Shown here: positions 1 through 64,000 of the stretch, piece by piece
Layout of the letters: each line of letters starts with the position of its first letter
Numbering within the stretch: the stretch's first letter is position 1
NCBI GenBank assembly: GCA_913062955.1
Contig: CAJXZP010000015.1
Coordinates: 1 to 64,000 of the forward strand
DNA: 64,000 nucleotides
DNA from: an uncultured Flavobacteriales bacterium
GTDB taxonomy: Bacteria > Bacteroidota > Bacteroidia > Flavobacteriales_G > Salibacteraceae
Direction: 5' to 3'
Notes under the pieces: model-generated
Databases searched by the model: none
Told to the model about the DNA's origin: nothing
The model's input: the letters and a program-made list of their open reading frames with translations, nothing else
Program-made: the position numbers and the translations under genes

Positions 1-377
1 ATAATAGTCCCCATGCTAGGGTATACCCCAGAAAAATTGGCGTGGATTTGACCGCCTCTATTTCGTTGGTCTGCACAGGTGTGGTCTGTACTGTAAAATA
101 TGGTCAAGTCAATTGGAAATGGTCCTAAGTCGTTTATTCTAATAATGGAATCCATACAAATAGTTGGAATTAAGGCATCAGTAGTGGGTACCGCATTTAA
201 AACAGAATCAACCTGAGCTACTCGATGTACTTCACGCATAATATTGTGGAAGTGATTCATCGCAGTCCAAGCACTTTCGGAAGAACCCGTGGACGTGTCT
301 AAGTCTCGATCGGAATTACGACAAGCAGAGGTAAAAATCAGTGATGCCAATAAGGCACAGGAAAGAAATCCTTTCAT
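1..377 (-). CDS. Putative lipoprotein, C-terminus beyond the window
   Basis: This partial gene reads from an ATG at 377 down to the window edge, about 125 codons with no stop. The translation begins MKGFLSCALLASLIFTSAC, a classic lipoprotein signal peptide with Cys19 as the likely lipidated residue. It is followed by a polar linker (RNSDRDLDTSTGSSES). The body contains two further Cys residues and shows no domain I recognise. A perfect TAnnTTTG -7 element lies about 55 bp upstream. It follows folA on the same strand but is separated by 115 bp and has its own promoter. The function is unknown; the lipoprotein assignment is fairly secure. Confidence 0.72.
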   Translation of the reverse strand, partial: MKGFLSCALLASLIFTSACRNSDRDLDTSTGSSESAWTAMNHFHNIMREVHRVAQVDSVLNAVPTTDALIPTICMDSIIRINDLGPFPIDLTIFYSTDHTCADQRNRGGQIHANFSGVYPSMGTI

Positions 378-429
378 AGTGTAGTTTTATTCAGGTGTAG
401 TTACTAATTAATAGAAATACAATTCCTCA

Positions 430-437
430 CAAATTTA
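430..437 (-). promoter_or_regulatory. Bacteroidota -7 promoter element
   Basis: The minus strand reads TAAATTTG, a perfect match to the Bacteroidota TAnnTTTG -7 element, upstream of the partial lipoprotein gene. I see no clear TTG at the -33 position, so this is moderate evidence only. Confidence 0.45.
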
Positions 438-492
438 GGGAATTTGTTGAGGAAATAAAACGGAAGGAAATAGTGGGATAAATTACCTCTAT

Positions 493-1014
493 TTATTTCG
501 TTTTTTCGTACACGTCATATGAAAAACTGGTTTCGTGTCGGTGGTCAGATTCTATAAGTTCTGAAGAAACCTTTTTCCATTTTGTATCCTCGAAATGCGG
601 AAAGAATGTATCTCCTTCATATTCTTTATGCACATGAGTGATGTACATCCGGTCAATCAAATTATTTGCTAAAGAATAGGTGTAAATTTGCCCACCACCA
701 ATAATAAATGGTTCGGTATCACCCGCTTCTATAGCGTATTTAATCCCTTCTTCCACCGAGGAAACCACCACCACACTTTCATCTTGAATAATGTCTTTCT
801 GGCGAGTAACTACAATGTTGGTTCTTCCGGGTAATGGACGGAATTTATCTGGAATTGAGAAGTAATTTTTACGACCCATAATAACGTGATGGCCCGCAGT
901 CGTATCCTTAAAGTATTTTAAATCCTTTGGTAAAAACCAAATTAAATCATTGTCCTTACCAATAACATGGTTTTTAGCAATGGCTACAATCAGCGAAATG
1001 GTGTGGTCTTTCAT
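493..1014 (-). CDS. folA: Dihydrofolate reductase
   Basis: This enzyme reduces dihydrofolate to tetrahydrofolate with NADPH in the cytoplasm and regenerates the cofactor consumed by thymidylate synthase. Its 173 residues are a normal length. The N-terminus carries the Met20-loop region (VIGKDNDLIWFLPKDLKYFK), with Asp31 in the place of the catalytic acid (Asp27 in E. coli). The cofactor-binding MGRKNYFSIP and FIIGGGQIY segments and the MYITHV strand are also present. The gene starts 2 bp after the thyA stop codon, so the two are almost certainly co-transcribed and functionally paired. Confidence 0.96.
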   Translation of the reverse strand: MKDHTISLIVAIAKNHVIGKDNDLIWFLPKDLKYFKDTTAGHHVIMGRKNYFSIPDKFRPLPGRTNIVVTRQKDIIQDESVVVVSSVEEGIKYAIEAGDTEPFIIGGGQIYTYSLANNLIDRMYITHVHKEYEGDTFFPHFEDTKWKKVSSELIESDHRHETSFSYDVYEKTK

Positions 1015-1016
1015 AA

Positions 1017-1811
1017 TTAAACAGCAACTTTTCCTTTAATGAGTGGATGAGATTCGTAATCAATCAATTCAAAATCTTCAAACTTAAAGTCAAATATGTT
1101 TGTAATTTCTGAATTCATTTTTATTATAGGTAGGTTTTTGGGAGCTCTCGATAATTGTAAGTCTACTTGTTCCAAATGGTTATTGTAAATATGTAAATCA
1201 CCAAAGGTATGGATGAACTCTCCAGGTTCCAATCCCGTAACTTGAGCCATCATCATGGTTAATAGCGCATAAGAAGCAATATTAAATGGGACCCCTAAAA
1301 AGGAATCTGCACTTCGTTGGTATAACTGGCAGCTTAATTTACCATCTGCCACATAAAATTGAAACATCGTATGACACGGAGGTAAAGCCATGTCATCCAC
1401 AAATGCCGGGTTCCATGCCGTAACCATATGGCGTCTGGAGTTTGGATTGTTTTTTATAGATTCGATAACATGACTAATTTGGTCTATACTCCCTCCATTT
1501 GGAGTAGGCCATGAACGCCATTGGTAGCCATAAACAGGACCTAGGTCTCCGTTTTCATCTGCCCAATCGTCCCAAATCCTTACGCCATTTTCTTTCAGGT
1601 ATTTGATATTTGTATCCCCCTGAAGAAACCATAATAGTTCATGAACAATGGATTTGTAATGGAGCTTTTTGGTCGTCACCATCGGGAATCCTTTGCTTAA
1701 ATCAAAGCGGGTTTGATAACCAAAGGTGCTAATAGTTCCTGTACCGGTACGATCCCCTTTTTGGGTGCCATTATCAAGCACATGTTGTAACAAATCTAAA
1801 TACTGTTTCAT
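1017..1811 (-). CDS. thyA: Thymidylate synthase
   Basis: This enzyme converts dUMP to dTMP using methylene-tetrahydrofolate and releases dihydrofolate, which the downstream folA product recycles. The protein is 264 residues, the same length as E. coli ThyA. The phosphate-binding arginine region is at 21-26 (RTGTGT). The active-site loop [11 protein letters not shown] places the nucleophile at Cys146. The [12 protein letters not shown] and HIYNNH signatures are intact. It is the first gene of a thyA-folA operon, with a plausible promoter just upstream. Confidence 0.97.
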
Positions 1812-1827
1812 GTAATAATATTTGTGC

Positions 1828-1858
1828 CAAAAGTGGGGTTAACTGGGCTTAAAATCAA
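1828..1858 (-). promoter_or_regulatory. Putative promoter of thyA-folA
   Basis: On the minus strand a TTG (-33 element) is followed after 20 bp by CACTTTTG, one mismatch from TAnnTTTG. The -7 box lies about 17 bp before the thyA ATG. The spacing fits the Bacteroidota pattern. Confidence 0.4.
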
Positions 1859-1906
1859 GGGTTGTTGAAAAAATATTATAAGTCTATACAAGTCGAAAAC
1901 AGGGGG

Positions 1907-2683
1907 TTAATGTGTCGCAATTTCGCCTTCATTCACTGCGGCTTGAATCTCTCTAAAGGACTTGAATAGGGGGGCTTTAAGGATAGGTGCTGCCTGTTCG
2001 TTCGAGAATCGGATGTCAGGTATCCCAAAAGCGTTCGGGCAGATGGAATAATCGTCTATATAAAATAGGACCGAGTCAGAAATGAAAACTATATTTTCCA
2101 TGTTTTGAATCATGCTAGAATCATTCTGAATCCCCCAGCATATACTATCTGGTAAGTTGGAATTGAACAGCTTGCGTAGTTTTTGTAAGGATGCTGTATC
2201 CGTTTTAATAAACTGGGAGTAGTGGATTTCTTCCCCATTTGATAAATCAAATATAATGGAATGTTGGTAAGTAGACCCGTGTGCTGCGCCTACAAAATAG
2301 TGGTAAACCGAAAATGTAAGAAATATAATGGAATCAGCTTGGTTGACCTTATACGTGTTTGTCAATAAGCCTTTCCACTCATTCTCTGCCGAATAAAAGT
2401 CTTCTGGGAGATGGAGGTGGGCTTCCGTAAATTCCTTTCTGTTAATGAATTGGTTGAACCTTTCTGGGATAACATTGTTGATGGCGACTAGGATTTGTGG
2501 GTCCACATTGGCGTCAATAACCGGGTATTTAATATCAATTTCGTAATGATGTTCGTTATCGGTTTTGTGTAATCCCCCTTCGGTTAGGGTCACAATTATT
2601 TTGTTAGGTTGAACTTGTTGTACCGGGTTAGAACAGGAGCTAACACCTATACATGAAATCAAAAATAAATTCCAGTATTTCAT
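1907..2683 (-). CDS. DUF3298-type lipoprotein
   Basis: The protein has a lipoprotein signal peptide (MKYWNLFLISCIGVSSC), so it is probably anchored in the envelope by Cys17. The rest resembles the DUF4163/DUF3298 family found in RsiV-like proteins. The best signature is YFVGAAHGSTYQHSIIFDLS near the middle, followed by GEEIHYSQF. The molecular role of stand-alone DUF3298 lipoproteins is not established. The gene starts 3 bp after the nucleoside transporter stop codon and is probably translated from the same message. Confidence 0.78.
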   Translation of the reverse strand: MKYWNLFLISCIGVSSCSNPVQQVQPNKIIVTLTEGGLHKTDNEHHYEIDIKYPVIDANVDPQILVAINNVIPERFNQFINRKEFTEAHLHLPEDFYSAENEWKGLLTNTYKVNQADSIIFLTFSVYHYFVGAAHGSTYQHSIIFDLSNGEEIHYSQFIKTDTASLQKLRKLFNSNLPDSICWGIQNDSSMIQNMENIVFISDSVLFYIDDYSICPNAFGIPDIRFSNEQAAPILKAPLFKSFREIQAAVNEGEIATH

Positions 2684-2686
2684 AAT

Positions 2687-3994
2687 TTAGTTGAAAAACA
2701 TCCCGACTATAGCTGCGGTGAATAACGAGGCTACTGTACCTCCAATGAGTGCTTTTACTCCCAGTTTTGATAATAAACCTTTACGTTCGGGTACTAAGGC
2801 GCCAATACCGCCAATTTGAATTCCAATGGAAGCCACATTCGAAAATCCACACAGGATGTAAGTGGCCATGATCATCGATTTTTCCGAATGGAAAACGCCA
2901 TTATTTTTCATAGATCCCATGGTAGCATAGGCGTAAAACTCGTTTAAAACCGTTTTTTCTCCGAGTAGTTGCCCAACCGTTACAATGTCGGAATAGGGAA
3001 CTCCTATGATCCATGATATAGGTGCGAATAAGTAACCTAAAATAAATTGAAAGCTTAAGCCATCATATGTCGTATGTGCCGCAATCCATGTGTTTAGAGA
3101 GGTGATATCTCCCGTTTTAAATAAGAAGTAATTGAACATATATATTAATGCGGTAAACACAAGGAGCATGGCGGCAACATTAACAGCTAATTTTAATCCA
3201 TCCGTAGTTCCGTTGGAAATAGCTTCTAATGCATTTGTTCCAAGTTTCTCTTTGTTCACGTGCATGGTGTTATCAAATTTTTCGGTCTCAGGGACTAGGA
3301 TTTTTGCCGCAACTAATGCTGCAGGAGCCGACATGATAGAGGCTGCTAATAAATGTTTTGCAAAAAGCATTTGTTGTTCTGGACTATCGCCTCCAAGGAA
3401 CCCGATGTAGGCAGCGAGAACACCACCAGCAATGGTAGCCATTCCTCCGGTCATTAATGACATCATTTCTGATTTTGTCATTTGGTTTAAATAGGGTTTA
3501 ATCAAAAGTGGGGCTTCTGTTTGCCCCAAAAAGATATTACCTGCGGCTGCTAAAGATTCTGCTCCAGATAATTTCAAGACTCTTCTCATTACCCAGGCCA
3601 TTCCATAAACCACCTTTTGTAATATACCTAAGTAATACAATAAGCTAGTTAATGCAGAGAAGAAAATGATGGTAGGAAGCACCACAAATGCAAAATTTCC
3701 AAGGGCAGGGGCTATTTTTCCGGTTCCAAACATCCCAAACAAGAATTCACTACCGAAGTTTGTGAAGGAAATTACTTTTACAAAAATGCGACTCACAAAT
3801 TCAAAGCCTTTTTCAATGAAGGCGACTTTAAGTATAGCGACTGCAAATATTAATTGAAGAATAAGTCCTTTAACAACTAGAGGCCAGTTGATTGCTTTTC
3901 GGTCTGAACTGAAAACCCATAGTAAAGCCACTAGAAATACTAGTCCTCCAAAGCCTTGAAGAATGGATAAAAAAGAGAAACTCATTGAAGCCAT
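2687..3994 (-). CDS. Concentrative nucleoside transporter (CNT/NupC family)
   Basis: This is an inner-membrane symporter that imports nucleosides with a cation gradient. Its 435 residues match the CNT family length. Many hydrophobic helices are visible. CNT hallmarks include the gate-domain segment FFSALTSLLYYLGILQ, the GQTEAPLLIKPYL stretch in the first re-entrant hairpin (binding-site region), the GGMATIAGGVLAAYIGFLG helix, and the C-terminal CGFSNVASIGIQIGGIGALV segment. It is the upstream partner of the DUF3298 lipoprotein (3 bp gap). Coupling ion and exact substrate cannot be read from sequence alone. Confidence 0.9.
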   Translation of the reverse strand: MASMSFSFLSILQGFGGLVFLVALLWVFSSDRKAINWPLVVKGLILQLIFAVAILKVAFIEKGFEFVSRIFVKVISFTNFGSEFLFGMFGTGKIAPALGNFAFVVLPTIIFFSALTSLLYYLGILQKVVYGMAWVMRRVLKLSGAESLAAAGNIFLGQTEAPLLIKPYLNQMTKSEMMSLMTGGMATIAGGVLAAYIGFLGGDSPEQQMLFAKHLLAASIMSAPAALVAAKILVPETEKFDNTMHVNKEKLGTNALEAISNGTTDGLKLAVNVAAMLLVFTALIYMFNYFLFKTGDITSLNTWIAAHTTYDGLSFQFILGYLFAPISWIIGVPYSDIVTVGQLLGEKTVLNEFYAYATMGSMKNNGVFHSEKSMIMATYILCGFSNVASIGIQIGGIGALVPERKGLLSKLGVKALIGGTVASLFTAAIVGMFFN

Positions 3995-4051
3995 AAAAAA
4001 TTATTTTAGGGCTTGCAAAATAGTGTTTTATCTCCATGTTCGTATCCAAAA

Positions 4052-4792
4052 TTACTTTTTGTATGCATTTCGAATAGAAAGGAGGTCAAAGAAAACTTTA
4101 AAGCCGTATGAAAATTTTACTTTTGAATCTCCCCGGTCTACCCAGCGCTTCAAAGGAGCTTCGTACATTTTGTATTGGTAGTCTTGTTTGCCATAGCTTT
4201 TTTGCATTCTAAAAAATAGTTCCACATCAAACAGCCACTTGGTGATAAAGGGTTTCTTAAATAGCTCTTTGGATTCCTCTAAGCTGAAAAATTTGCATCC
4301 ACATTGCGTATCATAAACCTTTAAGTCTAAAATGTTGCTAATTATAGTGGCTATAAATCGGCCAATGATAAATCGGTGAAATTGACGATCAATATGGGAA
4401 CCCACTTTAGATATTCGAGAGCCAAATGCCATTACAATAGGGTCTTGAATTAACGCTGCAATTTGAATAGATTCTTCTAAACTAACGGCTAAGTCGGCAT
4501 CTATAAATCCAATCTTATTTAGGGAATGGAGATTGTTTAGGTGATGGATACCTTGACGTACGGCTTCCGCTTTTCCGGAGTTAGTTTTGAGATTTAGTAT
4601 TACTACATGGTTGGCAAACTCTTTCCCTAAGTTTGTTAAAATGTTTAAAGTATGGTCGGTAGAGCCATCATTAACAAAACAAATAACAGTATTGGAATTA
4701 GTTTCTAAAAAGGAACGGTATCGGGTATGAAGAAAATTCTGTTCTTCATTATAGCAAGGGATTACAATGCCAATATCCAATTTTTCTTGCAT
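4052..4792 (-). CDS. Family 2 glycosyltransferase, DPM1/DPG synthase-like
   Basis: This is a GT-A glycosyltransferase of about 246 residues without obvious membrane segments. It has the N-terminal IGIVIPCYNEEQNF nucleotide-binding strand, VNDGSTD, and a DADLA metal-binding motif (GFIDADLAVSLEE). The downstream VYDTQCGCKFF segment is typical of dolichyl-phosphate mannose/glucose synthase-like enzymes, which transfer a hexose from a nucleotide sugar to a polyprenyl phosphate. Its start codon overlaps the stop codon of the upstream GT-C gene (TAATG), so the two are translationally coupled. A reasonable inference is that it makes the polyprenyl-phosphate sugar donor used by that membrane enzyme. 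Donor sugar unknown. Confidence 0.87.
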   Translation of the reverse strand: MQEKLDIGIVIPCYNEEQNFLHTRYRSFLETNSNTVICFVNDGSTDHTLNILTNLGKEFANHVVILNLKTNSGKAEAVRQGIHHLNNLHSLNKIGFIDADLAVSLEESIQIAALIQDPIVMAFGSRISKVGSHIDRQFHRFIIGRFIATIISNILDLKVYDTQCGCKFFSLEESKELFKKPFITKWLFDVELFFRMQKSYGKQDYQYKMYEAPLKRWVDRGDSKVKFSYGFKVFFDLLSIRNAYKK

Positions 4793-6321
4793 TATTTAAG
4801 TTTGAATATTTGGAGAGTAGTATTGTTGGAGGTTCTTAACGCATGAAACTTTAGTGAATCTAAACGGTCATATTCGTGCGGATGAAATCTATATTCGGTT
4901 AGAAAGTAATCCGCCTCGTTAAGGTCTCCTATAACAATTCTGTCGTCTTGTTCCGTTGAAAGCATACTTTCGTTCAAGTAACCCGGGAAATTGGCTACAG
5001 AAATTTTTATACTGTATGCCGTGTCGTTCATTAGTATATATTCTAAACCCTGTTTATAACTCACCCCCCAATAATCAACCTCAAAGTTTTTCCGTGCAAA
5101 ATCAGGATCTTGACTGGAAATAATGGCATTGAAATAAGTATGTTGGAGATATCGGTTTTGAATATGGAAACCCAGGGTGTAAAGAATACCTATGCTAATG
5201 ATCGTTAAACTTATTTTATTCCAAAAGGGAAATGCTTTGAGTTTGTTTAATCCATAAATGGCTAAAATAATGAATGGGGGATATACAAAATACATTTGAC
5301 GCCAGCCATCGTATAAAACAGAATGTAAATAAATGATGGCGAGAATAGGAAATAAAAAGAAGGCTCCTGCAAATAAATTATTTCTGTTTCTACTATTTAA
5401 CAATATCGAAGGTGATGTGATCAGTTCTTTTAATAACAAAACCCCACCAGTTAACCCTAAAATGAGGTAGGGGATAGGGGTGGTAATCCCCATCCAAGTA
5501 GGAATGTAAGTCCACGGAATTTCGGTAGGTTTAACAAGAGATCCCATAAACATCATTTCGCGGTTAAACCGAAACTGAGACATGTTTTCAAGGGCTTGTT
5601 TAAAATTCACAATGGGATCTGCCCATAAATTTGGCCAGGTTAAATAGAGTACGAGAATCATCATGACGCTCATGCAAAGGGTAAGACTTAAATGCCGAAG
5701 AATTTTGTGCGCTATTATGCCATCAATTACCATGAAAAAAACAACTAGGACGGGTACCATAATTCCCATTAACCGGATATTAACTAAAATACCCATGAAG
5801 ATACCCAGGACTAGGAAGTTGAGAAGTCTTTTGTCATTAAATGATTTAGCTAGGAAATATAGGGTGATGGTGAATATAGAAAGAAAGGGTAGATCCTTAC
5901 TATTAAAAAAAGAATGTCCATATATGACCGGGTGAGTTGTATAAAGCAAGAACCCAATGACAGCCCACAAGGCTTTTTTGTGTAAGAAAAAAATAAGTCG
6001 GTAAAAGAAGTACGCACTAATTAGAAATAGCAAATGGGATATCAGATGCCGCATTTGATAAATTTCCCGGTCCGATTGTGGATGGAAGGTTTTTTCAATA
6101 ATAATTAGCGGGAGTTCAAAAGCAACTCCATAATCTCTATCTACCCAAGAATGTAACTGCGTACTTTCTGTGAATATGTAATCGTAGTTGACTATTCCGG
6201 TAGCCCTTTGTTGGGGTTCATCCCACGAAGCTCCGTAGTTTTGGTAAGTGATTAGACCTATAAGGACTGAAAGCACTAAAAGGATTTCTCCCCAATATTT
6301 GTGAATTTGAAGGTCTTTCAC
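4792..6321 (-). CDS. GT-C membrane glycosyltransferase (ArnT/PMT-like)
   Basis: A 509-residue protein with roughly ten to twelve hydrophobic helices and a soluble C-terminal tail. The first extracytoplasmic loop after helix 1 contains YGASWDEPQQRATG. A WDE/acidic pair at this position is typical of GT39/GT83-type enzymes, where it holds the catalytic or metal-binding acid. The segment HPVIYGHSFFNSKDLPF is also characteristic of this fold. Such enzymes transfer a sugar from a polyprenyl-phosphate donor to lipid or protein on the periplasmic face. The coupled downstream GT2 supports this. Acceptor and sugar are unknown. The gene is divergent from kdsA with a 167 bp shared upstream region. Confidence 0.83.
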   Translation of the reverse strand: MKDLQIHKYWGEILLVLSVLIGLITYQNYGASWDEPQQRATGIVNYDYIFTESTQLHSWVDRDYGVAFELPLIIIEKTFHPQSDREIYQMRHLISHLLFLISAYFFYRLIFFLHKKALWAVIGFLLYTTHPVIYGHSFFNSKDLPFLSIFTITLYFLAKSFNDKRLLNFLVLGIFMGILVNIRLMGIMVPVLVVFFMVIDGIIAHKILRHLSLTLCMSVMMILVLYLTWPNLWADPIVNFKQALENMSQFRFNREMMFMGSLVKPTEIPWTYIPTWMGITTPIPYLILGLTGGVLLLKELITSPSILLNSRNRNNLFAGAFFLFPILAIIYLHSVLYDGWRQMYFVYPPFIILAIYGLNKLKAFPFWNKISLTIISIGILYTLGFHIQNRYLQHTYFNAIISSQDPDFARKNFEVDYWGVSYKQGLEYILMNDTAYSIKISVANFPGYLNESMLSTEQDDRIVIGDLNEADYFLTEYRFHPHEYDRLDSLKFHALRTSNNTTLQIFKLK

Positions 6322-6465
6322 GTGTTCTAAATTTTTTCGGACGCAAATTAAGGATTTTGAATTATTATGGAATAAGAAGAGCGTTTTTTGGCCTCTATTA
6401 TAAGAAACATAGTAACAAGGTGTTATTCAATAGTAAGCAATCGGGTATTTCTACCTTTAAAATTA

Positions 6466-6473
6466 TACTTTTG
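6466..6473 (+). promoter_or_regulatory. Bacteroidota -7 promoter element of kdsA
   Basis: TACTTTTG is a perfect TAnnTTTG match ending 15 bp before the kdsA ATG, which would give a short leader. No convincing -33 TTG is seen at the expected spacing. Confidence 0.5.
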
Positions 6474-6488
6474 CCAAAATTTTTTTGA

Positions 6489-7322
6489 ATGAGTGTTAAA
6501 AAGGTAATGGTAGGTGATGTGGAATGCGGAGCCGACAAATTGTTTTTGATTTCTGGTCCTTGCGTGATCGAGTCAGAAAAAATAATGATGGATACTGCGG
6601 AGACTTTAAAGAGAGTAAGCGAAGATCTAGATATCCCTTTGATTTACAAATCGTCTTTCCAAAAAGATAACCGTAGCTCGGTAGATTATTACATGGGCCC
6701 TGGTATTGATGAAGGATTGAAAATTCTTCAACGAGTGAAAGAAGATTTTGGATTCCCGTTATTAACGGATATTCATTACCCTGATCAAGTGGAGGCGGCC
6801 GCTGAAGTAGTGGACGTATTGCAAATTCCTGCTTATTTAGTTATGCAAACTACCCTTGCGGTAGCTGCCGCTAAAACAGGGAAAGTAATTAACTTGAAAC
6901 ACGCCCAATTTTTGGCCCCTGAAAACATGTCAAAACCAGTAGCTAAGGTGGAGTCTACGGGGAATAAAAATATTTTATTGACCGAGCGTGGTTATGCTTT
7001 TGGTTACAACGACTTGGTGGTTGATCCTCGTGCTTTTCATCTGATGAGAGAAACAGGTTATCCTACTATTTTTGATGTAACTCATTCTATCCGTAAGTAT
7101 GGGATTCCAAGTTCAGATCCTTCTGGTGGTGCACGACAATACCTTGATGTATTGGGTAGAGCAGGTGTTGCCGCAGGAGTAGATGGAATATTTGTAGAAG
7201 TCCATCCTTGTCCAAGCGAAGCTTTATGTGATGCGGCATCTCAAATGGATATGACGCAATTAAAAGAATATTTGAAACCCCTAATCGAAATGCACGAACT
7301 TGAGGTGAAATACCGCAAGTAA
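6489..7322 (+). CDS. kdsA: 3-deoxy-8-phosphooctulonate synthase
   Basis: KdsA condenses phosphoenolpyruvate with arabinose-5-phosphate to form Kdo-8-phosphate, the precursor of the Kdo sugar in LPS. The 277 residues include the N-terminal ISGPCVIES motif, and KSSFQKDNRSS, which corresponds to the KANRSS substrate loop. Cys25 occupies the metal-ligand position of class II (metal-dependent) enzymes, where class I has Asn. The other expected ligands are present: DVTHS (His), FVEVHP (Glu) and CDAASQ (Asp). LTERG and FGYNDLVVD are also conserved. The gene is followed after 35 bp by the aldolase-CBS fusion, and the pair ends in a strong terminator, so they form a two-gene operon. Confidence 0.96.
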   Translation: MSVKKVMVGDVECGADKLFLISGPCVIESEKIMMDTAETLKRVSEDLDIPLIYKSSFQKDNRSSVDYYMGPGIDEGLKILQRVKEDFGFPLLTDIHYPDQVEAAAEVVDVLQIPAYLVMQTTLAVAAAKTGKVINLKHAQFLAPENMSKPVAKVESTGNKNILLTERGYAFGYNDLVVDPRAFHLMRETGYPTIFDVTHSIRKYGIPSSDPSGGARQYLDVLGRAGVAAGVDGIFVEVHPCPSEALCDAASQMDMTQLKEYLKPLIEMHELEVKYRK

Positions 7323-7357
7323 TAATGTGTAAGTAATAAAATTGAAAACGTAACAAA

Positions 7358-8368
7358 ATGGAATTATATTTAGATTCAGCCGATTTAGCAGAGATTAAAG
7401 AAGCTATGGAAATTGGCTTTTTAACTGGTTTAACCACAACTCCAACTTTCATGCACCGTCATGGAATTACGGATATTGATGGAACAATTGTAGAGCTTTC
7501 AAATATTGTGGATGTTCTTCAAATTGAAGCTTTAGGCGAAACGGCCGAAGAAGTAATTGCGGAAGCATACCGTCAAGAGGCTTTAGGTTTGGATCGGAAT
7601 AAAACGGTTTACAAAATTCCAATGTCTTTGGAAGGGGTAAAAGCGTGTAAAAAATTGACGGACGAAGGTTTTATGGTCAATATTCACTTGGTGTATACTT
7701 TACAACAAGCGTATATGGCTATGGAAGCAGGGGCAACTTACGTTTGTCCGTTAGTGGGTCGTTTACAAGATCAAGGTAACGATGCCGTTGCTTTAGTGGA
7801 ACAGTGTGTGAATGCCGTAGAGTATTATGGATACGATACTAAAATCATGTTTTCTTCGGTAAGAAATATTGAGCACGTTCGAAATGCAATTAACGCAGGT
7901 GCGCATACCGTAACTGTTCCTTGGAAATTGATTAAGCAATTAACGCAAAATCACTTTACTTCAATCGGTACGGATCAATTTACACAAGATACACATATCA
8001 TGACTGCTAAAGTTAAGGACGTGGTAGGGGCAAAAAACCCAAGTGTAACTATGGATGCTTCGGTAACCGACTGTTTAGTTAAAATGACCACAGGAGGTTA
8101 TGGTGCGGTTACTGTACTTGATGGTAACGGAGCTGCGGCTGGTATTTTTACCGATGGTGACTTACGTAGATTAATGGAAGCAAATGGATCGGAAGCCGTG
8201 AATAAAAAAATGAGCGATTTAGGTTTAAGCGCTCCAAAAACGATTGATGCGGAAGAATTACTATACAAAGCACAAAAAGTATTTGCAGATACTAAAGTAG
8301 ATTCTTTAGTGGTTGTTTCTCAAGGTAAAGTAGTGGGTCTTTTAGATGTACAAGATTTGATTAAATAA
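7358..8368 (+). CDS. Transaldolase/FSA-like aldolase fused to KdsD-type CBS domains
   Basis: Residues 1-210 are a transaldolase-family TIM barrel close in length and layout to fructose-6-phosphate aldolase (FSA). It has MELYLDSAD (Asp6), Schiff-base Lys86 in YKIPMS, Gln55, and YVCPLVGRLQDQG. Residues 225-336 form a CBS pair with GIFTDGDLRR at 262-271 and VVGLLDVQDL at the end, the signature seen in arabinose-5-phosphate isomerase KdsD. KdsD normally has a SIS domain in front of its CBS pair; here an aldolase takes its place. By my alignment to remembered E. coli FSA, three active-site positions differ: Asn28 is Thr28, Thr109 is His110, Tyr131 is Leu132. The gene is in an operon with kdsA. The domain calls are solid. 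A role in arabinose-5-phosphate supply is inference; a plain transaldolase is the alternative. Confidence 0.85.
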   Translation: MELYLDSADLAEIKEAMEIGFLTGLTTTPTFMHRHGITDIDGTIVELSNIVDVLQIEALGETAEEVIAEAYRQEALGLDRNKTVYKIPMSLEGVKACKKLTDEGFMVNIHLVYTLQQAYMAMEAGATYVCPLVGRLQDQGNDAVALVEQCVNAVEYYGYDTKIMFSSVRNIEHVRNAINAGAHTVTVPWKLIKQLTQNHFTSIGTDQFTQDTHIMTAKVKDVVGAKNPSVTMDASVTDCLVKMTTGGYGAVTVLDGNGAAAGIFTDGDLRRLMEANGSEAVNKKMSDLGLSAPKTIDAEELLYKAQKVFADTKVDSLVVVSQGKVVGLLDVQDLIK

Positions 8369-8389
8369 TCCATCTTCAATGATATGGAA

Positions 8390-8425
8390 AGCCGTTAATG
8401 TATTTTACATTAACGGCTTTTTTTG
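8390..8425 (+). terminator. Intrinsic terminator of the kdsA operon
   Basis: A perfect 13-bp inverted repeat (8390-8402 and 8406-8418) with a 3-nt loop is followed directly by a run of T. It lies 22 bp after the stop codon of the aldolase-CBS gene. Confidence 0.93.
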
Positions 8426-8477
8426 TGCCGCATAAAATCGGAATTGCATTAACTTGGCACCATAATTAATTATCCAA

Positions 8478-10295
8478 ATGCATCTAAATACACGTATTAC
8501 CTTATTTATTTTAACCCTATTTGTACTCGTGTTAAATTTCTGTTTTGCCCCCGGAAATATAATTTCATGGGATGTCTATGGTTATTATCTATACTTACCC
8601 ACCACATTTATTTACCATGATTTAGGCATGTTAAATGAGAGTGTGATTCTGGAATTAATGGATAAATACCAAAGTTCAGCCACCTTTTATCAAGGAATGA
8701 AAATGCCCGAGGGAAATTACGTCATGAAGTACTCCATGGGGATGGCTATTCTTTATCTACCCTTTTTCTTGATGGGTTGGTTGGGGGCTAATTTATTAGG
8801 ATTTCCTGTTGATGGATTCTCCCTCCCATTTCAATATGCATTGTTTGTAGGTAGTATATTATATTCAATCATAGGGCTTTGGTTTTTGGCCAAGGTATTG
8901 GATCGCTTGTTTCATTGGAAAGTGGCTTCCATTTGTCTGATACTAATTGTTATAGGTACAAATTACATGGTGCATATAGGTATGTATGGTCAAAATGCCA
9001 TGTCTCAGAATTACTTATTTACGGGATATGCCTTAGTACTTTGGCTCACCATTAAATGGCACGATTCATTTAAATTGAAATATGCCATTTCGTTGGCTTT
9101 CGTAATTGGGCTGATGGCCTTGAGTAGACCTACAGAAATGGTTGTTTTAGCCATTCCTTTGATGTGGGGTATTTCTACCAAGGATTCGCTTTTACATAAA
9201 TGGAATACCCTTTGGAAGCGGAAAAAACAGGTGCTTCTGGTAGGGGTAATCATTTTTTCGATAGGTATGTTGCAATTGATCTATTGGAAAGTATATACCG
9301 GTAAATTTTTGTTTAATAGCTACGGAGGGAATGCCGGAGAAGGTTTGGAGTTGTGGAGTCCATTTACCTATAAGTTTCTATTTAGTTTTCGCAAAGGATG
9401 GCTCATATATACGCCTATCATGATTTTTGCCATTGCTGGGTTTTATCAAATGTATCAACGAAACCGCTCCATTTTTTACTCCTTAACGATATTTTTTGTA
9501 GGGAATCTGTATTTGGTTTCTAGTTGGTCTAATTGGTGGTATGCCCAGTCTTTTAGTCAACGAGCCATGGTTTCATCTTATCCTGTTATGGCGATTGCAA
9601 TAGGTTACTTTTTAGTGGGTTTACTCGAACAGAAGCGAGAAGTGAAATGGGGCATAATTGGGGTTTTGGTTTTTATAGTGGGGTTAAATGTTTTTCAAAC
9701 GGTTCAATTTGATAAGGGTGTGTTGCATGCCGATCGTATGACCCGTAGCTATTATTTCGCTACATTCGGTAAATGGTCCGCTACACCAGAAGACCAGAAA
9801 CTGTTGTTGATTGATAGAAACTATTCGGGTACGGATGCATTTACTAATGAAACAGAGTATACCGGGAAGGTTTTAAATAGCTTTGATTTCATTCATGAAA
9901 ATGGACGTCCAGGGAAAACGGATTGTTGCTCTTTTAAGTTAGATGCGGATCATATTTATTCGCCTGTAATTGAAGCCGAATTTAAGGATATTACCCATCA
10001 AAACCATGCGTGGTTTAGAGTTACCGGAAGTGTATTCTTACCCGATAGTATGGATACGGATGATTTTAGTTTGGTGGTTCATTTTTCGCATAAAGGCTAT
10101 GCTTATAACTATAAAACAGTAGAGTCAAATGGGTTGGAACTAAAGTCAGGAGAATGGAATAAACTAAGCTTTGATTACCTGTCACCTGAAGTGCGAAACC
10201 ACAACGATCAATTTAGAGCCATGTTATGGTATCGAGGACATAGAAGTATATTATTTGATGATTTTAAAGTGGAAGTTTTTGAGAAGAATAAGTAA
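8478..10295 (+). CDS. GT-C-type integral membrane protein, probable glycosyltransferase
   Basis: A 605-residue protein with a signal-anchor start, at least ten hydrophobic helices up to about residue 400, and a soluble C-terminal domain of about 190 residues. The first loop contains NIISWDVYGYYLYLPTTF, an acidic residue just after helix 1 as in GT39/GT83-like enzymes, and SRPTEMV is reminiscent of GT-C proteins. The C-terminal region is beta-rich by eye. It could be a carbohydrate-binding jelly roll, but I cannot assign it. The gene ends 3 bp from the convergent GT-C gene, with no terminator between. Substrate unknown. Confidence 0.7.
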   Translation: MHLNTRITLFILTLFVLVLNFCFAPGNIISWDVYGYYLYLPTTFIYHDLGMLNESVILELMDKYQSSATFYQGMKMPEGNYVMKYSMGMAILYLPFFLMGWLGANLLGFPVDGFSLPFQYALFVGSILYSIIGLWFLAKVLDRLFHWKVASICLILIVIGTNYMVHIGMYGQNAMSQNYLFTGYALVLWLTIKWHDSFKLKYAISLAFVIGLMALSRPTEMVVLAIPLMWGISTKDSLLHKWNTLWKRKKQVLLVGVIIFSIGMLQLIYWKVYTGKFLFNSYGGNAGEGLELWSPFTYKFLFSFRKGWLIYTPIMIFAIAGFYQMYQRNRSIFYSLTIFFVGNLYLVSSWSNWWYAQSFSQRAMVSSYPVMAIAIGYFLVGLLEQKREVKWGIIGVLVFIVGLNVFQTVQFDKGVLHADRMTRSYYFATFGKWSATPEDQKLLLIDRNYSGTDAFTNETEYTGKVLNSFDFIHENGRPGKTDCCSFKLDADHIYSPVIEAEFKDITHQNHAWFRVTGSVFLPDSMDTDDFSLVVHFSHKGYAYNYKTVESNGLELKSGEWNKLSFDYLSPEVRNHNDQFRAMLWYRGHRSILFDDFKVEVFEKNK

Positions 10296-10298
10296 CGG

Positions 10299-12089
10299 TT
10301 ACCCATCAATGAAAATGGATCGTTCCATTTTTGGTTTGACATTAAATTTGAGTATTCTATCATTTTCATGAATGTACACAGGTAGGTTTCCATCATCGAA
10401 AACGGCTACTTCAAATCCTTTTTCAAATACGATTCCAATTTCTTCTGGACTCGGGACTTGACCATAAGCAGACACGGCACTTGAATGAAATAGGGAACGA
10501 ATATGTCCGTATTCTTTTAAATTGAAAAGAACGTAATTTTCAATATTGGGGCTGCGAGCATTAAGAGTTCGGATCATTAAATGGTGTTCTTGTTTAGCGA
10601 TCCATTCTTGATCATTTTGTTTATTCCATGAACTATGGATGAATTGGAATTTTTCAATATCTAGGAAATAGAAAAAGAGTAATCCAAAGATTAAAGAGCG
10701 ATATATGTAGGGTGTTTTAGGGTTTTTATAAACGTTCTTGTTTATTATTAATGGGTTGAAAAATAAATCAATAATCTGGGCTAACCCAATGAATACAAAT
10801 GGAGCTAGAAAGAAGGTGAAGCCGGGCATTTTGGTCTGAGCTATGGAGAAAAATACGTAGACAAAAACAAGAAGTCCAATAATAGAATTTCGATTTTCTC
10901 TAGAATGTATGAATTTCCATAATATGGGAAGAATAAAAAGGAATAGAAGGGAAGGTAGTTTGTAGAGTAAAAGTGTTGGTTCCAAGTGAAACATCCACGT
11001 GCCACTGTGATTTTCAATAACCTCAAAAAAGTGTCTTTGATTGAGTGCGAGTTCCCATGTGCTCTCCATAGGGTACTTCATCCGAGAATAAATTTGCCAT
11101 GGGAGAAAGAGCAGTAAAGTGAATGAAAAAGTAATATGTAGTTTACCAAACTCTGGTAATTTTGATTTGTGATCTCCTTTTTTTGATACGATTTGGATAA
11201 ACCAACCTAGGTAAACCAAAAAGCCCATTAACCATTTGGTGAGGGCCGCGGCTCCTGCAAAACTCCCGATAAGGAATAGAAATACGAGTTTCCTGTTTTT
11301 GTTTTGTTCATAGGAATATTCAATCCATGCCCATAAACTCAAGGTCACGTAAAACAAAAATGAAATGTCGTTATGATCCGTGTGAAAATAACCGGATGCT
11401 AGTTCGAGAGCGAAATTGGCACAGGCAAAAAGAAATGCCGCATAAAATCCGATTTTTACCGAAATCAGTTTACTTCCCATCCTAAAAATAAGAAAAGCCA
11501 AGACTCCAGAAATAACCACTGAATGCGCTCTTAGGCCAATGAGGTTTGTTCCAAAGACCTTTAGATAGAGGCCGATTTCCCATAAAAATAAGGGCTGTTT
11601 ATGGAGCCAAATATGATTGCCAATCCAACTTTTGTAATCGTAATGTAATATGGGGTGATCTATTAATGTGGGCTGTAAGGGATGGCTCCAAATGTTTTTG
11701 GCCACAAGGGCATGAAACTGTTCATCCCAAGTATTTAAATGATCGTCCAGTAAAATAGCAAATACTCGAAGAAGCAAGGTTCCAATAATTAGAAGGATTA
11801 ACGGTTGTGCGTATTTCCCTTTTGGGAATTGGAATTGAAATAATAGGATAGAACTGAAGGAAAAAATGATTCCAAGGATTAAGAAAACTAATTGGGTGGA
11901 TGAAAAGTAGGAGTCTGGATTAGGGATTTTCCTGACTTCAAATACGGTGGCTGACTGTTCCTGGGTGCCAATGGTTATTAGATCATTTGCCAGGATGAGA
12001 GGGAGTCCTGTACCCGTGTATATCGGGGTGGTTTGCGTAGAGTCGAATGGAATAAAGGTAAATAGATTGTTCCCCTTTAAATGTTCCAA
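10299..12089 (-). CDS. GT-C membrane glycosyltransferase (ArnT/PMT-like), 5' end uncertain
   Basis: A 596-residue reading from a TTG codon. Residues 65 to about 460 hold ten or more hydrophobic helices. The first membrane loop contains LNTWDEQFHALVAKN, the WDE/H pattern of ArnT- and PMT-like enzymes, and EIGLYLKVFGTNLIGLRAHS matches the conserved region after the second catalytic loop. It probably transfers a sugar from a polyprenyl-phosphate donor. The TTG is unlikely to be the true start. The same frame stays open for another 76 codons upstream and encodes a fascin-like domain, then meets a TGA without any ATG, GTG or TTG. The gene may therefore be 5'-damaged. It is downstream of the biotin-carrier gene on the same strand, with a probable terminator between. 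Confidence 0.75.
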   Translation of the reverse strand: MEHLKGNNLFTFIPFDSTQTTPIYTGTGLPLILANDLITIGTQEQSATVFEVRKIPNPDSYFSSTQLVFLILGIIFSFSSILLFQFQFPKGKYAQPLILLIIGTLLLRVFAILLDDHLNTWDEQFHALVAKNIWSHPLQPTLIDHPILHYDYKSWIGNHIWLHKQPLFLWEIGLYLKVFGTNLIGLRAHSVVISGVLAFLIFRMGSKLISVKIGFYAAFLFACANFALELASGYFHTDHNDISFLFYVTLSLWAWIEYSYEQNKNRKLVFLFLIGSFAGAAALTKWLMGFLVYLGWFIQIVSKKGDHKSKLPEFGKLHITFSFTLLLFLPWQIYSRMKYPMESTWELALNQRHFFEVIENHSGTWMFHLEPTLLLYKLPSLLFLFILPILWKFIHSRENRNSIIGLLVFVYVFFSIAQTKMPGFTFFLAPFVFIGLAQIIDLFFNPLIINKNVYKNPKTPYIYRSLIFGLLFFYFLDIEKFQFIHSSWNKQNDQEWIAKQEHHLMIRTLNARSPNIENYVLFNLKEYGHIRSLFHSSAVSAYGQVPSPEEIGIVFEKGFEVAVFDDGNLPVYIHENDRILKFNVKPKMERSIFIDG

Positions 12090-12317
12090 TGAGGTGTAGG
12101 TAGAACGGGAGTTGGTGTCCCATACAATATGGTTGTTATGAAAGGTATGAATCTGAAATTGATTTTCTCCTTTATTAATTAATTGAAATTTTTCCCAAGT
12201 TCCAATTTGGGTAGCGTTGGCGTTTAGTGGGTTACCAAGTTGGTTTGTTGCTTGGATAAAATTGGATTCATAACCAATGGAAATCTCATTTGGAGAGGTT
12301 TGGGAACAGAAAGTACC
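12090..12317 (-). pseudogene. In-frame extension of the GT-C gene: fascin-like beta-trefoil segment lacking a start
   Basis: The minus-strand frame continues from the GT-C gene to 12317 without a stop. It reads SNFIQATNQLGNPLNANATQ, then IGTWEKFQLIN, and so on into the annotated protein. The pattern of an xxFIxAxN strand followed by IGxWExFxL is the hallmark of fascin-like or actin-crosslinking beta-trefoil repeats. A TGA at 12318-12320 closes the frame and no start codon lies between it and the TTG at 12089. Beyond the TGA the same frame reads NYQIIVLITFT, which resembles a signal sequence core. This suggests a point mutation, a sequencing error, or decay. Confidence 0.6.
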
Positions 12318-12431
12318 TCAAGTAAAAGTGATTAGAACAATGATTTGATAATTAGTCCAAGAATTACTCTGTTTAAACCCGAAACAGGAAGTTTGGAAAA
12401 AGGCTTCATTTGGAAATGGTTTTTGATATTC

Positions 12432-12466
12432 AAAAAAAAACCGCCCCCAATTCAACTCAAATGGGG
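12432..12466 (-). terminator. Probable terminator of the biotin-carrier gene
   Basis: On the minus strand a CCCCA/TGGGG stem is followed by GCGG and nine T residues, about 60 bp after the biotin-carrier stop codon. The stem is short, so confidence is moderate. Confidence 0.45.
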
Positions 12467-12521
12467 TACTCTTAATTAGTCATTTTTTGTATATCACGTA
12501 AAATGGAACTGGTTTGAATGT

Positions 12522-13028
12522 TTATTCAAACTTTACTAAAACTTGGCCTTTTTCTACCGCTACACCGGGTTCAATGTGTACACTTTTTACAATGGCATCC
12601 GTTTGGGTCTTGATGATATTTTCCATCTTCATGGCCTCTAGCACTAATACCGGATCCCCCTTTTTGATTTCATCTCCGGGGCTTACCAAGATGTCCAATA
12701 CTAAACCAGGCATGGGTGATTTAATTTCACTGATTTTCTTAATCGCCATGTTTTCCATGCCTAAATCCTTAAGTAATTGGTCAAACTGGTCTTTTAGTTT
12801 CAAAGAATATTTACGGCCATTGATTCTCACAATAGCTAATTTGTTATCCGTATCTAAATTGGCAATCTCTACCCGGTTTTCAACTCCGTTTTTGGTAACC
12901 GTCCATGAAGTGGCATCTTTTTGTGCCATGTTCATTTCATACGCTTTTCCATTAACGGTTCCTTTGTGTTGATCCCCGTTTTCAGGAATCACATCGTAGT
13001 TGTTTTGGTTGATTGTAATATTATACAT
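12522..13028 (-). CDS. Biotin carboxyl carrier (biotinyl/lipoyl-domain) protein
   Basis: The protein carries covalently bound biotin as part of an acyl-CoA carboxylase. The C-terminal 75 residues form a biotinyl domain with VLEAMKMEN, so Lys134 is the biotinylation site. SPMPGLVLDILVSPGDEIKKG is the usual flanking strand. The N-terminal half (NGKAYEMNM...INGRKYSLKLKD) resembles the linker domain before the biotinyl domain of propionyl- and methylcrotonyl-CoA carboxylase alpha subunits. At 168 residues it matches the separate carrier subunits common in Bacteroidota. No carboxylase or carboxyltransferase subunit lies next to it here. The cognate complex cannot be named. Confidence 0.88.
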   Translation of the reverse strand: MYNITINQNNYDVIPENGDQHKGTVNGKAYEMNMAQKDATSWTVTKNGVENRVEIANLDTDNKLAIVRINGRKYSLKLKDQFDQLLKDLGMENMAIKKISEIKSPMPGLVLDILVSPGDEIKKGDPVLVLEAMKMENIIKTQTDAIVKSVHIEPGVAVEKGQVLVKFE

Positions 13029-13210
13029 AAGGTAATTTTTAGAATTCCAAAAGTAATAATACTGCCCTGAATGAGAAGGCTATCTGGCGTTTTGTATGGT
13101 AATTATTTTCATGTATTCGGTTTTCCTTTTCCTTTCGTAAAAGGTTTACTTTTCTATCTTGCAATCAAATCCCTAAATCATAGATTTAGCGCTATAAAAA
13201 AAACACGTAT

Positions 13211-15808
13211 ATGAAAAAGGTTTTGGTCCGTTTTGTTGCTCTTTCGTTACTCATTTCGAGTTGTAATCCTGCCAAGAAAAGTTCGGTTTATTTAGAAAAA
13301 GGGGTGAATCTAGCTGCGGTTGAAATATTCGGAAAATCTGAATATAGGGCCTCACGAACCCGTGAAATTGATATTTTACATACCGATTTGAAAGTAAGTT
13401 TTGATTGGACCCGTCAGTATTTACTGGGGCAAGCTACCCTGACACTTAAACCGTATTTTTATACTACGGATGTCATTATTTTGGATGCAAAGGGGCAGGA
13501 AATAAAGGAAGTTAGCTTGATTTCAGGAACGGAGAAAAAGGCACTTACCTATACCTACGCCCATGACATTTTATCCATTCAATTGGATCGTAATTATGCA
13601 AAGTCTGAAACCCTAAAAATATTTATTGATTATATCGCTAAACCGGAAGAACGGAATACCTCAAAAGGTCAGGCTGTTTCGGAGGATAAAGGGTTGTATT
13701 TTATTAATCCATTAAATGAAGATCCAAATGTTCCGCAACAATTATGGACCCAGGGAGAAACAGAGGCCAATTCGGTTTGGTTCCCTACCATTGATTCGCC
13801 AAACGAACGATGTACGCATCAAATATCCATGACTGTGAATGAAAAGTTTACCACATTGTCTAATGGTGATTTGGTAAGTTCAGTCGCAGATGGGAACGGA
13901 ACAAGAACGGATACTTGGGTGCAGAATAAACCCATTTCTCCGTATTTATTTATGATGTCTGTTAGTGAGTATGCGGTGGTTAAAGATAGCTTGAAGGGCA
14001 TGCAGGTTAATTATTACGTAGATAAAGACTACGAACCTTATGCCCGTGAAATTTTTGAAAATACGACCGAAATGATTTCCTTTTACTCTGAGTTATTAGG
14101 GTACCAATACCCATGGAGTAAGTATTCTCAGGTGATTGCACATGAGTATGTATCGGGAGCCATGGAGAATGTTGGAGCGGTGATCTTTGGGGACTTTGTG
14201 CAGCAAACACATCGCGAAATGATTGATGGTAAGAATGAAGATATTGTAGCACATGAACTGTTTCATCATTGGTTTGGTGATGTGGTGACCTGCGAGTCCT
14301 GGTCCAATTTACCTTTGAATGAATCGTTTGCCACTTATGGTGAGTATTTATGGTTTGAACATAAATACGGGAAAATGAAAGCAGATGAAGGTTTGGATGT
14401 GGATTTACGATCGTATTTACGGGAAGCTAATAGCGGTTCGGTTAACAATGTGATTCGATTTCATTACCATAAACCCGATGATATGTTTGATAGCCATTCG
14501 TATGCAAAGGGTGGGCGAATTTTACATATGCTTAGAAATTATGTAGGTGATGAGGCTTTCTTTACCGCTCTTAAAAATTACTTGCATGACAATGAATATT
14601 CTTCGGTTGAAATTCATCAGTTGCGATTGGCTTTTGAGAAAGTAACCGGTGAAGATTTAAATTGGTTCTTTAATCAGTGGTTTATGGGGAAGGGTCATCC
14701 TGATTTGGAGATTAACTATGTCTATGATTCGGCTTCTTCAATCCAACATATTCAGGTACGCCAATTACAAGATGTAAAGGCGTATTCCTTGTTTAAATTA
14801 CCGGTTGATATTGATATTTACGCTGGAGGTAGGAAACGTACCTATTCGGTAATGGTGGATAGTGTATCCCAAACATTTAGTTTTAAATCGGATGTAAAAC
14901 CTGATTTGGTGAATTTTGATTCTCGGAAAATTTTGGTGTGTACCAAAAGGGAGAATCATACTATGCAAGAGATGGCATTTATGTATGCCAATGCGCCTTT
15001 GTATAAGGATAAACAGGAAGCCGTATTGTTTGCTAATAAGGAAGTAGAACAGATGGAGTTAGCAAAAAAAACAATCATGGATGCCATGATGGATGACCAT
15101 GATGCGATTCGGTGGTTGGCGGTCTCCATGTATCCTAAGTTTGATGAAATTGAAGATTTGAAATTAAAGGCAGTGTTGATAGCTACCTTGAAAAATGACC
15201 CCGCCTCGGTGGTGCGTTCAGAAGCCGCTATCGCTTTGTATGACAAATATTCATGGGCCGATGAAATTGTAGGTGTTTTTGAAAGCCAGATCGATGCAGA
15301 TAGCTCTTACTTGGTAATAAGCGATTTGATTAAAGGGATTTCTATTTCAGATTCAACCAAAGGCTTGGAATATGCCAATGCATTTCAAAACGAAGAGAAT
15401 ACAGACGTTTTGTTTGCTGTGGCTGAAGTGTATTCTGTGTATGGGAATAGATCTAATTCAGATTTCTTCGCCCGTTTATATCCAAAATCTAAAGGCTATG
15501 AAATTATGGCATTCATTGATTATTACGAGGATTATTTATTCCTAATCGATGATATTGAAATCCAAAAACAGGGAATCGAAATTTTTGAAAAGGAAGCAGA
15601 AAGCGATTTGGCTTGGTTTATTCGATATTATGCCGTGAGCGCATTGGTTGATTTACGCGACTATTATCTAATTCAAGTTAGTTTCTATTCCAAAAAAGGA
15701 AAGGCAGATATGGCAGGTTCTTATGAAAACTTGGTAACGCAAATTGATAAAAAACTAACCGATCTAAGATTGAAAGAAGCCAATCCACAGGTGTTTATGA
15801 AACGATAA
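13211..15808 (+). CDS. M1-family zinc aminopeptidase, lipoprotein
   Basis: An 865-residue metalloprotease predicted to be lipid-anchored at Cys19 (LSLLISSCNP). The M1 fold is complete. The exopeptidase motif GAMEN is at 316-320. The zinc site HELFHH has His348 and His352, with the third ligand Glu371 in LNESFA, exactly the HExxH-X18-E spacing. Tyr431 (HSYAKGG) is the likely transition-state tyrosine. An N-terminal beta domain precedes it, and the region from about 560 on is helical with HEAT-like repeats (DDHDAIRWLAVSMYPKF and following). It should release N-terminal residues from peptides in the envelope. The gene may be co-transcribed with the DUF805 gene 30 bp downstream. Confidence 0.94.
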   Translation: MKKVLVRFVALSLLISSCNPAKKSSVYLEKGVNLAAVEIFGKSEYRASRTREIDILHTDLKVSFDWTRQYLLGQATLTLKPYFYTTDVIILDAKGQEIKEVSLISGTEKKALTYTYAHDILSIQLDRNYAKSETLKIFIDYIAKPEERNTSKGQAVSEDKGLYFINPLNEDPNVPQQLWTQGETEANSVWFPTIDSPNERCTHQISMTVNEKFTTLSNGDLVSSVADGNGTRTDTWVQNKPISPYLFMMSVSEYAVVKDSLKGMQVNYYVDKDYEPYAREIFENTTEMISFYSELLGYQYPWSKYSQVIAHEYVSGAMENVGAVIFGDFVQQTHREMIDGKNEDIVAHELFHHWFGDVVTCESWSNLPLNESFATYGEYLWFEHKYGKMKADEGLDVDLRSYLREANSGSVNNVIRFHYHKPDDMFDSHSYAKGGRILHMLRNYVGDEAFFTALKNYLHDNEYSSVEIHQLRLAFEKVTGEDLNWFFNQWFMGKGHPDLEINYVYDSASSIQHIQVRQLQDVKAYSLFKLPVDIDIYAGGRKRTYSVMVDSVSQTFSFKSDVKPDLVNFDSRKILVCTKRENHTMQEMAFMYANAPLYKDKQEAVLFANKEVEQMELAKKTIMDAMMDDHDAIRWLAVSMYPKFDEIEDLKLKAVLIATLKNDPASVVRSEAAIALYDKYSWADEIVGVFESQIDADSSYLVISDLIKGISISDSTKGLEYANAFQNEENTDVLFAVAEVYSVYGNRSNSDFFARLYPKSKGYEIMAFIDYYEDYLFLIDDIEIQKQGIEIFEKEAESDLAWFIRYYAVSALVDLRDYYLIQVSFYSKKGKADMAGSYENLVTQIDKKLTDLRLKEANPQVFMKR

Positions 15809-15838
15809 TCCCAATTTTAACTTAAATAATAAACAATT

Positions 15839-16336
15839 ATGAAATGGTATTTAACAGTAGTTCGTGACAACTACGCAAATTTTAAAGGTAGAGCCAGTAG
15901 AAAGGAATACTGGATGTTTGTATTATTCAATCTTATTTTCTCCTATAGCCTGACAGGTATTGGGTATTTTACAGAATTAACCATTTTAGGGAATATATAT
16001 TCTTTAGCGGTGCTCATTCCTGGATTGGCCGTTACCGTACGAAGGTTACATGATACCGGGAAAAGCGGGTGGTTTTATGTAGGGTTTTTTCTAATAATTG
16101 TACTCGCTGTATTTGCAGGAATATTTAGTGTTATTGATGTTACATCCTTTGATATTTCAAATTTGGATTATGAGCAATTAGCAGTAGGGTTTGCTCCTTA
16201 TATGGGGGTGATTATGGTAACCTCTTTGTTGTTTTTATTCCTTATGGTAAAAGATAGCGATGAAGAAACCAATAAATATGGACCGAATCCAAAAAATCCG
16301 GATTCGGATGAATTGGAAGCACAGTTGTACGAATAA
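15839..16336 (+). CDS. DUF805 family membrane protein
   Basis: A 165-residue protein with the DUF805 layout. The N-terminal amphipathic segment NYANFKGRASRKEYWMFVLF leads into about four membrane helices, with the conserved PGLAVTVRRLHDTGKSGW motif between helices 2 and 3 and a charged tail ending in KYGPNPKNP. Members are small inner-membrane proteins of unknown biochemical role. A decayed second copy lies directly downstream. Confidence 0.92.
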   Translation: MKWYLTVVRDNYANFKGRASRKEYWMFVLFNLIFSYSLTGIGYFTELTILGNIYSLAVLIPGLAVTVRRLHDTGKSGWFYVGFFLIIVLAVFAGIFSVIDVTSFDISNLDYEQLAVGFAPYMGVIMVTSLLFLFLMVKDSDEETNKYGPNPKNPDSDELEAQLYE

Positions 16337-16348
16337 GTATAACGAAGA

Positions 16349-16726
16349 ATGGGTACATAACGGGGTATAAATAATTATTCCGATAGGGAAGGTCACGTTA
16401 GGCGAAAAGAGTATTGGATGGTTCTTGCCTAAATTATTTAATACCCTGTAGCATTGTAATGACTTCTCTGATCGAGAATAAGAGGTGCCACTCTCTGGGT
16501 TAAGGGCAGGTGTTTTGTAGGGATTTATGGCTTGTTTATTTTCATTCCAGTCTTGGCCGTTTCTGTTAGATGGTTGCACGATAAAGGAAGAAGTGGATGG
16601 GCGCTTTTATATGGGATAATTCCGCTAATTGGAGGTTTAATGGTTTTTTACTTCTTGGTGTCAGATAGTTCTGCTGGTAAGAGTCAATAGGACCTGAATC
16701 CCAAAGAACCGGGAGAAGATTTTTAA
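16349..16726 (+). pseudogene. Decayed DUF805 gene copy
   Basis: The stretch between the intact DUF805 gene and the HAD gene translates in pieces into a second DUF805 protein. An N-terminal piece reads NNYSDREGHVRRKEYWMVLA followed by a stop. After a disrupted middle, a C-terminal piece reads FIPVLAVSVRWLHDKGRSGW and continues through a membrane helix. It then hits another in-frame TAG before DLNPKEPGEDF and a TAA at 16726. The order and spacing match the intact paralogue. At least two nonsense codons and frame changes make it non-functional. It most likely arose by tandem duplication. Confidence 0.85.
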
Positions 16727-16750
16727 TGGTACGAGTAATTTAAAAATGTT

Positions 16751-17380
16751 ATGAAAGAGAAATTAGCGAAAATTAAAGTCCTTTTATTTGATTGGGATGG
16801 TGTTTTTCATGCCGGTCATAAAAATGAACACAAAAGCAGCACGTTTAGTGAAGCGGATTCTATGGGGGTGAATATGTTGCGTTTTGGGTTCTGGTTACAG
16901 AATGGTGAAATGCCAATTACAGCTATTATTTCTGGCGAAAACAATGTGACTGCCAAATATTGGGCTCAAAGAGAACATTTAGATGCTACTTTTTCGAGTG
17001 CTAAAAATAAAGTGGAAATACTTGCATTCATTAAAGATAAACATGATGTGGATCCAGATGAGGTGATGTTTGTTTACGATGATATTCTGGACCTTTCTTT
17101 AGCTAAAGAAGTCGCACATCGCGTTTTGATTTACCGTAAAGCAAACCCTTTATTTATTGATTACTGTAGAGATAAGGGATATTATGATTTCCTGACTCAT
17201 AATGATGGCGGTAATCATGGGGTTAGAGAAGCTTGCGAATTAACCTTAGATGCGATGGGGCGATTTGAAGAGACCATTGAAAAAAGAGTCGCTTTTTCCG
17301 GGGAATACTCCACCTATAACTCAGAACGGTTAGCTTTAAATACGACCCACTTTATGGCGAAAGATGGCAGTTTCGAATAA
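16751..17380 (+). CDS. KdsC-like HAD-superfamily phosphatase
   Basis: A 209-residue soluble protein related to Kdo-8-phosphate phosphatase (KdsC) and NeuA-type C0 HAD enzymes. Motif I is LLFDWDGVFHAG, with Asp14 as nucleophile and Asp16 as general acid. Motif II is the Ser in IISGEN, motif III a Lys in SSAKNKVEIL, and motif IV the acidic pair in VYDDILDLSLA. In classical KdsC motif IV reads GDDxxD, so VYDDILD is slightly divergent. Hydrolysis of Kdo-8-phosphate is plausible given kdsA 9 kb away, but other sugar phosphates are possible. The gene ends at a bidirectional terminator shared with the convergent cysteine-metabolism gene. Confidence 0.75.
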   Translation: MKEKLAKIKVLLFDWDGVFHAGHKNEHKSSTFSEADSMGVNMLRFGFWLQNGEMPITAIISGENNVTAKYWAQREHLDATFSSAKNKVEILAFIKDKHDVDPDEVMFVYDDILDLSLAKEVAHRVLIYRKANPLFIDYCRDKGYYDFLTHNDGGNHGVREACELTLDAMGRFEETIEKRVAFSGEYSTYNSERLALNTTHFMAKDGSFE

Positions 17381-17394
17381 CTGAAATTAAAGAC

Positions 17395-17430
17395 AAAAAA
17401 AAGGCGAAGATTTCTCTTCGCCTTTTTTTT
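17395..17430. terminator. Bidirectional intrinsic terminator
   Basis: A perfect 8-bp stem GGCGAAGA/TCTTCGCC (17403-17410 and 17415-17422) with a 4-nt loop is flanked by A-tract and T-tract. It can therefore terminate both the HAD gene and the convergent gene at 17430. Confidence 0.93.
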
Positions 17431-18419
17431 TAAATAAAGTTTTGATCTTTCATCCATTGGTCGTTATAGACCTTTCCTACGTATCGTGAACCATGATCGT
17501 GGAATAATATGACCACAATATCATCTTCGGTTAATTCATCCTTAAGCTGTCTCACCGCTCCAAATGCAGAACCTGCAGAGTATCCTAAAAACAATCCTTC
17601 TTTCACCGCTAATTCACGGGCTATTAGTGCTGCATCTTTATCCGTTACCTTTTCAAAATGATCAATAAGGCCGAAATCAACGTTTTTCGGTAAAATATCT
17701 TCCCCTATCCCTTCGGTTAAATACGAATGGATTTCGTTTTCATCAAACTCTCCCGTTTCCAAATATTTTTTGAATACCGAACCGTAGGAGTCAACCCCCC
17801 AAATTTTAACATCTGGATTTTGTTCCTTTAGGTATTTACCAACTCCAGAAATAGTTCCTCCCGTTCCTACACCCACTACAAAATGAGTGATCTTACCTTC
17901 GGTTTGTGCCCAAATTTCGGGCCCGGTCGATTCGTAATGCGCCTGACGGTTGGAAAGGTTGTCGTATTGGTTCAGCCATACGGAGTTTTCAATCTCTTTG
18001 TTTTTACGTTCTGCAACCGAGTAATAGGAGTCTGGATGATCCGGAGCTACTGCCGTAGGGCAAACAATTACTTCCGCCCCAAGAGCACGTAGAACATCTA
18101 CTTTTTCTTTACTCTGTTTGTCGTTGGTGGTGAAAATACATTTGTAACCTTTGATAATTGCTGCTAAAGCAATTCCCATTCCGGTATTTCCCGATGTACA
18201 CTCAATGATGGTTCCGCCTGGCTTTAAAGTCCCGTTGGCTTCTGCGTCCTCTACCATTTTTAAGCCCATTCGATCTTTCACCGAGTTACCTGGGTTGAAA
18301 TACTCTAATTTCCCTAAAATGGTTCCAGGAATGTCTTGGGCAATTTTGTTCAAACGGACCATTGGAGTATTTCCAATCGTGCCTAAAATATTGTCGTATA
18401 CTTTTTTATCTGGTGTCAT
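17430..18419 (-). CDS. PLP-dependent cystathionine beta-synthase / cysteine synthase
   Basis: A fold-type II PLP enzyme of 329 residues. Lys48 in FNPGNSVKDR is the Schiff-base lysine. SGNTGMGIA is the substrate/PLP loop, GVGTGGTISGVG is the phosphate-binding loop, and SAGSAFGA is also conserved. The C-terminal FHDHGSRYVGKVYND resembles the end of the catalytic core of cystathionine beta-synthases more than classical CysK. There is no regulatory CBS domain. It makes either cystathionine from serine and homocysteine or cysteine from O-acetylserine; the sequence does not decide. It probably follows the DUF3817 gene in one transcript (24 bp gap). Confidence 0.9.
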   Translation of the reverse strand: MTPDKKVYDNILGTIGNTPMVRLNKIAQDIPGTILGKLEYFNPGNSVKDRMGLKMVEDAEANGTLKPGGTIIECTSGNTGMGIALAAIIKGYKCIFTTNDKQSKEKVDVLRALGAEVIVCPTAVAPDHPDSYYSVAERKNKEIENSVWLNQYDNLSNRQAHYESTGPEIWAQTEGKITHFVVGVGTGGTISGVGKYLKEQNPDVKIWGVDSYGSVFKKYLETGEFDENEIHSYLTEGIGEDILPKNVDFGLIDHFEKVTDKDAALIARELAVKEGLFLGYSAGSAFGAVRQLKDELTEDDIVVILFHDHGSRYVGKVYNDQWMKDQNFI

Positions 18420-18443
18420 TGTATTCTTAAAAATGGATAAATA

Positions 18444-18734
18444 TTATTTGTTTGTTTTTGGTAGGTATTTCATTTCAAACATAAAAGTAGTGAATGGTAA
18501 CAGAGAAGCTACAAATCCAATCACTAAAGTTTTGAAACTCCATTTTAATTGTAAACCTACAATTAATAACCAAATGCAATAAACCACAAATAATACCCCA
18601 TGTGCCATTCCTACCGGACGTGTGGGTTCAGGAAAGTCCCAAATGTATTTTAGCGGCATGCAAATACCTAAAAGAACGATATAGCTTATCCCTTCTAGAA
18701 TAGCGAGGTATTTAAATATGGTCACATTGTTCAT
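18444..18734 (-). CDS. DUF3817 family membrane protein
   Basis: A small protein with three membrane helices and the DUF3817 signature: a first helix FKYLAILEGISYIVLLGI, the loop KYIWDFPEPTRPVGMAHG, and then GVLFVVYCIWLL. I chose the ATG at 18734 (MNNVTIFKYLA) rather than a TTG nine codons upstream, because family members begin just before the first helix. The family's function is unknown; membership is clear. Confidence 0.85.
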   Translation of the reverse strand: MNNVTIFKYLAILEGISYIVLLGICMPLKYIWDFPEPTRPVGMAHGVLFVVYCIWLLIVGLQLKWSFKTLVIGFVASLLPFTTFMFEMKYLPKTNK

Positions 18735-18816
18735 GTTTTGATTTTGAAATTTGAACTGCAAATAGAAGGTATTTTTTCTAGCTGAGGACTCAAAATAAGG
18801 TAATTTTTATGTCAAA

Positions 18817-20070
18817 TTAATCTAATTTAATGGCTTCAACCGTATTAATTCGAGTAACAATGTAGGTGGGACCAATTAACATAATGATGCATAACACCAA
18901 GGTGAAAATATTTAACCCAATCAAATTAGTAAGCTCAATATTAATCGGAATATGAGAGATGTAATAGGTGGCTGGATCCAATGTGAAGATCTTGAAATAT
19001 TTCTGAGTCAATGCAATACTTAACCCAATTAGATTTCCCCAAAACAAACCAACGGTCATCAGGTAGATCGCTATGTATAAAAATATTTTTCGAATACTCG
19101 CATTGGTAGCCCCCATGGTTTTTAAAATTCCAATCATTCGGGTTCTATCTAATATCATAATTAATAAGGCAGAGGCCATGTTAATACCCGAAACAAAAAT
19201 CATTAAGCCAATAATAATAGTGACATTGATGTCTTGTAAATCTAACCATCCAAAAAGGTTTTGATTTTTTTGGACAATAGTGGTTGTTTTGTATTCAAAT
19301 GGAATGTTGTTATAAATGAAATCGTCAATTTCATCCAAATCTTCATAGTGTTTTAAATTGACCTCAAATCCACCTACCTGTTCTTCGGTCCAACCATTTA
19401 GCCTCTGAATATGACGAATATCGCCAATAACGAATAGGTCATCAAATCCTTCTAAACTAGTTTTATATATCCCTGTAATGGTAAATTTTCGAGGTCGTGG
19501 TTTTTGATTCTTTATGAAATACACAATAAAATGATCGCCCACGGCCAAGTTCATTTTAGATGCAATTTTTTGAGATAGAATAACATGATTCGACTTCTGA
19601 TCTTTTTGGAAGGTTAGGGTATCTCCTGCGACCATGAACTGCTTGAAAAATGTCCAATCAAAATCGTTTCCAATTCCCTTGAGTACGATGCCTAATATTT
19701 CTTTTTTTGTTTTTAATATTCCCGCTTTATTGGCATACATCTGTATATTATTCACTTTATCAAGCGTATCCAATTCAGGATAGAACTCTTGATCAGTTGA
19801 AATAGGAATAACCTCAAACCCATCTGTGCTCTGAAAGTTTGAAATTTGAATATGACCACCAAAGCCAATAATTTTTTGTCTAATCTCTTTTTGAAATCCG
19901 GTAACAATAGAAACCGAAAGAATCATAACCGATACGGAAATAGCAATTCCTGCTAGGGCAATGTTAATGATGGGACGAATGTTATTCTGTCCACTTTTCT
20001 TGGAAGATTTCCCGCGAATAAGTTTTAAAGCTGTAAAAAGTTCGAAATTCAAATGATGTAATTTACTCAC
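18817..20070 (-). CDS. ABC transporter permease, LolC/LolE-like (FtsX family)
   Basis: A 417-residue permease with one N-terminal helix (about 32-60), a periplasmic MacB-like domain, and three C-terminal helices. The N-terminal ALKLIRGKSSKK and IVTGFQKEIRQKIIGFGGHI match lipoprotein-releasing LolC/E proteins, as does the coupling segment MILDRTRMIGILKTMGA. Such permeases detach lipoproteins from the inner membrane for delivery to the outer membrane. Both the ATPase (LolD) and any second permease must be elsewhere. The gene diverges from the NamZ-like gene. Confidence 0.88.
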   Translation of the reverse strand: MSKLHHLNFELFTALKLIRGKSSKKSGQNNIRPIINIALAGIAISVSVMILSVSIVTGFQKEIRQKIIGFGGHIQISNFQSTDGFEVIPISTDQEFYPELDTLDKVNNIQMYANKAGILKTKKEILGIVLKGIGNDFDWTFFKQFMVAGDTLTFQKDQKSNHVILSQKIASKMNLAVGDHFIVYFIKNQKPRPRKFTITGIYKTSLEGFDDLFVIGDIRHIQRLNGWTEEQVGGFEVNLKHYEDLDEIDDFIYNNIPFEYKTTTIVQKNQNLFGWLDLQDINVTIIIGLMIFVSGINMASALLIMILDRTRMIGILKTMGATNASIRKIFLYIAIYLMTVGLFWGNLIGLSIALTQKYFKIFTLDPATYYISHIPINIELTNLIGLNIFTLVLCIIMLIGPTYIVTRINTVEAIKLD

Positions 20071-20184
20071 GCAATATTAAAGTATTCAACCCGAAACCCT
20101 TTGAATTATTTCATGCACAAAGGAATGATGAAAATTGGTACATATCATGCAGTAGAAGCAAGGTAAAACCATTTACTTTGCATT

Positions 20185-21405
20185 TTGAAAATTGATCTCT
20201 TGAATAAAATTCTTCTTTTTTTTCTGGTGTGTATTTTACCTAAGATAGGTTGGTCACAAAACCACTTTGATTCCGCATTGATTAAATCGGCCGATCAGGT
20301 ATTGGTAGGTGCCGAAAGGGCCAGTTTGTATATAGATAAACTAAAAGGAAAAAACGTAGCCTTGGTGGTGAACCCTACGAGTGAAGTTTTTGGGGAGCAC
20401 CTGGTAGATTTTCTAATTTCAAAAGATATCCTCATTAAAAAGGTTTTTGCCCCCGAACATGGTTTTAGAGGGACTGCCGATGCGGGTGAACGTGTAAAAG
20501 ATGCCATTGATCAAAAAACGGGGATTCCTTTAAAGAGCTTATATGGGAAAAATAAAAAGCCGACTATAGAAGATTTGGCAGGAATTGATATCGTGGTTTT
20601 TGATATTCAGGATGTAGGAGTTCGATTCTATACTTACATTTCTACCATGCATTATGTGATGCAAGCCTGTGCAGAAAATGGGGTGGACTTTATGGTATTG
20701 GATAGACCAAATCCTAACGGTTTTTATGTGGCCGGTCCGGTATTGCAAATGAACCAAAAGTCGTTTGTAGGAATGCATCCGGTGCCTATTGTGCATGGGT
20801 TAACTGTAGGCGAATTTGCGCAAATGGTCAACAATGAAGGCTGGCTTGGGGACGGGTTAAAATGTAATTTACAAGTGGTTTTATTAACCGGATGGACACA
20901 TAAAGATCTGTATCAATTACCGGTTAAGCCATCCCCTAATTTGCCAAATATGACTTCCGTTTATTGGTATCCTACTTTAGGTTTGTTTGAAGGAACTAAC
21001 GTGAATGCGGGAAGGGGGACTGATTTCCCTTTTCAAACTTTTGGCTCACCGACCATTCAGAATGCGCCATTTTCGTATACGCCTGTTTCTAAACCAGGTG
21101 CGAAGTATCCAAAATACAAAGGGAAGAAATGTTTTGGAAGAGATTTACGAGAATTTCCAATTGATTCATTTTACAATGAACCCGGAATCCAAATTGGGTA
21201 TGTGTTGTGGGCGTATGAAAATACGGGTAACCAAAATGAGTTTTTTTTGAAAAATCATTTTTATGGCCGATTAGCTGGGACTGCCAATTTGCAAAACCAA
21301 ATTGAATTGGAGTTTAGTGTTCTTCGTATTCAAAATGGATGGACTCCCGAAATTGAAAAATACTTGGTGATCCGTAAAAAGTACCTCTTGTATAAGGATT
21401 TTTAA
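20185..21405 (+). CDS. DUF1343 / NamZ-type exo-beta-N-acetylmuramidase
   Basis: A secreted protein of about 406 residues with a signal peptide ending near WSQ24. The DUF1343 family (GH171) includes NamZ, which removes terminal N-acetylmuramic acid from muropeptide sugars during cell-wall recycling. The hallmarks are present: NVALVVNPTSEV, FAPEHGFRGTADAGE, SLYGKNKKPT, VVFDIQDVGVRFYTYIST, DRPNPNGFYVAGP, and the late GLFEGTNVNAGRGTDFPFQ. The start used here is TTG at 20185. A second TTG at 20200 would also give a good signal peptide, and a near-consensus -7 box (TACTTTGC) at 20174 favours the later one. Family assignment is firm. Confidence 0.92.
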   Translation: MKIDLLNKILLFFLVCILPKIGWSQNHFDSALIKSADQVLVGAERASLYIDKLKGKNVALVVNPTSEVFGEHLVDFLISKDILIKKVFAPEHGFRGTADAGERVKDAIDQKTGIPLKSLYGKNKKPTIEDLAGIDIVVFDIQDVGVRFYTYISTMHYVMQACAENGVDFMVLDRPNPNGFYVAGPVLQMNQKSFVGMHPVPIVHGLTVGEFAQMVNNEGWLGDGLKCNLQVVLLTGWTHKDLYQLPVKPSPNLPNMTSVYWYPTLGLFEGTNVNAGRGTDFPFQTFGSPTIQNAPFSYTPVSKPGAKYPKYKGKKCFGRDLREFPIDSFYNEPGIQIGYVLWAYENTGNQNEFFLKNHFYGRLAGTANLQNQIELEFSVLRIQNGWTPEIEKYLVIRKKYLLYKDF

Positions 21406-21452
21406 ATTCCCTCTATTGCTAATAGAATTTTAAAATTACCCACTTTTGGGTA

Positions 21453-21482
21453 TTTTGAAAACCTAGGGTAAACTTAGATTTG
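21453..21482 (+). promoter_or_regulatory. Promoter of the DUF4856-imelysin-TonB cluster
   Basis: TTTTG (-33) is followed after 17 bp by TAGATTTG, a perfect TAnnTTTG -7 element, 30 bp before the DUF4856 ATG. This is the clearest promoter match in the window. Confidence 0.6.
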
Positions 21483-21512
21483 CATTGTTATTTAAAATCA
21501 ATCTAAATAAGA

Positions 21513-22643
21513 ATGAAAAGACTTTCACTATTACTTATGGGCGCTGTATTATTCGCCTCTTCATGTAAAAAAGACGATCCAACTCCGGACGATACCACAC
21601 CCACACAGCCGAGTGCATATAGCTTCGCAAATGTGTCATATTCTGGTCAAACGACCCGTTTGGATATGTTGGCCGAATTAACCACTGAAATGAAAAAACC
21701 AGCAACAGGAGTTGCCGCGGATGGAACCGTGATGTTAAATATGTTTGCCAATACAAATAATCCTTTTGCGGATGGCGCTTTAAATGCTGCGACTAAAGAA
21801 TTGAAAAATAAATGTTATTCAGGAACGGGTGCGATGTCTGAAACCACTTTTGAATATTACATGACTCGTTTGGCCTCTTTAAGTGCAGCGGGAATGGGGA
21901 CTTGGATGCCTGGATCTGCAGGGATTGCAACATCGGGTACAAAATCGTATTACTTTGACGAGAATGGAGTTGAATATGCTCAAATCGTAGAAAAGGGATT
22001 AATGGGAGCGGTATTCTATTTTCAAATAAGTGAAAACTATACTCGTGAGGGTAAAATTGGTGGTGCTGTAGATAATACAACAGTTACAGAAGGTAAAGGT
22101 ACCGATATGGAACATCACTGGGATGAGGCTTTCGGTTATTTTGGCGGAACTGTTGATTTAACAGAAGGGAATTATGCAGATCAAACTTTAAGATACCACG
22201 CAAAATATGCGAAAAAAGGGTCTGAGGCTGGTTTAGAAACCGTAGGAAATGTAATGTATCAGTTTATTAAAGGTCGTTTTGCCATCTCCAATAAAAATCC
22301 TGCGGATCGCGATGCTGCTGCTACCCAATTGAGAAAAGAATACGAATTGATTATGGTAACCACAGCCATTCATTACATCAATGGAAGTATCTCTAATTTT
22401 GGGGACGATGCAAAAAGAAATCATGAGCTATCTGAAGCTTACGCATTTATTGCATCCCTTCACTATAATAGTGATAAGTTAATTTCAGATGCAGATTTAA
22501 CACAGGTTGAAGATTATTTTAGTGAGGATATGGGTGGTTTTATGGTGCCTAGCTTCTTAAATGTATCTGTTGCAACTTTGAACTTAGCAAAGGATAAGTT
22601 AAGTATGGTTTACGGATTGGATTCGGTAAAAGATACCTTATAG
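21513..22643 (+). CDS. DUF4856 lipoprotein
   Basis: A 376-residue lipoprotein (signal peptide LLLMGAVLFASSCKKDD, Cys18) followed by an acidic and proline-rich linker. The rest fits DUF4856: YSFANVSYSGQTTRLDML near the start, HHWDEAFGYFGGTVDL in the middle, and a helical C-terminal half. DUF4856 proteins are commonly found beside imelysin and TonB-receptor genes in Bacteroidota and are thought to act in metal (probably iron) uptake; no activity is proven. The WDEAFGYFG motif resembles a diverged imelysin-type helical core. It is the first gene of the cluster. Confidence 0.85.
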   Translation: MKRLSLLLMGAVLFASSCKKDDPTPDDTTPTQPSAYSFANVSYSGQTTRLDMLAELTTEMKKPATGVAADGTVMLNMFANTNNPFADGALNAATKELKNKCYSGTGAMSETTFEYYMTRLASLSAAGMGTWMPGSAGIATSGTKSYYFDENGVEYAQIVEKGLMGAVFYFQISENYTREGKIGGAVDNTTVTEGKGTDMEHHWDEAFGYFGGTVDLTEGNYADQTLRYHAKYAKKGSEAGLETVGNVMYQFIKGRFAISNKNPADRDAAATQLRKEYELIMVTTAIHYINGSISNFGDDAKRNHELSEAYAFIASLHYNSDKLISDADLTQVEDYFSEDMGGFMVPSFLNVSVATLNLAKDKLSMVYGLDSVKDTL

Positions 22644-22666
22644 AATTAAATATATAATTTGAAAAG

Positions 22667-22696
22667 GGTCAGATGAGGTGAATTCCTTGTCTGACC
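22667..22696 (+). terminator. Hairpin between DUF4856 and imelysin genes, possible attenuator
   Basis: A perfect 7-bp stem GGTCAGA/TCTGACC with a 16-nt loop is followed by a T-rich stretch. Within the operon it could reduce read-through or stabilise the upstream message. Confidence 0.4.
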
Positions 22697-22729
22697 ATTT
22701 TGGTTTTAAGAAGTCGTAAAATTTTGGAT

Positions 22730-23839
22730 ATGAGAGGGAAGATTTTCGGAGTAGGATTGAGCTGTTTATTGGTTCTTTCTGTGACTAGCTGTAAAGAGGA
22801 GAAAGAGGAAGATAACAACGCTTTAGGTTTTAATACCACGGAGTTGTTAACCAATTATTCATCCAACTTAATCCTACCAAAATATGAAGTGTTATCGACT
22901 AAAGTGGCGATTTTAAAAACCAATTCGGTGGCATTTGTTGCTTCGCCCACTATCGCTAATTTACATGTGTTACGAGGGTCGCTATTCGAGGCGGAATTCG
23001 CATACCAGGCGTGTACATCATTTGAGTTTGGTCCGGCCAATACCTATAGTTTACGTTCCATATTGAGTACGTATCCCGCTTCAGAATCTATTATTGATCA
23101 GAATATTACTAATGGGAATTTTAATTTATACGCTGCAGGAAATATTGCAGCAAAAGGATTTCCAGCCATGGGCTATTTGATTTTTGGAAGTAATAAAACG
23201 GATCAAGAAATAATCGATTTATTTACCATCGATGCAGAAGTGGTTAGTCGTAAAAATTATTTGACTGCATTAGTAGAACAAATTGCTACAGTGGTTAATC
23301 AAGTCAATAATCAATGGGTTTCTGGTGGTTACAGCGAAGTGTTTATTAATGCCAATGGTACCGCAGTAGGGAGTTCGGTGAGTTTAATACTGAATGCAAT
23401 GGTGTTAGATTTTGAACGCTTTATTAGAGATGGTAAGGTCGGAATTCCCTTAGGAATAAGAAGCTTGGGTATACCTAATCCAGAAAAAGTGGAAGCCCAC
23501 TATAGCCATAAGTCGCTGGAATTGGTCCAAGAAAGTGTATTGGAATATAAGAAATGTTTTAACGGAATTTCTACCACGGAAATCAATGGAATGGGTGTGG
23601 ATGATTATTTAAATTACGAAGATGCTGAAAATATCACGCAAAAAATTAATACACAGTTAGACTTGATCACCGAAAAACTTAATCTCTTAAATGGACCACT
23701 ATCGGAAGATGTGGTGTCCAATAAGAATGCAGTTAAAGCGGTGTATGATGAGATGCAGAAATTAATTGTCTCATTAAAAGTAGAAGTGCCTTCGGCATTA
23801 TCTGTGTTAATTACCTACCAAGATTCTGACGGGGATTAA
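22730..23839 (+). CDS. Imelysin-like (M75-related) lipoprotein
   Basis: Starting at ATG 22730 the signal peptide is VGLSCLLVLSVTSCKEE, with the lipidated Cys near residue 19. An in-frame TTG ten codons earlier is a weaker start. The helical body matches imelysin/insulin-cleaving family lipoproteins: LLTNYSSNLILPKYE, LRGSLFEAEFAYQACTSFEF, then GFPAMGYLIFGS. The last corresponds to the GxHxxE metal-motif region, but His and Glu are replaced, so a metallopeptidase role is unlikely. Imelysins such as IrpA and EfeO-like proteins take part in iron uptake. The TonB receptor begins 15 bp downstream. Confidence 0.85.
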   Translation: MRGKIFGVGLSCLLVLSVTSCKEEKEEDNNALGFNTTELLTNYSSNLILPKYEVLSTKVAILKTNSVAFVASPTIANLHVLRGSLFEAEFAYQACTSFEFGPANTYSLRSILSTYPASESIIDQNITNGNFNLYAAGNIAAKGFPAMGYLIFGSNKTDQEIIDLFTIDAEVVSRKNYLTALVEQIATVVNQVNNQWVSGGYSEVFINANGTAVGSSVSLILNAMVLDFERFIRDGKVGIPLGIRSLGIPNPEKVEAHYSHKSLELVQESVLEYKKCFNGISTTEINGMGVDDYLNYEDAENITQKINTQLDLITEKLNLLNGPLSEDVVSNKNAVKAVYDEMQKLIVSLKVEVPSALSVLITYQDSDGD

Positions 23840-23854
23840 ACTCTTTCCATATTC

Positions 23855-26269
23855 ATGAATAAATTAATACTAATAGTGGCGATGTTACTTTTTTCTTTTT
23901 TAGGGAAAGGGCAACAAGCGTGGATGGTTACTTTCCTTTCGGAGGGTAGTAAGGAGCCTATTGCGGGTTTGGCCGCTTTTAGTAGTGAATTACAGAAGGA
24001 ATATCGAACAAATTCAAAGGGGGTTATTAAAGTTAGCCCGCTTAAATTACCTTCCGTTTCTTTTATAATCCAAGCCGAAGGATTTGTTTCGGCTACGTTT
24101 GTTTTGGCACCGTTTGACCAGGATACCATTTTTGTAGCAGAGCAAGTCCTGAATTTAACGGAGGTTGAAATTACCGATCGGAAGAACCCGGAAGAATTGC
24201 AGCAATTACAAATGCGATCGATAGAGGATATGTATATATTTTCGGGTAAGAAATCTGAACGAATTGAAGTGGCTCAGCTTCCTGCCAATTTGAGTACCAA
24301 TAATAGCAGACAGGTATATAGTAAAGTGCCCGGCTTGAATATTTTTGAAAGTAATGGAGCGGGTTTGAATACCGAAATTGGAGGAAGAGGATTAAGTCCT
24401 GAGCGATCTACCAATTTTAATATGCGTCAAAATGGGTATGATATTAGTGCCGATGCCCTGGGTTACCCAGATGCCTATTATGTACCTCCTACCGAAGGGT
24501 TGAAAAGAATTGAAGTAGTTCGGGGGGCTGGGGCATTGCAATACGGGACTCAGTTTGGGGGGATGATTAATTATAAAATGAAAACTCCCGAATCGAATAA
24601 ACTCGTGCAAATTGAAAGTCGTCAAACATTCGGTTCTTTTGGTTTCTTTAATACCTTCAATGCCATTGGAGGTAAGTACAAAAAGGTGGAGTATTACGCG
24701 TTTTTTATCTATAAAAGAGGGGATGGATGGCGTCCAAATTCGGACTTTACAGCCAAGAATTTTTATGGGTATTTGAAATATAACCACTCTGAAAAACTGC
24801 AGTTTACTTTCGACTTTTCCTACTTCACGTATTTAGCTCATCAACCTGGGGGACTTACAGATGCGATGTTTGAAAACAATCCAAGACAATCTATTCGTGA
24901 ACGGAATTGGTTTAATGTAGATTGGAATTTACCGAGTTTAACCATTGATTATTCTTTTTCTAAAGACCTCCAATTAAGTTCCAAATTCTTTGGTTTGATG
25001 GCGACCAGAAATGCGTCTGGTTTTTTGGGGAACATTACCCGGGTAGATCCATTAGGGAATAGAGATCTATTGAAAGATAATTATTTGAATGTAGGTAATG
25101 AAACCAAAGTATTGAAGCGGTATGATATTAAGGGGCGAACAAATACCTTTGTTTTGGGTTCTCGATTTTATCGGGGCGATACGCATAAACAACAAGGAGA
25201 TACGGATGATGGATATGATGCCAATTTTAACTACTTAACACCGGATAGTTTACAAGGAAGTGATTTTACTTTTCCGAGTACCAACATCGCAGTTTTTGCG
25301 GAAAACATATTTCAAGTTACGGATAAATTGCGTTTACAACCCGGGTTACGATTTGAAAATATTCAAACCAAATCTAATGGATATTATCGTCAAACTACTC
25401 GAGATTTAGCTGGTAATATTTTATCGGATAGTTTGGTGTATGATCAAATGTCAAAACCACGTTCATTTGTTTTATTTGCCATTGGTGCTTCTTACCGTCC
25501 TAAAGAAGGGATGGAGATTTACGGAAATCTATCCCAAAATTACAAAGCCATTAATTTCAACGACCTTAGAATTAACAACCCTAATTTTAAAGTGGATCCT
25601 AACTTACAAGATGAAACGGGGTATAATTTTGATTTGGGATATAGGGGGAAGTACAAGACCTTCTTGGTGTATGATGTAAGCGTCTTTTATTTACGCTATA
25701 ACAATCGGATAGGGTTTGTTCAAAAAGTGGATACAACCCTGTTTAAAACCTATCGATACCGAACCAATGTTTCTGCCTCATCTACCGTAGGTTTGGAATG
25801 TGTGATAGAGGTAGACTGGTTTCGATTAAATAAGAAAATTGATCCTTCCAGTAGCTTAAAGACCTTTGTAAACGTAGCGTTTATTGATGGGAAATACACC
25901 AATTCTCAAGAAGCTGCATACGAGGGTAAAAAGGTGGAATTGGTGCCTAGTTTAACAGCAAAGTCGGGAGTGACATGGGTGCGAAAAAAACTAAAGCTTA
26001 GTGTGCAATATTCCTATACAGGTGAGCAGTACACGGATGCATCGAATTCTGAATTTGATCCCAATGCGGTAAGTGGCATTATTTCCGCTTATCACGTGAT
26101 GGATTTTTCGGCAAAATATTCCTTTAAAGTTCTATTTGTGGAGGCAAATTGTAATAATCTTACGAATTCATCTTATTTCACTCGTAGAGCATCGGGATAT
26201 CCTGGGCCAGGCATAATTCCCGCTGAACCTAGGTCGTTTTTTGTTACTTTAGGGGTGAAAATAAAATGA
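23855..26269 (+). CDS. TonB-dependent outer-membrane receptor (FecA-like)
   Basis: An 804-residue receptor. It has a signal peptide (ending near GKGQ), a carboxypeptidase-D-like beta domain at about 22-100, and a plug at about 120-240 containing SKVPGLNIFESNGAG, EIGGRGLSPERSTNFN and KRIEVVRGAGALQYGTQFGG. A 22-stranded barrel runs to the C-terminus. The GGRGLSPERS and YPDAYYVPP segments are seen in FecA-type receptors for ferric citrate or other Fe chelates. Substrate identity is inferred from the imelysin neighbour. It overlaps the downstream hydroxylase gene by 4 bp (ATGA). Confidence 0.93.
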   Translation: MNKLILIVAMLLFSFLGKGQQAWMVTFLSEGSKEPIAGLAAFSSELQKEYRTNSKGVIKVSPLKLPSVSFIIQAEGFVSATFVLAPFDQDTIFVAEQVLNLTEVEITDRKNPEELQQLQMRSIEDMYIFSGKKSERIEVAQLPANLSTNNSRQVYSKVPGLNIFESNGAGLNTEIGGRGLSPERSTNFNMRQNGYDISADALGYPDAYYVPPTEGLKRIEVVRGAGALQYGTQFGGMINYKMKTPESNKLVQIESRQTFGSFGFFNTFNAIGGKYKKVEYYAFFIYKRGDGWRPNSDFTAKNFYGYLKYNHSEKLQFTFDFSYFTYLAHQPGGLTDAMFENNPRQSIRERNWFNVDWNLPSLTIDYSFSKDLQLSSKFFGLMATRNASGFLGNITRVDPLGNRDLLKDNYLNVGNETKVLKRYDIKGRTNTFVLGSRFYRGDTHKQQGDTDDGYDANFNYLTPDSLQGSDFTFPSTNIAVFAENIFQVTDKLRLQPGLRFENIQTKSNGYYRQTTRDLAGNILSDSLVYDQMSKPRSFVLFAIGASYRPKEGMEIYGNLSQNYKAINFNDLRINNPNFKVDPNLQDETGYNFDLGYRGKYKTFLVYDVSVFYLRYNNRIGFVQKVDTTLFKTYRYRTNVSASSTVGLECVIEVDWFRLNKKIDPSSSLKTFVNVAFIDGKYTNSQEAAYEGKKVELVPSLTAKSGVTWVRKKLKLSVQYSYTGEQYTDASNSEFDPNAVSGIISAYHVMDFSAKYSFKVLFVEANCNNLTNSSYFTRRASGYPGPGIIPAEPRSFFVTLGVKIK

Positions 26270-27183
26270 CACTGACGGAAGTATATGAAAAGGTAGGGGA
26301 AGGGATTCAGCTTTCGTTTGGCTATTTTATGGATCCGAATAAACGGATCTTTTTCGCATTTCTTATTACTTCCTTCCTATTATCCTATTATGTTTTCCGG
26401 TCCACGAGAGTCCAAGGTACTTTTCTAAAGTACGTTTTTAACGCAAAAGTCTGGATGGGGACTTCCCCATCAATAGATTATTGTTTTTTAGTATTTAACG
26501 GTGTTTTTAAGGTGTTTGCAATTGCCCCTTTGTTAGTTGTAGGCCTCTATGTGTCCTTTTATACCAAAGAATTTCTATTAGATCATTTGGGATATCTGGA
26601 ATTTGAAATCAGTGAGTTTTGGATCGTTACGCTTTATACAGTTACCTTATTTGTAGTGAAAGATTTCAGTAGCTATTGGGTACATTGGTTATTTCACAAA
26701 GTGCCATTTTTATGGCGTTTTCATAAAGTCCATCATTCGGCAAGGGTATTGAATCCAATTACTCAATATCGGATTCATCCTATAGAACTGGTGGCAAACA
26801 ACCTAAAGGGCTTAGTTGTATTTGGCGTGGTTACTGGAATATTTGATTTTTTATCAAACGGTAAGTTTAGTATTTACACCATATTTGGTGTAAATGTTCT
26901 CGGGTTTCTATTCCTGACTTTAGGAGCAAATTTACGGCATTCGCATGTTAAGCTAAAGTACCCATCCTGGCTTGAAAATTATCTGATTAGCCCAGTCCAA
27001 CATCAAATTCATCACAGCGATGACCCTCAACATTTTGATAGGAATTTTGGTTCTGTATTAGCCATTTGGGACCGATTGTTTGGAAGCTTAATCAAATCAA
27101 AAGGAATTCAACGAATTCGTTTTGGACTGGGAAAGGAAGAGAACTTGAGGTTCTCCTCCTTCTGGCGAAATTTATTTCCTTGA
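26266..27183 (+). CDS. Fatty acid hydroxylase / sterol desaturase family membrane protein
   Basis: A 305-residue protein with several membrane helices and the di-iron histidine clusters of the FA_hydroxylase family: HWLFH (His140, His144), HKVHH (153-157), and HQIHH (246-250), with RHSH at 224-227. Such enzymes hydroxylate or desaturate lipids using O2 and a di-iron centre. It overlaps the TonB receptor by 4 bp, so it is translationally coupled to an iron-type uptake system. It may need the iron, or may modify a membrane lipid or a substrate. Its substrate is unknown. Confidence 0.9.
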   Translation: MTLTEVYEKVGEGIQLSFGYFMDPNKRIFFAFLITSFLLSYYVFRSTRVQGTFLKYVFNAKVWMGTSPSIDYCFLVFNGVFKVFAIAPLLVVGLYVSFYTKEFLLDHLGYLEFEISEFWIVTLYTVTLFVVKDFSSYWVHWLFHKVPFLWRFHKVHHSARVLNPITQYRIHPIELVANNLKGLVVFGVVTGIFDFLSNGKFSIYTIFGVNVLGFLFLTLGANLRHSHVKLKYPSWLENYLISPVQHQIHHSDDPQHFDRNFGSVLAIWDRLFGSLIKSKGIQRIRFGLGKEENLRFSSFWRNLFP

Positions 27184-27192
27184 TAGTTGAAA

Positions 27193-27846
27193 TTATAAGC
27201 TAGCAAATAAGTGATCCAATGTCACATCATTTTGATCGGATAGGTCTCGGTATTTGCTGAAACGAACCGTATTTAATTGCTCGAAAAATGAATTTTCAGT
27301 TTGAATATAATTAATACAAAATTCGGTTCCTTCGGTAACTAAGATGCAGTTCTTATTCGAATCAAAAATGGTATTATTCAATAGGTCCGTGGTATTTACT
27401 TGATATTTCTCAATCAGCATTTGCGTAAGTCTTTCTCTATCCACAGCATTGGCATAAGAAAAAGTGTAATTGAAAAAAAACAATTTGTCTTGAAAAAAAT
27501 GCATCTCTATTTTTACATTCTGTCCTGCAATTCTACGTTTAAAAACTGCTATTTTACGGTCTAATCCCTTCGATTTATTGGATACTCGAAATGTACATTT
27601 TGGTAACGCCTTTCTGACACTTCTATAAGTAGATCCAAAAGTAATACGGTCCGAATAATTGATGGGATTAGTGGTGGTAATTTCCGTTCTTGAATTATAG
27701 GAATCATAAATGGTATGATATCCATTTAACTGGTTGTATTTTTCTACCGATCCAAAAGAATAAAAGTCTTCCGTATTACCCTGGTTAGCCTTTAAAAAAG
27801 AAGGTAGGAAACTGGAAAGTTTGTGAAATGAAAATGATTGTGCCAC
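27193..27846 (-). CDS. Hypothetical protein, paralogue of the gene at 28080
   Basis: A 217-residue protein starting at GTG, with no signal peptide or membrane helix. I do not recognise a family. It aligns by eye with the neighbouring protein across its central part, including VKIEMHFFQDKLFFFNYTF, the YQV segment, the TIFDSNKNCILV segment, and a similarly placed ITFGSTYRSV strand. The mix of charged beta strands suggests a small cytoplasmic alpha/beta protein. It ends 9 bp from the convergent hydroxylase gene. A perfect TAnnTTTG element lies about 55 bp upstream. Confidence 0.72.
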   Translation of the reverse strand: MAQSFSFHKLSSFLPSFLKANQGNTEDFYSFGSVEKYNQLNGYHTIYDSYNSRTEITTTNPINYSDRITFGSTYRSVRKALPKCTFRVSNKSKGLDRKIAVFKRRIAGQNVKIEMHFFQDKLFFFNYTFSYANAVDRERLTQMLIEKYQVNTTDLLNNTIFDSNKNCILVTEGTEFCINYIQTENSFFEQLNTVRFSKYRDLSDQNDVTLDHLFASL

Positions 27847-27901
27847 TGTAGTAAGAATGAAATTATTTCTAGTTGTTTACGTATCCGAAATCATCGGACT
27901 G

Positions 27902-27909
27902 CAAATGTA
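27902..27909 (-). promoter_or_regulatory. -7 promoter element of the gene at 27193
   Basis: The minus strand reads TACATTTG, a perfect TAnnTTTG match, about 55 bp before the GTG start. No clear -33 TTG is seen. Confidence 0.4.
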
Positions 27910-28079
27910 GGTTGGTTTAGAAACGATTCCATGGGAATCCTTTATTCTTAATAGTATTGAGTGTTTAATTAAAAACTGGATGTTGAGAACTAATTTTAAA
28001 TGGAGTTGACCGAACGATTTCTATCCTACAGGAAATATCTTCCCCAAAAAAAACATTCACTAGTACATGGTGAAATGAG

Positions 28080-28721
28080 TTAGATGGAATTAATCACGGG
28101 TGCTGAAGTCAAATGGTAATCTGCAATAAGTTGGTTGTCTGATTTTGTGATGGCTTTTACTAAGGTATTAAAGAAGGGGGAGTCCATAGCTGTAAAATGT
28201 ACTTCAAAAGTTGCCAAATCTCTAATTTGAATACAATTATTGAAGTTGTCGAAAATACTATATAAAGTAAGATCGACATCTTTAACTTGATAGGTTGAAA
28301 TTAAGGATTTCATCATGTTTATTCTCAAGTTGGGGGAGGCCTCATGAAACATTAACTTGAAAAAGAACAATTTGTTTTTATGAAAATGCATCTCAATTTG
28401 AACCGCTTGGTTATTTACGATTTCATCAAATAATAAAATTTTTCGATTCACTCCTTGCGTGTTAAACAAAGCCATTTTTGGGATGGAAGTCATTTGTTCA
28501 CTTACCGTTTTGGGTGATGCTCCAAAAGGAATAGCTGAAGAGTGTTCTATTTTCATCAAACTACTTAAGGGTCTTTTTAATTTATTACGCTCGTAAATGT
28601 TTTGATAAGACTTGAGTATCGCATACTCTTCTAGTTTAGTTGGCTTTATGGGATCACCCTTGGTAAGGGTGCTTCCAAAAATAGAACTTACCGTTTTTGT
28701 AAAAAAATTACTTAACATCAT
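28080..28721 (-). CDS. Hypothetical protein, paralogue of the gene at 27193
   Basis: A 213-residue protein with no signal peptide. It shares the central motif VQIEMHFHKNKLFFFKLMF with the neighbouring gene. The flanking segments IPFGASPKTV, NRKILLFDEI, YQVKDVDL and SIFDNFNNCIQI follow in the same order and spacing. The N-terminal 60 residues are not conserved between the two. The genes are in tandem on the same strand, 233 bp apart, which suggests an old duplication. Function unknown. Confidence 0.72.
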   Translation of the reverse strand: MMLSNFFTKTVSSIFGSTLTKGDPIKPTKLEEYAILKSYQNIYERNKLKRPLSSLMKIEHSSAIPFGASPKTVSEQMTSIPKMALFNTQGVNRKILLFDEIVNNQAVQIEMHFHKNKLFFFKLMFHEASPNLRINMMKSLISTYQVKDVDLTLYSIFDNFNNCIQIRDLATFEVHFTAMDSPFFNTLVKAITKSDNQLIADYHLTSAPVINSI

Positions 28722-29089
28722 TGGTATTAGGTTGTTGTTTGCAATTAGGACTAAAATAAGTAGAATTTTAACATGATTATTAATTGGACTTAATGGTTAA
28801 TGGTATTGAATCTAGGGTTACATAGGTCGCGAAAATTTTAGAAAAGTCACTCAAGGATCTCTTTTTTTTTATCCAAGAAGAGAACTGAAAACGCCTCCTG
28901 TTTTTAAACTAATAGGTCTCCAATTTTAATTAAAATGTCATTTAAAATATTTGACCGAATATCTAAAATGGGAGCTATTCCCTCCATATAATTTGTAATA
29001 AGTGCCATCATACGGCTTTGACCCTTTGTGTTTTAGGGGGGCAAGTCTTGGGTATGGAACAAATATTATTGGATAATCCTTTATAAATA
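28722..29089. other. Intergenic region without recognisable gene
   Basis: This 368-bp gap separates a minus-strand gene from the plus-strand PKD gene, so it should hold two divergent promoters. I see no consensus TAnnTTTG close to either start, no hairpin with a T-run, and no reading frame that looks coding. Confidence 0.6.
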
Positions 29090-32000
29090 ATGAGTATGTG
29101 TTATAGTATAAACAGTGAAGGTAGGTATATATCAAGTTTTAAAATCTTATGGATATTTATTGCATTGATGTCGTTTACTGAAGTTGAGGGTCAAATTACG
29201 GCAAATTTTGATGCGGATAAAGTAATGGGGTGTGGTCCAATGGCCGTGACCTTTACAGATATGTCTATTGGATCAGGGATAATTTATAGGAAGTGGGACT
29301 TTGGAAATGGTAATGTGGCCATTGGGAATTCTCAGGTTGCTTCTGTTATATATCTAAATACAGGGTTTTACGATGTGTCTCTTACTGTATCGAATGGGGT
29401 CGACACGAATGTTATTGTAAAAAGTAGTTGGATTAATGTGATCCCGGAGCCAGTCATACAAATTTCTGTTTCGGATTCATTTGGATGTGCCCCTTTGAAT
29501 CTACAAGTATTTGATTTGGGTGTCAATTCTTCGGTTCCTGTTGTGGGTTGGGAATGGGATTTTAAGGATGGTACGGTCCCGGATACCAATCAGAATACAT
29601 CTCATACGTATTTCGTTGGAGGGGATTATTTTTTACACCTAAAAGTGACCGATTCTCTAGGTTGCTTTGGCAATGATTCAATTACCTTTCCAATTACGGT
29701 TTCTGACCCCCAAGCCCAGTTTGATGCGGTGTCTGCCACTTTTTCTTGTGATTCTTCGTTAAACCTAAGTGTTGTGAATCAGTCTACGGGGATTGGTTCT
29801 CTTAGTTCTTTATGGACATTAAACGCACAGGTATTTACCTCTCAAGATTTACAAACTATTTTAATTGCTCCAAATAATTATGATTTGGAACTTGCGATTA
29901 CAGATAGCCTAGGATGCCAGGATACACTGTTGAAGTCTAATTTTGCATTATTAAGAAGAAACAATTACACCGTTTCCATAAGTGATACTGTATGCCCCGG
30001 TGTGGAGGAATGGTATCATATTAACGGCCCAAGCGGGTCCGTTTTTTCATGGGATTTTGGGAATGGAAATGTTCGGGTTGGTAATTCTGTGAAATTTGAG
30101 TTGGAAGGATTCGGTGGTCACGCTGTTAAGGTATACGCAGACGATTTAAGCGGGTGTTTGGATACCATAACTACGTGGGTCATTGTTGATTCTGTTCTAG
30201 CTGATTTTAGTTCCTTTCCCCACTTTTCTTGCCAGACCCCAATGGTGGTTAAATATTTGGAAACTTCTATTGGGAATATTCGTTCTTTTGAATGGGATTT
30301 AGGGTCAGGAACCCACTCTATGTCACAGCTATTGAGTGATACCTTATATTCTACAGGGGTTTATAATGATACCCTAACGGTCATATCTGATTATGGGTGT
30401 GAAAATTCCATCATTAAATTGGGGAACGATACACTTGAAATTACTAAATCTATTTTCTTGCCAGATATGGTGGAGGGTTGTGCCCCTTTAACCGTAAATT
30501 TTCAGAATTTGACGGCTAATGTTGGTAGAATTAAACGTACGATCTGGAATTTTGATTTAATAGGTGGAACCATTGCTCCCAGTTTTGCGTTTGCCCCAAC
30601 TCATACTTTTAACAACCCTGGCCGGTATACCGTAGAATTGGAAATTATTTTGGAAAATGGTTGTTCTTCAACATCTACTCATCTAATAGTTGTCGGCACT
30701 AAACAAGTAGCTCTTTTTACTATCGATACAAATTATTCCTGTGCAGGTATTCCAATTGGTTTCACGAATCTTTCTCAAAATAGTGCTACTATTAATTCTT
30801 ATTATTGGGATTTTGGAGATGGTTTCCATTCAGTGAGCTTTGGACCCAATCATTCGTTTAGAGATACCGGGTATTTGGATATATCCTTGGTGGTCGGATA
30901 TAATGGGTGTTATGATACTAGTATTGTTGATTCCGCCATTTTTATTTCCGGACCGGTGTTAAATTTTAAGCCTTCCGTGAACTGTGAGTTTCCGAATCAA
31001 ATCTCTTTTCAACCCCAAATAAAAGGGGCGACTGATGTGTATTGGGATTTTGGCGATGGGAGTCCAATTGATTCAAGTTTTTGGGGGGTACATCATACGT
31101 ATGCACTAATAGATTCCAATTATGCTGTTCGGTTTTGGGGACAGGATACCATTAGTGGTTGTTTGTATTCCCGAAAAAGAACGGTTAAAATACGGTTTTT
31201 AGAAGGGGAACTTAATCTAAGCGATTCCATAATTTGTAGGTTTGACTCGGTACATTTTGATGTTTTGGGTTCGAGTAATGCAACATCAAAAGTGAGATGG
31301 TCTTTTGACAATTTTGGATCTCTGGTAAAGGGTGGGAAGATAATTTCAAAAGGCTTTTCTAAGAGAGGGAGTCACCCAGTATATGCCATTGTATCGGATG
31401 TAAATGGATGTCGTGATACGGTGATGGCGGAGGTAAAAGTATTTGCTCCAAAAACCAATTGGGCAGTGGATAGTAATTTAGGGTGTGCCCCCTTATTGGT
31501 TAATTTTTTTGATTCTACTCAGAGTGATACAAATATTGTAAGCTGGGAATGGCAGTTTGGTGATGGTACCACTTCTTCCATAAGAAATCCCATTAAAACA
31601 TTTACATCAAATAGGAACGCTAGTTTTTCAATAAAACTAAAAGTAACGGATACGCTAGGTTGTATTGGTGTTTTTAGAAGATCAAAATATATACAGATAA
31701 AGAAACCGAGAGCAAAATTTACTATTGGGAATCAGGAACATTGTTTAGGAGATAGTTTGCAATTGACTAAAGTGCCTGGTTATTATGCCCAATATTTATG
31801 GGGCTTTGGAGATGGTAGCCAGTCAACCGTGAAAAACCCTTCTAAGTCATTTTCAAATGCGGGTCTGTTTTTAATCGATCTGGTGGTTACAGATAAGTTC
31901 GGTTGTGCAGATAGCTTTAGTTCACTTCTACCCGTAGAAGTTCATGAATTGCCTCAGGTAAATATTATCGCTACTGATACGATTGATAATTGTTATCCTG

Positions 32001-33460
32001 CTAGTTTTACCCTAGAAAACACGAACTCCATCCCGAATACGCAGCTATGGGAATGGGGGTTTGGAGATGGCTCAACTGTATTGCAGAATACCAGTATGCC
32101 CGTTTTTCATACCTATAATAGACCCGGTAGATTTGATGTGACCCTTAAGGTAACCACACAATTTGGTTGTGCTGACTCTCTTACCACACCTAGGTTGATA
32201 ACGGTAAATGGCCCTACCGGGAAAATCGTCATTCAGACAAATACGGCTTGTTTGAAAAATAATTTCGAATTTGGATTGACTGAAGTAAATAAAACTGCAA
32301 AATCATTTGTTTGGGATTTTGGAGATGGTATTCTGGATACCGTACTTAATTCCATTCCTAATATGACACATACGTACCAAAATGAAATGCATTACACGGT
32401 GACTCTTTTGGTTTCAGATAGTCTTGGACAATGTATTAAAAGCGACCAGGTAGAAATTGATTTGATAAATGTGGAGGCCAGTATCTTAATGGATGATACG
32501 ATTGGATGTAGCCCTGTTAAAATGAAATTTAACAGTAACTCTAAGGGAGCAAATGAATATTTATGGATAATGGGAAATCGTCAGGTTTCTTCGGATTCTG
32601 TATATTTTCAGAATTTTTTGGACTCGGGTAAATTTAGGGTGACATTAATAGTACGGAATGATTCCTTATTCTGTAGTGATACAGCTGTACAGGAGTTTGT
32701 AGTTTTTTTGACTCCTGTATTGACGGTTTCACCAGATACTCTGGTTTGTCAGGGTGACCAGATAAAATTATCGGTTTTGGGTGCCGATGTGTATCAGTGG
32801 AATCCTGGTTTTGCTGTGGTCGATTCTTTATCCAATAAACCATTAACTCATATTTTTGAGAATACAATATTCTCGGTCACGGGGGTAAATAAGAATGGAT
32901 GCCAGGCAACCGAGTTTGTTGAACTGGAAGTGATAAAGCCACCTCAATTGTTGAGTTTTCCAACGGATACCTCTATTTTTAAAGGGGAGGAGTTACCGGT
33001 AATAATTAGCGCAAATGATCGGATTGTTTTGAATTGGGAATCGAATGAATTTATGAGTTGTGAGGATTGTTTTGATCCCTATTTACAGCCCAGCTCGAAG
33101 GCCGAATATACGTTGGTTTATTCAGATGAATATTATTGTTTCGTTCAGGATACCTCTTTTTCCGTGGATGTATTAGATTACACGGTGTTTATTCCAAATA
33201 GTTTTTCTCCCAATAATGATGGTCTTAATGATGTTTTCATACCGGTCACAAGTGGGGTTCGTAAATTAATGTATATGTACATTTATGATAATTGGGGAAA
33301 ACTAGTGTTTGAATCAACCGACCTTAATCAAGGATGGAATGGAACAATAAATGGGAAAAATGCCTCAAGAAACTCCATGTTTGTTTATAAATTGAAAGTG
33401 ATTGGGGAAGATTCTAAAACTTCCGAGTTTATGGGTTCGGTAATGCTGTTAGCACCCTAA
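29090..33460 (+). CDS. PKD-repeat surface protein with type-B T9SS sorting domain
   Basis: A 1456-residue secreted protein. A signal peptide (FKILWIFIALMSFTEVEGQ) follows a 15-residue N-region. Then come about thirteen PKD-like modules recognisable by WDFGNG, WDFKDG, WDFGDG, WEWQFGDG, WGFGDG and similar motifs, each followed by a TYxxxGxYxVxL strand and usually a conserved DSLGC-type Cys. The last 90 residues (SFSPNNDGLNDVFIP, then YDNWGKLVFESTDLNQGWNG) are the gliding-motility/CHU_C type-B T9SS C-terminal domain. It is exported by T9SS and probably forms a surface adhesin. A specific ligand cannot be inferred. A terminator follows. Confidence 0.92.
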   Translation: MSMCYSINSEGRYISSFKILWIFIALMSFTEVEGQITANFDADKVMGCGPMAVTFTDMSIGSGIIYRKWDFGNGNVAIGNSQVASVIYLNTGFYDVSLTVSNGVDTNVIVKSSWINVIPEPVIQISVSDSFGCAPLNLQVFDLGVNSSVPVVGWEWDFKDGTVPDTNQNTSHTYFVGGDYFLHLKVTDSLGCFGNDSITFPITVSDPQAQFDAVSATFSCDSSLNLSVVNQSTGIGSLSSLWTLNAQVFTSQDLQTILIAPNNYDLELAITDSLGCQDTLLKSNFALLRRNNYTVSISDTVCPGVEEWYHINGPSGSVFSWDFGNGNVRVGNSVKFELEGFGGHAVKVYADDLSGCLDTITTWVIVDSVLADFSSFPHFSCQTPMVVKYLETSIGNIRSFEWDLGSGTHSMSQLLSDTLYSTGVYNDTLTVISDYGCENSIIKLGNDTLEITKSIFLPDMVEGCAPLTVNFQNLTANVGRIKRTIWNFDLIGGTIAPSFAFAPTHTFNNPGRYTVELEIILENGCSSTSTHLIVVGTKQVALFTIDTNYSCAGIPIGFTNLSQNSATINSYYWDFGDGFHSVSFGPNHSFRDTGYLDISLVVGYNGCYDTSIVDSAIFISGPVLNFKPSVNCEFPNQISFQPQIKGATDVYWDFGDGSPIDSSFWGVHHTYALIDSNYAVRFWGQDTISGCLYSRKRTVKIRFLEGELNLSDSIICRFDSVHFDVLGSSNATSKVRWSFDNFGSLVKGGKIISKGFSKRGSHPVYAIVSDVNGCRDTVMAEVKVFAPKTNWAVDSNLGCAPLLVNFFDSTQSDTNIVSWEWQFGDGTTSSIRNPIKTFTSNRNASFSIKLKVTDTLGCIGVFRRSKYIQIKKPRAKFTIGNQEHCLGDSLQLTKVPGYYAQYLWGFGDGSQSTVKNPSKSFSNAGLFLIDLVVTDKFGCADSFSSLLPVEVHELPQVNIIATDTIDNCYPASFTLENTNSIPNTQLWEWGFGDGSTVLQNTSMPVFHTYNRPGRFDVTLKVTTQFGCADSLTTPRLITVNGPTGKIVIQTNTACLKNNFEFGLTEVNKTAKSFVWDFGDGILDTVLNSIPNMTHTYQNEMHYTVTLLVSDSLGQCIKSDQVEIDLINVEASILMDDTIGCSPVKMKFNSNSKGANEYLWIMGNRQVSSDSVYFQNFLDSGKFRVTLIVRNDSLFCSDTAVQEFVVFLTPVLTVSPDTLVCQGDQIKLSVLGADVYQWNPGFAVVDSLSNKPLTHIFENTIFSVTGVNKNGCQATEFVELEVIKPPQLLSFPTDTSIFKGEELPVIISANDRIVLNWESNEFMSCEDCFDPYLQPSSKAEYTLVYSDEYYCFVQDTSFSVDVLDYTVFIPNSFSPNNDGLNDVFIPVTSGVRKLMYMYIYDNWGKLVFESTDLNQGWNGTINGKNASRNSMFVYKLKVIGEDSKTSEFMGSVMLLAP

Positions 33461-33500
33461 ATGTCAACTCAAAATGGGGTGCCTATATTATATAGACATT

Positions 33501-33541
33501 AAAAAACAGGGACCGATATATTGTGGATCCCTGTTTTTTTT
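33501..33541 (+). terminator. Terminator of the PKD gene
   Basis: AAAAAACAGGGA pairs with TCCCTGTTTTTTT around a loop of about 15 nt (CC/GG continues the stem past one bulged A), about 40 bp after the stop codon. The A-tract and T-tract make it potentially bidirectional, so it could also serve the PAS gene on the other strand. Confidence 0.85.
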
Positions 33542-33578
33542 AGATTATTAAATATTGAATTTACGTTTTTAAAAGGAG

Positions 33579-35186
33579 TTAATTTGGGGGGAGAATGGAG
33601 TCGTAAATAAAGTGTTCATTTCCAATTGTTTTTGTAGCTGTTTTTTCGGTAGGGATTAATTCTTGGATTATACCAAAAATGGATTCCGGCCATGCTCTCT
33701 TAAAGGTAGTCTGGGCAATAATTTTAATCTTTTTTGTTTGGTTGTTTGCACAAATAGTTTCTAAAATTATTTCAACCTTATCCTTTGTAGTCGTTGAATT
33801 TCGGATAAATTGAATGAGTCGAAATTTATCATATGGATTGACTAACTTAAATAGATATATGAATTTGAATTTGGAGCTATTCAGGTTAAGTGATAAAATC
33901 GAGTTGACTTCCTTAGAACAGACCAGTTGTTTTTTTGAAAATGAATATTCAAAATGTCCAGTTTGTGAAAAACTTAGGGCTCTCAAGGAATTCAGTCCGT
34001 TTTTTTGAGCCTTTTTCATTTTTTTTAAACTAGATTGGATTTGGGTTTTAAAGGAGGTTATGTCTTGTGTAAAACCTTGGAGTTCGGTGGTCGATTTGTG
34101 GAAGTAATTAACTCGTAACCATTTTACTCTTTTGTTTTTGTTTTGGATCCTAAACTCGAGTTGATCATGAAAATTTGGTTGACCTGCATTAATAATCGCG
34201 TATCCCAATCTTGTTTTTAGTTCGTCTAGGTCTTCGGGATGTACCGATTTTAAAATAAATTCTTGAAAAGAGAGATGTGTTTTTGTAGCGAAATGTTTAA
34301 AAAGTAATTGATGTTCTCTTGTTTGGGTTACCTCAAGGGTATGAATATTCATAACCCATCCACCTATTTTGGCGAATTTTTGAAATTTTGAAAGCTCATT
34401 TTTGGCTTTGATTAGCTTAAGTTTAGTCCTTTTTTGTGGCGTAATATCCCGAATGGCGATAATTCCAATCAGCTCATCGTGTGAATCTGTGAAAAAACTA
34501 GCTTCGAAAATAACATTAAAGGGAGAACCGTTTTTGGTATTTACATGTACCTCATAAGGAGTCGTGATATGCTTTTCAACGTTGTTGATTACCTGAAATC
34601 GTTGCCCTTCCATTACAATTTCTTGAATTATGTTTTTACCCAATACCTCATCTAAGGTATAGCCAAACATTTCGAGAAAAGATTTATTTACATTTAAGGC
34701 AATTCCATTTTTATGAACTAGCACCCCAGCAAACGTTGTATTCAATATGCTCTGAAATTTGGCATTACTTTCGACTAGTTTGTCTTTTGAATTTTCTAAA
34801 TTGTTGGTTAAATAACTAATTAGTAAAACTTGCTTAACTTCATTTAAACCACTGAAAATGGGTATGAATTGGTTTTTTTTGATATATAATACTCGATTAA
34901 TGAAAACCCTTTCTTCACTATTAATTGTGGTTTTTTCAAAAATGGTTTTGTTTAAATTTTGGTTTAAATGAACGAGTGACTGAGAGCTAATTACGTTCCC
35001 TAGTAATTGATACAGTGTTTTACCAATAATTTGAGCTTTGTTTGCTTTGTTGTTTTGAAGAGCATTTTCATTACAATCTACAATTTTGAATTCCGAAGGT
35101 AAGGATGGTTCGAAAATGAGTATTCGAAATTGAGAGTGACTTGATATGGCGTTATAGTAACTATTGGATTGCTGGAGATCTTTCAT
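33579..35186 (-). CDS. Multi-PAS sensor protein without output domain
   Basis: A 535-residue cytoplasmic protein with four PAS-like modules at about 10-130, 140-255, 270-390 and 400-515. PAS2 is the clearest: FQSILNTTFAGVLVHKNGIA, FGYTLDEVLGKN, and ending IAIRDITPQKR. PAS3 has a typical PAC end (LQGFTQDITSFKTQ). There is no histidine-kinase, GGDEF, EAL or DNA-binding domain. It may act as a sensory adaptor for the two kinases encoded upstream on the same strand. The 661-bp gap to the kinase genes argues against one tight operon. Confidence 0.78.
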   Translation of the reverse strand: MKDLQQSNSYYNAISSHSQFRILIFEPSLPSEFKIVDCNENALQNNKANKAQIIGKTLYQLLGNVISSQSLVHLNQNLNKTIFEKTTINSEERVFINRVLYIKKNQFIPIFSGLNEVKQVLLISYLTNNLENSKDKLVESNAKFQSILNTTFAGVLVHKNGIALNVNKSFLEMFGYTLDEVLGKNIIQEIVMEGQRFQVINNVEKHITTPYEVHVNTKNGSPFNVIFEASFFTDSHDELIGIIAIRDITPQKRTKLKLIKAKNELSKFQKFAKIGGWVMNIHTLEVTQTREHQLLFKHFATKTHLSFQEFILKSVHPEDLDELKTRLGYAIINAGQPNFHDQLEFRIQNKNKRVKWLRVNYFHKSTTELQGFTQDITSFKTQIQSSLKKMKKAQKNGLNSLRALSFSQTGHFEYSFSKKQLVCSKEVNSILSLNLNSSKFKFIYLFKLVNPYDKFRLIQFIRNSTTTKDKVEIILETICANNQTKKIKIIAQTTFKRAWPESIFGIIQELIPTEKTATKTIGNEHFIYDSILPPN

Positions 35187-35847
35187 AATACCAGAGTTTT
35201 TTGTTTCGTTTCTTAGGCTTTTGTTTTTATCAGTGTTATCAGTGTTATTAGTGGTATTTATTTTCGTTAGATGCGCTAGGGGAGTAAAGGTATTAAGGAC
35301 CTTTCTAAATTTGGATCATTCATACCCATGGACATGCAGGAATCTAAATGTGCCTTTTTCACCCAATTGTTACTTATCTTAATCCGTGTTCTTCGATAGC
35401 GAATTACGTAAATAATTAAGTCGGAATTTGGCTGGAGACTTTTCGAATCAGGCCCATGATCCATTGGCGGAGCTATTATTATCATTTTTTAAAATCTATT
35501 GAGAAGGAATGTTTTGGCGTGGTTTTGTTTCCATTTTAGTCAAAGTTATTGGTTTAAAAGACTGTGCATTTTAAAATTCAACTCAAATTCATTAGTTATT
35601 TGGTCATACAATGTTTTTTTTCGACTTTTTTAATTCTAACTATTAAAACCATTGAGTGCGCTGGGATTAGCTAAATATAGTTTTGAATTTAAGTCGCCAT
35701 AATTTGTCTGAAGTATGGTTGGAATGAATTTTCTGTTCAGTTCTGATGTTTTAGTTGAAAATTTACCCGTTTTTGAGACAGAATTGAAGTCCTGACTCTA
35801 AAGTATTATACCGAGTGATTCATCAATAAGGAATAAAGGTCTCCTGA
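35187..35847. other. Intergenic region without recognisable gene
   Basis: This 661-bp gap lies between the PAS-only gene and the REC-kinase gene. Short frames exist on both strands but none shows a signal peptide, conserved motif or coding-like composition. A small direct repeat (ATCAGTGTT twice) is at about 35229-35247. I see no tRNA, riboswitch or clear terminator. Confidence 0.55.
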
Positions 35848-37014
35848 TTAGGAATCAATATTCGCAAAATGTAATTCCACATGAGCGCCAAATTCCGAAT
35901 TAGAGATTTTTATTTTCCCATTATGCGCTTCTGTCATTAGTTTGGCGATTACTAATCCCATTCCAATTTTCTTATTTTTGTGTTTTTGTCCTTCTGAAAA
36001 ATGATCAAATGGATTGGAAAGAGTTTCTTCCGGAAAACTGGAGCCCGAATTACGTATAATAATTGTAGTGAAATCTGAGGATACTTCCGTATTGATTTTA
36101 ATTTGTTGATTTTTATTGGAATAGTAGATGGCATTTTCTAAAACCTCCATAAAACCGTAATGAAAAATTTTAGGATCAATATTTACTAAAATCTGAGACC
36201 CAATATTGGTTTCGATTTCCAGGTTCTTTTGTTCCATCTCTTCTGCCAGATTTTGACATTCAACGTTTATTAAAGAAGTTAAATTTTTGATGCCTTTTTG
36301 AAAGTGGTATTCTTTAGCTTCTAACTCTGAGATTAATAAGGCTTTGAAGGAGATCTTATTAAGTCGAGAGACCGCCTCGCTTAACAGGTTTACTTTTTCA
36401 GAATACTTTGAATTAGCTAAATCTTTTTTCAGAATTTCCGTAAACCCAACGACTCCAGTTAACGGGGTTCGGAGTTCATGGCTAATCAACCTAATAAATT
36501 TACTTTTTAATTTATCAAGAACTTCCAGGTTTTTATTTGCGACTTTTAGCTCTTCACTTATTTGGCTTATTTTAAGGGTTCGTTTTTTCACCTTTTGTTC
36601 CAGGTTCTTATTCAATTCTTTTAATTGAGTTGTTTTGTCTTGTAGATCAAGTTGTGTATGAACTCTTGAAAGGAGTTCTTCATTATTAAATGGTTTGGTA
36701 ACATAATCTTGACCGCCAACTTTAAAACCCATGATGATACTTCCTTCATCTTGATTTGCGGTTAAAAATATTATGGGGGTTTCCTTGTTCTTTGATTTTT
36801 CACGAATTCGTTTACATACTTCAAACCCGTTCATTTCGGGCATGTTTACATCCAATAGAATTAAATCAAAATGAATTTTGTCTAAAATCTCTAAGGCAGA
36901 GGGACCATTGGTAGCAAACCCTGTTTTGTATTTATGATTTCGAAGTACATTTCCTAAAACTTGTAAATTTTGGGGTTGATCATCAATGATTAGAATTTGG
37001 TGAATTTTTTGCAT
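35848..37014 (-). CDS. Response-regulator receiver/histidine kinase fusion
   Basis: A 388-residue cytoplasmic two-component protein. The N-terminal REC domain is complete (acidic pocket DD at 11-12, phospho-acceptor Asp55 in LLDVNMPEMNG, Lys107 in TKPF). A coiled coil at about 125-170 leads into HisKA with the H-box LISHELRTPLTG (His179), then HATPase_c with N-box EVLENAIYYS and glycine box IGMGLVIAK. The layout suggests a kinase whose activity is set by phosphorylation of its own REC domain. It lies 9 bp after the large hybrid kinase, a natural partner for a phosphorelay. Confidence 0.93.
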   Translation of the reverse strand: MQKIHQILIIDDQPQNLQVLGNVLRNHKYKTGFATNGPSALEILDKIHFDLILLDVNMPEMNGFEVCKRIREKSKNKETPIIFLTANQDEGSIIMGFKVGGQDYVTKPFNNEELLSRVHTQLDLQDKTTQLKELNKNLEQKVKKRTLKISQISEELKVANKNLEVLDKLKSKFIRLISHELRTPLTGVVGFTEILKKDLANSKYSEKVNLLSEAVSRLNKISFKALLISELEAKEYHFQKGIKNLTSLINVECQNLAEEMEQKNLEIETNIGSQILVNIDPKIFHYGFMEVLENAIYYSNKNQQIKINTEVSSDFTTIIIRNSGSSFPEETLSNPFDHFSEGQKHKNKKIGMGLVIAKLMTEAHNGKIKISNSEFGAHVELHFANIDS

Positions 37015-37023
37015 AGTAGTATT

Positions 37024-40000
37024 TTATTTAACTTTTGTTCTTAAATCAAGAATGACTTGTGGAAATTGTTTTAGTAAAAATAGGACCTCTTCTATTTCGT
37101 AATTTTCCACTTTTTGCAATAGGCTGTTTCCAAATTGAATGAGTATTGGAATTTTATTTTCTTTCCCATATCTTAAAATTTCACCTCCAAAGCTGTCGAT
37201 ATCCTCTATGATCTGGTTTTGTAATACCCTCCGGCATAGCGGGACATAGCTACTTTTGAGTTCCTTCCATAATTCTAGTTTTAATGGTTTGGGTTTCAAA
37301 ATTGTTGGGGTCGTTTGTGCCGAAGGAATCGGGTTGGTTTTGTTGACCTTAGAAAGGTGTTTTTGTATTTTGTCTACCAGATCGGATATTTTTATGGGTT
37401 TTTGTATAAATCCTTTAAGGTGGTCGAGGTTTTTATTCGCATTTCTTTTGGGTGAGGTAGCTGACAATGCAATCACGGGAATGTCCTGAAATTTCGGATT
37501 GCGTTTTAGGACGTTTAAGGTGGTCTGACCGTCCATTACCGGCATTTTTAAATCCATTAAAATTAGGTCTGGAATATTCTTTTCAACCATGTATAGTGCC
37601 TCTTTCCCATTTGTTGCCATACTTACCTCTACGTCTAGATCAAAGAGTATATCTTCTAAAAGTGATCTGTTTGATTCGTTGTCATCCACAACGAGGACTT
37701 TACTTCCTAAAAAGGATACGGATTTTAGGTCAAGCAGGGGAATCGTTTTATTTAAAACGGGACCTTGGGAGAGCTCCACTTCATTTAATTCAATGTTAAA
37801 AGTACTACCTATGTTCACCTTGCTTTTGACGGATATTGTTCCATTCATCATTTCTAATAGGCGTTTTGAAATGGTGAGACCTAAACCTGTTCCGCCATAT
37901 TTTAAGGAAGGTTGATTTGTTTGTTGTTGGAATTTTTCAAATATGGATCCATATTGTTTTTTTGGTATACCGATTCCAGTATCGGTGATGGAAATTAGGA
38001 TGTTTAGGGTGTTGTTTGTATTCAAACTTAGGGTGTCAACCTTTAAAATTATGGATCCTGAGGGCGTGAATTTTATGGCGTTTCCAACGATATTAAATAA
38101 AATTTGCCTTAATCTTAATTGGTCCAAAATGAGTCTTTTTGGGATCTTGTTTGAAATGATCGTTGTGAATTTTAGATCTTTTTCAGCAATCGGTAGGGCA
38201 AAGAAACTTTCAATTTCTGAAACGAGGGCTGTTAAATCAATGGGTTCATAGGTTAGGTTAAATTTTCCGGATTCAATTTTTGAGAGATCAAGGATATCAT
38301 TGATTAATAAGAGTAAATTTTTACCACTCGTTCGGATCGCTTGAATTTGAGATTGTTGCTTTGAGTTGGAAATTGAGGAGGCTAATAGTTCGGAAAAGCC
38401 AATGATAGCATTCATAGGGGTGCGAATTTCATGACTCATATTTGCCAAGAATTCCGTTTTTGCTTTATTCGCACTTTCGGCTTGTTCTAAACTGTTTTTT
38501 ATTCGGTCTTCAGAATTTTTCCTTTCTGTTATATCCATAACATTGGTTAAAACCAAAGGGGTTTCTCCGATTCGAATTAAATTAAACTCGACCTCTACAT
38601 AAAATGACTCCTTGTTTTTTCTAATCGCTTTGGTGTAGGCTGTGAGGCCTATGTTGGATGGGATATTATGGTTTATTAAGCCAGAAATCATTTCCGGTAA
38701 GTTCTGTTTTGGGGTGTTGAGTAGAATTTTATTAATGGAAGAATCCCTAAGTTCGTTTTTATCAAATCCAAAATAGGTTTCGGAGGTTTTATTTGCCCGA
38801 ATAATATTTCCATCCTTATCCATAATTAAAATGGAAAATGGGGAGGCATTAAATATGGTTTTTATCTGTTCCTCTCTACGTACTCGTTCTATAATTTCTT
38901 TTTGAAGACTTTCATTCGTTTTAAATAACTCTAGTTTTCGTTCTGATATTTTTGTCTCCAGATCAAGGTTTAGTTCTTTAAGTTGGGTAAGGGCATAATT
39001 ATGTGATAGGGTTAAACTTGTCGTATTAGCAATGGTTGAAAGTAATACGGACTCACTTTCTGTAAATTCATGAACATCAGGAAAGTACATGGAAAAGGTT
39101 CCAATGACTTCTTTTGTTGAGTTTTGGATGGGAGTAATACAACATGATTTTATTTTCGTTTTTAGAGCTAGAACCTGAAATTCAGGAAATCTAGTGTCGG
39201 TGGTTAAGGTCGTAGAATGGGTCTGTTTTTTTAATTCAAAGGCTATTTGTGCGGGCCCATTTATACTATGAGGGTGGGTTCTATCAATGCCTTGAATAAA
39301 GTCGAGTGATAGTTTAGTTGAGGAGGCGTAAAATAAATGGTTATGGTTGGTATCAGAAATATTCATGACACATATAGAATCGGGATATTCTTTGTTTACT
39401 TGATCCACGATTTCTCTGAAAATTGTATGTTTAGGCTTGCCTTCAATGATTGATTGGAGAACTGTATGTTGATGTAAACTTCTAAATTCCTCCTTTTTTT
39501 TCAAAGTAATATCCTTAAACGTAATTACGGCTCCTTCTACTATTTCGTCATTTACAATGGGTGAAATAAAGTATTCTACGGGTAATTTTTTTCCGGATTT
39601 TGTGGTTACCCAGTCCTCATATGGGCCTCTTTCAATTTTATCCTTCAGAGTTTTGAATAAGTTTCTAATGAGATCTTTGTCCTTTCGTTGGTTGGGATGA
39701 ATAAAATGGAAACTTTTTCCAATCAATTCATGTTGGCTATAGCCCAGCAATTTGGCTCCAACGGGATTTATAAATGTGCAATTGATGTTTGGGTCAACAC
39801 CACAAATAGCCCCAGAAGCGCTGTGAAGTATTTTTTTATTAAAGGAGTGGAGTTTTTTGATTTTGCTCTCTGCAGTTTTTTGCGAGGTGATATCAATATG
39901 AGAACCATGCATACTTGTTGGTGTGTTCTGGAGGTCAAACTTCAATGTTGCCTTGGCTAAAACCCATCGATAGGAACCGTTTTTATGTCGTAGACGAAAC

Positions 40001-40869
40001 TCTACTTCATAGGGTGGATATGGTGGGGATAAACAGAGGTCTAATTTTTCAAGTGTTTTATCCCTATCATCTGGATGTATTAACTCAGACCAGGTTTCGA
40101 AAGAAGCGTCCATTTCATGATCCAGATATCCTAATTGCCTTTTGTATTCTCTGGAGAAGCTTGATTCTTGCGTGATCAAATTCCAATCCCATAGACCAAC
40201 TCGACCACCTTCAACCGATGTTTTAAGGTGATGAAGATTTTGTTTAAGCGTTGTTTCCAATTGTTTTAGCGTAGATATATCTCGGATTACACCGGAAATA
40301 CTTTGAGGTTGGTTTTGGGTATTATAATGTATTACCCCTTGGTCTTTAACCCAAATTGCAATCCCATCTTCGGGTCTGATAATTTTGTAGGTGATGGAAT
40401 ATTTTTTCTTCTGTTCTTTTAATAGGGATTGGTAAAAAATGGAGGCTTTTGTTCGATGTTCTGGATGAATAATTTCCCAAAAGGACTCCAACGATTTTTT
40501 TTTTGTCTCCGTTACCCCCGTTATTTTATGAAATATGTGTGAACCGGTCCATTCTCCAGAGGATACATCTTGAAAATATTCTCCTACCTCCGCTAACTTT
40601 AATGAAGTGAGGAGTTGATGTTGATTTCTTCGGGTTTGGTTAATTAATATAAGGGCTTTATTTTTTATAGAATAGGTGTTCTTGTGAGAATAATAGAGAA
40701 ATAGGAATTGAACCAAAATCAAAAGGATTAATACACCAATGATAATGAGATTGGAAAAATCGTATTCGAAAAATGTATTACTCGTTGAGGAAGTAATAAC
40801 AAAATTTAGTGGTGAATTGTGGTGAAGTAACTCACCAAATATTGGATCATTTACAAAAAATGGGATCAC
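37024..40869 (-). CDS. PAS/GAF hybrid sensor histidine kinase
   Basis: A 1281-residue kinase starting at GTG. It has one membrane helix at about 40-63 (LIIIGVLILLILVQFLFLYY), then PAS1, PAS2, PAS3 (residues about 90-450), a GAF domain at about 460-625, a coiled coil, and PAS4 (about 665-790). HisKA follows with the H-box NMSHEIRTPMNAI (His813), then HATPase_c (GTGLGL) and a REC domain with Asp1106 in LMDLKMPVMDG. The last 90 residues form a helical tail (RYGKENKIPILIQFGNSLLQ) that sits where an Hpt domain could be but shows no obvious HxxKG motif. It is the first gene of a two-kinase operon. The input signal is unknown. Confidence 0.93.
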   Translation of the reverse strand: MIPFFVNDPIFGELLHHNSPLNFVITSSTSNTFFEYDFSNLIIIGVLILLILVQFLFLYYSHKNTYSIKNKALILINQTRRNQHQLLTSLKLAEVGEYFQDVSSGEWTGSHIFHKITGVTETKKKSLESFWEIIHPEHRTKASIFYQSLLKEQKKKYSITYKIIRPEDGIAIWVKDQGVIHYNTQNQPQSISGVIRDISTLKQLETTLKQNLHHLKTSVEGGRVGLWDWNLITQESSFSREYKRQLGYLDHEMDASFETWSELIHPDDRDKTLEKLDLCLSPPYPPYEVEFRLRHKNGSYRWVLAKATLKFDLQNTPTSMHGSHIDITSQKTAESKIKKLHSFNKKILHSASGAICGVDPNINCTFINPVGAKLLGYSQHELIGKSFHFIHPNQRKDKDLIRNLFKTLKDKIERGPYEDWVTTKSGKKLPVEYFISPIVNDEIVEGAVITFKDITLKKKEEFRSLHQHTVLQSIIEGKPKHTIFREIVDQVNKEYPDSICVMNISDTNHNHLFYASSTKLSLDFIQGIDRTHPHSINGPAQIAFELKKQTHSTTLTTDTRFPEFQVLALKTKIKSCCITPIQNSTKEVIGTFSMYFPDVHEFTESESVLLSTIANTTSLTLSHNYALTQLKELNLDLETKISERKLELFKTNESLQKEIIERVRREEQIKTIFNASPFSILIMDKDGNIIRANKTSETYFGFDKNELRDSSINKILLNTPKQNLPEMISGLINHNIPSNIGLTAYTKAIRKNKESFYVEVEFNLIRIGETPLVLTNVMDITERKNSEDRIKNSLEQAESANKAKTEFLANMSHEIRTPMNAIIGFSELLASSISNSKQQSQIQAIRTSGKNLLLLINDILDLSKIESGKFNLTYEPIDLTALVSEIESFFALPIAEKDLKFTTIISNKIPKRLILDQLRLRQILFNIVGNAIKFTPSGSIILKVDTLSLNTNNTLNILISITDTGIGIPKKQYGSIFEKFQQQTNQPSLKYGGTGLGLTISKRLLEMMNGTISVKSKVNIGSTFNIELNEVELSQGPVLNKTIPLLDLKSVSFLGSKVLVVDDNESNRSLLEDILFDLDVEVSMATNGKEALYMVEKNIPDLILMDLKMPVMDGQTTLNVLKRNPKFQDIPVIALSATSPKRNANKNLDHLKGFIQKPIKISDLVDKIQKHLSKVNKTNPIPSAQTTPTILKPKPLKLELWKELKSSYVPLCRRVLQNQIIEDIDSFGGEILRYGKENKIPILIQFGNSLLQKVENYEIEEVLFLLKQFPQVILDLRTKVK

Positions 40870-40976
40870 GGTCTTATTTTTTTAGTTCGAGTAGAGCTTA
40901 AAGTTAACTAAAAAAAATGATTAAAATTAAATTGGGATTTCCATTCTCTATTACAGAGAATACTTCCTTTCAAAAA

Positions 40977-41017
40977 GAAAACGGGCATCTCCCACCACAA
41001 GAAACACCCGCATTTTC
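40977..41017 (-). terminator. Probable terminator of the giant repeat-protein gene
   Basis: On the minus strand GAAAA-CGGG pairs with CCCGTTTTC around a loop of about 21 nt, with a 2-nt bulge, followed by further T-rich sequence. It lies about 105 bp past the stop codon. Confidence 0.45.
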
Positions 41018-41120
41018 ACTAACCATCTTTAAAGGGGTGGTTTCTGTCCCTTATATTTTTTATCCTAAATGGATATTTATTGTATTATTCAAAAGTAATA
41101 ATGTCGCTGTGAATCCTTTA

Positions 41121-44100
41121 TTACTTCCAAATTTTGGCCGTGTAGACTCTTTCATTTTTGAAAACTAATTCTACAAAATACATCCCTGTACTTAGATGTG
41201 GCAGTTCAATATTTATTTGAGTGGATGCTCCATCCCCTTGGGTGGAGTAGACTAATTTTCCGGTAACATCCAATACGTTGATTGTTCCCGCTAAACCATC
41301 TTGGTTTTTGAGGGTAAATCCTTCGTTAGTTGAAATCACGGAATAAGCGTTTATTGCCAATTCGTCAATAGTAGTAATGGTGGTATCTGGATCGTTTCCG
41401 GATCCTTTTGAACCTTGACTTCCTCCAACAATTTCAGGATTGTTCTCAAAAACTAACTCGAAACGTGTATTATAATTTACGTTGGCATTTAAATCTACCG
41501 TATAGGGAGAAGTTAATTCGTGTGTGATATTTAACATATTATCCTTCATGTATATTTTAATGTTGGATGGAATGTTTTGCAGTTTATAATTAGAGAATAC
41601 ATGTGTTCCGGAGTCGGACGACCAGATGACTAAAGGAATGGATTTCGTTTCGTTTACCCCTAAGCTTTTGAATCCTTGAATTGCAAATTCATCTTGGGCA
41701 ATTAAAGAAGCAAAACGAATATTTGAACTGCCTTCCAATTTGTGCGCATCGTAAGCGAGGTCTACCGAGTCGGTAGTGGTCGAATTGTACCCAACTAAAA
41801 TATTGTTTTTATAATTATTTGGATTCACCACTTCAATCCAAGCCAAATGGGTCTCCGATGGATCCGTTTTGAAAAACTGATCGTTATCCGATGAACGCAT
41901 ACTGTTATTAAATTCCAAATTGGTATTGGCATGCGCATATACCCAAAACCCTTGTCCACTGGCAATTTCTCCAGTTGGCGTTTTTGTGGAATTTCCGGAT
42001 CTTACGCCACCTAAGGTGTTGAAGGTCGCATAGTCTGAATGTTGGTTGTAGCCAACCGCTGTATCTCCTGCATCCCAAAAATAAATGGATCCATCTATTC
42101 TGTTATTATTGGTTGCATTTTCTAATAAGAAAGCCGTGGCATTTAACGCACTTGGATAAGGATTACCTACTAGGTTCCAATCGTCATTGTCCCAAAGAGG
42201 GTTATGGCCCAAATTGGTGACTGCAATGGGAATACTGATATCCCCATTATTTACTTTTCCGGAATACGCACGGGTGGTAACCGCTGTACCTGGAACAAAA
42301 TATCCTCTAGCTACATCCATTTGTCCATCTCCTCCAGTGATCACACTAGAAGCGCCAAATGTCACTGCATTACCATAACAGGTGGAAGAATATCCAACTG
42401 CGTAATCGTGTTTCCATGCTTGGTTTACTTCGTCAAATGCCCAAACATCACATGGGTTTGAACTCGAGAAAATATTACTCAATTGAGCGGTTTGTATGGG
42501 GGAAGACCAAATGTTATAGGATGCATCAGAAGCGTTTCCTTCTCGTTCTACATGGTAGGTGCCCGCACCTTCATTTCCATTTGTTCCTGTGCTTGTTTGT
42601 ATCAGGGAAGCACCACTTTTTATGGTCATAACACCAGAGTTTAAAATAGTGCCATTTACCTCTAGTACTTTACCCGACTCTATCGTTAAATTACCCGTTG
42701 GAGTTACAATTACATGTGCAACAGTTGCATCTCCAGGTAGCACTGCATTGGGTGCATACACTTTCAATACACGGGTACCGTCTGATGGACCAGGTGCCGA
42801 AGCTGTACCCGAACCTCCATCATAAGTATTCCCGTCCCAGGTAATGTAGTTGCTATCTACTGCCAAAGTGATAGGTAAGTCTAAGGTCCAATCTGTAAGT
42901 TTAGTGGATGTGGCGCAATCTTCGCTGGTTCCCGTAATTATAGTACCATTAATCATATTTCCTGTAGAACCTCCATTTCCTTCGTTAGCCCAGGTTGTCC
43001 CATTCCAACGAGCCACTCTTACATTACATAATGCCCCAGCTCCATCGATATCACTCCGAGTGTTTTTGAAAGCTATAGTAGCCTTGACATTACTCGTTCC
43101 TGTTAATCTATTTAATACCCAATATTCATTGTTTGAAATATGATCCAATCCAGCGGATACCATAGTGGTATCAAAACCAGCTGCATGTGCAGATGAATAG
43201 TGATAGGAAGCTTCAAAAAGAGAGGTGCTTGGACTAGACATGGTAATTGGAGCATAATACCCACCATTTCCAGTAGGGAAGGTAAAAGCATCGTTTCCAT
43301 ACTTTAATACCGGCCCGTCCACATACGCATCATCCGATACAGAACTAACCGAAGTATTGTCGTTCATTGTTAAAGAATTTGTTGTGGTGGTTACCACATT
43401 TCCATTATCTAAATCAAGTTCTTTTAAGATGGTAACAGGAGTGTTTAAAATGACTTCTCCATTCGTTTTTGAGGTTTGAAGATCTCTAATTTCAATAGAA
43501 GGGGCTGTTCCTAACTGGTTTATTGTTTGTGTTCCTGATCCATCAAAAATGGCTCTTCCCGAACCCGAGTTTCCTATTCTTACCACTGAATTGGCATTAA
43601 TGGTTAGATCTCCAGCAAAGGTACATGCAATGTCAAGTGCAGGATATATATTCCCTGATCCCGTTTTAGAGAACGTGGCATTTCCATTGTAATCATTGGT
43701 GATTCTATAACAAGGGGATAAATACCCGGTCCCCGTGTTTATGATATGTGCATCTCCATTAAATGTATTTCCCCCATCGCTTCTGTCATCGGAACCTCCT
43801 GTTTTATTTAGAACACTTGTTCTATTAAATAGGGAGTTTTTAAAATTGATTCTTGGAGATACAAAATTGACATCTCCATACCAAGAGGAGGTAAATAGAT
43901 TCAAAATGGAAGTACCCGTAAGGGTTAAATTCTGTAATGAAGTACCTTGTTGTGTGAAATTTCGAAACATTAAATAGCCCGCAATAAATCCAGAACCGCC
44001 TACCGACACTGTTTTTGATGCGGCTAAGCTAGCTGTACCTTCACTTTCACCAAAACGAATGCCATCACTACTGGTGTTTGTGCTGGTAACTATGATGTTA

Positions 44101-47100
44101 TCATTAAATTGAACTTGGCTTGAATTATCATAATTAGAGTAAATTTCAGAATAACTCGCACTTGATTGATTATTGAAAGTGACTTCCCCGTTGTATGTAA
44201 TATCCCCATTATACCCCATATAAATTCTCTTATAAGTACCGGAGTTAAAATTGGAGACATTTGTATTACCTCCCACAGTTATGGTTGATCGCGAGTTATT
44301 CGCAAATAGGATGTGTCCATTATTACTCGTGGAATTATTATTAATAGTGAGTCCAGAATTAAACGAAATATCCCCCTGGTCACCTATATATAGATAGGCA
44401 GTGGTAGCGGACGAATTGTTGTTAAGAGTTGCGTTTCCTCCAATTGTTAAAGTTGAATTGCTGGAGGTAGAAATGTAAAAAGTGTTATTTGAACCTGTGG
44501 TATTATGATTCACCACCAAATCTCCAGAAACATTGTTTCCAGCACTATTATGAGCTAAATACATATTATAAGTACCGGTATTTGTCATGGTTAAATCCGA
44601 TTGGAAATCATCTGGGTTTCCATTACCCATTAAAAAGTATCCCGAACCGGAGTTTTTTAAAATACTGGTTCCCAAAAAGGTGTTTCCACCTTCTGATGCA
44701 TCATTTACGGCCCCTGTTTTCTCAAAAATTGTAGTACCTGAATAAGTAGTAAACCGTGTTTGAATGGATGGAGCTTTCAAATTTAAATTACCTCCCCAGG
44801 TACTCTCTCGTGTATAAAATCGGTAGGCGCTTTGCGCTATTTCAAGAGATTGTGGGGTATTTCCGGTTTGTGTAAAATTTCTGAAATACAATTCTCCACC
44901 CACAAAATTTGCAGCACCACCAGGAATTGAAATAGTTTTAGAAGCAGCCAATACACCAGTTCCATTACCTGATCCGAATAAATAACCATCGCTATTAAGG
45001 TGGGTGGATTTTAAGGTGATGTTTCCATTATATGCATTGGAGCTATTTGAACCATAATTTAAATATACTTGGTTGGAGGTTGCCGTTGAATTATTGGTGA
45101 TATCCAAATTCCCATTCATGGTTGCATCTCCATTGTATCCGATAAACCACTGTTTATTGGAGCCTGCACCCGAGTTGCTTAAGGTAGAATTCCCTCCTAT
45201 TGTTACAGAAGAAGAGGTGTTATACCCTATTAATATTTGTGCTGTGGTAGCGGAGGAAGAATTGGATACATCTAAATCTCCTGTAATGTTTAAGTCTCCA
45301 GAATTTCCTAAATAGATGTTTTTAGTAACCCCATTGGTGTGAGAGTTTAACACCGTTACATTTCCTCCAACATTTACCAGACCATTATTTGATATGTAAA
45401 CATGGTGGTTTCCTGATACACCAGAAGAGGTGTTATTTACAACCAGGTTTCCAGAAATATTAAAAATAGTAGAGGCATTATTTCCTAAATAAAAATACTG
45501 ACTATTGGCCCCTGTTGTTTCATGGTAGATCGATAAATCACCGTTAATGGTATAAGTACCCGCATTATTGCCACATAATAGTTCACTAAAAGCCCCTTTG
45601 TTTCTGAGTGTTAAATTCCCATTATAAGTGTCAGCTGCTGAACTCGCCAAATACAAACGTCCAGATGCGACATTATTATTATGAACGATTTCAGTATTTC
45701 CATTAAAAGTATTTCCACCATACCAATCATCATTTGTCTGGCCTTTTTTTTCAAAATAGGCATCGTTATTAAACATGCTCGTGTGAACGTAAGTACGAGG
45801 AGCTACAAAATTTACGGAACCACCCCAAGTTGAATTTCTGGAGTAAATGTAGTTAGCCGTATTTGCCAACTCAAATGAATGTGCTGTATTTCCAGTTTGG
45901 GTAAAATTATAGAATCTTAAATCCCCTCCAATAAAATTGGTTTGATCTACTCCCGGGATAGATACCGACTTTGTGGCTGCCAAGGTAGCAGTTCCTCCTT
46001 GAGAGCCAAACGAATATCCATCTCCTGAAGTGTGTGTCGATTTTAATGTGATATTTCCGTTAAAAGTATTGCTACTTCCTGTTCGATAATTTAGGTAGAC
46101 CTGGGAAGAGGGAGCACTTGATGCGTTACTCATATCTAAATCCCCGTTAAAGGTAACATCACCGTAATTACCAATATAACATTGTTTATTTGATCCAGCA
46201 CCCGAATTGGCCAAAGAGGTATTTCCTGCAATGGTTACCGTGGAAGAGGATCCATTGGCAACATGAAATATTGCGGTTGCCGCTGAAGATGCATTTATTA
46301 GGTCTAGATTTCCTCCAAATGCAATATCACCACTGTTACCTACATATACGTTTTTGGTGCTTCCTCCGGTTCCTGTATTTGAAACGGTAACATTGTTAGC
46401 AATGGTTAATGAACCTAAATTTGAGATATATAAATTATGTGTTCCTGTTGCTGCGGTTGGACTATTGGTAAAAGTGGCTGTTCCTCCAACAGTTGAAATA
46501 GCCGAAGCGTGATTAATGAAATAAACATTTTGATTACCCGCCCCGGTAGATTCATTCGAAACGGTTAAGTTTCCGCCAATGTTATAAGTCCCCGCAGCAG
46601 AACCGTAAGCGAAATCACTGAATTCGCCCTTGTTTTTTAAGGTTAAATCGGCTCCAATACTACTCGGGCTATAATAGGAAACGTAAAAACGTCCATTAGC
46701 AATGTTGTTATTAAGAATAAAGGATACATTTCCCGAATAGGTATTTCCGCCATAACTATAATCGTCACCCGCACCTGATTTTTCAAAGTATGCGGTTCCA
46801 TTAAATGTTGTTCCCCGCGTATAAATACGAGGCGCAGAGAAACTTACATCTCCTCCCCAATTAGAATTATAATTGTAAATATAGGATGCGGTCGTAGCTA
46901 ACTCAAAGGAATGAACGCTTGGCCCGGTTTGAGTGAAATTTCTAAAATATAATTGTCCACCCACAAAATTAGTGATATCTGTACCCGGAATAGAAATAGT
47001 CTTGGTGGCGGCTAATGTAGAATTTCCGCCTTGGTTTCCAAACAAAAAACCATCACTGGCTATTTGTGTTGACTTTAAGGTAATGTTTCCATTAAAAGTA

Positions 47101-50100
47101 TTTGTACTACTGGATCGGTAATTAAGGTAAATTTTTGAAGAGGGGGCTGTAGACCCATTGGTCATATCCAAAAAGCCATTAAACGTGACATCTCCATAAT
47201 TCCCTAAATAACAATCGTTATTTGAACCCGTTCCTGTACTTGTTAAAGTCGTATTTCCGTTAATAATCACTTGGGAAGAAGTCCCACTTGCAATGATGAT
47301 CTGGGCGGTACTCGCAGAAGATGTATTGGTGATATTTACATCGCCACCAAATAAAACATCTGCATTGTAACCCAAATAAACGTTTTTAGTACTTCCTAAA
47401 AGACCGGAGTTGGTGACGGTGGTATTTCCTGCCACATTAAGTTGGCCATTATACCCAAGATGGATGTTGTGTGAGCCTCCTGTGCCATTTGAATTATTGG
47501 TGATGGTTACCGTACCGGGAATGTTTAGTGATGCCGTAGATTTGTTTAAGAACACGATGGATTGGTTTCCTGTACCCGTACTGGAATTAGTTAGGGTAAC
47601 ATTTCCGCCTATGGAATAAACACCCGATGCACTCCCAAAAGTCATATCTCCTTTGGAGCCTTTATTGGTTAATATTAGATTTCCTCCAAAATTACTGGAG
47701 TCTACATTTGCCAAATTTAAACGACCATTACCGGAGGAATTATTTAAAATAATTTCGGTATTCCCTACATAATTATTTCCGCCATAGCAGTCATCATCAC
47801 CACTTCCTGTTTTTTCAATATACGATGTTCCCGAAATGGTAGTGCCTCGTAAGTAAATACGTGGTGCAATAAAACTCACATCACCGCCCCAATTCGAATT
47901 GTAATTATAAATGCGTGTTGCTGTAACTGCCAATTCAAATGAATGGGGGGTAGCACCTGTTTGTGTAAAGTTTCTGAAGTATAACTCCCCTCCCAAATAA
48001 TTTAAATTATCCGTACCTGGAATAGTGATGGTTTTTGTCGCTGCTAATGTGCCAATACCACCCTCTCTACCAAAATAAATCCCATCGCAGGTTGCACTAT
48101 TTGAAGTGACTGTAATGTTATCTTGATACGCGTTCACACTATTTGTTCGGTAATTACAAAATACTTCAGATTCACTGGAGGAAGCATTGTTGTTGATATC
48201 TAAGGTGCTATTAAATGTAATGTCCCCATAATTCCCTAAATAGATTCGGTTTCTAGAAGAGGCGTTGTCGTCATTGGTGACGCCAGTTGCTCCGGTAATC
48301 ACGAGTGAAGAACTGCTGTAATTTGCCAAAACAACTTGAGATTTTGTTCCCGAACCGCTGTTCATGATATCAAATGTTCCGGAAACCGTAGAATTACCTC
48401 TATTTGGGAAGTAGATATTTAACTCTTGCCCGGAGCTGTTGTTGGACACGGATACATTACCTCCAACGGTCATGGTAGAACTGGTTTGATCTCCAATGTT
48501 TACGGTGCGATTCCCATTTCCTGTTGCGGAATTGATGATCGTTAAATCATTGGCTACTGCGTGTCCTGCGGTGGAGTATGCGAAATAAAGGGAATTGGTA
48601 CCTGAATTGGTCAACGTTAGGTTGGCCTGAAAAATATCGGCATTCCCACTTCCAAATCTTAAATATTTACTACCACTATTGATGATCGATGAATTTCCTA
48701 CAAAGGTGTTACCTCCCGCACAGGCATCATCTCCGATTCCACCGGTTTTTTCTAATAAGGTAGTTCCGCTATATGTGGTTCCTCTAGTGTAAAAACGCGG
48801 GGATTTAAAGATAATATTTCCTCCAAAAGAAGAATTGTCAATGATGAGATAAGTATTGCCTGTAGCTATAAGAGATTGGGGAGTGTTACCCAATTGCGTA
48901 AAATTATCTAACCTCAATGAACCATCGCTAAATCCTGTTCCGATTGAAATTGTTTTTGATGCCGCTAAAGTTGAAACACCATTACTTTCCCCAAAACGTA
49001 TTCCATCTGGACTAGAATTTGAGATCGTAATATGACCATTAAAGATACAGGTTGAACTGGCTCCATGGGCTATATAAATTTCAGAATTTGTAGCGCTTGA
49101 ATTATTGGTTACGTTTAGGTTAGCATGAAAAGTAAGGTCACCACTATTTCCAAGGTACATACGTTTGGTAGATCCGGAACCATTATTAATGAAATTTGCT
49201 GTTCCTGTCACGTTTATGTTAGAAGTAGAGTTAGTCCCTAAATAAACGTAGCCAGAAGAACCATTTGCGTTGTTGGTGATAGAGAGGTCTCCATTAAAAT
49301 CAATATCCCCACTTTCACCTAGAATTAAACGCCCATTACTTGAAGTGCTATTGTTGTTGAATGTGGATGAGCCATTTATGGTAAGAGTAGAAGCAGTGTA
49401 TGTGGATGCATACATATAGGTATCAGATCCACTCCCATTATTATTCATGATTAAATTACCATTCACCAAATTACCAGGACTGTTATGGGCCAAGTACATG
49501 TGTTTTGTTCCATTATTGTTCATGGTTAGGTTGGCATTAAATACATCTGGGTTTCCATTTCCCATTAAAAAGTAACCGGTTCCACTATTTCGCAATTCCG
49601 TATTCCCTGTAAAAGTATTTCCACCTATACTCGCATCGTTTGATGCTCCCGATTTTGCCAGTAATGAGCTACCAGCGAACGTACTGAATGCCGTGTAAAT
49701 TCTCGGAGAAATGAAATTTACATTTCCGGCAAAGGAAGAATTGTATAACACTAAACTTGCAGTTCCGGTTAAATTTAAATTTATTGGGCTTGTATTAGAA
49801 GATGTGAAATTCCGTAATCTAAGCTCTCCACTAATATAATTTCCTCCTAGAGAAATGGTTTTGGTACTGGCTAGAGTTCCTATTCCTTGGTTTTGGCCAA
49901 ATCGTATCCCATCTCCTGAAGCATGGGTATTTGCCACCGAAATGTTTCCGTTATATATATTTGTTGAACTTGAATTGTAATTTAAAAATATTTCAGAATT
50001 GTTGGCTGAGGCATTATTAGTAAGTGATAAATCTCCATTAAAGGTCATGTCTCCTGAAGATCCAAGATTTACTCGTTTGTAACTACCCGATCCATTATTG

Positions 50101-51539
50101 ATAACGGTAGTGGATCCATTAATGATAACGGAAGCGTTTGAATTGGAAGCCAATGAAATAGAGCCTGAATTACCAGTCGCATTGTTTTGTAGGTTCACAT
50201 TATTATTAAATACAACATCTCCGTTTTCGGCTATTATTATTTGCCCGTTAGAGGCAGAGGCATTGTTGTTTAAGGTTGTTGTTCCATTTACGGTTAATGA
50301 AGAAGCCGTTCCTTGGGCTAAATGCACATAATTATTACTTCCCGTTGCACTATTTGTAACCGTTAAATTACCCGTAATATTATTTACCAAGCTATTGTGT
50401 GCGAGGTAAATACTTCCTGTTCCAGTATTCCTTAAATTTAGGTTCCCTAAAAATGAATCGGGATTTGTATTTCCAAATAAAAATGAGCTGGAGCCTGAGT
50501 GGGTTATGATACAATTACCTGTAAAGGTGTTTGAACCAGAAGAGTAATCGGAGCCTGATCCTGTTTTTGTAAAAGCGGATGTTCCAGAAAATGTAGATCC
50601 ATTAATCACCATTCGAGGAGCCGTGAAATTTACATCTCCTCCAAAATCCCCTGAATAAATTTTGAAATAAGCTGTATTGGATAAAACAATGGATTGAGAG
50701 GTACTTCCTGTTTGGGTGAAGTTTTTTAGTAATAGATCTCCTTTAGAAAAACCGGAGCCTAAAACCGAAATAGTCTTTGAAGCCGCAAGGGTTGCCTGTC
50801 CACTACTTTCTCCAAATTGTACCCCAGATCCATTATTTGAGCTTACATAAATATGACCGTTAAATTGGTTGCCAATGGAATTGTATGCAATGCGGATTCT
50901 ACTAGAACTAGTGTTAATCAGGGTAACATCGTCATTAAAAATATCCGGATTCGTATATCCCATTAAAAAGTAACTGGTACCCGAATTGGTGACTTTAAAA
51001 GTGGCGTTGAACGTACATCCACCCGCTCCATTTGTGCTGGAGCCTCCTGTGTCTTCTACTTCTACGGTTTGGTTAAATATACCTCCGTTAAAAGCAACTC
51101 GTCCTGCGATGGCAATTATGGGGGTGTTAAAAGTAGTGCCACTAAATGTTGCCACTCCGTTTGTATTAAAGGTCACGGAGGAGGTACCTGGAGTATCCGA
51201 TATTGTACCTGAAGAAAATGTACAACTTTGACTTCCCGAAACAGCCGGATTGAATGAGAATCCCGCTAAATCAATTACTCCGGTGTACCCAGAGGTGTTG
51301 ATTCCATCGAAATTTGCAGGGATATCTAACGTGCAATTTCCTAGTCCATTCGCATTGAAATATGCAAAATCACCAGTGATGGGTACCGAAGCGCCTCCTG
51401 TTCCTCCATTGGAGGTGGACCAGTTGGAGGGAGTGTTCCAATTTGCAGATGTTGAGGCAACCCAATATCTGTTTGATCCAAAAGTGTTTGAATAGCATAA
51501 AGAAAATATGCCGAGTAGTAGTAGTGTGTACTTTTTCAT
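41121..51539 (-). CDS. Giant T9SS cargo protein with eight long tandem repeats
   Basis: A 3472-residue secreted protein. The signal peptide (YTLLLLGIFSLCYSNTFGS) is followed by an N-terminal domain (NRYWVASTSANWNTPSNWST) typical of large Bacteroidota surface proteins. Residues from about 170 to about 2600 are a low-complexity, Asn/Ser/Thr/Gly-rich beta-strand region made of eight super-repeats of about 300-345 residues. Each contains a LAASKTIS-like motif, a (R)NFTQTG motif, and a GGNTFxGN motif. A non-repeated region follows. Residues from about 2950 on are the C-terminal module shared with the next four genes, ending in a type-A T9SS sorting domain (LDVTGKLVY...GMYFVEL). It is likely a beta-helical surface fibre or adhesin. 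No enzymatic motif is visible. Confidence 0.88.
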   Translation of the reverse strand: MKKYTLLLLGIFSLCYSNTFGSNRYWVASTSANWNTPSNWSTSNGGTGGASVPITGDFAYFNANGLGNCTLDIPANFDGINTSGYTGVIDLAGFSFNPAVSGSQSCTFSSGTISDTPGTSSVTFNTNGVATFSGTTFNTPIIAIAGRVAFNGGIFNQTVEVEDTGGSSTNGAGGCTFNATFKVTNSGTSYFLMGYTNPDIFNDDVTLINTSSSRIRIAYNSIGNQFNGHIYVSSNNGSGVQFGESSGQATLAASKTISVLGSGFSKGDLLLKNFTQTGSTSQSIVLSNTAYFKIYSGDFGGDVNFTAPRMVINGSTFSGTSAFTKTGSGSDYSSGSNTFTGNCIITHSGSSSFLFGNTNPDSFLGNLNLRNTGTGSIYLAHNSLVNNITGNLTVTNSATGSNNYVHLAQGTASSLTVNGTTTLNNNASASNGQIIIAENGDVVFNNNVNLQNNATGNSGSISLASNSNASVIINGSTTVINNGSGSYKRVNLGSSGDMTFNGDLSLTNNASANNSEIFLNYNSSSTNIYNGNISVANTHASGDGIRFGQNQGIGTLASTKTISLGGNYISGELRLRNFTSSNTSPINLNLTGTASLVLYNSSFAGNVNFISPRIYTAFSTFAGSSLLAKSGASNDASIGGNTFTGNTELRNSGTGYFLMGNGNPDVFNANLTMNNNGTKHMYLAHNSPGNLVNGNLIMNNNGSGSDTYMYASTYTASTLTINGSSTFNNNSTSSNGRLILGESGDIDFNGDLSITNNANGSSGYVYLGTNSTSNINVTGTANFINNGSGSTKRMYLGNSGDLTFHANLNVTNNSSATNSEIYIAHGASSTCIFNGHITISNSSPDGIRFGESNGVSTLAASKTISIGTGFSDGSLRLDNFTQLGNTPQSLIATGNTYLIIDNSSFGGNIIFKSPRFYTRGTTYSGTTLLEKTGGIGDDACAGGNTFVGNSSIINSGSKYLRFGSGNADIFQANLTLTNSGTNSLYFAYSTAGHAVANDLTIINSATGNGNRTVNIGDQTSSTMTVGGNVSVSNNSSGQELNIYFPNRGNSTVSGTFDIMNSGSGTKSQVVLANYSSSSLVITGATGVTNDDNASSRNRIYLGNYGDITFNSTLDINNNASSSESEVFCNYRTNSVNAYQDNITVTSNSATCDGIYFGREGGIGTLAATKTITIPGTDNLNYLGGELYFRNFTQTGATPHSFELAVTATRIYNYNSNWGGDVSFIAPRIYLRGTTISGTSYIEKTGSGDDDCYGGNNYVGNTEIILNNSSGNGRLNLANVDSSNFGGNLILTNKGSKGDMTFGSASGVYSIGGNVTLTNSSTGTGNQSIVFLNKSTASLNIPGTVTITNNSNGTGGSHNIHLGYNGQLNVAGNTTVTNSGLLGSTKNVYLGYNADVLFGGDVNITNTSSASTAQIIIASGTSSQVIINGNTTLTSTGTGSNNDCYLGNYGDVTFNGFLDMTNGSTAPSSKIYLNYRSSSTNTFNGNITLKSTQIASDGFLFGNQGGNSTLAATKTISIPGTDITNFVGGQLYFRNFTQTGPSVHSFELATTASYIYNYNSNWGGDVSFSAPRIYTRGTTFNGTAYFEKSGAGDDYSYGGNTYSGNVSFILNNNIANGRFYVSYYSPSSIGADLTLKNKGEFSDFAYGSAAGTYNIGGNLTVSNESTGAGNQNVYFINHASAISTVGGTATFTNSPTAATGTHNLYISNLGSLTIANNVTVSNTGTGGSTKNVYVGNSGDIAFGGNLDLINASSAATAIFHVANGSSSTVTIAGNTSLANSGAGSNKQCYIGNYGDVTFNGDLDMSNASSAPSSQVYLNYRTGSSNTFNGNITLKSTHTSGDGYSFGSQGGTATLAATKSVSIPGVDQTNFIGGDLRFYNFTQTGNTAHSFELANTANYIYSRNSTWGGSVNFVAPRTYVHTSMFNNDAYFEKKGQTNDDWYGGNTFNGNTEIVHNNNVASGRLYLASSAADTYNGNLTLRNKGAFSELLCGNNAGTYTINGDLSIYHETTGANSQYFYLGNNASTIFNISGNLVVNNTSSGVSGNHHVYISNNGLVNVGGNVTVLNSHTNGVTKNIYLGNSGDLNITGDLDVSNSSSATTAQILIGYNTSSSVTIGGNSTLSNSGAGSNKQWFIGYNGDATMNGNLDITNNSTATSNQVYLNYGSNSSNAYNGNITLKSTHLNSDGYLFGSGNGTGVLAASKTISIPGGAANFVGGELYFRNFTQTGNTPQSLEIAQSAYRFYTRESTWGGNLNLKAPSIQTRFTTYSGTTIFEKTGAVNDASEGGNTFLGTSILKNSGSGYFLMGNGNPDDFQSDLTMTNTGTYNMYLAHNSAGNNVSGDLVVNHNTTGSNNTFYISTSSNSTLTIGGNATLNNNSSATTAYLYIGDQGDISFNSGLTINNNSTSNNGHILFANNSRSTITVGGNTNVSNFNSGTYKRIYMGYNGDITYNGEVTFNNQSSASYSEIYSNYDNSSQVQFNDNIIVTSTNTSSDGIRFGESEGTASLAASKTVSVGGSGFIAGYLMFRNFTQQGTSLQNLTLTGTSILNLFTSSWYGDVNFVSPRINFKNSLFNRTSVLNKTGGSDDRSDGGNTFNGDAHIINTGTGYLSPCYRITNDYNGNATFSKTGSGNIYPALDIACTFAGDLTINANSVVRIGNSGSGRAIFDGSGTQTINQLGTAPSIEIRDLQTSKTNGEVILNTPVTILKELDLDNGNVVTTTTNSLTMNDNTSVSSVSDDAYVDGPVLKYGNDAFTFPTGNGGYYAPITMSSPSTSLFEASYHYSSAHAAGFDTTMVSAGLDHISNNEYWVLNRLTGTSNVKATIAFKNTRSDIDGAGALCNVRVARWNGTTWANEGNGGSTGNMINGTIITGTSEDCATSTKLTDWTLDLPITLAVDSNYITWDGNTYDGGSGTASAPGPSDGTRVLKVYAPNAVLPGDATVAHVIVTPTGNLTIESGKVLEVNGTILNSGVMTIKSGASLIQTSTGTNGNEGAGTYHVEREGNASDASYNIWSSPIQTAQLSNIFSSSNPCDVWAFDEVNQAWKHDYAVGYSSTCYGNAVTFGASSVITGGDGQMDVARGYFVPGTAVTTRAYSGKVNNGDISIPIAVTNLGHNPLWDNDDWNLVGNPYPSALNATAFLLENATNNNRIDGSIYFWDAGDTAVGYNQHSDYATFNTLGGVRSGNSTKTPTGEIASGQGFWVYAHANTNLEFNNSMRSSDNDQFFKTDPSETHLAWIEVVNPNNYKNNILVGYNSTTTDSVDLAYDAHKLEGSSNIRFASLIAQDEFAIQGFKSLGVNETKSIPLVIWSSDSGTHVFSNYKLQNIPSNIKIYMKDNMLNITHELTSPYTVDLNANVNYNTRFELVFENNPEIVGGSQGSKGSGNDPDTTITTIDELAINAYSVISTNEGFTLKNQDGLAGTINVLDVTGKLVYSTQGDGASTQINIELPHLSTGMYFVELVFKNERVYTAKIWK
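43650..50990 (-). repeat. Eight tandem super-repeats inside the giant gene
   Basis: The LAASKTIS-like motif recurs at about 50785, 49870, 48963, 48040, 47010, 45975, 44943 and 44018 (coding order). This gives periods of about 915, 905, 925, 1030, 1035, 1030 and 925 bp. Within each unit shorter strands of the type GDxxFNGxLxxxNxSS alternate with stretches such as GSGSxKRxYLG. The units are diverged at the DNA level and so are not recent copies. Confidence 0.85.
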
Positions 51540-51748
51540 ATCAGGATGTGTGTGAAATTAGAACGATAATCAAGTTGTATGCGTGTGAAACTCTCCTTGT
51601 GATACACAATTATACGGGTAAATTAAGTGGGGATTAAAAATGGACGCAATAGTGTAAAAGGTTGATTCTATTGCCCGTGTAATAGAATTACATTGGTTTT
51701 ATAGTTACATGGTTTGACTTTTTTAGGAGGTGCTTTGATTGTTATCGC

Positions 51749-51786
51749 AAAGAAAAAAGGAATGCTTTTGCATTCCTTTTTTCTTT
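51749..51786 (-). terminator. Strong terminator of the gene at 51800
   Basis: A perfect 17-bp inverted repeat (51749-51765 and 51770-51786) with a TTTT loop. The core is GGAATGC/GCATTCC with A/T tracts on both sides. It lies just past the stop codon of the minus-strand gene. Confidence 0.92.
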
Positions 51787-51799
51787 GAAATAAATAGGC

Positions 51800-54700
51800 T
51801 TAAAGCTTAATAAACTGTTGCGTATAGATTAATTGATAGCTATCTCTTAATGTGATAAAGTAGACGCCATTAGATAAATGTCCAATGTTTATTTTCTCAA
51901 GTGTTGCATTTATCACCCTTGTTTTGTTGAAAACCACCTTGCCGGTAATATCTACTACCTGAATGGCACCCGAAAAACCTTTTGGATTCTGAATCGTGAT
52001 TTCGTTGGTGGTTTGTGTCACCGAAAACTCTTGATTGGATATAGACTCAGACATGGAGTTTACGATACCGGTACTATCGGTATCCGATGGTTTACCTAAA
52101 TCTTTGGAGGAAGCGCCACCGGAGTTGGTGTTCAATTTATTTACGAAAACCAATTGGAACCTTTGGGTGTATTCCGTATTGGCGGTTAAAGTAACCTCAT
52201 AGTCACTTAGGCCTAAATCGTGATCTGTTCCTAACTGAAGGTCCCGTAAGTAAATTTCAAATGCGGGATTTAAATTTTTACGTAAGTAGTTAGAAAACAC
52301 ATGTGTTCCGGATTGGTCGGTGAATACAACCAATGGAATTACTTTGGTGTCGTTCACGGCTAAAGGTGCTACCGATTGGATCACAAATTCATCAGAGTCA
52401 TTTACGGATGCAAAACGTACGTGGCCATTACCTACCAATTTATGCGCATCGTAACCTTGATCAAAGCTATCGGTGGTCATCTTATTATACCCCACTAATA
52501 TATTGTTCTTGTAATTGGATGGTGAAGCAAAACTAACCCATGCATTATGTTGTTGGGTATTGGGAGTCGTTTTGAAAAATTGAGAGTTGGTTCCTGTTCT
52601 CATGGAGTTGGTGAAAACTACGTTGGTGTTTGTACTTGCCACTACCCAAAACCCTTGCCCACTAGCTATATGCCCTTGGGGCATTTTCACAGAGTTTCCG
52701 GAATTCACCCCTCCAGAAAGGTTCCAAGAGGCATAATCAGAATGTTGATTATATCCCCCCGTGGTATCTGCTTCATCCCAAAAATAAACGGCATCCATTA
52801 TCCGATTGTTATTCTGAGCGTTTTCTGTCCAAAAACTAGCTGCGCTAATGGCCGAAGGGTAAGGGTTTCCAATAAGGTTCCAGTCATCATCTCCCCAGTC
52901 ATTTCCTCCCGGATTGATGAGGTTGGTAGTGGTTATTGGAATGGTTATCTCTCCGTTGTTAATAGTCCCGGAATAGCTTCTGGTAGAAGTACTGTTGCCG
53001 GGAGCAAAATATCCACGAGCGATGTCCATATTTCCGTCACCACTGGAGATAACATTGTTTGCGGTAAAGGTTACGGCATTCCCATAACAAGTGGTCGAAT
53101 AACCAACAGGGAAATCATGTTTCCAGGATTGTGTGGACTCTTCAAATACAAAAATATCACACGGGTTTCCTCCAGGGAAAATGGAAGTAATAGCCGCAGA
53201 TTCAATCGGAGATGACCATATATTATAGACAAAAGCAGAATTATTACCCACTCTTTTTACCTGGTAGGTACCGGTTCCCGAATTGTTGTTGGTACCTGTA
53301 TGCGTTTGAATAATTGAACTGCCTTCGGCTACATTAATGATCCCATTGTTTTCAATGCTTCCATTAGTGGTTAAAGAAATATCATCATTAATATTAAAGA
53401 TTCCACCGTTTTCAATTTCCACTTCTCTAACCACCGCGTCTTGCTGTAAGAAGAGTAAGTTACTCGCATTGCTTTTAACAAACAGTTTGTAACAAGCATC
53501 TGTGGTGTTAGGGGATTCGTTTAATCCCGAACCATTTAAGTAGGTGCTACCATCCACTACTATTTGATCTTGATACTCTAAGGTGAAATAATCGCCATCT
53601 GTAAAGTTAACGTTGGTGGCGGTATAATCCCCCCCTGACAATGTTAGTTCGTAAATGGTTTTTGACGTAAAGGAGGAAGAGCTGCTCACAATTAAATTTA
53701 AATTAGCGCATGATTGCTTCTGGGATAGATCAAGACTCGTTGCGGAAACAGAAACAGTGACGGTTCCTAAATCTCCTGTTTTACTCACTCTCCAAGTACT
53801 CCTTTGACGCTCCATATAATCCGAAGATGTGGTGAAGTCATAGGCAGTGTTTTGGATGTTTTCTCCCCAAAAAAGGTATTCGTTGTTGGATAAACTCGAA
53901 GGTGTTTGGATGGTGAAGATGCCACTTCCTTTGGATTGGGTATGTGACGTACCGTCCGATGCTTGACCAATTCCGGCTACGTTTTCGGCATGAGTATCTT
54001 GATATGAGTAAAAGTCATTTGCAATTGTTAAACCGTACTTTGCGCCTAAATAATTTTCTACAATAATTCTTTCAGCGGTATTTAACGCATAGTTCCATTG
54101 GCATATTTCAGCTATTTCTCCAGAGAAATAAGTTCCGTAATCTTTGTTTAATGCTCCTATACACAGTTCTCGATTACTATTAGGAATTGATGTAGAAGAT
54201 TCGGAAGATGTTTTGATCAGGTTTCCGGAAGAATAAATTTTTGCCCGTTGGGAAGAAGACAGTGAGCCATCAAAAATAAATGCGGGCATATAGTTTGTGG
54301 CATTTGAAAAAGAAGTTGTGGTATTAAATCTATTATTTGCCGTATGAAGGTCCAAAAATAATTTATCCGAGTTATAAAAGAAAAACGTATAAGCGTACTC
54401 GATATCTATGCTATGTGTTATTCTTTTTCCAAGAATACCTTGCGGCCTAGTGTTTAAACCGGTTGGACGGATAATCGAATAATAGGTTAATCCGGATGAA
54501 TTATCAAGAACATCATGATCAGGTACCAACAATTGATCCGTGCCATCAAAATTTAATGATGGCCGGCCATGGATGTTTCCAGAAGAAAGAAATGTAGGTT
54601 GTGCGGAGATCACGGAATTATCTGCATTATTACTATAAGCAGATTTGTCCGTCCAAGAGGATACTGGATCCCCATTGTTCAATGAAAGGGCACTCGCTCT

Positions 54701-54820
54701 TAACCAGAGTCCATTGGATGAATTTGTACCAACTCCCCCAGGTCCTGTTTGTGTAAAAGAAATTAGAGGAAGACACATAAAAAGTGTCATAAAAAGTAAG
54801 TGGTAGGTGCCGTTTTTCAA
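51800..54820 (-). CDS. LamG-like T9SS cargo protein, paralogue family member 2
   Basis: A 1006-residue secreted protein starting at TTG, with a signal peptide ending near SFTQ. The mature part begins TGPGGVG, a motif shared with the next two proteins. A LamG-like sugar- or ligand-binding domain spans about 35-270 (LWLRASALSLNN, RPSLNFDGTDQLLVPDHD, ENYLGAKYGL). A DUF8202-like stretch (VAGIGQASDGTSHTQSKG) follows, then the shared C-terminal module (DQIVVDGSTYLNGSG, YNIWSSPIES, NPYPSAISAASFW) and a type-A T9SS sorting tail (VVDITGKVVFNK...GVYFITL). The central 1.0 kb is apparently identical to the neighbouring gene. Probably a surface adhesin or binding protein. Confidence 0.87.
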   Translation of the reverse strand: MKNGTYHLLFMTLFMCLPLISFTQTGPGGVGTNSSNGLWLRASALSLNNGDPVSSWTDKSAYSNNADNSVISAQPTFLSSGNIHGRPSLNFDGTDQLLVPDHDVLDNSSGLTYYSIIRPTGLNTRPQGILGKRITHSIDIEYAYTFFFYNSDKLFLDLHTANNRFNTTTSFSNATNYMPAFIFDGSLSSSQRAKIYSSGNLIKTSSESSTSIPNSNRELCIGALNKDYGTYFSGEIAEICQWNYALNTAERIIVENYLGAKYGLTIANDFYSYQDTHAENVAGIGQASDGTSHTQSKGSGIFTIQTPSSLSNNEYLFWGENIQNTAYDFTTSSDYMERQRSTWRVSKTGDLGTVTVSVSATSLDLSQKQSCANLNLIVSSSSSFTSKTIYELTLSGGDYTATNVNFTDGDYFTLEYQDQIVVDGSTYLNGSGLNESPNTTDACYKLFVKSNASNLLFLQQDAVVREVEIENGGIFNINDDISLTTNGSIENNGIINVAEGSSIIQTHTGTNNNSGTGTYQVKRVGNNSAFVYNIWSSPIESAAITSIFPGGNPCDIFVFEESTQSWKHDFPVGYSTTCYGNAVTFTANNVISSGDGNMDIARGYFAPGNSTSTRSYSGTINNGEITIPITTTNLINPGGNDWGDDDWNLIGNPYPSAISAASFWTENAQNNNRIMDAVYFWDEADTTGGYNQHSDYASWNLSGGVNSGNSVKMPQGHIASGQGFWVVASTNTNVVFTNSMRTGTNSQFFKTTPNTQQHNAWVSFASPSNYKNNILVGYNKMTTDSFDQGYDAHKLVGNGHVRFASVNDSDEFVIQSVAPLAVNDTKVIPLVVFTDQSGTHVFSNYLRKNLNPAFEIYLRDLQLGTDHDLGLSDYEVTLTANTEYTQRFQLVFVNKLNTNSGGASSKDLGKPSDTDSTGIVNSMSESISNQEFSVTQTTNEITIQNPKGFSGAIQVVDITGKVVFNKTRVINATLEKINIGHLSNGVYFITLRDSYQLIYTQQFIKL
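52176..53179 (-). repeat. Direct repeat copy 1, apparently identical to 55427-56430
   Basis: Every segment I compared is identical to the copy 3251 bp further on, including both flanks up to the first mismatches at 52175 and 53180. Beyond these points differences appear within a few bases. Confidence 0.85.
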
Positions 54821-55004
54821 AATGTGTGGTTTAGGGGGGTGAAAGTAGGTAAGCTATGGCTGAATATGTGGATTAGGCAGTATAATGGAATAGATTGGCA
54901 CTATATCTAAAGGTGGGCTTTTGCCTCAAATTGCATCTATTGTTTTCAAGGTTTTAGAGGAACTAAAAATGGAGTTAGCAATCGGGAAATTAGGGCATAA
55001 AAAA

Positions 55005-55033
55005 AGAGGTTGCTTTCTATGAAAACAACCTCT
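55005..55033 (-). terminator. Terminator of the gene at 55054
   Basis: On the minus strand AGAGGTTG pairs with CAACCTCT (55005-55012 and 55026-55033), with extra imperfect pairing inside the loop, and is followed by a run of T. Confidence 0.85.
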
Positions 55034-55053
55034 AAACTTCAATGTTATTCCAA

Positions 55054-58026
55054 TTATGGTTTAATTACGTGTTTTCGGAATAAGGTATGTTCCCCGTTAT
55101 TTACGGAAATAAAATAACTTCCTGCCGCAAAAGAATTCCATGTGATGGATTGGGAAGTGGTTTGAACAGATTCCATATTCCATATTAATTTTCCTGAAAT
55201 ATCAAAAAGTTGAATAGCACCGGAGAAACCTGCGGCATTCTGTATCGTGATTTCATTGGTGGTTTGTGTAATTATGAACTCTTGGTTGGAAATAGATTCA
55301 AACATGGAGTTTACAACACCTGTACTATCCTTAGCCGATGGTTTACCTAAACCTTTGGAGGAAGCGCCACCGGAGTTGGTCGTCAATTTATTCATGAAAA
55401 CCAATTGGAATCTTTGGGTGTATTCTGTATTGGCGGTTAAAGTAACCTCATAGTCACTTAGGCCTAAATCGTGATCTGTTCCTAACTGAAGGTCCCGTAA
55501 GTAAATTTCAAATGCGGGATTTAAATTTTTACGTAAGTAGTTAGAAAACACATGTGTTCCGGATTGGTCGGTGAATACAACCAATGGAATTACTTTGGTG
55601 TCGTTCACGGCTAAAGGTGCTACCGATTGGATCACAAATTCATCAGAGTCATTTACGGATGCAAAACGTACGTGGCCATTACCTACCAATTTATGCGCAT
55701 CGTAACCTTGATCAAAGCTATCGGTGGTCATCTTATTATACCCCACTAATATATTGTTCTTGTAATTGGATGGTGAAGCAAAACTAACCCATGCATTATG
55801 TTGTTGGGTATTGGGAGTCGTTTTGAAAAATTGAGAGTTGGTTCCTGTTCTCATGGAGTTGGTGAAAACTACGTTGGTGTTTGTACTTGCCACTACCCAA
55901 AACCCTTGCCCACTAGCTATATGCCCTTGGGGCATTTTCACAGAGTTTCCGGAATTCACCCCTCCAGAAAGGTTCCAAGAGGCATAATCAGAATGTTGAT
56001 TATATCCCCCCGTGGTATCTGCTTCATCCCAAAAATAAACGGCATCCATTATCCGATTGTTATTCTGAGCGTTTTCTGTCCAAAAACTAGCTGCGCTAAT
56101 GGCCGAAGGGTAAGGGTTTCCAATAAGGTTCCAGTCATCATCTCCCCAGTCATTTCCTCCCGGATTGATGAGGTTGGTAGTGGTTATTGGAATGGTTATC
56201 TCTCCGTTGTTAATAGTCCCGGAATAGCTTCTGGTAGAAGTACTGTTGCCGGGAGCAAAATATCCACGAGCGATGTCCATATTTCCGTCACCACTGGAGA
56301 TAACATTGTTTGCGGTAAAGGTTACGGCATTCCCATAACAAGTGGTCGAATAACCAACAGGGAAATCATGTTTCCAGGATTGTGTGGACTCTTCAAATAC
56401 AAAAATATCACACGGGTTTCCTCCAGGGAATATGGATGTAATGGCCGCAGATTCAATAGGGGATGACCATATATTATAGACAAAAGCGGAATTATTACCA
56501 ACTCTTTTTACTTGGTAAGTACCGGTTCCGGAATTGTTATTGGTGCCGGTATGCGTTTGAATAATTGAACTGCCTTCGGCTACATTAATGGTTCCATTGT
56601 TTACAATGCTCCCATTAGTCGTTAAAGAAATATCTTCCTGGAGGTTAAAGATTCCACCGATTTCAATTTCCACTTCTCGAACCACTGCGTCTTGTTGTAA
56701 GAAGAGTAAGTTACTTGCATTGCTTTTTACAAATAGTTTGTAACAAGCATCTGTGGTATTAGGCGATTCGTTTAAGCCAGAACCATTCAAATAGGTATTG
56801 CCATCCACTACAATTTGATCTTGGTACTCTAAGGTGAAATAATCACCATCTGTAAAGCTCACATTGGTAGCGGTGTAAATACCTCCTGCTAATGAAAATG
56901 GATAGGAGGTTTTTGATCCAAAAGAAGAAGAATTACTAACGATTAAATGGAAGGTAGCACAAGATTGTTTTCCAGATAAATCGAGGTCTGTAGCTGCTAC
57001 AGATACCGTGACGGTTCCTAAATCCCCTGTTTTACTCACTCTCCAAGAACTGTTTTGTCTTTCCAAATATTCGGAAGTAGTGGTGAAGCTATGGGTAGCA
57101 TTTTTGGTGTCTTCTCCCCAAAAAAGGTATTCATTGGTGGATAAACTGGATGGGGTATTCATTTGAATGATCCCTGTTCCTTGAGAATTGGTGTGTGAGG
57201 ATCCATCATTGGCACGACCAATACCCGCTACATGGTGATCAAAATTTCCGGATCCTGAATTATCTTGAGAATAGAAGTCATTGCTACCTAAAGAGATCGC
57301 GTATTTAGCGGATAAATAATTATCGATAATGATACGTTCTACCTTACTTAAAACGGTAGTGTATTTAAATACTTCCGAGATATTACCATTGAATTTGGTT
57401 CCTCCCCCGATGCCATTTCCACCAATCCATGTATTGGTAGTTCTGTATTCAATGGTATGATCGAAGGTGCTGGTGTGTACGTTGTTGAAATGGTATTTCA
57501 GTCTGTTTGATCCCGAATTAGAGATGGTGTTTAATTGAATTAACCACGAATTTACATGGGTAGAATTACTGGTGTGATTGGTACCTCCAATATAATCAGT
57601 CACGTAATTGGTTTGGTTGATTCCCATCGAGTTTCGTCCTCCATGTTGAATGATGATATCTAAATCAGGAGTAGAGCTGGCTTTATAGATAGCACAGAAG
57701 CTCATGTTTTCGTTGCTATTACCATTATAAAGGCTGATGAACTGTTGGTCTCCATTAAATGCAAAGGAAGCCATGTTATTTATTCCAGATGTTGAACTAT
57801 TAAAGGTAGGTCGTTCAGATCCCGATGCATTCAGGTCGTTTCCGTATCCCGAAAGATTGGACACGTTGGAAACATTTGCTCCGTTGGAGTAGTTTTCGTG
57901 ATTGGCATCAAACCAAAATCGTAAGTTGGAAGTTCCATCTGTAGAACCAATTCCGCCAGGACCTGTTTGTGACATCCCAATGGATGAAATTAATAAAGAT
58001 GAAATGAGGAGTAGTTTAGTTTTCAT
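55054..58026 (-). CDS. LamG-like T9SS cargo protein, paralogue family member 3
   Basis: A 990-residue secreted protein. The signal peptide ends near GMSQ and the mature protein starts TGPGGIGS. A LamG-like domain follows at about 30-245 (LRFWFDANHENYSNGANV, ASFAFNGDQQFISLYNG, DNYLSAKYAISLG), then VAGIGRANDGSSHTNSQG and the shared C-terminal module. It ends in a type-A T9SS sorting domain (LFDISGKLIW...AAGSYFISV). The LamG domain is clearly diverged from the neighbour at 51800, while the middle of the C-terminal module is identical to it at DNA level. A perfect TAGTTTTG -7 element is about 50 bp upstream. Function: probable surface binding protein. Confidence 0.87.
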   Translation of the reverse strand: MKTKLLLISSLLISSIGMSQTGPGGIGSTDGTSNLRFWFDANHENYSNGANVSNVSNLSGYGNDLNASGSERPTFNSSTSGINNMASFAFNGDQQFISLYNGNSNENMSFCAIYKASSTPDLDIIIQHGGRNSMGINQTNYVTDYIGGTNHTSNSTHVNSWLIQLNTISNSGSNRLKYHFNNVHTSTFDHTIEYRTTNTWIGGNGIGGGTKFNGNISEVFKYTTVLSKVERIIIDNYLSAKYAISLGSNDFYSQDNSGSGNFDHHVAGIGRANDGSSHTNSQGTGIIQMNTPSSLSTNEYLFWGEDTKNATHSFTTTSEYLERQNSSWRVSKTGDLGTVTVSVAATDLDLSGKQSCATFHLIVSNSSSFGSKTSYPFSLAGGIYTATNVSFTDGDYFTLEYQDQIVVDGNTYLNGSGLNESPNTTDACYKLFVKSNASNLLFLQQDAVVREVEIEIGGIFNLQEDISLTTNGSIVNNGTINVAEGSSIIQTHTGTNNNSGTGTYQVKRVGNNSAFVYNIWSSPIESAAITSIFPGGNPCDIFVFEESTQSWKHDFPVGYSTTCYGNAVTFTANNVISSGDGNMDIARGYFAPGNSTSTRSYSGTINNGEITIPITTTNLINPGGNDWGDDDWNLIGNPYPSAISAASFWTENAQNNNRIMDAVYFWDEADTTGGYNQHSDYASWNLSGGVNSGNSVKMPQGHIASGQGFWVVASTNTNVVFTNSMRTGTNSQFFKTTPNTQQHNAWVSFASPSNYKNNILVGYNKMTTDSFDQGYDAHKLVGNGHVRFASVNDSDEFVIQSVAPLAVNDTKVIPLVVFTDQSGTHVFSNYLRKNLNPAFEIYLRDLQLGTDHDLGLSDYEVTLTANTEYTQRFQLVFMNKLTTNSGGASSKGLGKPSAKDSTGVVNSMFESISNQEFIITQTTNEITIQNAAGFSGAIQLFDISGKLIWNMESVQTTSQSITWNSFAAGSYFISVNNGEHTLFRKHVIKP
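55427..56430 (-). repeat. Direct repeat copy 2, apparently identical to 52176-53179
   Basis: This is the second copy of the 1.0-kb tract, offset by 3251 bp. The encoded protein segment from YNIWSSPIES to TAN (about 330 residues) is the same in both genes. Confidence 0.85.
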
Positions 58027-58075
58027 AGTATGTGGTTTTTCGTTCTAAATCATGCGTGGACATAATGTTAGAACT

Positions 58076-58083
58076 CAAAACTA
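58076..58083 (-). promoter_or_regulatory. -7 promoter element of the gene at 55054
   Basis: The minus strand reads TAGTTTTG, a perfect TAnnTTTG match about 50 bp before the ATG. The -33 element is not clear. Confidence 0.45.
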
Positions 58084-58437
58084 TACAATCAATCTCGGTT
58101 GTTTTACTATTTAACGTATATTGAAAATGACTGACTGTATGGTCATTACAATGGGTTTGTTTGCGTAAATAATGCAAGTAAATGACATTTTAATTAATGG
58201 GTGAAAACGGGTTCAATTCGTTCTGGGTTTTTTCTAAGGGATTTGGTTTATTCAAATAAGGCTTGGTCTTATTTGAGTAAAGAGATGGTTAATTCCGTTA
58301 CTTGCGTTTGGAAGGTGTTCTGTAATGCTGGTTATAGAGAGGTGGAATGATTCTAAAAATGGAGGAAGGTTGGGATTATTATAAGTGACCTAACGGGTAG
58401 ATTAGAGTTCTCATTCCACGAGGATTAAAAATTATCC

Positions 58438-58472
58438 AAAAAAAATAGGACGATAGTATTAACGCCCTATTC
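58438..58472 (-). terminator. Terminator of the gene at 58487
   Basis: On the minus strand AATAGGGCG pairs with CGTCCTATT (one G-T wobble) around a 10-nt loop and is followed by eight T residues. Confidence 0.8.
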
Positions 58473-58486
58473 TTAGCTTATTATTA

Positions 58487-61400
58487 TTATTTAACAAACT
58501 GCTTGTTGTATAGTATGGTATGGTCATTTGTAATCGAAAGGAAATAAGTTCCTTGGGCAATACCATTTAAATTTATGGTTTGCGATAAGGAGTTCTCAAT
58601 TCCAAAGTGTGCATACACTTGTTTTCCGGAAATGTCTATTATTTGAATATTTCCCGTAAACCCATTTTCGTTAGTAATTTTTATAATTCCGTCTTCTTGA
58701 ATGAAAAGAAAATCAGGGTTGGTTATTGAAGCAGTAATGGATGTCGTTAGACCTGTTGTATCGGGAGGATTTATGCCATCTTTTCCTCCATGTCCATTAT
58801 CCTTAATGTCCAATTCGTTTACAAATACCAATTGGAACCTTTGATCATAGGTAGTGTTAGCCAATAAAGAAACATCATATGCTCCAGTAGATAAATCGTA
58901 ATCGGTGCCCAGAACTAAATCACGCAGGTAAATCTTAAGGCTTCCTGGTATTTGTTTCTTTTTGTAATTCGTAAAACTATGGATACCCGATTCATCCGTG
59001 AAAACGGTAATAGGTATGATTTTGGTTTCGTTTATAGTAAATGGCGCCATAGACTGAATGACGAATTCGTCTTGATTCATTACCGAAGCAAATCTTACAT
59101 GCCCATTTCCAATCAATTTATGGGCGTCATATCCTTCATCTATACCATCGGTGGAATGGGAATTATAACCAATTAAAATATTGTTCTTATAGTTGGATGG
59201 AGAAGAGAATCTGAACCACGCATTGTGTTGATCATTTTGCCCTTTTTTAAAGAATTGGTCATTTGAGGTGACCCGCATATTGTTCGTAAATGCGATATTA
59301 CTCGTATTGCTTGCCACAACCCAAAAACCTTGACCACTGGCTATATTTCCAAGCGGTTCTTTAGTTGAGTTTCCTGACTCTACCCCACCACTTAAGTTCC
59401 AGGAGGCGTAGTCGGAGGTCGAGTTGTACCCACCATTGGTATCTGCTTCATCCCAAAAGTAGAGTGCATCGGTAATTCTTTGATTTAAGACAGCATTTTC
59501 TTTCCAAAAGGAATCGGCACTTAAACCGCTGGGATAAGGGTTTCCAACTAAATTCCAGTCGTCATCCGCCCAATCCGTTCCCCCGGGGTTTCCTAGGGTA
59601 GTGGTGACTACGGCTGTTGAATAATCTCCATTATTTACCTGTCCGGAGTATATTCTGGCAGCGGAAAGATTTCCTGGAATGAAATAACCCCTTGTGACAT
59701 CCATTAAACCATCTCCACCAACTAAAATACTGTTCACGGAATAGGTGACTGGATTTCCATTACATGTGGTTGAAAAACCAGCGTTAAAATCTGCTTTCCA
59801 GCTTTGTGTAAGTTCTTCGAAAGCCCACATATCACAAGGATTAGCATCGTTAAACACAGTTGTCAAACCTGCGTTTTGAATGGGAGAGGACCAAATGTTG
59901 TAAATATATGAATTGGTGTTACCGCTTCGAGTAATCTCGTATGTGCCGGAACCTGAGTTTGAATTTACTCCGGTGGTGAGTTGCACTAACGAGGCGTTTT
60001 CATCCACAGAAATAGTTCCATTGTTGATGATATCTCCCGTTACTTGGAGAAATTTATCGGTAGCTACAGAAAACGTGGCATTTGCTTGAACTTCGATTTC
60101 TCGAACGTTTGCATTTTCAGTAATATTGTAACTGAAATTCGCCCCAGCTACCACAAGTAGTTTGTAGCACTCGTCAGATGTGTTTGGAGCATTACTAATT
60201 CCTGACCCTCCAATAAACCCGGTTTGACTAATCACAATTAGGTCTTGATATTCGAAAGAAAAATAGTCGCCATCATTAAAAACCACATTGTCGGCTGAAT
60301 AAACTCCGTCAAGTAAGGATAAGGAATATTCCGTTTTGGTAGTGAAGTTTGAACTTGAAGAAACGATCAGATATAGTGCCGCACAAGTTTGTTTTTCCGA
60401 GATATCGATATCCGAAGCTTCCACGGAAAGAGTAACACTTCCAACATTGTTTCTATGGCTCACTCTCCATTGCGTATTTAGTCGTTCTTTGTAGTCGGTG
60501 GTGGTTGAAAATGAATAATCAGAGTTCATTTGATTTTCGCCCCAAAATAAAAAATCATCATTATTTAAACTAGATGGATTTTTTATTTGAACGATTCCAG
60601 TTCCTTTGGAGCTCGAATGAGAAGACCCATCTGTAGCCTTTCCAATACCGGCTACTTTGTGATCAAAGTTACCGGACCCTGAATTGTCACGGTTAAAGTA
60701 GTCATATAAGGAAAGGCTATAATTATATTTTGCAGCCAAATAGTTTTGGACAATAATAGTTTCCACGGTGGATAGAACTTCATCAAACATTATGATTTCA
60801 CCTATTTCACCGTAAAAGTAATAGTCTGGAGTTGATTCATTTTTACCCGCTCCAACCCGAATTGGTTTAGAGGTGTTTCTGGTCATGGATGAGTTAGAAC
60901 TGGAAGATCCATTATTACTGGAATTAATTAGTTTGGAATTTGTTGATTCATCAAACTGAAACATAATTCCAGCCCAACTATTTGTTGTCGAAGCTGTTCT
61001 TGGGTTATTGTGCCAGGAGCTGGTTGTGTTTCCTGTCCAAAATTGCCATTCGTTACTGGATGGGCTAGCATAAAGAATGTAACCGTGGGTGGCGGTCCCG
61101 CTTGGGTCATCTCTGTTGGAAATTAAGCATTTATAATTACCGTTTGATTTAGATTTACTGGCCGTAAACATGGTAAGTGAAGTAGGGGATAAATCGGCAC
61201 TGTACGGTCTTTCAAAGTAGTTTGAATTCCCATTAAAGTTGAAAGTCGGATATCCGTTTGTACCGGAGCTTAAATAAGAGGCCCCATTTCCGGAAGTGAA
61301 ATTATTTCCATTCCCTGAGACATCTGACCAATTTGTAATGGTTAATCCATTATTTGATGCAACCGTGTTTGCATCCAACCACAACTTTAAAGTGGAAGCA

Positions 61401-62011
61401 CCATTTTGGGAACCGATACCTCCAGGACCGGTTGGTGGGTGTTCTGCTACAGGTAATGTTCCGTAAATTTTTACATTATCTAGCGCAAACCAATAATCAT
61501 ACGAACCTTTGTAAAAGAAACGAACTTTTGTATTGGTACTATAATTTGCTGCAGATGTAATGTCTATGGAGATATGATTTGCATTTGGGTAGTTATCATC
61601 TCCAATAGTATAGGTGGTTACGTTTGACCAGGAGGATCCATTATACACTTGAATTTTACAGAATTCAGGTCCATCATAATCTCGATATTGATAATCATAT
61701 TCAAGGGTAAGGGAGGTGTAGGTACTCGCATCAAAACCAGGGGTTGTTAATCTTGATTTTTGGGAACTACCGTTTCCATGACCATCGCTATCCAAGATGG
61801 CGAAATTGCCAGAAAAATTACCTGCTGTGATTCCTCGACTCTGAGGATCGTTAAATTCCCATTTCCCATTGGTTCCTGAAGCTTCGGTGTTGTTCCATCC
61901 CGTAGGTTGACCACTCGAGAAGTTTTCATCAAAAATGACCGTTTGTGCGTGGGTATTTATGACGATCAAAGAGAACAAAAGGAAAATTACATGGTGGAAT
62001 GTGGTTTTCAT
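58487..62011 (-). CDS. Jelly-roll plus LamG-like T9SS cargo protein, paralogue family member 4
   Basis: A 1174-residue secreted protein with a signal peptide (VIFLLFSLIVINTHAQ). Residues 24-185 form a beta jelly-roll like MAM or choice-of-anchor domains (DENFSSGQPTGWNNTEASGT, SLTLEYDYQYRDYDG, FALDNVKIYG) that the neighbouring paralogues lack. PTGPGGIGS then starts a LamG-like domain at about 193-430 (NYLAAKYNYSLS). VAGIGKATDGSSHSSSKG follows, then the shared C-terminal module and a type-A T9SS tail (IIDISGKQVYAHFG...GTYFLSI). It is most similar at its C-terminal half to the gene at 62235. Probable adhesin or glycan-binding surface protein. Confidence 0.87.
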   Translation of the reverse strand: MKTTFHHVIFLLFSLIVINTHAQTVIFDENFSSGQPTGWNNTEASGTNGKWEFNDPQSRGITAGNFSGNFAILDSDGHGNGSSQKSRLTTPGFDASTYTSLTLEYDYQYRDYDGPEFCKIQVYNGSSWSNVTTYTIGDDNYPNANHISIDITSAANYSTNTKVRFFYKGSYDYWFALDNVKIYGTLPVAEHPPTGPGGIGSQNGASTLKLWLDANTVASNNGLTITNWSDVSGNGNNFTSGNGASYLSSGTNGYPTFNFNGNSNYFERPYSADLSPTSLTMFTASKSKSNGNYKCLISNRDDPSGTATHGYILYASPSSNEWQFWTGNTTSSWHNNPRTASTTNSWAGIMFQFDESTNSKLINSSNNGSSSSNSSMTRNTSKPIRVGAGKNESTPDYYFYGEIGEIIMFDEVLSTVETIIVQNYLAAKYNYSLSLYDYFNRDNSGSGNFDHKVAGIGKATDGSSHSSSKGTGIVQIKNPSSLNNDDFLFWGENQMNSDYSFSTTTDYKERLNTQWRVSHRNNVGSVTLSVEASDIDISEKQTCAALYLIVSSSSNFTTKTEYSLSLLDGVYSADNVVFNDGDYFSFEYQDLIVISQTGFIGGSGISNAPNTSDECYKLLVVAGANFSYNITENANVREIEVQANATFSVATDKFLQVTGDIINNGTISVDENASLVQLTTGVNSNSGSGTYEITRSGNTNSYIYNIWSSPIQNAGLTTVFNDANPCDMWAFEELTQSWKADFNAGFSTTCNGNPVTYSVNSILVGGDGLMDVTRGYFIPGNLSAARIYSGQVNNGDYSTAVVTTTLGNPGGTDWADDDWNLVGNPYPSGLSADSFWKENAVLNQRITDALYFWDEADTNGGYNSTSDYASWNLSGGVESGNSTKEPLGNIASGQGFWVVASNTSNIAFTNNMRVTSNDQFFKKGQNDQHNAWFRFSSPSNYKNNILIGYNSHSTDGIDEGYDAHKLIGNGHVRFASVMNQDEFVIQSMAPFTINETKIIPITVFTDESGIHSFTNYKKKQIPGSLKIYLRDLVLGTDYDLSTGAYDVSLLANTTYDQRFQLVFVNELDIKDNGHGGKDGINPPDTTGLTTSITASITNPDFLFIQEDGIIKITNENGFTGNIQIIDISGKQVYAHFGIENSLSQTINLNGIAQGTYFLSITNDHTILYNKQFVK

Positions 62012-62062
62012 GATTTGTGTGTAGTAGGTGTACTATTAACTGTGATTTTCACAATATTAGAT

Positions 62063-62070
62063 GCAAAGTA
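62063..62070 (-). promoter_or_regulatory. Possible -7 element of the gene at 58487
   Basis: The minus strand reads TACTTTGC, one mismatch from TAnnTTTG, about 50 bp before the ATG. This is weak evidence. Confidence 0.3.
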
Positions 62071-62185
62071 GAACCTAAAAAATGGGTAGGAAAGTTATTC
62101 CGCAATAATGAAAAAGGTTGGAGTTATGACGAAAGACCTAGGGTGAATAGGTCTCCAAATTAGGGGGAGTGGATTGTTTTCAATG

Positions 62186-62218
62186 AAAAAGGGTCGTTAT
62201 ATAACGACCCTTTTTTTT
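62186..62218 (-). terminator. Terminator of the gene at 62235
   Basis: A perfect 10+10 palindrome GGGTCGTTAT/ATAACGACCC (62191-62210), which folds with a short loop, has an A-tract on one side and T-tract on the other. It lies just past the stop codon. Confidence 0.88.
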
Positions 62219-62234
62219 AATCAGTCAATGGTTG

Positions 62235-64000
62235 TTATTTGACAAATTTCTTGCTGTATATGATGGTATGGCCATTTGTGATCGAAAGGAAATAAGTTCC
62301 TTGGGCAATACCATTTAAATTTATGGTTTGCGATAAAGAATTCTCAATTCCAAAGTGTGCATACACTTGCTTCCCAGTAATGTCTATTATTTGAATATTT
62401 CCCGTAAACCCATTTTCGTTGGTGATTTTTAAAATGCTGGATTCCTGTGTAAAGATAAAACCAGGGTCAGCAATTGAAGCAGTATTGGAAGTCGTTAGAT
62501 CTGTTGTGTCGGGAGGATTTATGCCATCTTTCCCTCCATTTCCATTATCTTTAATATCCAATTCATTTACAAATACCAATTGGAACCTTTGATCATAGGT
62601 GGTATTAGCCACTAAAGAAACATCATATGGTCCGGTGGATAAATCGTGATCTGTGACCAGATCTAAATCACGCAGGTAAATCTTAAGGTTTCCTGGTATT
62701 TGTTTCTTTTTGTAATTCGTAAAACGATGAATACCCGATTCATCCGAGAAAACGGTAATGGGTATGATTTTGGTTTCGTTTATAGTAAACGGAGCCATAG
62801 ATTGAATAACGAACTCATCTTGATTCATTACCGAGGCAAATCTTACATGACCATTTCCAACCAATTTATGCGCATCATATCCTTCATCAATACCATCCGT
62901 GGAGTGGGAATTGTAACCAATTAAAATATTGTTCTTATAGTTGGATGGAGAGGAGAATCTGAACCACGCATTGTGTTGATCATTTTGTTCTTTTTTAAAG
63001 AATTGATCATTTGCTGTAACTCGCATGTTGTTTTTAAATGCGATATTAGTTGTGTTATTAGCCACTACCCAAAAACCTTGTCCACTGGCAATATTACCAA
63101 GAGGTTCTCTATCCGAGTTTCCCGATTCTACACCTCCACTTAAGTTCCAGGAAGCGTAGTCAGAGGTAGAGTTATATCCTCCATTTGTATCTGCTTCATC
63201 CCAAAAGTAAAGTGCATCCGTAATTCTTTGATTTAAGACGGCATTTTCTTTCCAGAATGAATCGGCACTTAAACCACTGGGATAAGGGTTCCCAACTAAA
63301 TTCCAGTCGTCATCCGCCCAATCCGTTCCTCCGGGGTTTCCAAGGGTGGTAGTTACAATGGCTGTTGAATAATCGCCATTATTTACCTGTCCGGAGTATA
63401 TTCTGGCAGCGGATAGGTTTCCTGGAATGAAATATCCCCTCGTGACATCCATTACACCATCTCCACCCACTAAAATACTGTTCACCGAAAAGGTGACTGG
63501 ATTTCCATTACATGTGGTTGAAAAACCTGCGGTAAAGTCATGTCTCCAATTTTGTATAGATGCTTCGAAGGCCCATATATCACATGGATTTGCATCGTAA
63601 AAAACCGTGGTTAAATTAGAGCTTTGGATGGGCGAAGACCAAATGTTATAGACATATGAATTTGAGTTTCCACTACGAGTAATTCTATAGGATCCGGAAC
63701 CTGAATTAGAGTTGGTACCTGTTGATTTTTGAACCAAAGAGGCGTTCTCATCTAGTGTAATAGATCCGTTATTAATGACGTTTCCAGTAACGACTAAAAA
63801 TTTATCGGTTGCAATAGAGAATTGCCCCCCTGATTGTACTTCGATTTCTCGAACATTCGCATTTTCGATAATATTGAAATTAAAGTTAGCCGTAGTGGTA
63901 ATGAGTAGTTTATAACATTCATCCCCCGTACTCGGGGCGCCAGCTGTACCACTTCCGCCTGTATACCCATTCTGATCAATGGCTATAACATCTTGATACT
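62235..64000 (-). CDS. T9SS cargo protein, paralogue family member 5 (N-terminus beyond the window)
   Basis: The frame stays open to the right window edge, about 588 codons, so the N-terminal part is missing. The first visible residues (YQDVIAIDQNGYTGGSGTAG) align with the same region of the gene at 58487. The whole shared C-terminal module is present: YVYNIWSSPIQS, NPYPSGLSADSFW, DALYFWDEADTNGG, FRFSSPSNYKNNILIGYN. The type-A T9SS tail (IIDITGKQVYAHFG...GTYFLSITN) is nearly the same as in that neighbour. By analogy the missing part should hold a signal peptide and a LamG-like domain, which is inference. Confidence 0.9.
   Translation of the reverse strand, partial: YQDVIAIDQNGYTGGSGTAGAPSTGDECYKLLITTTANFNFNIIENANVREIEVQSGGQFSIATDKFLVVTGNVINNGSITLDENASLVQKSTGTNSNSGSGSYRITRSGNSNSYVYNIWSSPIQSSNLTTVFYDANPCDIWAFEASIQNWRHDFTAGFSTTCNGNPVTFSVNSILVGGDGVMDVTRGYFIPGNLSAARIYSGQVNNGDYSTAIVTTTLGNPGGTDWADDDWNLVGNPYPSGLSADSFWKENAVLNQRITDALYFWDEADTNGGYNSTSDYASWNLSGGVESGNSDREPLGNIASGQGFWVVANNTTNIAFKNNMRVTANDQFFKKEQNDQHNAWFRFSSPSNYKNNILIGYNSHSTDGIDEGYDAHKLVGNGHVRFASVMNQDEFVIQSMAPFTINETKIIPITVFSDESGIHRFTNYKKKQIPGNLKIYLRDLDLVTDHDLSTGPYDVSLVANTTYDQRFQLVFVNELDIKDNGNGGKDGINPPDTTDLTTSNTASIADPGFIFTQESSILKITNENGFTGNIQIIDITGKQVYAHFGIENSLSQTINLNGIAQGTYFLSITNGHTIIYSKKFVK

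Follow-up and report, generated by a model that had tools for sequence, protein, structure and literature searches.

The most probable role of TAL-CBS, a protein in which a transaldolase-type barrel is fused to a pair of CBS domains, is to supply arabinose-5-phosphate (A5P) to the Kdo pathway of Bacteroidota in which KdsD was lost or never present, and we consider this assignment likely. Most Gram-negative bacteria cannot do without Kdo in their outer membrane, where A5P serves as a sugar precursor of the lipopolysaccharide, and to our knowledge the supply of A5P by KdsD has been treated as the universal first step of its synthesis. Many Bacteroidota without KdsD carry TAL-CBS, which probably makes A5P by a different chemistry. 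It falls outside every NCBIfam equivalog, and no description of the fusion was found in the open-access literature searched; its role as a replacement of KdsD appears to be undescribed, the protein family being known in outline (transaldolase, CBS).

Anatomy of the fusion gene and its operon

The window analyzed here is a stretch of 64,000 nucleotides (contig CAJXZP010000015.1) from an uncultured Flavobacteriales bacterium, and its relevant features are collected in Table 1. As originally predicted, the open reading frame encodes a barrel of the transaldolase superfamily with Lys86 and Asp6, followed by a CBS pair that carries the GIFTDGDLRR signature of KpsF-type pairs (residues 262-271). The predicted operon structure was likewise recovered, with a gap of 35 bases between kdsA and the fusion gene and a single terminator after both, formed by a perfect 15-bp inverted repeat (8388-8402/8406-8420) and a T-run. 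No terminator was detected in the interval between the two genes by a simple terminator scan, which also overlooked the hairpin at 8388-8420.

Table 1. Position of the fusion gene, its parts and its pathway neighbors in the window.
Feature	Coordinates	Strand	Description
TAL-CBS fusion ORF	7358..8368	+	336 aa, ATG start; proposed A5P-forming enzyme replacing KdsD
kdsA, fusion-associated type (KdsA')	6489..7322	+	NF003543/TIGR01362 over cut-off; remodelled substrate pocket
Transaldolase/FSA-type (beta/alpha)8 barrel	7358..7993	+	residues 1-212 of the fusion
Lys86 codon	7613..7615	+	aligned with the Schiff-base lysine
KdsD-type CBS pair, proposed CMP-Kdo sensor	8012..8362	+	residues 219-335
Intrinsic terminator common to kdsA and fusion	8388..8427	+	15-bp perfect stem, 3-nt loop, T-run
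Divergent KdsC-like HAD phosphatase (KdsC'), 209 aa	16751..17380	+	8 kb downstream of the fusion in the window

Profile searches support this composite structure. Pfam assigns residues 3-202 to TAL_FSA (PF00923, 129 bits against a cut-off of 27), with two CBS stretches after them, and the NCBIfam transaldolase/FSA families match the fusion below their cut-offs, including the FSA equivalog TIGR00875 (160 bits against 245.95). Residues 216-329 match only positions 154-267 of TIGR00393 (KpsF/KdsD; 71 bits), while positions 1-153 are unmatched: the SIS isomerase domain is absent, and Pfam gives TAL_FSA in its place. The kdsA of the window scores 327 bits against the TIGR01362 equivalog cut-off of 314. 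Chance or contamination as the origin of the fusion is ruled out by its presence at 80 loci across several orders and by the intact reading frames.

The AF2 model of the fusion comprises a confident barrel and CBS pair (pLDDT 92). The closest solved relatives of the barrel are the B. subtilis and T. maritima transaldolases, and superposition on the former (3r8r) gives a VIA-align Z of 30.1 and an rmsd of 1.4 A over 211 residues. The description of the barrel as transaldolase/FSA-like was thus right about the superfamily, but both these structures and Glu57 place it nearer to TalC-type transaldolases than to FSA.

Distribution with respect to kdsD and the Kdo genes

The genome of origin and its relatives (41 genomes) include 29 with kdsA, of which 17 carry the fusion without kdsD and 12 carry kdsD without the fusion. 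One of these 12 has a SIS-only form; such forms, like that of G026, are recognized by the same kdsD profile. Among the 12 genomes of the set lacking kdsA, kdsD was found in none and a fragment of the fusion in one (an 83%-complete genome, at a contig end). The search of the genome of origin for a SIS-CBS KdsD found none among its SIS-domain proteins, which read as GlmS and as MurQ-, GmhA- and PGI/PMI-like; a hidden kdsD or a SIS-only A5P isomerase was rejected on the same readings.

The same pattern extends across the phylum. In a phylum-wide sample of 395 genomes, the genome of origin included, the fusion occurs in six, each of which has kdsA but lacks kdsD, and kdsD occurs in 283. When the sets are merged (435 Bacteroidota genomes), the genomes with kdsA divide into 290 with kdsD, 22 with the fusion and five with neither, with no overlap: kdsD is present in 0 of 22 fusion genomes versus 290 of 295 other kdsA genomes (Fisher p 2e-29, a value that ignores phylogeny). 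Both states are found within six families (f1, f2, f14, f20, f22 and f29) and are reciprocal in every one. Genomes reached through their fusion loci behave similarly, with 39 of 41 lacking kdsD (G004 being repeated from the relatives) and kdsA present in 39 of the 40 newly reached. This survey had been set in advance as a test that could refute the idea of the fusion standing in for KdsD, and the idea came through it, with near-perfect exclusion and co-occurrence with kdsA.

The two exceptions are metagenome-assembled genomes (MAGs) with both kdsD and the fusion (G463 and G474), and each also has two kdsA genes, one a high-scoring ordinary gene and the other of the fusion type, which suggests that each type of kdsA has its own A5P source. 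A single contig of G474 (C35; L177, L227) holds kdsD together with the fusion and its type of kdsA, about 40 kb apart; the corresponding loci of G463 are L178, L226 and L228.

Five genomes contain kdsA with neither kdsD nor the fusion (G063, L223; G240, L224; G312, L225; G343; G398). Incompleteness affects some of the five, but not G063 and G240, which have a completeness rating of 100%. Given these genomes, another A5P source besides kdsD and the fusion may exist, which would suit an explanation in which the fusion is a regulator or scaffold of KdsA' and A5P comes from an unrecognized isomerase elsewhere (e.g. a moonlighting SIS or Rpi protein). We regard this as highly improbable, however, because the fusion and kdsD are exchanged one-for-one and the whole Schiff-base machinery of the barrel is invariant over 81 fusion sequences.

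At least 466 loci in one-per-species genomes encode relatives of the fusion, and the 80 that were kept come mostly from Bacteroidota, with further cases in Ignavibacteria/Melioribacteraceae and one MAG labelled Chlorobiota. The fusion is also present in two MAGs whose titles, Chryseobacterium gleum and Candidatus Saccharibacteria (L109, L157), probably reflect misassigned bins. Wherever kdsA is part of the locus, it almost always lies directly upstream of the fusion (43 of 45), and a divergent KdsC-like HAD protein is found nearby in 53 of 75 loci, usually as the gene that follows the fusion, unlike its position in the window. Other frequent neighbors besides kdsA are kdsB and an aminotransferase/dehydrogenase pair, whose members match KdnA (5k8b, 1e-135) and KdnB (5k8c, 6e-96). 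KdnA and KdnB turn Kdo into 8-amino-Kdo. Of the 80 loci, 14 from both Bacteroidota and Ignavibacteria have these two genes close to the fusion cluster (L097, L099, L112, L114, L115, L120, L123, L129, L141, L144, L145, L148, L161 and L167).

Within the relatives set, 16 of the 17 genomes with the fusion also have kdsB, and all 17 have a waaA-type glycosyltransferase. The exception is the genome of origin, where no kdsB was found at E 1e-30. Two other genomes from its genus do have the gene, and its absence here is probably an assembly gap. Open reading frames of about 236 aa upstream of fusions without kdsA were considered as kdsB and rejected, being CoA-transferase subunits; those downstream are KdsC-like. 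Taken together, the kdsA, kdsB, KdsC-like and kdnA/kdnB neighbors and the presence of waaA make Kdo very probably the end product of the fusion pathway.

Active site of the barrel and its partner KdsA'

The active sites of the fusions were aligned with those of 12 standalone Bacteroidota transaldolases, the B. subtilis transaldolase, TalB and FsaA. Asp6, Glu57, Lys86, Asn108, Arg135 and Arg169 are retained in all fusions, with Asp6 and Lys86 aligning with the catalytic Asp and Lys of transaldolases. Specific to the family are the changes TTNP to TTTP (Asn28Thr), NxT to NxH (Thr110His) and SPF to CPL (Ser130Cys, Phe132Leu), together with a further departure from transaldolases, AAS to FSS (Phe165-Ser166). 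These changes hold in 81 of 81 fusion sequences; the search patterns (LTTTPTFM, VGRLQDQG) dictate the residue at position 28 and leave positions 110, 130 and 132 free. Where transaldolases hold their donor-pocket and water set (N35, S176, T156 and F178 in TalB), the fusion presents Thr28, Cys130, His110 and Leu132.

With the TalC/MipB transaldolases (B. subtilis 3r8r, T. acidophilum 3s0c) the fusion shares its fold (Z about 30) and all six retained residues. This overall similarity, and the retention of the catalytic Lys, Asp and Glu, would be expected of an ordinary transaldolase, active in S7P/F6P metabolism or in heptose or E4P supply, that captured the CBS pair of KdsD. Unlike those enzymes, the fusion has the four substitutions, a CBS pair and a different gene neighborhood, and a separate, standalone transaldolase with about 36% identity to it is also present in 15 of 17 fusion-bearing relatives. 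An ordinary transaldolase would moreover leave the absence of kdsD from kdsA-bearing genomes unexplained. Since most fusion-bearing relatives keep a standalone transaldolase and four donor-pocket positions are invariantly changed, the classic transaldolase with a captured domain, held in reserve as an alternative by the original prediction, is barely probable. A different precedent is the F. tularensis transaldolase 3upb, described by its title as a covalent complex of transaldolase with A5P, although A5P is there bound to, and not a known product of, an ordinary transaldolase with 26% identity to the fusion over 192 residues.

The barrel also differs from E. coli FsaA (1l6w), a member of the same superfamily to which it is 25-26% identical and which forms a very long branch in our trees (supports from quick searches). 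In FSA, Asp6 and Asn28 contact the donor and Gln59, Thr109 and Tyr131 hold the catalytic water (PMC13259622); the fusion lacks these last three residues and has Glu57 in the place of Gln59. From its residues, the barrel is best regarded as distinct from both normal transaldolases and FSA, and the residue pattern would fit a donor lacking the C1-hydroxymethyl, i.e. an aldehyde or aldose Schiff base, while the arginines on the phosphate side are intact.

For the product (A5P), the reaction chemistry and the feedback ligand we infer the following scheme. The SIS isomerase domain of KdsD would in effect have been swapped for a transaldolase-type barrel, with the CBS pair retained. A Schiff-base barrel without a SIS domain implies that the chemistry cannot be the enediol isomerization of KdsD. 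Instead, Lys86 would form a Schiff base with an aldose rather than a ketose; where transaldolase and FSA grip the C1-hydroxymethyl of dihydroxyacetone, the residues are altered (Asn28 to Thr, Ser/Ala129 to Cys), and the arginines expected to bind the phosphate are retained. Because A5P equals fructose-6-phosphate minus C1, its formation would be the smallest re-specialization of the barrel fold. The product would then pass to the co-evolved KdsA' and on to KdsC', KdsB and WaaA.

Two routes to A5P can be envisaged. The first, aldol addition of glycolaldehyde to glyceraldehyde-3-phosphate, has close to an even chance of being the reaction of the fusion, and has a precedent in FsaA/B, which make A5P from these substrates with a KM of 0.2 mM and a kcat of 16/s (PMC6298115). 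No glycolaldehyde-producing enzyme was linked to the fusion locus, and we know of no glycolaldehyde source of sufficient flux. The second, C2-epimerization of ribose-5-phosphate through the same Lys86 aldimine/enamine, with His110 and Glu57 as acid/base, is a tentative but serious candidate: it would need no free glycolaldehyde, and His110, next to the Schiff base, would be well suited to relay protons. Some other chemistry is unlikely. The proposal that the fusion replaces KdsD stands, but the FSA-type glycolaldehyde aldol put forward with it is only one candidate reaction, considering Glu57, Leu132 and His110 versus Gln59, Tyr131 and Thr109 of FSA, the remodelled partner KdsA and the lack of an apparent glycolaldehyde source.

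That partner has an unusual substrate pocket. The catalytic and PEP residues of KdsA' and its NRS motif are unchanged (K55, K60, N62, R63, K138, R168, H202, E239 and D250, in E. coli numbering). KdsA proteins associated with kdsD (n = 22) have A61, F117, R120, K139, Q205, P207 and S249, residues with which one SIS-linked KdsA and the four from genomes with neither gene agree. In contrast, the fusion-associated proteins share D61, Y117, M120, R205, Y207 and C249 in 90 of 90 sequences and His139 in 89 of 90, departing from the ordinary A5P pocket (A61, F117, R120, Q205), in which F117 and R120 are presumably A5P-contacting residues of the neighboring subunit. In the tree, KdsA' sequences group as a single clade (100*, a support from a quick search) with a long stem. 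The main uncertainty of the proposal, not anticipated in the original prediction, lies here: judged from these residues, KdsA' would either bind A5P differently, with an Arg lost at 120 and gained at 205, or use a substrate that is not plain A5P, as alteration of normally conserved pocket positions may indicate.

The second option leads to a route that bypasses A5P and Kdo-8-phosphate as intermediates: the barrel would make a different aldose (phosphate), KdsA' would condense it with PEP, and the end product would be Kdo or an analogue of it. The seven altered positions, the long stem of the KdsA' clade and the scores of KdsC', far below the KdsC cut-off, all speak for it. We nonetheless judge such a route very unlikely, as the exchange of Arg between positions 120 and 205 is compatible with the same ligand bound differently, the PEP and catalytic machinery is intact and the kdnA/kdnB genes in the clusters act on Kdo. 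KdsB, once considered as a possible sign of a different end product and dropped, offers no group-specific residues (one row of the comparison was misread).

The CBS pair as a possible valve of the Kdo pathway

The TAL-CBS fusion closely parallels KdsD/GutQ/KpsF (SIS plus CBS pair) in its CBS pair, its place beside kdsA and kdsB and its phylogenetic role, and differs from them in its catalytic part, a Schiff-base aldolase barrel. Its CBS pair nests inside the KdsD CBS pairs in the tree. Among solved structures, sequence and fold both point first to 4o9k, a CBS pair from an A5P isomerase (Z 17.1 and rmsd 2.3 A over 122 residues; other CBS pairs score close), whose ligand we take to be CMP-Kdo. 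Given this grouping, feedback control as in KdsD is a reasonable expectation, and binding of CMP-Kdo to the CBS pair would probably turn the barrel down.

Six relatives lack kdsA, kdsD and the fusion altogether and keep kdsB and waaA (G010, G017, G021, G024, G037 and G039). In these genomes (L209-L214; e.g. L212:3505-6136), an N-terminal ribulose-phosphate-3-epimerase (RPE) barrel is fused to a KpsF-type CBS pair and directly precedes a type I DAHP-synthase-family protein, with a KdsC-like phosphatase next or nearby in most loci. The RPE-CBS/DAHP-synthase-like locus is apparently a third, separate version of the supply route for Kdo or a Kdo-like sugar, and its occurrence in relatives without kdsA suggests that the KdsD CBS pair is a portable valve of the Kdo pathway. 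A more far-reaching reading, which we find rather doubtful, is that TAL-CBS, KdsA' and KdsC' constitute a complete, separately evolved Kdo route, in which the barrel would be a pentose-phosphate 2-epimerase or the maker of a different aldose used by a re-tooled KdsA, and that the same CBS valve, of KdsD type, has become attached to three or more unrelated folds (SIS, transaldolase and the RPE barrel of relatives without kdsA) feeding one sugar pathway.

The assignment of TAL-CBS as the A5P source would name a missing gene in many Bacteroidota, so that a protein annotated as "transaldolase" becomes a Kdo enzyme open to testing. A new lysine-Schiff-base reaction leading to A5P is predicted, as is altered substrate binding by a KdsA, and the assignment would mean that a regulatory CBS valve can stay in place while the catalytic domain is swapped.
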